30,389 bases of DNA from Bolinopsis microptera. Its lineage: Eukaryota; Ctenophora; Tentaculata; Lobata; Bolinopsidae. Positions 1 through 30,389 of this stretch are shown here, piece by piece. A program made the translations under genes and the position numbers. The notes beneath the pieces were generated by a model, which made no database searches, was not told the DNA's origin, and worked only from the letters and a program-made list of their open reading frames with translations. Positions within the stretch are counted from its first letter, which is position 1; each line of letters opens with the position of its first letter. The stretch spans positions 1 through 30,389 of the forward strand of contig NW_026971845.1 of NCBI RefSeq assembly GCF_026151205.1, given 5' to 3'.

Positions 1-530
1 TTGTTTTCAAAAATGTTGAATGTATGCCACTTTATACATGAAACAGACCTATCTCGAAAACCCATCATTGAGATTTACCTCATCCTAACAGTAATTTGTG
101 CAAATCAACCAGCTCTACAAATCAACATTGTAATATTTCACACGACAAATCATTTATCATAATCTATAAGTATAATCTATAATGTATGTTGGAACTCTCG
201 CACTCCCGACTAAATCGAAGTCATCGAATCCATAAAATTTATATGGAATTAATAGCTCAATTACTTCGTCAAGATGTTAATTGACGAATATTTCCAGATT
301 TAAACATGTAATTTGGAGTCAAATTAAGATGAAATAATCTCAACTTTCTGAAAAAAAATCCCGGCTTAAATGGAGATAAGCCTAAAATTGAACGCATTAC
401 AGCAGCCATCATATCGTGATCCGACATCGTGGTCCGATAGTTTCATTGCGTCTTAATATGCGATATAAGCGAACTGTCCGGGTTGCGACCAACAAAGCCT
501 AATCCTAATATCCCCCCTGCCCCGACTGAC
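1..530 (-). other. OGDH intron 14 (partial, runs off window)
   Basis: This lies downstream of the exon 14 donor (gtcagt read on the minus strand). It is AT-rich. I looked for the next expected OGDH segment (around TFSHRHHVLHDQ) on the minus strand and did not see it, so the intron extends past the left edge. Confidence 0.6.
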
Positions 531-3500
531 CTCTCTCCACATCCTGCCCACTAAGCCTCACATGGTAGCCCTCCATGAGGAGGGAGCCAATAGCCAGCGC
601 CTCGCCCAGTGCCCAGTCTGCCTGCTGAGCCTCCACCATCTTTGTTCGTCCCTGTGGGTGTGGTCAGTAAAACACCCCACTTTAGATCATCAAACTTAAT
701 AAAGTCCAGAAATATGCACTCTAAAACATTAGCATTATTTCTACTTAAATAGCATTAAGAACAAAGGCAGCACTTAATAACGTCATATTATTTAAGAATT
801 TTCGAATATATAGCGAACTTATTTGGCACCCGTCCTACGAATATTTCACCATTTTCGCAACAACAATAACACGTACCTTCAGAATACGCTTGATTCCCGG
901 ATGAACCTTGATGGGGGGATCAGCACTGAAAGTCTCTGCTATTCTCTTCAGAACACTGTCGCTGATACCGGTGGGGGGCGTTTCACGTAGAATTGGCACT
1001 TTGTTCGCGTCACACTAAGAGGGAGACTGGTGAGGGACACAATATAATATACAGAATATAAAGTGTGACTGGTTGCTCTATTGATCAGGCCGAGATTCAC
1101 GTTCACTTATTGAGTTTAAACGTCTTGTGGTTGTTTATTCACCTACTGACATAAACTGTTATTACAACACTGTTGAAACACTGTGACATACTCTGTTACA
1201 ACACTGGTAGGTATAGAGGGGGAAAGCAAATATTACCTCGAAGAAATGGTCCCAGGGACTGTCCAGCCAATCAGTGAGCTTCATCTTGGTGATGGCAGTA
1301 CTCTTCTGATAAGCTTCGTTCATGATCTTATCGAATGCTGCTATCTCTTCCTGATTAGCGAGACTCAATTTAGTTCTTTAATTTGTCGAACAGATAACTT
1401 AGCCAGATATATTCCTTTTGCCTCACCTGCACCCAAACATGTCAAGAAGGTTAACTTTTTTAGTTCTTCTAAAAACGTTAACCTTGCACACTGACTTTTG
1501 GCCCAGGGTGGGCCAAAAGTCAGTGTGCAAACGTTGGGTCTTATACCTCCGCCGTGTTTTATATTTGAGAGCTGTTGCTTTGCAGATGGCATACTGTACT
1601 TACTGGTTCGAGGATTCCGTCGTCAAAATTTGAAAATTCGAATATTTTAGACCACGCCCATTCAATATTAAAACACCTATATTGTTTTCTCTGAACATGC
1701 TGAACGCCTAATTTTTTCAGAGACGGTAGATTATTAAATGTTGCATATGATCTGAAAACATGAGGCAAAACGGATTAGAAATGACGAAGTTATCAAGCAT
1801 TTTGTGTATCTCGTTAACAAAATTGACTGGGTGATTATGTGACACCGTGACACGACACCTTAATTAACAATTCCCATAATGTTTAACGGGGTAGTTAACG
1901 GGGTCACCTTATCACGTGATTAGGTAAACCAATCACCTGATCACACGTAATGAATAAACTCGTTATGCTTCATATCTCGGTCATCTGAGAAGCTACAGTT
2001 CTAATTCTTTCAGGACAAACGTAATTCGAATGGCCAAACACAATTCAGTAACATTTAGCTTGATCCGACTATCCAAACTATCAAATAAATTTGAAAATGA
2101 ACCTCCATTTGAAAAAAATGAACGCGAATATTTTTCGAGTTGACAAATTCCTCGAACCAGTGGTGGTACTAAGTCATACCAGAAGGAAGTATTTCAATTG
2201 GGCACTAAGTGACTGAGCTATTAAGGCCAACGTTTGCACACTGACTTTTGGCCCACCCTGTATTAGTACATTAATTATTATGAACGCTTCAATAAGTACA
2301 GTATGTGACTCTCAGCCCTGCAGAACTCACGTCAATATCAGCTTGACAGACAGTTCCCTCCGCAACCAACTGGTCAGCATATTTGTTCAGCACATTGGGC
2401 AGCTCCCTGATTCTCTTGTACATGAGGGGCTGGGTAAAACTGGGCTCGTCCGCCTCGTTGTGACCGTTTCGTCGGTAACACACTAGATCTATCACGACGT
2501 CCTTACCTGCAAGAAGTTATTGAAAACTGGACCCATCAACAGATGGACACGTTCATTGAAGTTTGAGGATATTGGTAAATATTAGTGACCCTACTAAATG
2601 GCACGATGATGTAAAATGTGTCACACTATGAAACTATATAAACCCTCTAACCCTAAGATAATCGTTTCATCCTCTAGATAAACTTTGTCGCATAACGATA
2701 TCTTTATCAGACGATAAGATATCGCTTAAATGCGGCCGGCAGTGAGTTGTAAACTTTGTCACACTATAAAAACGTGACGGAGTTTATATGGACCCCTTGT
2801 TGCCGTGTTTGACCAAATTTTCGAATTTCCAATTCATAGAATAGCTGTATATGACTATTATCTACATATTTAGCGACTTTTTTCCTTAAATGGTAGCACC
2901 ATGTAAACTCCGTCACACATTTAAGAAATTTATATGAGGGATGTTTATGACATCCTGACAAGAAATGCCGAATAGTCTAGCATTATTTTATGAGCTGAAT
3001 GTGTTTGGAATTGTTCACATATTTCATTGTTATACGCAAATACAAATACAGAAGGCAGAAATAGGTAAATTTAGTCACATAAATTTGTATGATATCTCAA
3101 CATGTGTAAAATTAAGTAAATATTAGTATACCAACTTAAACACCCTATATTACGTACTATGGATCAATTAACAATATTTCAACCATACGCCAGTTATATA
3201 AATTATTATATGGCAGTGATATGTTAACATTGAATGAATTTCAACACCTGAACAGGGTAAAAATTTGTAAATTTCGTCACAAAAAAAATTATAACTTCAT
3301 TTGCCCCGTGTTGGCAAAATAACTAATTTATCGACATAGTGATGGTGATAAAGTAACATTATATACTAATTGAGGTAGGATTCTTCAAAATAGGGGCAAG
3401 AAATGTAAATTTCGTCACATCAGACATTGCATTAGTTAGGTAGATTTTCTTTAATATCAACTCCCCTTATTATAGTTGGAATGGATTTATACAGGAAATA

Positions 3501-6266
3501 TAGAAACCCATGCCCATTATTCATCACATTGAAATTATACTGTTGGGGCAGGAAAAGTAAATTTCGTCACATTTCGGTAAATTAGTGATATCAAACTCAG
3601 CATTGTTAAACTTGAGTTCTGATTTGCTGAAAAATAACCTACCAATAATTCCTGGAAGAATATTGAATTCTAATCGGGGTATGGTTCTTCAAAATAGGGT
3701 CAAGAAATGTAAATATCGTCACATACGTCATTGTAAAATTTAGATACAAGTTTTCTTTCACATCAACAGTCCTAATTATAGTTTGAAATGATTAATTCAG
3801 AGATAAGGAAATATAGAAACCCATGCCCATTTTTCATCACATTGAAATTATACTGTTGGGGCAGGAAAAGTGAATTTCGTCACATTTCGGTAACTTAGTA
3901 AAATTAAACTCAGAATTGTTAAACTTGAGTTCTGATTTGTATTGCTGAATAATAACCTACTAATAATTCCTGGAAGAATATTGAATTCTAATCGAGGCAT
4001 GTATCTTCAAAATAGGGTCAAGAAATGTAAATTTTGTCACATCAGCCATTGCATTAGTTAGATAGATTTTCTTTCATATCAACTGCCCTTATTATTATTG
4101 TGACAATTTTTACATCAACTGCCCTTAACTTGAATCAGCTCTATCCGTGCATCGTCCTTATATACAGTTTTCCCGCCTTCTAAACCAAAATCAGATATAA
4201 ATGATTTCGGCAATTCACCCAAAATTTTAAATTCCATATAATGTGACAGAATTTACATCATTTCCCAATAAGTACATGTATTTGCTAACTTTTCAAAACA
4301 ACATATTTTAGGGCTATGATTGGTAGAAGAACCATCAAATAATGAGTTGAAAGGGTTTTGAGGACACCTCACAGTAGAAAAGAGGTATCGTATTCTGAGT
4401 GTGACAAAGTTTACGAAATATTGCCTTAAAACCGTTCGATCCCTGCCCTTTAGCCAAATGTTGTATCATAATTGTTAGAATGACCTAATCTACTATATTT
4501 TAAACCAAAAAATGCTAATTGGGCAGCTATGGTTAACACAGTCACAAAAATGTGACATTTTTTACATTATAGTGCCTAAAAACAATAAATTGTATTTCTG
4601 AGCCGTGTATATGGAAGTATGGGTCACGTGGCTAATGTTCAGAACTTCTGAACACGCTATTTTTTTTTGGTTTACCAATATCCTTAAATCTTCAACATGA
4701 ACGTGTCCATTTACGATTTCGTATCATTTTGTGACGATGTTTACATCAACTGCCCTATACTTCAATCAACTGTATCCGTGTATTGTCCTCATATAGAGTT
4801 TTCCCGCCTTCCAAACCAAAGTCAGATATAAATGATTTCGGAAATTCACCCAGAATTTCAAATTCCATATAATGTGACAGAATTTACATCATTTCCCAAT
4901 AGCCAAGTGCATGTATTAAATGTATTTGTTAACTTTTCAAAACAACATATTTTAGGGCTATGATTGGCAGAAGAACTATCAAATAATGAGTTGAAAGGGT
5001 TTTGAGGACACCTCACAGTAGAAAAGAGGTCTCGTATTCTGAGTGTGACAAAGTTTACGAAATGTTGCCTTAAAGCCGTTCGATCACTGCCCTTTAGGCC
5101 TACATTGCATCATAATTGTTAGATTGACCTAATCTACTATATTTTAGACCAAAAAATGCTAATTGGGCAGCTATGGTAAACAATGTCACAAAAATGTGAC
5201 ATTTTTTACATAATAGTGCCTAAAAGCAATACATTTTATTTTTGAGCAGTGCATATGGGAGTATGGGTCACGTGGCTAATGTTCAGAACTTATGAACATG
5301 CTAGATTAAAATATGTTAAAATTAAACCACTATCGTCAAAAACGCTGTTTTAGAAATTTACCAATTTCCTCAAACTTCAATGAACGTGTCCAGATACAAC
5401 AGATACATCAGCACAGTCGTTCTTTTCTTAATTGGATCCCTAATTTTATCTTCGTGCACAAATTTGCTTGTTCCTCAGCAATACATGCCTCCTGAGCAGA
5501 AGAGGCCGAGGTTCACGTTCATTGTTACAGCTAGTAAAGTAATAATAAAAATCGTCTCAACATTGAAAGTAATACAATTCGATAAGAGAATTGGTACACA
5601 AGTTTCAAGATATCTCCTTGAGTTTAAAAGCACATCTCACCCCAGTCGGCGCGCCAGTTAGCAGCCACGTTGCACACGTGCATAACCGCCTCCGGATCAT
5701 CAGCGTTAACGTGAAGTATGGGAGCATTAACAACTTTGGCAACGTCAGTGCAGTAGGGAGAGGACCGGGAAAATCGGGGATCTGTTGTGAAACCCACCTG
5801 GAGCACGAGATTGATAAAATTTCAACTATTCAATGATTTCAAATTTTGGGTTTTAGATTTCAAAGTAAATTTAATAAATTAAGAACGGAGGTTCATCACT
5901 CAAAATTACGGGATAGGGATGGCATCTGATAATCTCAGGTTGATAAAGTGGATGGTTATTAACCTGATTGTTGACTACGATGTGGATTGTGCCTCCAGTA
6001 GTGTAACTTGGCAGGTCACTGAGATGCATAGTTTCGTACACTACTCCCTGTCCACTGTACGCCGCGTCACCGTGCAGTAGGATAGCCATGGTCTGAGAGG
6101 GAGTGTTGTTTAAACAGCTTGTTACAGTGTAAACCCACAATTACATTTTATGCATTATTGCTGGTTCAAAGCATAGAATACTTCAAAATTTCAGCAACTC
6201 ATTATCAGATAATAGCGTCAAGTCTAACAAGAGTAAGTAAGAGTCATCTTGTAGACTAGATGGTAG

Positions 6267-6298
<32 letters not shown>

Positions 6299-9200
6299 AG
6301 TTTATTTGACAAACCTTCTGTCCAGCTTCATCGCCATTAAAGAATTGGGTTGCTCTGACTTTACCACAGACGACAGGGTTGACAGCCTCTAAATGCGAGG
6401 GATTGGCGACTACCGATAGCTCTACTTCTTTGTTGGTCAGGTGATTGATACGGCGGTGATACATCCCAAGGTGATATTTTACATCACCAGAACCCTGAAA
6501 AGTGAGATATGAAACATTCCCTCAAGTGGCTTTATTGATATAGGAATTAAAGCAGGTGCCAAATCACCCAGGCACAATATATTCTTAGCTAGAACAAAAA
6601 AAACTGTACTAAAGAAAAGGCTGTACAGAAAAGAACACTATCCGCATTCAACAGCCTCCCAAACCTCATCCTCTGGTGTCAGATCAGGGTTGAACTGGTT
6701 GAAGAGTTTCTCAAGTTCCTTCCTGCACACGTTAGCCAGCACGTTAAGTCTGCCTCTATGTGGCATTCCTATCACGAAACTATCAACCCCCCGAGAGTTA
6801 GCAATGTCGATTATCTGCTTCATGGCTGGGATCAGTACCTGAACAAGGTTTAATTTCAGGGTTGTTTGTTCGTTAACATGAAAGAGAAACAGTATCTGTT
6901 AGAGGGCTGCATTTTCCAGAAATTTAGGAAATACATCCTTGTGCTTCCCACCCAGCTATATTAATTGAAGGCTATAATACCGAATGCCCTATTGTCCATT
7001 CTCTTAAATCACAACAATATTAAATGTTAAAATTACCTCACAGCCCTCCAACCCGAATCTTTTCTCACTAGGCCATTTCTTCGCAAGATACTCTTCAAAT
7101 CTGGTAGATCGAACAAGTCGGGCTAATAAGATTCGCTTCTCTTCACTGGTCATGTTCCTTATTCCGGGTTTTTCGACCCACTTTCTGATATACTCTCCTG
7201 GTAAATTGAGATGTAAGCGTGGGAATAGCGCATATTATAATTAATACTCGGCTAACGAGTAGTTCACAAGTACTGAATGTGGGTGTGCCATGAATGCACA
7301 ACCCAAAGATATGTAAAAGGTAACGTTCACGTCGCCAAAAATCTTTAGGGTATCGACCTCATCGCCGTTTGTCAATTGTAATGATTATACTGTAAAACAC
7401 CAAATTCTATGACCATTTAATTTGCCAATTTTGGTGCGTCAGATTTGATGTTTTACAGTAGTAGTATAGTCGTCATATATTTGTATAGTATAGTATTTGA
7501 ATAGTGCTATAATCCATTAATTCCCTATATGAATACCTTACAAGACATATTTATGGCGGCCTAATTTGCGACGACCGAAATTTTGGCGGTCCGAAAATAT
7601 GGCGAAATTGAACAAAAACCGTCAAATTTCGGACGACACAGAAAATAAGGGTATCTTTCATCATTTTTTGTGACAGTAAGCAGTAAGGAAATTTCTGAAA
7701 TTCGGTAAAATCATGTTCAAACTTAGTCTGTATTAAGACTGTAAGACTTTCATGTTAGCACATACATGTATTTTAATGCAAATTTAAACTGTATTGCTTG
7801 ACATTCAATTCGTCATTGGTGTGGTGATAATTTGTCCCAAGATGCCAGAATTTATTTATTTATTTTGGTATTTTACTTGATATTACTTTTTAGAAACAAA
7901 ATAAAGCAGTGAAGGCACAGTCATTGAAATAAGCTAAAAGATAATGCGACGGATTCTATTACGACGACCGAAATTTTGGCGGTCCGAAAATATGGCGAAA
8001 TTTTCGGAAAACCGCCACATTTCGTACGTTATAAATATGTCTTGTAAGGTAGGTCGTTCAGTGGCGTAACGTTAGTAGCTGATTTAACTTGGCGCCCAAA
8101 TTTTTTGTGTCCCTAAAAAAAAAAAAAAAAAAGGTCGGGTACCTTTTTTTGGCGCCCCCTACAGCTTTTTTGCGCCCCTGGAGCAAGAAAAGGACCCCAA
8201 AAATTTTTTTCACACCGACTGAGCGCTAAATTGGACAGGAGAATACACCAATAAGGCGTTATTTTCAGTGAGAGGTTATAAAATTCAAGAAAAATTCAAG
8301 AAGAAACCTAGGGGCGACATTTCGTTGAGAAAGGGCGCCCCCCGGCGTAGCCGGGGGGCGTTATACTAAGACTATGAGTGAGATCAGAATCGAACTGATT
8401 GTTTCCGCGCGCGTTAAATTTTGTGATGCGCGCATTGTTGCGCGACGTTGTCAACCATATTGCCTTTCGCGTCATGTGAAAAGTATGGAAAATCTACGGT
8501 AATTTCAGGAAAAGTCGTGGAAGTTGGAGTACTAACTGAATTGTGATGCAATCAATTTAGGAATTAAAAATTAGAGTCAGTTCCAACCGCACTACATAAC
8601 TTCCCATTACTTTGACTTACTTGCCCCAGGATCGTGCATGTGCATGAACTCTGCACCAATAGATCCGGAGTATACTCTCTGAAAGAAAAACAATAAGCAT
8701 TTTGTGTTTAAGTGTTTAAATATACATTTTGCCGTGCACTCCTTTTTGCCGATAAATCAGTTAAACTTTATCTCAACTTACAAAATCTAGCTGTAGCAAG
8801 TACATGTGGGCAGAATTTTCAATATACCAGAGGATGCGGCAAGGAATTTATGCAAACCCCCTCCGGTCGACTCAGCCGAATGATCGGAAAGTACGTGATT
8901 GACGGTTAATCGAAGAAGGGCCCTGTCGAATCTTCTTAGGGTATATCTAGAATCTTCTTAAAGCTAGTTACCTCACGGTAACCTTATCTGTTATGACGAA
9001 GTAAATGGGTCTGTAACTGTAAAAAGAATGGACTGTTTTATTATTGAAATTTTGGTCTAGAAAGTTCTACCTCCAGTCGGTTGATAGTCTCCCTGAGAGT
9101 GAGCTCCCTTTCATCACCACCAAGATACGTGTACTTTGGCAGTTGAAAGTACTGGTCCATATCTTGTTTTGCTGAAAGTATGAACTGTGTAATATCCCGC

Positions 9201-12200
9201 TCGCAATATTATTCCTGAAATCAGATACCAATTTTGAGAAAATGCCAGGTTATTTTTACATGCGATACTTAGGAATGTGTCAAATGTGTCAAATAAAGAA
9301 CTTAGTAATTTGTGCAGTATTGTATACAGTGTGGAACTCTTGGTATGTATAAGTATACTATGTGACTGCTACATGGATCAACTGTTAGATATTTAGCAAC
9401 ATTACTCATTATGACAGCTCATTAACTTGCAAACTAAATATACACTGATTTTTGAGTAAGTTAGTAAACGCATACAAATAGTAACAAATGGACCCCAGGG
9501 TTCAAAAACCTAAAGTAGCCGAGTGAACCCTTAGTTAAGTCGGTATACTAAATTACATGTAGTAGTATAACGTACACTACACAAACGGCAAACCTATAGT
9601 ACAGGACTTGAAGATAAAGAGCAAAACTTAAATAAATTAAAAAGCTTATCTCAATGAATACATCGAAGAAAACTGCAGTTTTTCCGTTCCACAACAAACC
9701 TGTGAAAATTTAAGATCACCTAGTTCTATTTTAAATAATGGCATTATACAAAATTTCATAATTATTGGTTTCGCAGGAAACCCCAGGATTTCTCATGAAC
9801 TAAAATTAACCGCAACCGTCCTTTTATATTTACGTGATCGTATTGATGACTAAAACTTATCCTCGGGTTTTTCTTCTTTCATGAGTCCTAAATATATCGT
9901 TTCCTAAATTTACTGCAGCAGCTTGAAATAGTCAGCTTCTCAAAGTTCTAGCCGAAACTGTGGCCCCTCTAGCTATATTGAGAGGCCTGAGGCCATAGTA
10001 TGTATTTATATGTAGCAGGTAAAAAATTTCTCTCACGTTATTAATATTATACAATAAACTGCTAGATTCTAGGCAGATTCTATTGCATTAATATTCAAGC
10101 TCCACCTGAAGCAGATAAATAAATGGGATGTCAAAAAGAAGGCGACTCAAGATTTGTAACCAATTTATCAATAAATAAGTTATCAATCAAATCATTGCTT
10201 CTTGTCCCTTGGCTTCTTGAGTAACTGTCGTCCAGTCCCAGGACGTCGTGCATCAGTTAAGGTGTTGGTAAGGGTGAGTCTTTGGGCTAGGGTATTGGTA
10301 AGGGTGAGTCTTTGGGCTAGGGTATTGGACATTGGTAAGGGTGAGTGTTTGGGCTAGGGTATTGGACATTGGTAAGGGTGAGTGTTTGGGCTAGGGTATT
10401 GGACATTGGTAAGGGTGAGTGTTTGGGCTAGGGTATTGGTAAGGGTGAGTCTTTGGGCTAGGGTATTGGTAAGGGTGAGTGTTTGGGCTAAGTTAAGGTA
10501 TGGACTAGACTTAGTGTTAGGGCTTTAGTGGGGCACAAAGTTCTGGGGAAAATAAATGTCTTTCTATGACTCACAAAACAAAACACCCACTAATTTCTGA
10601 GGACATCTCTGATCTCGAGCACAACAATTAAGAATAGTTGAAACAAAAAACAGGATAAACTAACAAGTGGAATGTGGATGAACGGTGCAGCACAGGTGCA
10701 GCACCTCTGGACCAGCTTAACCGTAATCGCAATCTGAACACTAACAATGCACCACAAGTTTTATTTTTGTGAAATCACCTACAAAACAGATGAACCATTA
10801 AACAATAAACATGTAGTGATTGTTTTTGAAATGCGTGAATAAAAACAAGACAAACAAATGAATTTTTGAGATGCGTGTATAAAAACAAGACACACAAACT
10901 AATTTTAGACAAGACAGCATCAGACTTACTAAAGTTGTAGTATTCCAGAGTGAGTATATCTGGGACCGTGCTGTCAAGATCCGCAGAGCCAATACCAAGT
11001 GGATCCAACTTCGCTATGTGATGGCCAGAAGACTGCAGAGAAATGATCATTAATAAAAAATACTTTTTGAAATGGACAGAAAATTACGAACTGTAGTCAA
11101 TGATTTATTATTATTTTTACAATTATAACTTTATAAATCGTCAAGATAATCCATATTAATTTCATCTATAAGTTTTATTAGTATATTCTGTTAGTAGTTT
11201 ATAAAACTGATTTTATAACGTTTCACAACTTGTTGAATCATCTAATTATAATTATAATTATTTTCTTATTCTTATTCTTATTTTGATTATAATTACAATA
11301 ATTATAATCACAATTACAATAATCCACAATGTTTTACAACACAATCTAGAGCGGGTTACATTAACCTGATATGCTCTCAGTAATCGTTGAAAGTTGTGAT
11401 GTTTCAGAATCATACTCTGTCCGGCTCTGGTGCTTTGTATTGCATCGCCAGCCGAAGCTTCCGTCATTGGAACTGCAGCGCTTGGTGCGAACATGGGATA
11501 GACAGGCATGTTGGGTGCTGAAACATGCGCTTCTCCAGGTCCTGCTCCTCCTTCCGTCCGGGAGAAGAAGATTTGCCACGACTGTAATTTGATCTTCCGT
11601 TATCAGTTGAATGTTTTGTAATACCGTTACGAGATTAATGGAGGCTATGGAAAATAATCTTCCTCATCAATGACTGGATAGTGGATATGGTGTGAACAAT
11701 TAAATATTAGTCATCTGCAGCTGCCATACTTAATACTTTATATTCATGGACAGGGAAGTCAATTCGTACAATGTTTGTACACAATGCAATAGTTCTATCG
11801 ATAAAAGTTTTGGAATTCCTAAAATAGCATAATTTAAAGTTTTGCATGTTTTTTAATGATGCTTCTTGATTTTATAGATATATCTGATTTAAAATATAGC
11901 ATACTTTTGAGAAATAAGATGGTCATGATTTTGTTAATAGTTGGCTTGTGCAATCTTTAATAAAATACCAACTATCACTTTGTCTTAATACCACAAAATG
12001 AGCCTCAGTAACAAAAAAGTGAAATAAAAAACATTACTTTGTGTACACTGGACGGATCTTCTCTCCAGCTCTCATACATGTCCTCAACATAAGTGGAGGA
12101 TGATCCGTTGAGGAAGGGTTCCGCTGCAGCACTCGACTTGAATGCTGTACGCAGCACATGACGTACTGGTATACATCGGAGCAGTTTTCCTCTCACAGCA

Positions 12201-12205
12201 TACAT
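531..12205 (-). CDS. OGDH: 2-oxoglutarate dehydrogenase E1, mitochondrial (5' two-thirds, 14 exons, 3' end outside window)
   Basis: E1 of the 2-oxoglutarate dehydrogenase complex is the thiamine-diphosphate enzyme that decarboxylates 2-oxoglutarate and succinylates the E2 lipoyl arm in the mitochondrial matrix (TCA cycle). The spliced product collinearly matches animal OGDH as I know it. Residues 1-28 ([11 protein letters not shown]...) are basic, lack acidic residues and look like a mitochondrial presequence. [18 protein letters not shown] opens the conserved N-terminal domain. [10 protein letters not shown] (about 293-302) and [10 protein letters not shown] (His about 361) carry expected active-site histidines. 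[10 protein letters not shown] to VVNNQ (about 394-430) is the thiamine-diphosphate/Mg motif, and [12 protein letters not shown] follows. The last visible exon encodes [14 protein letters not shown], about residue 665 of roughly 1000, so the C-terminal third is outside. The start is the Met before the presequence; a tag acceptor just upstream (near 12219) suggests a 5'-UTR intron. No stop or frameshift was found in the exons. Confidence 0.95.
1484..1530. repeat. Perfect 22-bp palindrome formed by two head-to-head transposon ends
   Basis: Left arm 1484-1505 and right arm 1509-1530 are perfect reverse complements separated by GGG. The right arm is the terminus of the 1504-2260 element. The left arm is the same terminus in opposite orientation, probably the relic of a second copy. 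A GTTAAC-based imperfect hairpin (about 1448-1483) lies immediately to its left. Confidence 0.8.
1504..2260. mobile_element. Tc1/mariner-like non-autonomous element in OGDH intron 11
   Basis: The ends are identical 34-bp inverted repeats: 1504-1537 begins CAGGGTGGGCCAAAAG and 2227-2260 ends CTTTTGGCCCACCCTG. The right end is followed by TA, as expected for Tc1/mariner insertion; the left end is not preceded by TA because it abuts another copy of the same terminus (1484-1505). The interior is AT-rich and has no transposase reading frame, so the element is non-autonomous. The CAGGGTG(G)GCCAAAAG terminus is typical of Tc1/mariner-type MITEs as I know them; the superfamily assignment is inference. 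Confidence 0.75.
2575..4041 (+). repeat. Forward-oriented half of the GTAAA-N-TT-N-GTCACA motif array
   Basis: Copies (some diverged) start at about 2575, 2611, 2679, 2749, 2903, 3065, 3267, 3405, 3557, 3709, 3870 and 4027. From 3405 onward they are spaced 152-161 bp. Between them lie longer diverged direct repeats sharing segments such as GAAACCCATGCCCAT and CCTGGAAGAATATTGAATTC. Confidence 0.8.
4099..5209 (-). repeat. Reverse-oriented half of the motif array
   Basis: The same 15-bp motif occurs as its reverse complement (TGTGAC...TTTAC) at about 4099, 4242, 4400, 4551, 4730, 4873, 5044 and 5195. The polarity switches near 4045-4098, so copies in both halves point inward. Two copies (near 4551 and 5195) have an adjacent forward-like copy, making a local palindrome. 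Confidence 0.8.
6268..6297. repeat. Homopolymer run of 30 G (C30 on the transcribed strand) in OGDH intron 8
   Basis: Thirty consecutive G on the plus strand lie 18 bases downstream (in the transcript) of the exon 8 donor at 6314. The true length is uncertain because such runs are sequencing-error prone. Confidence 0.9.
7388..7460. repeat. 73-bp foldback repeat in OGDH intron 5
   Basis: The ends are TACTGTAAAACA and its reverse complement, with partial complementarity continuing inward (CAAAT). TA at both ends fits a tiny Tc1/mariner-type MITE or its remnant. Confidence 0.55.
7534..8051. mobile_element. TA-flanked inverted-repeat element (MITE) in OGDH intron 5
   Basis: Perfect 21-bp terminal inverted repeats, TA included: the left end reads TACCTTACAAGACATATT.. 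from 7534 and the right end finishes with the reverse complement at 8051. Inside, a 40-bp direct repeat containing GACCGAAATTTTGGCGGTCC occurs near each end (7568-7609 and 7959-8000), and a partial inverse (CAAATTTCGGACGACA) follows the first copy. No transposase ORF is present. The TA target suggests a Tc1/mariner-type non-autonomous element, by inference. Confidence 0.7.
8059..8362. mobile_element. Possible hAT-like relic in OGDH intron 5
   Basis: The left boundary CAGTGGCGTAACG (8059) resembles common hAT-type termini, and the segment has the GGCGCCCCC-rich composition and A18 run (8115-8132) often seen in such relics. A strong hairpin (CCCCCCGGC / GCCGGGGGG, about 8338-8358) lies at the right. 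A clean matching right terminus and target duplication were not found, so the call is weak. Confidence 0.3.
10264..10493. repeat. Minisatellite, about 7 copies of a 30- or 39-bp unit, in OGDH intron 3
   Basis: Tandem units contain TTGGTAAGGGTGAGT followed by (C/G)TTTGGGCTAGGGTA. Units 3-5 carry an extra 9 bp (TTGGACATT), giving 39 bp instead of 30. Copies differ at a single C/G position. The last copy degrades into CTAAGTTAAGG. Confidence 0.85.
11241..11326. repeat. AT-rich low-complexity repeat in OGDH intron 2
   Basis: Interrupted (AATTAT)n and (TTCTTA)n tracts form a simple-sequence block between exons 2 and 3. Confidence 0.7.
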
Positions 12206-13260
12206 TGTTATCCAAGCATCTACAACAACTAAGTGGGGGAAAACAGTGAGTTAAATAAATGGAAATGTTACAGAACATTACCAGAGCTATCAGGTTAATA
12301 TCATAGGAACAAGATGATTTTGTGTTTCATAACATTTTTTAATATTTATAACTTCCAGTTGAGAAATTTAAATGTATTTGCATTGTAATCATAAATATTT
12401 CACTCGAATTGGCTGATGTAAGATGGTAAATGGAGGGTAATCTTGGGATATTTGATTGTGAAGTTAGAATTTTGATTTAGATAAATTTTGGTGAAATCAA
12501 ACTCAATTAGTAACATTATCAGTAGTTTTGAACTCCAGGCAGTAGTATAACATACACTGCATAAGTGCCACCCTTACGCTCCAAGATGCCACCCCTGAAT
12601 TGAAGTTGTTTTCAGAATGTTCTATCATTGGACCCAATCAGTTACCAGTGAAAAGTGTCACGATACCCTCCATTTTTGAAGCAGAAGCTCCAATATATAT
12701 GATATTTATAAAACATATAATCTTTAACATAAAATTGGGGGTTTTTACCGACTCCTGCATAGGTACGGTACATGCCAATTTGTCTGGAATCATAAGCTAC
12801 AACACACTAGTTTTCAATGAATATCAGGATCTTTAAAAACTACATGTACAGTCTCTAACTTTTTTAAAAATAATTTTTTAAAGAGAGGCTGGGCCTGCTT
12901 GGCCCACGAGAGGATAGCATATGAATGCTTTGCCTACCTCTGGGGTATGGCAGTCCTGTGGGAGGATGCCGGTGGAATCAAGATGTGTAATCAAGGATGA
13001 TGGTAAGTGTTGTGGGGTGTGTCATAGATGAACGCTTAAGTGGTGGTTGAGTGTGGAAGAGAGAGGCGAAATAAGACGGCGTTAAAGTAGTCGCTATGTT
13101 ACACCTGTCTGGTCCAACTCCTCTTGCACCATTAAGCGTTTAGTGTGGTTTGCAAAGTTGACAATAGTGGAGATGTGTCTCTAACCTTACATTCTTGGGA
13201 AAACTAATTGAAACTAAAAAGCATCTAAGTCGGAATAACCTCAATTGACCTGAACAATTT
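12206..13260. other. Region upstream of OGDH, no gene recognised
   Basis: This should contain the OGDH 5' UTR and promoter. A pyrimidine tract plus TAG acceptor on the minus strand near 12219 could end a 5'-UTR intron. No confident core promoter was identified. Positions 12885-13200 are less AT-rich and look like a retroelement 3' region or other dispersed repeat, but I could not identify them. Confidence 0.4.
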
Positions 13261-13577
13261 GTTAATTACTACACTTTTGCCTTTTTTTGTGTACGGTGTA
13301 GTAAAAAGGGTAGTAAAAAAGATACACTAAATTACACTTTTTTACAACTAAAATTACACTAAACCAATTCATCTTCTCAAAATCTTCTTTTTTACTATTA
13401 TTTACGGTTATTTTCCCATCAGTCTTCACATAGTACATTTCCAAAGGCAAAACAGTGGTAAAACATACCTTTGGTGAGAAAAAAGTCACTTTTTGAGACT
13501 TTTTAGGCTATTTTACACTACACTTTTTTATACTACGCTTTTGCCTGTGTAGAAAGTGTAGAGAACCCCCCCCCCCC
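13261..13577. repeat. T/A-rich repeat block ending in C12
   Basis: Diverged copies of CTACACTTTTGCCT and TACACT(A/T) elements occur near 13269 and 13535, interspersed with poly-T and poly-A tracts. A run of 12 C follows at 13566-13577. A short minus-strand ORF across it has low-complexity composition and no recognised similarity, so it is not called as a gene. Confidence 0.4.
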
Positions 13578-13746
13578 TTCTATTTGTGGCATGTCTGGAT
13601 AACTGTAATTGCTCAATAAATTCTTTGACAAACAGGACAGCAAGATACTTCGTCATCATAGTTGTTGAGTGCTCATGGATCTACCAAAAGGTTTCTCAGT
13701 AGACCAAACAGATAGTTGTTACTGTAGATAGGTTCCGACAACTAGA

Positions 13747-14046
13747 GTGCTGCAGCCCGCCCACTCACATAGTCACTTGTTAGACTCTGAGAAATATAAA
13801 AACAACCATGTTGAGGATGACCTGATCAATCTTTACTGGTTGGATATAAAGAAAAGGATTGTATTCAAAATCTTACTACTTTTTCACAAGTCCTTGCTAG
13901 GATTGGCTCCAACCTGTCTGCAAGAAATGTTCAGATATTTTAATTCTAAATTTGGTGAGCATAGTTAGAGCTTCTCTGTAGTGTATTCGGTTTAACTCTC
14001 TGCATAGTATTACCGATATCTTTTCAAGCACAAGGTACATTTCTGG
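13747..14046 (+). pseudogene. LINE (CR1/Jockey-like) reverse-transcriptase ORF, 3' fragment
   Basis: The translation contains INLYWLDIKKRIVFKILLLF and HKSLLGLAPTCLQEMF, matching the stretch near the end of metazoan non-LTR ORF2 proteins (LHWLPIKYRIxFKILLL...GLAPxYL). After a frameshift, FNSLHSITDIFS resembles the terminal LWNSLPLxLRxxxSxxxFK motif. Just upstream, SAAAR in another frame fits the usual LQxAAARL segment. The stops and frame changes show a dead, 5'-truncated copy. The family (CR1, Jockey or related) cannot be fixed from this fragment. Confidence 0.7.
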
Positions 14047-15160
14047 GATGTTGAGATTAAATGCTGTCATGCTGGGTATACGTTTTATCTTAAAAGTAGT
14101 GTTATTAAACTTAAAATCATTATCAATATCTTCAAATTTTGCTAGAAACTACTATTACAGTATTACATCACCATACTGCAACTGTAACTTCTATTGAGGC
14201 TTCTTGACTGCAGGCTTCAGTCAAGGATCTCAATTTGCCTAGATATTGATTGATTGAAATAAATTGTCGTGCACATACAGAATGAATGGTTAATAATTTA
14301 ATATATATGTAGACCAAGCTCTGTGCACGGGATGCTTCCTGGAAGAATCCAGTTCTTTTAGCGGGGCACCCTACCTAAAGCCAAATTGAGATATAATAAT
14401 CATATTCCTAGGGAAATAATTAGAAATCGAATACCAATCAAATAATATGATATATAGGAGTAGTAACCATATTTACTATGCAAAATGCCCCAACCATATA
14501 GTGTAAATTTATATAAAATTCAAATTCCATATCATCATTAAACCTCAATAGTCAATATAATAGCCCAAGCAAAATTAAATAACTTCTTATATACCTTACT
14601 GTCATACTACAAATTAATTAAACATTTGAAATCTGTTAACCAGAGAATAAATTTCTAGACCTAATGCAAGTGAAATAATTTAGATGCAATAATGAATGCC
14701 TAATGTGAGTATCATCTGTCAATGTCCTTGTAAAACAGTCTGTACAAGAGATATGAGTAACTAATACAGAAGAAAAAAACAGGAAGTTGTCGTCTGTTGA
14801 AAAATAAATAAAATATCTAGAATATAAATTAGAATATAAAATAACATTCAGTAATCAGTCAATGTGTCGTCAATAAACTGTACAATTATCAAATGTTAAA
14901 ACTGGGTGATACAGTCACCAAAAATAAATACTAAGTATAATAAGTTAATAAATTAAATGTGGTCTATAAAACTACCACTAGGTATAATAGGACAATAAAT
15001 TAAAAGTGGTTTATAAAACTACCACTGTGGGAACCCCTTCTCTAGTTCAAACATGCCAGTCATGTGCAAAATCAATCAGAATGGTAAGGTGGTAAAAAAG
15101 GGAATATCCTTTCGATACATCAATTACATATGACTCAGATTTAAAAGAATTAGAAGATAC
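14047..15160. other. AT-rich interval with a 2-copy tandem repeat
   Basis: No gene is recognised. Positions 14934-15028 hold two tandem diverged copies of a roughly 48-bp unit containing AATAAATTAAA and TATAAAACTACCACT. The rest is AT-rich and featureless to my reading. Confidence 0.6.
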
Positions 15161-15164
15161 TTAG

Positions 15165-15350
15165 TTATCGTCGACTATTATTACTAGATTTGTAGGTTTA
15201 TAACCTACCAGGACGCGCGCCGAGTTGGACTCGTCGACGGTCCTGATGTATGGAACAAATATTTTACGAGTATCACCCGTTAATACTAGATGTATGTAAG
15301 AATTTGCAAATAATAATAATAACTTTAACTTTATCCCGTCACCCATGGAC
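15165..15350 (-). repeat. Diverged copy of a segment present in the arms of the 16598-18711 foldback
   Basis: On the minus strand this reads ACGGGTGATACTCGTAAAAT, AACTCGGCG and GTAGGTTATAAACCTAC, the same blocks found at about 17245-17330 and 17977-18066. The second and third blocks form short palindromes. In one frame both copies can be translated with shared LTGDTRKIFVP and VLVGYKPT, but the differences between the readable codons are nonsynonymous, so coding constraint is not supported. It probably marks another, partly decayed member of the same repeat family. Confidence 0.6.
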
Positions 15351-16588
15351 TTATTAATTAACGGCTGGTGGTGGTGTCATCGTTCGTCGTACTCAAAACG
15401 TTTCGCGGTTGCGAATGCCGGCCCATCGATGAAAATCTTTTTACTTTGTATTTTAACCATTATAAAGTATGATTAGTCGGATATAGTACTGAGTTCAAAC
15501 AGTCCCCGAAACGAAAAAGCAAACATTTGATTTTTGTTTCGGCGACTGAATCGTTGATGGGCCGGCAAATATTTGTTGTCGAGTAGTGTTGAATACTCAT
15601 ATTAACTTGTAGCGCGATGCGTTACTGTGCCGCGCCGCGCACTCAATAAGGCTTCTCACAGCGACAGTAACGTGAATTCCAGGTTTCCAACTCCCAGCTG
15701 CTGGGAGTTGAAACTACCGGAGCGCATTTTTATTTGAATTCTATTTGGAGTCGAGCGCTACGTTATACTCTTACATATAGCTCGTTTCAAGACGTGATCC
15801 TCATTTGTTCAGTTTGTCTTTCGATTACGTTTCGACTTTTACTTTAAATCGTGTATGCGAATCTTCTTCATGAATCTTATGAACCAGCTGATTTTCGTAA
15901 CGGAAGAGATATCAAGAATCTTTCTTTTGAGCTTTAGTTACGTTTCTTCTCAATTTTGATAGAACATGGAACAGTTGTCGTTTTAGAACTAAGAACCTGT
16001 TGTGTTTTGTAGTAATTAAGCAATCTTGGGCTGAAACCATTTAATTCATTAATTCCGTATGATCTATTACTCAGCAAATTGAAGGTCAGGAATCTTTTCA
16101 TTTACATTGGGAACGGTACGATTACCAGCTTAATAAGCAAATACAGAAACTCGACTGACTTGTTTGAGTTTGTGTAATAGTCAGTTCAGTTACTAGAAAC
16201 TAATGTCCTCTTTTACAGTAACTTCAAAACTGTCAACGCCGGTTTAAATGCTTTTATACAGAAACTGATTTAACATATGTACATATATATATATATTGTA
16301 TAAGGCCCTTATAATAAGGGTAAGTCAAGATCACTGTCCAATTTTGATATTTCATTTTTCAATCATTGATTTATGAAGTAGCATGGTTGTTGAATGTTGA
16401 CATTGGTTTAATAGGCTTGTTCGACTATTTAGGTTCTACTTCTGAGCAGCATAGGCCGATCATAACATATTTCCCCAAAATATCGTATTTCAATATCATT
16501 AATATATGTCAAGAGATACATTACTATGTTACCAGGCCGGCTGTTCGGATTAGTATCCATTATTGCTGAGATTAATTATACATGGTGA
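15351..16588. other. Interval without a recognised gene, with GC-rich hairpin repeat and short inverted repeats
   Basis: An imperfect inverted repeat (GCCGGCCCATCGATG near 15418 and GTTGATGGGCCGGC near 15553) encloses about 120 bp. A GC-rich hairpin repeat lies at 15606-15662 (annotated separately). The remainder is AT-rich with short TA tracts near 16262-16300. No ORF of recognisable family is seen. Confidence 0.5.
15606..15662 (+). repeat. GC-rich hairpin repeat, copy 1
   Basis: It contains GATGCGTTACTGTGCCGCGC, shared almost base for base with 28281-28337, including the flanks CTTGTAGCG and CACTCAAT(A/G)AGGCTTC. The GCGCG and CGCGC ends can pair. Confidence 0.7.
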
Positions 16589-16597
16589 GTATATTGA

Positions 16598-18711
16598 TAG
16601 GGCCTGTCGTGATATCATGGATCGCTTAGGTTCCACCAGGATCTGGTAGTCCTCATAATTCTGCGGCCTCTATGTTTCGTCATCTCGCACAACTCTTTAA
16701 GAATCTTGTGGATTTGGCATGTGAAAATTTGCAGCCTTCCAGACATTGATTGGGTTAACGAGGTGTCGTACGTCACCTCAAGATCGGGTGACAGGGGGCT
16801 GACCAGGCCAGAACCCAATTGATTGGGTCTTAGGTCACGTGATTATGAGCCTGAGGTCACGTGACTATGACGTCACCAGACCTTCCTCTCCGTTTCCCGC
16901 TCATTGGACCAGGTGAGCTTGCATGCATGTGAATGTGGGTGTAAGTATAGCTGTACTGTAGTTTATACCTAATTAAACCCCTATAGAAACCGAAAATTTA
17001 TTTTCTGGCAGAAAGCTAGAAATTTACCAAAATATCGTCATTGTTTTAAATTTATTTTGATGACCATTCCTGACCTAAAATCGCACGAGAAATCGATTAA
17101 ACTTGGTTTCAGAACTCAACAATGCTTCCTTATGTCTTAAAATCCATGTTTTATCAATACAATCAACATCTCGATCATGTAGTTAAACTTATTACTTAAC
17201 GGATTCAAGTATAGTTACGCGGTAGACAAACTAAAACAAAATTGTAGGTTTATAACCTACCAGGACCTGCGCCGAGTTAAACTCGTCGAAGGTAATATTT
17301 GGAACAAATATTTTACGAGTATCACCCGTTAAATAAAACTTATATGTATAAAAACCTTGTGTTATGTGGCAGTTGTATTGCAATTTGTGCAATTTCAGTT
17401 GGGCAGCTTTTTTTAAGTGTATGTTATTTCAATTTTCGTAATTAATCTGGAAGTATTATCGGCATCTTTTCACACATATATGACTACTAGCACATACACA
17501 GTGGCCAATAAGCTGTACACAGCAGGGTTTCAGCGTAATAATCGATCTTTTAGAATGTTCTAGTTTGAGTGTAGAATAGCCATTAGAGCTGAGTGTAAGA
17601 TTAGGTAGGATTAGTGTATAGCTTTTGGATGGTTTTGCGGAGTAAGACACGCGTTAGTAGGGTGCATTAGTTAACAATATGTGGCCAATTGCAACAGCTT
17701 ATTCTACTGATAGAATATATCGACCAATGGCAGCAGTTTTAATCAAGATTACGCTAAAAAAGGCTGCTAAATTACGCAAGAAATGCAAGCATTATTTTAA
17801 TCGTTACATTTTCAATTCGTTACAATTTTCCATTCAAAAATGAAGTTTTCCTCCCTTATTGGAGAGCCACTTGAGTTACCTCAAACGATTCCTTCGAAAA
17901 AGCTGCCCAACTGAAATTGCACAAATTGCAATACAACTGCCACATAACACAAGGTTTTTATACATATAAGTTTTATTTAACGGGTGATACTCGTAAAATA
18001 TTTGTTCCAAATATTACCTTCGACGAGTTTAACTCGGCGCAGGTCCTGGTAGGTTATAAACCTACAATTTTGTTTTAGTTTGTCTACCGCGTAACTATAC
18101 TTGAATCCGTTAAGTAATAAGTTTAACTACATGATCGAGATGTTGATTGTATTGATAAAACATGGATTTTAAGACATAAGGAAGCATTGTTGAGTTCTGA
18201 AACCAAGTTTAATCGATTTCTCGTGCGATTTTAGGTCAGGAATGGTCATCAAAATAAATTTAAAACAATGACGATATTTTGGTAAATTTCTAGCTTTCTG
18301 CCAGAAAATAAATTTTCGGTTTCTATAGGGGTTTAATTAGGTATAAACTACAGTACAGCTATACTTACACCCACATTCACATGCATGCAAGCTCACCTGG
18401 TCCAATGAGCGGGAAACGGAGAGGAAGGTCTGGTGACGTCATAGTCACGTGACCTCAGGCTCATAATCACGTGACCTAAGACCCAATCAATTGGGTTCTG
18501 GCCTGGTCAGCCCCCTGTCACCCGATCTTGAGGTGACGTACGACACCTCGTTAACCCAATCAATGTCTGGAAGGCTGCAAATTTTCACATGCCAAATCCA
18601 CAAGATTCTTAAAGAGTTGTGCGAGATGACGAAACATAGAGGCCGCAGAATTATGAGGACTACCAGATCCTGGTGGAACCTAAGCGATCCATGATATCAC
18701 GACAGGCCCTA
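16598..18711. mobile_element. Large foldback element with 815-bp inverted repeats and 9-bp target duplication (MULE-like)
   Basis: The left arm 16598-17412 and right arm 17897-18711 are reverse complements of equal length (815 bp) and match wherever I compared them. They begin TAGGGCCTGTCGTGATATC and end with the complement. GTATATTGA flanks both sides directly (16589-16597 and 18712-18720), a 9-bp target duplication. Long TIRs plus a 9-bp duplication are characteristic of Mutator-like (MULE) elements. The 484-bp spacer (17413-17896) encodes no transposase, so the copy is non-autonomous. Each arm contains an identical 67-codon ORF of no recognised family (16615-16818 minus, 18491-18694 plus). 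The arms also carry two TCACGTGA sites and a TGACGTCA site (16837-16877). Confidence 0.85.
16837..16877. promoter_or_regulatory. Cluster of CACGTG and TGACGTCA boxes within the foldback arm
   Basis: GGTCACGTGATTATGAG, GGTCACGTGACTATGACG and TGACGTCACC lie within about 40 bp, and the mirror copy lies at about 18435-18472. Known E-box and CRE factors bind such sequences. Function here is inference; they could be a TIR-borne promoter or simply palindromic TIR sequence. Confidence 0.3.
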
Positions 18712-18837
18712 GTATATTGACCAATACCAATCGTTTAATCGGTATTTACCTATTATCGGTGTCGTATTTTCAGCTAAATATTAAACAATCGAAACTTAAA
18801 AGGACCGTGGCCGTAATTTTGTATCCTCCTAGTCTTA

Positions 18838-18880
18838 GGTTATCACACTCCTATTTACCTCTTAATCACAGCCTAAATGT
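18838..18880 (-). repeat. Dispersed repeat related to 20686-20727
   Basis: On the minus strand it reads TTTAGGCTGTGATTAAGAGG followed by TAAATAGGAG, matching 20686-20727 with a few differences. The second copy leads into a GGGAGATAA hairpin; here that part is degenerate. Confidence 0.6.
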
Positions 18881-18904
18881 AGGAGTCATACAATAACATG
18901 ATTA

Positions 18905-19880
18905 TCGCTTGGGCAAGTTACATTGTATTAGCCTCCTCAGGTGAGCAGTCATGTAGATATATATTAGCTGTATTCGATTTAGGTAAGAAGTCACAGAAAC
19001 TTGGAAGCTGATTTATTTGTATCTCTCCTAGTTCTGTGTAGGCTGCATTAAGGTTAGATGCTAGGGATACAAAATACTTATATTGAATTCATTAGCGATA
19101 ACTCTGCGATCAGTTATCTTTTCATTGTCTATGGTAAATATAGGTCTGATATCACGTTTCTGTTTGCCACGAATTTTATTTATCAGTTCCCAGGTTTTCT
19201 TGGAGTTTCCCTGAGTTTCAAGAAACTTGTCAGAATAATATTCAGATACAGCCTTTTTACGAACCTTTTTTAGAGCCTTTCTATATTTCTATATGTAGTC
19301 ATCATAACGGTATCTTTTGTTACAGCAGATAGAACACAGGCATGTGCCCCCTTTTGTGTCAGTTTCGCCTTGTTTACACTTAACTTTCCTGACTTTCGCC
19401 CAGTCATCATACAGTCCATGGTAGTGGTTTACTGAGGCTATAATCCCGCCAGTAATCTAGGGGTTGTTCTGGATAGTGCGCTTAGTGGTTTTGGGTACAG
19501 CTAGTTTGCAGGTTTCGTCAATGCTGTTTTTAAAGATATCATGAAAGTTAGTAAAATCTATAATTGGTTCATTGTCTAGTTTGTATTGCATCACTTGATT
19601 TAATTGAATGAATATATACTGTTTGACACACTTCCTCTTGTCTAGTTTGTTACCCAAGACTTCAGCAAATTTATCAGTGTTTGATTTATAATAGTCATAA
19701 TATTGAGTGTGCTTGTGAATATTTTTGGTCTTGCTAATTTCCCAGTCAAACATTGTAAATATAGGGAGGTGGTGAGATAATATGTGATCAGTTATGACAT
19801 TAGGGCTGAAGTAGATAAGAAGTTGTTTTATCATTTAATAACCTGAATTTGTGTAGTCGATAAGATTTTGTTACCTTTTG
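18905..19880 (-). pseudogene. Decayed LINE ORF2 fragment (end of endonuclease to start of reverse transcriptase)
   Basis: Reading on the minus strand, SPNVITDHILSHHLPIFTMF is the C-terminal motif of an APE-type endonuclease (usually ISDHLPIF). It is followed by the linker KLAVPKTTKRTIQNNP, a stop where Trp is expected (P-W-IT), then ITGGIIASVNHYHGLYDDW, a cysteine cluster CLCSICC, another stop, and KTWELINKIRGKQKRDIRP. After a frameshift near 19080 it resumes with KYFVSLASNLNAAYTELGEI. This order is that of CR1/Jockey-like ORF2 between the endonuclease and RT domains. Two stops and one frameshift in about 1 kb make it dead. RT catalytic motifs are absent; the copy degrades just before the foldback element at 18711. 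Confidence 0.75.
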
Positions 19881-20640
19881 TACTTTCATGCTTATTAACA
19901 CTGCAGCATGAGATTAGTATCCGCTCTGAAACCATAGTGTATAGCGTGTGTATTCTACGATGTTGCCCACATAAAACAAACATACGGGAGCCCTTTCAAA
20001 TCGTAGGTTGTGTTTTAGTACGGCTGAGGCATTGTGAAATGATGATCAACACGACAGAATCAGAGAAATACTCTGAAACAATTTCCTAGGTTGACATGAC
20101 TTTTACGACGGCCCCAACGTTAATGTGGCTCTTGCTATGTGTTGGTTGCTAGTTGGTTCAGCCGAATTAATTATTATATTTAATCAAGTTTATTTTTCTC
20201 GTTAGTTGTCATCCGGCCAAACATTAAGCAACTTATATGGCAGTACCATTTATCATTTAGTATATCAAAATATGTCATTGTAATTTTGCATGGCTGAAAT
20301 GTAACGCTTGATTTATATATATAATGATTAATTGAATTTTCAAATAAAAAATAACTACCAAATTTGCAGGAAGTATGGTTTCTTGTCTCTTGCTGAATTG
20401 GATTTCAATTATGTCTCTCTTCAAATGATGTCGCAATCAGGCTGACTGCAATTGTTATATTAGGTAAGATTTTAAGTGATTTTCAGATTTAATTAATATA
20501 GTTTAGCTTAGTGAAGGTTAAAGGGTAGAAACTCGTAGAGATAACTGTCATTCTCTCATGATCAGTGTGTAACTGTCCATAATGTAAAAGTTGTTATCTC
20601 TCTCTTGTTTACGATAATATAATGCATTAAATAGGGGTGC
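19881..20640. other. Interval without a recognised gene
   Basis: AT-rich sequence. The left end may include further decayed endonuclease sequence from the adjacent LINE. No other feature was recognised up to the hairpin cluster. Confidence 0.4.
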
Positions 20641-20650
20641 AATAACTGGG

Positions 20651-20740
20651 AGGGAGATAACTATGGTTATCTCCCTGGTACTACATTTAGGCTGTGATTA
20701 ACAGGTAAATAGGAGGGAGATAATAAGCAGTTATCTCCCT
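20651..20740. repeat. Two GGGAGATAAC hairpins
   Basis: AGGGAGATAAC (20651-20661) pairs with GTTATCTCCCT (20666-20676) across a 4-nt loop. AGGGAGATAA (20714-20723) pairs with TTATCTCCCT (20731-20740) across a 7-nt loop. The motif resembles the GTTATCTCCC repeats I know as abundant in mollusc genomes; that identification is from memory. Confidence 0.7.
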
Positions 20741-20752
20741 GGTCCATCCTTA

Positions 20753-20943
20753 GTCGCTGAGATGTTGCTAATTATTTTTAAAACAGAAAGTGGCATAACT
20801 TATGTTCTGATAAATATTTTTGCTTCAAAATTTTACAGAATGTCAATAACAAGTAGTCAAACATTTGTGGCAAGTTTTGTGTGAGTGTGAGCTTCACTGA
20901 GCTTATTTGACCAATTTAAAATAATTAGCAACATCTCAGCGAC
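20753..20943. repeat. 191-bp inverted-repeat (foldback) element
   Basis: GTCGCTGAGATGTTGCTAAT (from 20753) and its reverse complement (ending 20943) form 27-bp arms, with one extra T in the left arm, enclosing about 136 bp of AT-rich sequence without an ORF. It lies immediately right of the GGGAGATAAC hairpins, so both may belong to one composite element. Confidence 0.65.
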
Positions 20944-21087
20944 CTGTAACAATTTTAAGAGATAAGGATGTGTCCTCTAAAAAGTTCGACTCTGGAATGT
21001 TATATGTAGTAATATCATCGGTCGTTAATTTCCGATGTAAATGCTGCATTCGGTAGCATCATTTCGTAGATCATCAGAGAATGCATT

Positions 21088-21247
21088 TACATCACTGCTT
21101 ATAATATGGTAACATGAGTTATATCCCTCGGTCAAACCTCGGGATATAACTGTTTTTTTAATCCAACTCGTCAAACTCGTTGGATAAAACTATTTTCACA
21201 ACTCAAAGTTGTGAAAATAATGTTATCACATTATAAGCAGTGATGTA
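21088..21247. mobile_element. 160-bp MITE with a multi-hairpin interior
   Basis: The ends are 28-bp inverted repeats with 26 matches; the left begins TACATCACTGCTTATAAT. TA at both ends is compatible with Tc1/mariner insertion. The interior is almost entirely three successive stem-loops: 21117-21151 (AGTTATATCCC stem), 21161-21185 (ATCCAAC stem) and 21191-21219 (TATTTTCACAACT stem, 13 bp, 3-nt loop). A further GATGTAAATGCTGCATTC / GAATGCATTTACATC pairing starts just outside at about 21034. Confidence 0.75.
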
Positions 21248-22711
21248 ACTGCTTATTACACCATATAATTATAATACTATATATAATAAATAGGTTCATC
21301 AACGTTTCTATAAGGATTATACTCGCACTGAATTATCAATTTAGTTTATTTAGTCTCTTCAGGTATCAAAGGGACACGTCCTGAAGAATGCAGTGATAAC
21401 ACTAAAGTTATAGAAGCCTACAATAACGATGGGTGCGGTTGGAAAGCTCAGCTCTTTACGGTAGAGATTGGGTGTAGGGGCTTTTGGCACTGCATACTGT
21501 TCCAGCTCTACCGCGGAGCTACTTTGAACTTACGAAGAGAACGAAGAAGAAAGTATACTTATAAATGAGGCTGCTTTGGTCGCTCTTCGATGTTCCTATG
21601 CCATCTGGTTAGCCCGTGACAGTAAGAAATGATCTACCTACTACGACAACGCAAAACATTAAAAGCTGCAACCAGGATCGCAAGTACTGGTGGAATACAG
21701 TAAGAGTAACACTAGATGCTGACTAGATGTATAGATGGAGTTGCTATCGAACGATATAGATAACTCAGGTAAACACGTAAATTTGTTATCATAGTAATTT
21801 GTTGATTTTTCTCATACACATTATAGCTCTTAAATTAGAAGCAAATCAAAGCCTTCATGTTGTGTAGCAGGTTTCTATGCAATTATGATAGTAAATAGGA
21901 TCTGGCCGACAGCGACTTGCATTCTTACGTAGTATTTCGATCATGTGCAGATTATCACATGATCGAAATACTACAGAGATAAAATGTCACAACAGTGAAG
22001 TTAGTCTGGATCAGAGCAAAATCACATGATGTGATAGCTACGAGCTTTAGTTTTCTTGTAGGCAGTGTAATATTATCCCGCATAACTTGTCATTTTCTTC
22101 ACGGCAGTGCTGTTTTGTTCTGCTTTGAACTAACTATGCGTAATTCAAAAACAAAAAATTCTATCTGAACCGTACGTCGTATGAGTCGGACTTTTTAAAG
22201 TTGCGTACAAGTACGTAATTTTCCCCCGAAACGAGTCCGTACTTCTCATCTTAGATCTTAAGGCAACACCACTTTTTACCACTTTTTACCACATTCTTAC
22301 CACACGAACTGTGAAAGCTCAGTACTGGGCCCATAAACCATGTGAATTCGAGGAACCATGGAACATTCTTTGAAAATGACAGTTAAAATTGAATAGTTAG
22401 TATGTCACTCAGATCTGTAATCTATACACTCACGGGCCTCACCTAGGAGCTGAGCCAACTCCCTACACACATTTAACATTACACACTCCAATGTAATTAC
22501 CGTTAAGTTTAAATATTTAATACTACTAGCACGTGCGCGCGGCTCAGATCACGTTCTCTGATCTCTGCAGTCACGGACAGAATTATATACAAGTTTCATA
22601 TAAAATACACTTCCGTCGGCATTTTTTGTAAGTCTGTCCGCGCTTCTATTAATTCCGGCTGTTATCACTGGCGTGCTGATAGGCGCTGGTAAAATATGTT
22701 ACACTTTATAC
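21248..22711. other. Interval without a recognised gene; contains a 19-bp hairpin
   Basis: GTAGTATTTCGATCATGTG (21929-21947) pairs perfectly with 21956-21974 across an 8-nt loop. CCACTTTTTA is repeated in tandem at about 22269-22290. Otherwise AT-rich, with no ORF of recognised family. Confidence 0.5.
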
Positions 22712-24121
22712 TTAAGGGGAGATACACCAAAAACGTTTTTGCTCCGAACATCGATTTTATTTTATATTATGGTTAAATAGACAAAAAGAATTAGATTGCA
22801 CACCTTCAAAATTTTCTAAAAATACTCCCTCATCGAGAAAAAAAAATTTTTCTTTTTCGAAAATTTTTAAAATTTGGAGAAGTCTGTCACTGTAATACCG
22901 ATAGTTCGGCCATTTTAAAAGCTTTTTGGCTGATTTTTTTACTGAACATTACTTACACTCCGTACAAGACAACCCTTTAAAGCATTATATAATTGAACAA
23001 TAAATGACCAAGTTACAGACCGAACAAGGTGAAAAAAGAAAAATTGGGATTTTTGCCTACCACCAAAGTTGTACATTTTACCACTCGCCCAGGTCATCAG
23101 ATATCGCTTAAAAAATTCTTGTGAGTGTAGCTGAAGATCATATCAAACTTTTTGGAACAGGATTTCTCTCAGTTTTGAGTTTTAAGGTATGAAATGTGGC
23201 CTCAAACGACTTAGTAAAATTCATTGTAAAAAAGGGCCAAACATGGCAGATTTAAGGCTTAAAATGCCTATAACTCAAAAAGTATCATTTTTTTTGAAAT
23301 AATTTTTACAGAATCGTAATCAGCTTGAGAAAACGAATCTTTTAGTACCAAATAGGTGATTTTAGAAGACAAATTGTCTTAAATAATTTTCAAGCTCGAA
23401 CACAAGGGTCCCCCCTTGTATAAATTTTGTACAAATTGTACACATTTTTTTACAAATTTTGTGTCTTTAACTATTATAAACTTGGTACTAAAAGATTTGT
23501 CTTACCAAGCTGATTACGATCCTGTAAAAATTATTTCAAAAAACCTAATACTTTTTGAGTTATAGGCATTTTAAGCCTTAAATCTGCCATGTTTGGCCCT
23601 TTTTTACGATGAATTTTACTAAGTCGTTAAGGCAACATTTCACACCTTAAAACTCAAAACTGAGAGAAATCCTGTTCCATAAAGTTTGATCTGATCATCA
23701 ACTACACTCACAAGAATTTTTAAAGCGATATCTGATGACCTGGGCGAGTGGTAAAATGTACAACTTTGGTGGTAGGCAAAAATCCCAATTTTTCTTTTTT
23801 CACCTTGTTCGGTCTGTAACTTGATCATTTATTGTTCAATTATATAATGCTTTAAAGGGTTGTCTTGTACGGAGTGTAAGTAATGTTCAGTAAAAAAATC
23901 AACCAAAAAGCTTTTAAAATGGCCGAACTATCGGTATTACAGTGACAGACTTCTCCAAATTTTAAAAAATTTCGAAAAAGAAAAATATATTTTTTCTCGA
24001 TGAGGGAGTATTTTTAGAAAATTTTGAAGGTGTGCAATCTTATTCTTTTTGTCTATTTAACCATAATATAAAATAAAATCGATGCTCGGAGCAAAAACGG
24101 TTTTGGTGTATCTCCCCTTAA
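22712..24121. mobile_element. 1.4-kb foldback element with TTAA ends
   Basis: The left arm 22712-23352 and right arm 23481-24121 (641 bp each) are reverse complements with scattered mismatches. The ends read TTAAGGGGAGATACACC and its complement. TTAA at both boundaries is the target of piggyBac-type and Kolobok elements, so one of those is inferred. The 128-bp loop holds no ORF. Each arm contains a 62-codon reading frame in inverted position (KLQTEQGEKRKIGIFAYHQS...), open in the right arm (23640-23828, minus) but with an internal stop in the left copy; no family was recognised. The mismatches make it older than the 16598-18711 element. Confidence 0.8.
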
Positions 24122-25085
24122 CCAGCCGATAAATTTAATGATCAGTGACTGTTTTTGTACGACGCCACCGTAGAATTTGCCACCAAAGAGTTCCGGACCC
24201 ACTTACTTGACTTGTAAAATGAACCATACTATTAATTATTATAGCTGATCACTAACTGCAAACTGTTTATGACATGATAGCATTCTATCCAGCGATTTTT
24301 TAGCAAGCTTCTACGGTAAAAACGTTAACCATTTCAAAACCCACTGCTCTTCCTCGTCGCAACAGACACAGAAAGAGGGTGAGGGATATCGTTTACTTAA
24401 CTGGCGTGCACTGTTCTTAGGTTAACCAACTCTAAGTTACGAGTTGGTTAAATTAGTCTAAAACCAGGGGGGGGGGGACTTCGGTATTTTTTAGGCACGT
24501 CACGTGAATTGTCAAGTGCAGACGGTAGTATTAATAGTTTTAAGAGATCATATTATGTGCAAATGACACGTGACATGGATCAATCAATATCAATATTTAT
24601 ATAGCCACACACTTTTACAATCGCTAGATTGTAATAAGAGTAAATAGGACAATTTTTATCCATGCAATTCATCCCACGTAACTGGGATATTATTAGACTT
24701 AGCTATTAAAATCCCAATCGATTTTTACGCTAAACAGAACGGCTATGCTAGAAGCCTTAATGAATGGGTTTCATATAGAATTAAATTCTAAACGCACACT
24801 TAATTTTCAGGAGACGATATATTTTTGGTCAGAAATTTGCGGAGTTCTTTCGTTTTGCCATCAGTCTTGGCTGTAATTGTATCTCTCAAAATCAGGTATT
24901 CACTATATTACTATCCTGCCTGGCTAAAACCCTGGTTATTAAAACTAAAAGCCTTCTTGCTGTTCATCGTTAATTAAAAATAAATCAGATTTGTGAATAA
25001 TTTACTGTCATCTCCTTGGTAATTTCATGATACTGATAAAATTTTCTCTCATTTTCATACGTAGTACCTTATTTTCTTTCCCTCA
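24122..25085. other. Interval without a recognised gene
   Basis: TTAACCAACTC and GAGTTGGTTAA (24422-24451) form an 11-bp hairpin. A run of 11 G lies at 24467-24477. The right end (TTTTCTTTCCCTCAG before 25086) looks like a splice acceptor preceding the transposase-like pseudogene. Upstream exons were not recognised. Confidence 0.5.
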
Positions 25086-26270
25086 GTGACGGTTCGAGGA
25101 GACACTGCATTTCACTGCTCGGTGACGACACGGGGATATAATATGAGGCTGTTATCTCTCTTAGAGTCCACTGCACGTCGTCACAGAGCCTCAGTCCAAT
25201 CAAAGCAAGCAGCAAAGATCAAAAAAGACTTTACGTCCAATGTCAGACAGATAAATTTCGACGGAAAACTCTTAGCAGACCTCGGAGGATTTGGGAAAGT
25301 GAACAGACTGGCTGTGGCCTTAGTACAAGATGAAGAGAACAAGATACTCGCAATCTGTAAGACGAGGGACTAGGACGAAGCAGACAAAGTGGAGAAGATG
25401 CTCGACGACCAGAGCCTAGCAGATAAAATAATAGCCGTTGGATTTAATACGACATCATCCAATATTGGAGTTCACAAAAAAGCATGTACTATTCTTCAGC
25501 AATTCCTCATCGACAGATCCTCTGGATGGCCAGCAGACATCAGGTCCTGGAGGCGAAGCTTGTAAGAGGATCTCCCTACAAGCAACTGTTCGGTGACACA
25601 ACATCACTCGAAATAACCCTTTTGAAGATCAAGAAGACCTCCTGGGAAGATTTCGATCTGCAGAACATCGTCCTTACCGATATCCTTACTTGCTACAGGA
25701 ACGACGTGTATATATAGTAGGAGACCTTCTATCCTTTATTAATCACATCCACCAACTCAACAACCAGCCCAGGAAATTACAAGGAATTCCTAGAGCTTGC
25801 TTAACTAATCCATGGAGAAAGCATAGATATGAAGAAAGGATACGTCTTCCAGATACAAAGACCTGGAGCTGACCACCGTCCACCATGCCATCTACATTCT
25901 ACAATGTAGATGGCATGGTGGACGGTGGTCAGCTCCAGTTTACATTATGATAGATACCATTTCACTGGACGAAGAAGACAAATGTGTTCACTTTGTTGTC
26001 TTCGTTTACTTGAGAGCTTGGTTCAGCGCTTCTTTCCTTGAATCTGCAGCCTCTGACGACATCCGTTTCTTACAGAGTCTTCAGAAGTACAAGAGTGTGG
26101 ACAGAGTATCAGCCATCACCACGATAGTCCTCAACAGGCACACATGGTACCTGACTGGAGAGCTTGTCCCACTATCCTTGTTTGATGAAGACCTACCTCT
26201 AGAGCGAAGAAGTCTCTTTGTAGCAAGAATAGGACAACAAACTCTTGGAGCAATTCAAGTTGGAACTTGA
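25086..26270 (+). pseudogene. Decayed transposase-like gene of an uncharacterised metazoan family
   Basis: Recognisable blocks in order: KIKKDFTSN; INFDGKLLADLGGFGKVNRL; a stop; DKIIAVGFNTTSSNIGVHKK; a frameshift; ILWMASRHQVLEAKL; PYKQLFGDTTSLEI; a frameshift; YKEFLELA, a stop, then KKGYVFQIQRPGADH; a palindromic insertion; FVVFVYLRAWFSASFLESAA; and NRHTWYLTGELVPLSLFDED. The same order (DGKLLxDL, FDTTSSNTG, CRHHxxEL, GAxHxARWM, YVKAWFxA, HLWYLxEELVALAFFD) occurs in a large family of uncharacterised invertebrate proteins that I remember as multi-copy and transposase-like, perhaps hAT-related. The usual CRHH is SRHQ here. At least two stops and three frame changes make it a pseudogene. A pyrimidine tract plus CAG at the left edge suggests the parent gene had introns. 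Confidence 0.6.
25863..25938. repeat. Perfect 36-bp palindrome with 4-nt loop
   Basis: Arms 25863-25898 and 25903-25938 are exact reverse complements around CTAC. The left arm lies in the transposase-like frame (GADH); the right arm replaces the expected continuation (ARWMxxAIYxLK). This is what an inverted duplication by template switching would leave. Confidence 0.9.
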
Positions 26271-27305
26271 AAAATTGTTTGGTTGTTATTGAGCCTTATG
26301 AACGTCAATTATATTATTATTAAGCCTAATTGATCAAAATTTATTTGGATATATTTTGGTTTTATGAACCTCTTTATAATAGCCAGGTGGTATGACCAAA
26401 TAAGGATGTTGGTCTAATTTCTCGTACGGATTAGGGTTTTCAACATACGCTCTACACTCTAGTTTGGGTTTGGATTTTAAATAGTCACTAAGGACAACTT
26501 AGAGTACGTGTTAAAGTATGTTATGTGTTAGTATATATATGCGAAGATAAATCATCTTCGCATGTTTAGTATAGACCTTGTTGTGAAACTTAGTACGGTG
26601 CTCCGCAGTTAATGTCATTCTGTATTATACGAAAATACATAGCTAGTAAGAGATATGATAATCACTCTTATTGAAATCTTTGAAATATCTAATAGATTGA
26701 GTCGTATTACCTGGGGACCCCGTTTTAGGTTTTCATACACGTATTAATTGAATATTATTAAAATTAACTAAATTCTCATATTAATATAACGACTTTGTTT
26801 GAGAACACAAAGCCTGGGGTCGCCGGGTAAATTCAAAGCTAGAAACATGGTGAGCGATTTGTGTATTTCTCGTAAATCTATTTGTCAATAATTTACGAAT
26901 GACTCCATCATGTACTGTTTGTTCTCTTTAAAATTAAAGTATGTTTATTATTAGAATATGAAAGTTAACATACATATACATTTTGTGATATGTCTACCAC
27001 CTTTTTCCACTTGAAATTGCACTAACTTTGTGATTAAAAAACAGTTATCAATGGTCTATTTCAAAAATATCATGAATCTATAACACATTCTTTTAGTCGA
27101 ATGTGATTAGCGTCTTGAAAGTTTACACGAAGTCAATCCTGTAAAAGTATACTTCTTGCTTAGTAATTTCTACTATTACACGTGTTTTTCTTTCCGGTCA
27201 CGCCAAATTATAATGATATTAGTGTGTAAAGTAATCGTTGACATCACTCCGCAACTGCGCGTCTTTTGGCGCGTATCTTGCTGGAATTCATCAATTCCTC
27301 TCTAG
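26271..27305. other. Interval without a recognised gene; small hairpins
   Basis: ATGCGAAGAT and ATCTTCGCAT (26539-26563) form a perfect 10-bp hairpin. TTACCTGGGGACCCC at 26709 and GGGGTCGCCGGGTAA ending near 26829 are imperfect inverted termini of a possible 120-bp MITE; a further TTACCTGGGGACC occurs near 27782. The rest is AT-rich. Confidence 0.45.
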
Positions 27306-27364
27306 ATCGGCGAGATGCGCTACTGTGCCGCGCCGAGCTGAGATGAATTGACATCGTCAATTAA
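27306..27364 (+). repeat. GC-rich hairpin repeat, copy 2 (variant B)
   Basis: ATCGGCGAGATGCGCTACTG, then TGCCGCGCCGAGCTG, then GATGAATTGACATCGTCAAT. Near-identical to 28341-28400. TCGGCG and CGCCGA pair as a stem; GATGAATTGACATC forms a second short hairpin. Confidence 0.75.
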
Positions 27365-27455
27365 ATATTAACATGATTATTGATTTAATTTAGGAATTGT
27401 ATATAACTATCTTTGACCAAGTTTAATTGTTAATGAGAATGCACCCCAGCACTGG

Positions 27456-27520
27456 GCGCGCGCGGCGGCTTTGATGTTAGCAGCTACAAGCTTGAAGCTA
27501 GGCAGCTGCAGAAAAAACGC
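27456..27520. repeat. GC-rich inverted repeat
   Basis: GCGCGCGCGGCGGC on the left pairs with GCCGCGCGCG on the right around AGCAGCT...AGCTGC inner pairing, in otherwise AT-rich surroundings. Confidence 0.5.
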
Positions 27521-27938
27521 CGCGCGCGTTCACAGTTCAGCGTACGGCTTTTCGTTTTTGATTTTACAAATGACAAAGCAAATTTTAATGATTATTAATG
27601 GAATTATCGAATATTTATAATTCAATATGTATTGATTCTTCTGTGGAAAATAAAAATTGTATTTTACTTAAAAATTGTATTTTACTTAATATATCATCAA
27701 AGTAACAAAAATAAATTACGCGCAAAAATCAAACATTTTGACCATTTATAACAATTTCTACCTTACCGGGCGGTGATCAGCTTACCTGGGGACCTTAGGC
27801 TATCATTTGCTCTAACCAGAGCCCTCTCGCTTGCAGTAGCGCGCGACCGCCGAAGGCGGCAAAGGAAATATATAAATATATTCTACTTGTGAAACAAGCG
27901 CGTCACGCAGTACGTGTATACACATGGCTATGTGAAGG

Positions 27939-28042
27939 CTATCATGTTCATAAACATGAATAGAGATTCGGCGGAATGACAGGCTGAGTGCAGCCCAGTA
28001 ACGATCAGCCTGTCATTCCTCCAATCTTTATGAACATGATAG
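27939..28042. repeat. 104-bp hairpin element
   Basis: CTATCATGTTCAT at the left end and its reverse complement at the right end, plus an inner pairing GGAATGACAGGCTGA with TCAGCCTGTCATTCC, make an almost full-length stem. The left arm has an extra roughly 10 bases. No coding capacity; probably a MITE or its solo hairpin. Confidence 0.7.
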
Positions 28043-28280
28043 TCTGTGGTAATTTTACACAGAGTATAAGGGAAAATATAAAATTTTCACGCGTGAAAAG
28101 AAATATGCAACGCGTTGTATTGTGTATCATGAGTTTATTTTAATTTTACGCCAATTCCTACTTGTCGCCATGTCATAAGTTGTATGACTCGCTGCGCACG
28201 CGTGCGCGGCTCACCCTTGCCCCTGTATCGTAGAAACTCTATAGTGAAACGACAGTGGGGGTCACAACGTGATATAAATT

Positions 28281-28400
28281 CTTGTAGCGCGATGCGTTAC
28301 TGTGCCGCGCCGCGCACTCAATGAGGCTTCACACAGCTATATCGGCGAGATGCGCTACTGTGCCGCGCCGAGCTGCGATGAATTGACATCGTCAATTAAT
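28281..28400 (+). repeat. GC-rich hairpin repeats, variants A and B in tandem
   Basis: 28281-28337 is a near copy of 15606-15662 (variant A). 28341-28400 is a near copy of 27306-27364 (variant B). Both share the core GATGCG(T/C)TACTGTGCCGC followed by GCCG. They lie head to tail, only 3 bases apart. Confidence 0.75.
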
Positions 28401-29106
28401 ATAAATTCCTACTATGCCGATGCGTAATTTCACCAAAACCCATAATATAATTATGGGTAGAGCGCTAGAGCCCAGGAAACCTTATTGGCTGGGGGCCTAA
28501 CTTTTGACGTTGAAAGTAAAAGAAATGGAGACTTCCGGTTTTTTGCAAAATTTTTGCCGTATTATTAATTGTTAATGCCTGATATGAAAAACAATAAAGG
28601 GGTTATATTTTATAATAATATTATATAGCCATAGATACGTGATAGGGCCGGGGTAAAAAGTATTGTGAATATAAGAGCGACGGTCATGCTTGCCAGCATT
28701 GTGAAAGAATAGTGAATACTATAATACATAATTAAATAGACTAACAAGCTAATAGTATTTAACTGGGTCTGCACCATTTAATATTAGCAGTTGTTTCATG
28801 CCGGCTAAACACTAAAGTGTATAGACTAGGTTTTTTAAAAAGCCAATAGTTTCCGTTCATTTACAAATATGGACAATAGTTTCCGCTAAATTACAAATTA
28901 GATTTAGAAAATTTTGGCTGCATTGCACATTGGCATTAACGGGTACGGTGGTATTTGTAAAATATTGGATGATGATTAATTATTTGCAGTTCAGTATTAC
29001 ACTAATTGCATACGTTGCTCTTTTCTTACTCTCTTATCTTAGTGCTTATCTCTGTTGATTGTAACGTGCAGCTACAGTGGTTTGTGTATCACCGTGTTAC
29101 ACGACC
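28401..29106. other. Interval upstream of the ORF1-like gene
   Basis: ACCCATAAT and ATTATGGGT (28438-28458) form a small hairpin. CAATAGTTTCCG occurs twice, about 28 bp apart (28846 and 28873), followed by similar TTACAAAT. The stretch just before 29107 would be the 5' UTR of the ORF1-like gene. No core promoter was identified. Confidence 0.4.
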
Positions 29107-29988
29107 ATGACCATCCCGCCCAGCGAGTATGGTGAAAAGGAGATCAACATGTTAAGGGGTGACTCAGTTGAACTTCTCAACAAGGCTATGAACGAGATGG
29201 AGATCACAGCAATTGGGCAACTATCCCCTTCGCGCGTGAAGAAGATGAACAAGGACACTGCGTGTGACTTGTTGTACGATGCATTAATATATTTGGAGGA
29301 GTTCACTGGTGTCGTATCCACGGACTACAAGATGGCCTCAAATTCAGTTAAACATCATATGTTCGAGACACAGGAGACCATCATTAAGTTGCAGTCAGAA
29401 CTACTAGCCTGCAAAAATGAACAGTTGGAATCGTTGCAGACGTCAGTTAAATCGTCAGTCGGAGAGTCTGTCAAGGCTGAATTCCAATCCTTCAGCTCGG
29501 TATTACAGGCGAATTGTCCAGAATCTCAGAAGCCTGTCAGTTCTGAAATGATCAAGAAAGCTGTGAAAACGGTGGTACAGGAGGAAGACCGAAACAAAAA
29601 TCTGATGATTTTTGGTTTATCGGAGCAGGACAATGAGGAGCTCAGCACCGTGGTCAGTGAAGTGTTCTCAGCAATCGGAGAGAAACCCAGAATCGAAGCT
29701 AGTAGAGTCGGAAAGCTCAAACCTGGCAAGGCTGTGAGACCAGTTAAAGTGACTGCGGCAAGTGCAACAATTGTTAATCAGATTCTCGCTAAATCGAGAA
29801 ACCTGCGAGCAACGGAAAAGTTTAAAACTGTTTTTATCAGCCCAGATCGATCTCCAGAACAGAGAGCCAAGCAAAGAGAACTCGTCAGTGACATGAAAAG
29901 ACTGGTAACTGAGCAGCCTGATAAGCTACACTTTATCAGAAACGGTGCTATAAAGAGTACTGATAAGACTAATAAGACTGCAGAATGA
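29107..29988 (+). CDS. ORF1-like protein of a non-LTR retrotransposon (293 aa)
   Basis: An open frame of 293 codons from ATG (MTIPPSEYGEKEINMLRG) to TGA, with no internal stop. ORF1 proteins of CR1/Jockey-type LINEs bind the element RNA and chaperone retrotransposition. Residues about 80-130 (ETQETIIKLQSELLACKNEQ...) are heptad-like and could form a coiled coil. Residues about 155-245 (RNKNLMIFGLSE, IEASRVGKLKPG, RPVKVTAA, FKTVFISPDRSPEQR) follow the RRM-like layout seen in many invertebrate LINE ORF1 proteins. The C-terminus (LHFIRNGAIKSTDKTNKTAE) is lysine-rich and basic, without CCHC knuckles. The frame could be extended 10 codons upstream to a GTG, but the ATG is preferred. An ORF2 is not visible in the 400 bases before the window edge, so this may be a host-domesticated or ORF1-only copy. 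The function is inferred from the layout. Confidence 0.6.
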   Translation: MTIPPSEYGEKEINMLRGDSVELLNKAMNEMEITAIGQLSPSRVKKMNKDTACDLLYDALIYLEEFTGVVSTDYKMASNSVKHHMFETQETIIKLQSELLACKNEQLESLQTSVKSSVGESVKAEFQSFSSVLQANCPESQKPVSSEMIKKAVKTVVQEEDRNKNLMIFGLSEQDNEELSTVVSEVFSAIGEKPRIEASRVGKLKPGKAVRPVKVTAASATIVNQILAKSRNLRATEKFKTVFISPDRSPEQRAKQRELVSDMKRLVTEQPDKLHFIRNGAIKSTDKTNKTAE

Positions 29989-30389
29989 GCTTGTGTGTTT
30001 TTAATAATTGATTATTATTAGTGTATTCAAGTTTTTGTTGTGTGGAGGATGTTTTAACTCACTCTTGTGTGCCCAGTCTTGCACTGTCAGTATTTCTCGA
30101 CACTTCGAGCACACAAAACTGTCAGTTTTCGCGACAATTGTCAGATTTCGTTTTCAGTTCTGTCAATTTCAAGCGCTACTAGCTCTACTACTAGTAGTCT
30201 ACTTCAGCTCACATTAAAGGGAGTTTTCGTCGTGCGTGTAGCGCCCTTCAAGTTTAACTTGGACGGATAGGATTTATAAAACTTCTGATTATAATATTTA
30301 TACTATATTGTATTTTGTATTTATGTATTTTAGTAAATGGTCATTAGAACCACCGGCACCGTCCGGGCCCAAAAAAAAAATTAATTAAC
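29989..30389. other. Sequence 3' of the ORF1-like gene, with A10 run at the window edge
   Basis: No ORF2 start was recognised. ATTAAA occurs at about 30214. A run of ten A (30371-30380) follows GTCCGGGCCC near the edge and could be a retroposition tail or simple sequence. The window ends before this can be decided. Confidence 0.4.

Follow-up and report, generated by a model that had tools for sequence, protein, structure and literature searches.

Between two exons of the OGDH gene of the ctenophore Bolinopsis microptera lies an array of some twenty copies of a short motif whose orientation reverses part-way along, raising the question of what kind of element carries the array and what might bind it. 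We analyzed a 30,389-nucleotide stretch of contig NW_026971845.1 (hereafter the window) together with related loci elsewhere in the genome. The element (Table 1) is a non-autonomous terminal inverted repeat (TIR; class II) DNA transposon: the sequence GGACACGTTCATTGAAG starts at 2545 and its reverse complement ends at 5391, the TIRs match over ~36 bp with one mismatch between the ends, AGAT is present on both sides, and many genomic copies share these ends, all of which bears out the boundaries and the 4-bp duplication proposed in a first-pass annotation. The longest stop-free frame within it is 83 codons. OGDH exons on the minus strand at 2292–2516 and 5627–5821 match 2-oxoglutarate dehydrogenase E1, and because they flank the element it is intronic, as had been supposed. 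An Rfam scan of 2300–5700 returned no family at its gathering score. By eye, the inner part of the left TIR, GG...GGTAAATATTAGTGACC, is similar to the array motif.

Table 1. Features of the OGDH intron element and of a related empty site in the same window.
Feature	Coordinates	Strand	Details
Related empty site (sister copy L025)	1808..1811	.	Single tetranucleotide ATCT, within repeat at ~1661–1941
Target site duplication, left copy	2541..2544	.	AGAT (4 bp)
Family-1 non-autonomous TIR transposon, whole	2545..5391	.	2847 bp; ends A (left) and B (right)
Left TIR	2545..2580	+	~36 bp
Right-pointing half array	2611..4041	+	11 motif copies: 2611, 2678, 2749, 2903, 3065, 3267, 3405, 3557, 3709, 3870, 4027
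Weak outward motif match	2808	-	
Centre of flip	4078..4127	.	Direct repeat ATCAACTGCCCTTA at 4078 and 4114
Left-pointing half array	4099..5209	-	8 motif copies: 4099, 4242, 4400, 4551, 4730, 4873, 5044, 5195
Relic right terminus	4672..4708 (approx.)	-	Within 631–644-bp right-half unit
Right TIR	5356..5391	-	
Target site duplication, right copy	5392..5395	.	AGAT

The genome search that had been recommended for the TIR produced further copies with the same ends: the 17-mer of this family (family 1) has 436 matches in the 264.65-Mb genome with one mismatch allowed, compared with two for a reversed-pattern control. We read 28 family-1 copies, the window copy and 27 further loci, all chosen by their TIR, and under this selection the A and B ends are identical in kind in 28/28, with GG...CC termini. 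Exact 4-bp target duplications flank 26 of the 28 copies, at 25 independent sites, and are absent from L005 and L013. The duplicated sequence is ATAT at 15 of these sites, ATAA at three and TTAT at two, with ATAC, GTAT, TTAA, AAGT and AGAT occurring once each. Stop-free frames in L010–L029 reach 70–105 codons at the longest, and most of the long copies of families 1 and 3 (see below) contain reverse-transcriptase ORFs from inserted retroelements. The check for an empty site was answered for the sister copy L025 rather than for the window copy itself: elsewhere in the window lies a related empty site, with one base differing within the tetranucleotide; L027 compared with L008 is not counted as a second case, the alignment being gapped at the site.

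A search of the whole window for GTAAANTTNGTCACA with up to two mismatches gave 23 matches, 21 of them within the element. Dinucleotide shuffles of the whole window gave a mean of 1.83 matches (largest 5) and shuffles of the element alone a mean of 0.2 (largest 3), and the array of about 20 copies is thus well supported. Its two-way arrangement, right-pointing and then left-pointing, is kept in 28/28 family-1 copies. When the sites are assigned by halves of the element length 18/21 point inward, and among the three exceptions 4027 (+) falls slightly to the right of the midpoint yet is directed at the array's own centre. The earlier description of every copy facing the centre therefore holds for the overall arrangement but not for 5176 (+) or for the weak match at 2808; the former, a two-mismatch match, forms a palindromic pair with 5195 (-) and is present in 28/28 copies. 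The copy placed at 2575 sits within the TIR, is degenerate and falls outside the two-mismatch matches. The direct repeat at the centre might, as a guess, mark the junction of two half arrays. Beyond 2749 the sites follow one another at steps of 138–202 bp though the inter-site sequences are unrelated, and the median step is 154 bp in 19 intervals hand-picked from families 1 and 2. The spacing is weakly in phase with the DNA helix (R 0.21 at 10.5 bp).

The motif is longer than the 15 bp originally assigned to it. It is bipartite, with ~25 bp separating a GG(C)-type box from the end of the (A/G)TCACA box that follows it, and this GG box, ~10 bp upstream of the 15-bp word, played no part in site selection. 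It nonetheless falls within a fixed 6-base window at 19/21 sites in family 1 (expected fraction 0.13) and at 12/13 sites in family 2 (expected fraction 0.09), and is weak in family 3 (4/14 sites). The motif is retained among ~10 inter-motif sequence types that are otherwise unrelated (mean identity 28%). Mismatches number 5/117 in the core versus 286/963 in the flanks for nine listed unit pairs, and 10/1232 versus 427/12704 for the A end in 28 copies, although this apparent conservation is inflated because motif matches served to locate the sites, and neither sites nor copies are independent.

Motif positions indicate duplication units of ~304–318 bp in the left half and 631–644 bp in the right half, so that the two unit sizes proposed earlier stand with their values, 315 and 632 bp, corrected. 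Eight pairs of units are related, with flank identities of 52–92%, and a ninth at 46% is probably due to chance. Growth by tandem duplication is therefore upheld for these pairs, but not for the ~10 unit types that are without common ancestry outside the motif. The relic right terminus was probably left behind by tandem duplication of the right end; its inner word recurs at many places in the genome.

Two further families with the same TIR start, layout and 4-bp duplications were identified here. Family 2 came from a search for TIR variants in which known families were excluded, and family 3 from a search with the family-2 TIR. All three families have the first 11 TIR bases in common, GGACACGTTCA, and 4-bp duplications were read by eye at 3/3 family-2 loci (L037–L039) and 4/4 family-3 loci (L061–L064). 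Equal duplication length and alignment of positions 1–11 with at most one mismatch place elements in one superfamily under the Repbase rule (PMC4455052), and families 1, 2 and 3 agree in both respects. Families 2 and 3 carry arrays of other motifs in which the TCACA box and steps of mostly 150–160 bp recur. Sites point inward at 39/48 positions in the three families together, with family 3 by itself (10/14; p 0.18) not significant. The family-1 motif has no matches in one family-2 copy and two family-3 copies, while the family-2 pattern matches family-3 copies six and eight times and the family-3 pattern matches family 2 five times; given this overlap between the family-2 and family-3 motifs, a clearly distinct core is confined to family 1. 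An extra 1.2 kb in L038, of family 2, is another dispersed repeat with 45 matches. Three sister families with equal ends and layout and with differing cores constitute a natural experiment on the joint change of a transposase and its sites.

The explanation that we favor, and consider reasonably probable, is that the element consists of two abutted long subterminal arrays of candidate transposase-binding sites in a non-autonomous cut-and-paste transposon. Each half would be one very long subterminal array, with mostly one site per 140–180 bp and nearly all sites directed from their own end towards the centre, and the flip in orientation would arise because two half arrays meet after an ancestral element has lost its coding middle, bringing them together. 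Each site would present a frame of GG(C)-type box and (A/G)TCACA box around a family-specific core to the transposase or to a transposon-encoded accessory DNA-binding protein, and many bound protomers may help to find and pair the ends. The idea of a binding platform, raised in the first-pass annotation for a transposase or a host factor, is strengthened at the sequence level by conservation of the motif relative to unrelated flanks and by the recurrence of the layout, with other motif cores, in families 2 and 3. The bipartite site, at ~26 bp, offers a specific bait with which to fish out the transposase. A bolder version, possible but doubtful, is a lineage whose ends are nucleosome-phased docking arrays, with one bipartite site per nucleosome repeat over ~1 kb or more at each end and, within the GG/TCACA frame, a core that coevolves with the transposase of each family; the non-coding elements would then amount to two transposase-loading tracks. 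The elements also make it possible to ask whether spacing on the nucleosome scale is read by transposases.

A platform for a host protein of chromatin, silencing or centromere type, with near-nucleosome spacing serving that function, would also accommodate the median step, and presumably the resemblance of the family-1 GTAAA to a forkhead core and the AP-1-like TGAGTCA that we take some family-3 sites to contain would count in its favor. A single host factor should hold to a single motif, however, and the cores differ among families with the same ends, which favors a binder encoded by the transposon over a single host factor; the overlap between the family-2 and family-3 cores weakens this objection, and we regard the host-factor reading as quite unlikely. 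In a Foldback-like element the long arms would matter through their ability to pair as inverted repeats, and the two halves of opposite polarity built from internal repeats do recall Foldback and Galileo. The match at the ends extends for only ~36 bp, however, and neither half is an inverted copy of the other: units compared across the halves are 19–42% identical outside the motif in ungapped comparison, and at most 46% with shorter flanks. This reading was already disfavored and is very improbable.

Satellite-like growth without function, in which tandem units expand and the motif is either their slowest-changing remnant or is spread by gene conversion, finds encouragement in the differing unit number among family-1 copies, in the related units at both periodicities, and in oyster and Drosophila elements described as having satellite-like internal repeats (PMC7492417, PMC4079207). 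It does not readily explain why ~10 unit types should have nothing but the bipartite motif in common, why steps beyond 2749 remain within their range despite unrelated inter-site sequence, or why a GG box that was seen independently keeps a constant distance in two families whose cores differ, and we think it unlikely.

Binding-site arrays that may work like those of CACTA elements and of Galileo are our best reading by analogy. The first-pass annotation called the array unusual; sites more than 1 kb from the ends are indeed unusual, and count against the arrays being binding sites, but such arrays as a class have precedents in both systems. CACTA/EnSpm elements such as soybean Tgmt* likewise combine short conserved TIRs with a two-part reiterated subterminal motif that differs by family and is presumed to be bound by a protein that the transposon encodes (PMC2613891). 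Tgmt* packs 24 repeats into 732 bp at one side and four into 159 bp at the other, both direct and inverted, whereas here sites mostly 140–180 bp apart extend over the whole element, and the 13-bp CACTA TIRs and 3-bp duplications there differ from the GGACACG termini and 4 bp here, such that membership in CACTA/EnSpm was rejected. In Galileo, according to PMC3688188, the THAP domain binds repeats in the TIRs, as determined by footprint and EMSA, with extra transposase sites inside internal repeats, and the subfamily-G site is absent from the other subfamilies searched. Three such sites were demonstrated in a 1.2-kb Galileo TIR, compared with ~20 sites and ~36-bp TIRs here, and membership in the P superfamily was rejected on the 7–8 bp duplications of P elements quoted in PMC5199201, those here being 4 bp.

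A Kolobok assignment rested first on termini and THAP-like boxes: 5'-RR...YY-3' termini with 4-bp duplications correspond to the GG...CC found in the 28/28 TIR-chosen copies, and the GG(C)A box is similar to the THAP1 site, TNNNGGCA (PMC11811203). Kolobok is described as TTAA-specific, with a KolobokP lineage whose 3–5 bp duplications depart from this rule as well (PMC9587614); TTAA is present at 1/25 family-1 sites and ATAT at 15/25, and TTAA specificity thus fails here. The genome does contain Kolobok-like elements that encode THAP transposases, and the four families of them that were read (L030/L031, L032/L045, L069 and L070) differ in their ends and lack the motif array. Sola2, compared by duplication type only, has AT-rich 4-bp duplications of AWWT type (PMC3627910), which the ATAT sites resemble and which 10/25 sites do not fit. 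Tetris/DAIBAM and Helentron-type satellite-bearing elements are also non-autonomous with internal tandem repeats (~220 bp in Tetris), and for Tetris the coding partner was not found (PMC7492417, PMC4079207). Repeats within a Tetris element resemble one another over their full length (87%; PMC4079207), whereas the unit types here share only the motif. Literature searches for the TIR word, subterminal arrays and satellite-bearing elements gave no match to the element among the records listed, at title and abstract level.

The autonomous relative that was to be looked for, sharing the TIR and encoding a transposase, did not appear among the loci scanned for ORFs, which comprise 27 family-1 loci, L033–L036, 15 loci with unpaired ends and ten family-2 and family-3 loci, and this counts against the favored explanation; nor did TIR-variant searches find a coding member of family 2 or 3. 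L035 had been considered as an old divergent copy, but its interior is homopolymer-ridden by eye and it was set aside as a poorly assembled stretch. Nine long convergent TIR pairs (L003–L009 in family 1, L063 and L064 in family 3) were rejected as partners, since all except L008 (8/9) hold reverse-transcriptase-like ORFs; Pfam identified RVT_1 in 5/5 of those searched (L003, L004, L005, L009 and L064), and L008 has no ORF of at least 120 codons. A THAP search of the genome gave 43 matches. Those read, five THAP-ORF regions at seven places (L030, L031, L032, L045, L068, L069 and L070), lack any family TIR at two mismatches and contain no more than two scattered matches to a given family motif, and that at L068 looks like a host gene. 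Other GG-type ends from the TIR-variant search (L040–L042) have no array. No transposase was recognized within 2 kb of each of the 15 unpaired family-1 ends (L046–L060), some of which lead, by eye, into ORFs resembling host genes or retroelements.

The window element is a non-autonomous TIR transposon whose halves each most likely work, by analogy with known systems, as one long transposon end. TIRs of about 36 bp with one mismatch lie at its two ends and AGAT flanks it on both sides, in line with the matched TIRs and AGAT duplication of the first-pass annotation. The motif GTAAANTTNGTCACA, at two or fewer mismatches, has 21 matches within the element (shuffles of the element give a mean of 0.2 and a maximum of 3), bearing out the array reported from the sequence alone; the whole window contains 23 matches, against a mean of 1.83 in whole-window shuffles. 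The further claim that all sites face the centre stands for 18 of the 21 when scored by halves of the element's length, and by that measure not for the other three. Coordinates and family patterns are collected in the table; the 14-bp direct repeat could, at a guess, be the junction of two half arrays.

Features of the window and the related families
Feature	Position or pattern	Remarks
Family-1 window element	2545-5391	between two OGDH exons, minus strand
14-bp direct repeat	4078 and 4114	marks centre of window element
Family 2	GGACACGTTCATAAAAAAG	five complete pairs, three read (L037-L039)
Family 3	GGACACGTTCATAAAAAGG / GGACACGTTCAAAAAAAGG	L061-L067 read; L066 and L067 only partial matches
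Run of 30 G	6268-6297	among OGDH exons
GACGACCGAAATTTTGGCGGTCCGAAAATATGGCGAAA	~7570-7607 and 7963-8000	twice, about 400 bp apart
37-bp tandem array	10261-10490	

Growth of the array by tandem duplication, as proposed earlier, accounts for only part of it. Eight pairs of related units have flank identities of 52-92% and lie 304-318 bp apart in the left half and 631-644 bp apart in the right; a ninth pair, at 46%, is probably chance. Nevertheless, about ten types of unit can be told apart that share only the motif: outside it their mean identity is 28%, near chance, and gapped scores between their flanks are similar to those of shuffled flanks. Mismatches among the nine pairs number 5/117 at the 13 core positions versus 286/963 in the flanks, and at the A (left) end of 28 family-1 copies differences from the majority are 10/1232 in the core versus 427/12704 elsewhere, although both tests are biased, and their p-values not literal, because sites were chosen by motif match and copies share ancestry. 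Less affected by this choice are the regularity of the steps, which beyond 2749 are 138-202 bp within each half and therefore leave little room for lost sites, and a GG pair, absent from the search pattern, that occupies a fixed six-base upstream window at 19 of the 21 sites.

Searching the 264.65-Mb genome for the TIR, as the first-pass annotation had suggested, recovered 436 occurrences of its 17-mer with one mismatch allowed, versus two for the reversed control, and a looser inner pattern gave 715 ends, or roughly 350 family-1 copies with truncated ones included; further copies are possibly hidden in low-complexity and masked stretches. Thirty-six convergent pairs were picked by eye among the 100 matches listed, all on contigs C1-C4, with contigs beyond C4 thinly sampled; 27 loci were taken initially (L034 was added later), and together with the window these make up the 28 copies compared. 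The two ends, A and B, are shared by all 28, and so is the arrangement of the sites: those starting from the A end point right, those leading up to the B end point left, and the number of units varies. Exact duplications, 4 bp or longer, flank 26 of the 28 (exceptions L005 and L013), and counting L011 and L012 once for their common flanks leaves 25 independent sites: ATAT at 15, ATAA at three, TTAT at two, and ATAC, GTAT, TTAA, AAGT and AGAT at one each. L011 and L012 lie 15 kb apart (C1:4793106-4811300), and the 150 bp to either side are identical between them, probably a segmental duplication. Many copies are young: median divergence from the majority sequence is 2.1% for the A end and 3.4% for the B end, and only 0.2% separates the A ends of the window copy and L021. 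Others are much older or rearranged, with pairwise differences of up to 31% (A end) and 44% (B end).

The OGDH region of the window also contains a repeat (about 1661-1941) that is the target of one sister copy, L025. The flanks of L025 match this repeat uninterrupted, and when joined with a single tetranucleotide they align over 1808-1811, where the window has ATCT rather than ATAT. This related empty site supports, from the alignment, the element boundaries and a 4-bp duplication at the family level.

Two related families were found, family 2 by an outer-TIR search with family 1 excluded by forced mismatches, and family 3 by a search with the family-2 TIR. Duplications read by eye are TTAT, ATAT and TTAA in L037-L039, and TTAT, ACTT, ATAT and ATAT in L061-L064. 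L037 has 13 sites of RNCACAANAATCACA (shuffle mean 0.39, maximum 2), right-pointing then left-pointing apart from a single outward one close to the left end, at steps of 151-177 bp plus one double step. For family 3, ATGANTCAAAAATCACA at three or fewer mismatches gives 14 sites in L061 and 12 in L062 (shuffle means 0.15 and 0.17, maximum 2); towards the ends most of them point inward, and in the middle the orientations are mixed. These motifs were derived from the elements tested and the enrichment is partly self-chosen, yet it is far above shuffles. The family-1 motif has no match in L037, L061 or L062, and the family-2 and family-3 patterns overlap, with five to eight matches in each other's copies. 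When sites are aligned by their TCACA end, the GG box lies in the same window at 12/13 family-2 and 4/14 family-3 sites; GGCA itself occurs at 13/21, 2/13 and 0/14 sites of families 1, 2 and 3. By halves of length, 39 of 48 sites point inward, including 11/13 in family 2 and 10/14 in family 3, the last not significant alone. Elsewhere, a 59-kb stretch (C11:1632120-1690988) has eight TIR ends of family-2/3 type, all oriented alike, perhaps a tandemly duplicated locus.

The pooled step has a median of 154 bp, a mean of 158 and a standard deviation of 14 over 19 hand-chosen intervals. These are the steps of family 2, its 302-bp double step being counted as two of 151, and those steps of family 1 that join units of unlike type. 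Excluded from family 1 were the steps adjoining the A end (36, 67 and 71), those where right-pointing units are duplicated (152, 152, 161 and 157) and those where left-pointing units are (143, 171 and 151). The steps show weak coherence in helical phase (R 0.21).

By the Repbase rule (PMC4455052), the three families belong to one superfamily. Kolobok termini agree with family 1 but the Kolobok TTAA rule does not, TTAA being found at one of 25 sites; the KolobokP lineage also departs from that rule (PMC9587614). The AWWT duplication of Sola2 (PMC3627910) fits 15 of the 25. The genome does contain families resembling Kolobok (L030/L031, L032/L045, L069 and L070), each with a long ORF for a THAP transposase and a P2RX7_C-type companion ORF, identified by Pfam for L030 and by resemblance for L032, L069 and L070; in one family, two copies are about 99.5% identical. 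These families have other ends and no arrays. ORF scans of the fetched loci found no autonomous copy among them, and open-access literature searches gave no match to the element or array among the titles and abstracts listed.

If each half is one long transposon end, three features would be explained: the orientation flip, since two inward-pointing subterminal arrays would meet where the coding part was lost; a number of units that varies; and cores that differ between families sharing their outer ends. In CACTA elements an element-encoded protein is thought to bind family-specific subterminal repeats while the TIR is conserved (PMC2613891), and in Galileo a THAP domain binds three repeats within the long TIR (PMC3688188). 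Because the GG(C)A box is similar to the consensus site of THAP1, TNNNGGCA (PMC11811203), a natural guess is a putative binder that combines a THAP-type finger with another domain contacting TCACA.

The arrays of L003-L007 and L009 (family 1) and of L063, L064 and L066 (family 3) contain retrotransposon-like ORFs, which by eye are near-identical between L005 and L064 and between L006 and L009; such arrays may be preferred insertion targets. In another locus, L035, positions 2100-4900 are homopolymer-ridden and look as if the assembly's consensus is poor there.
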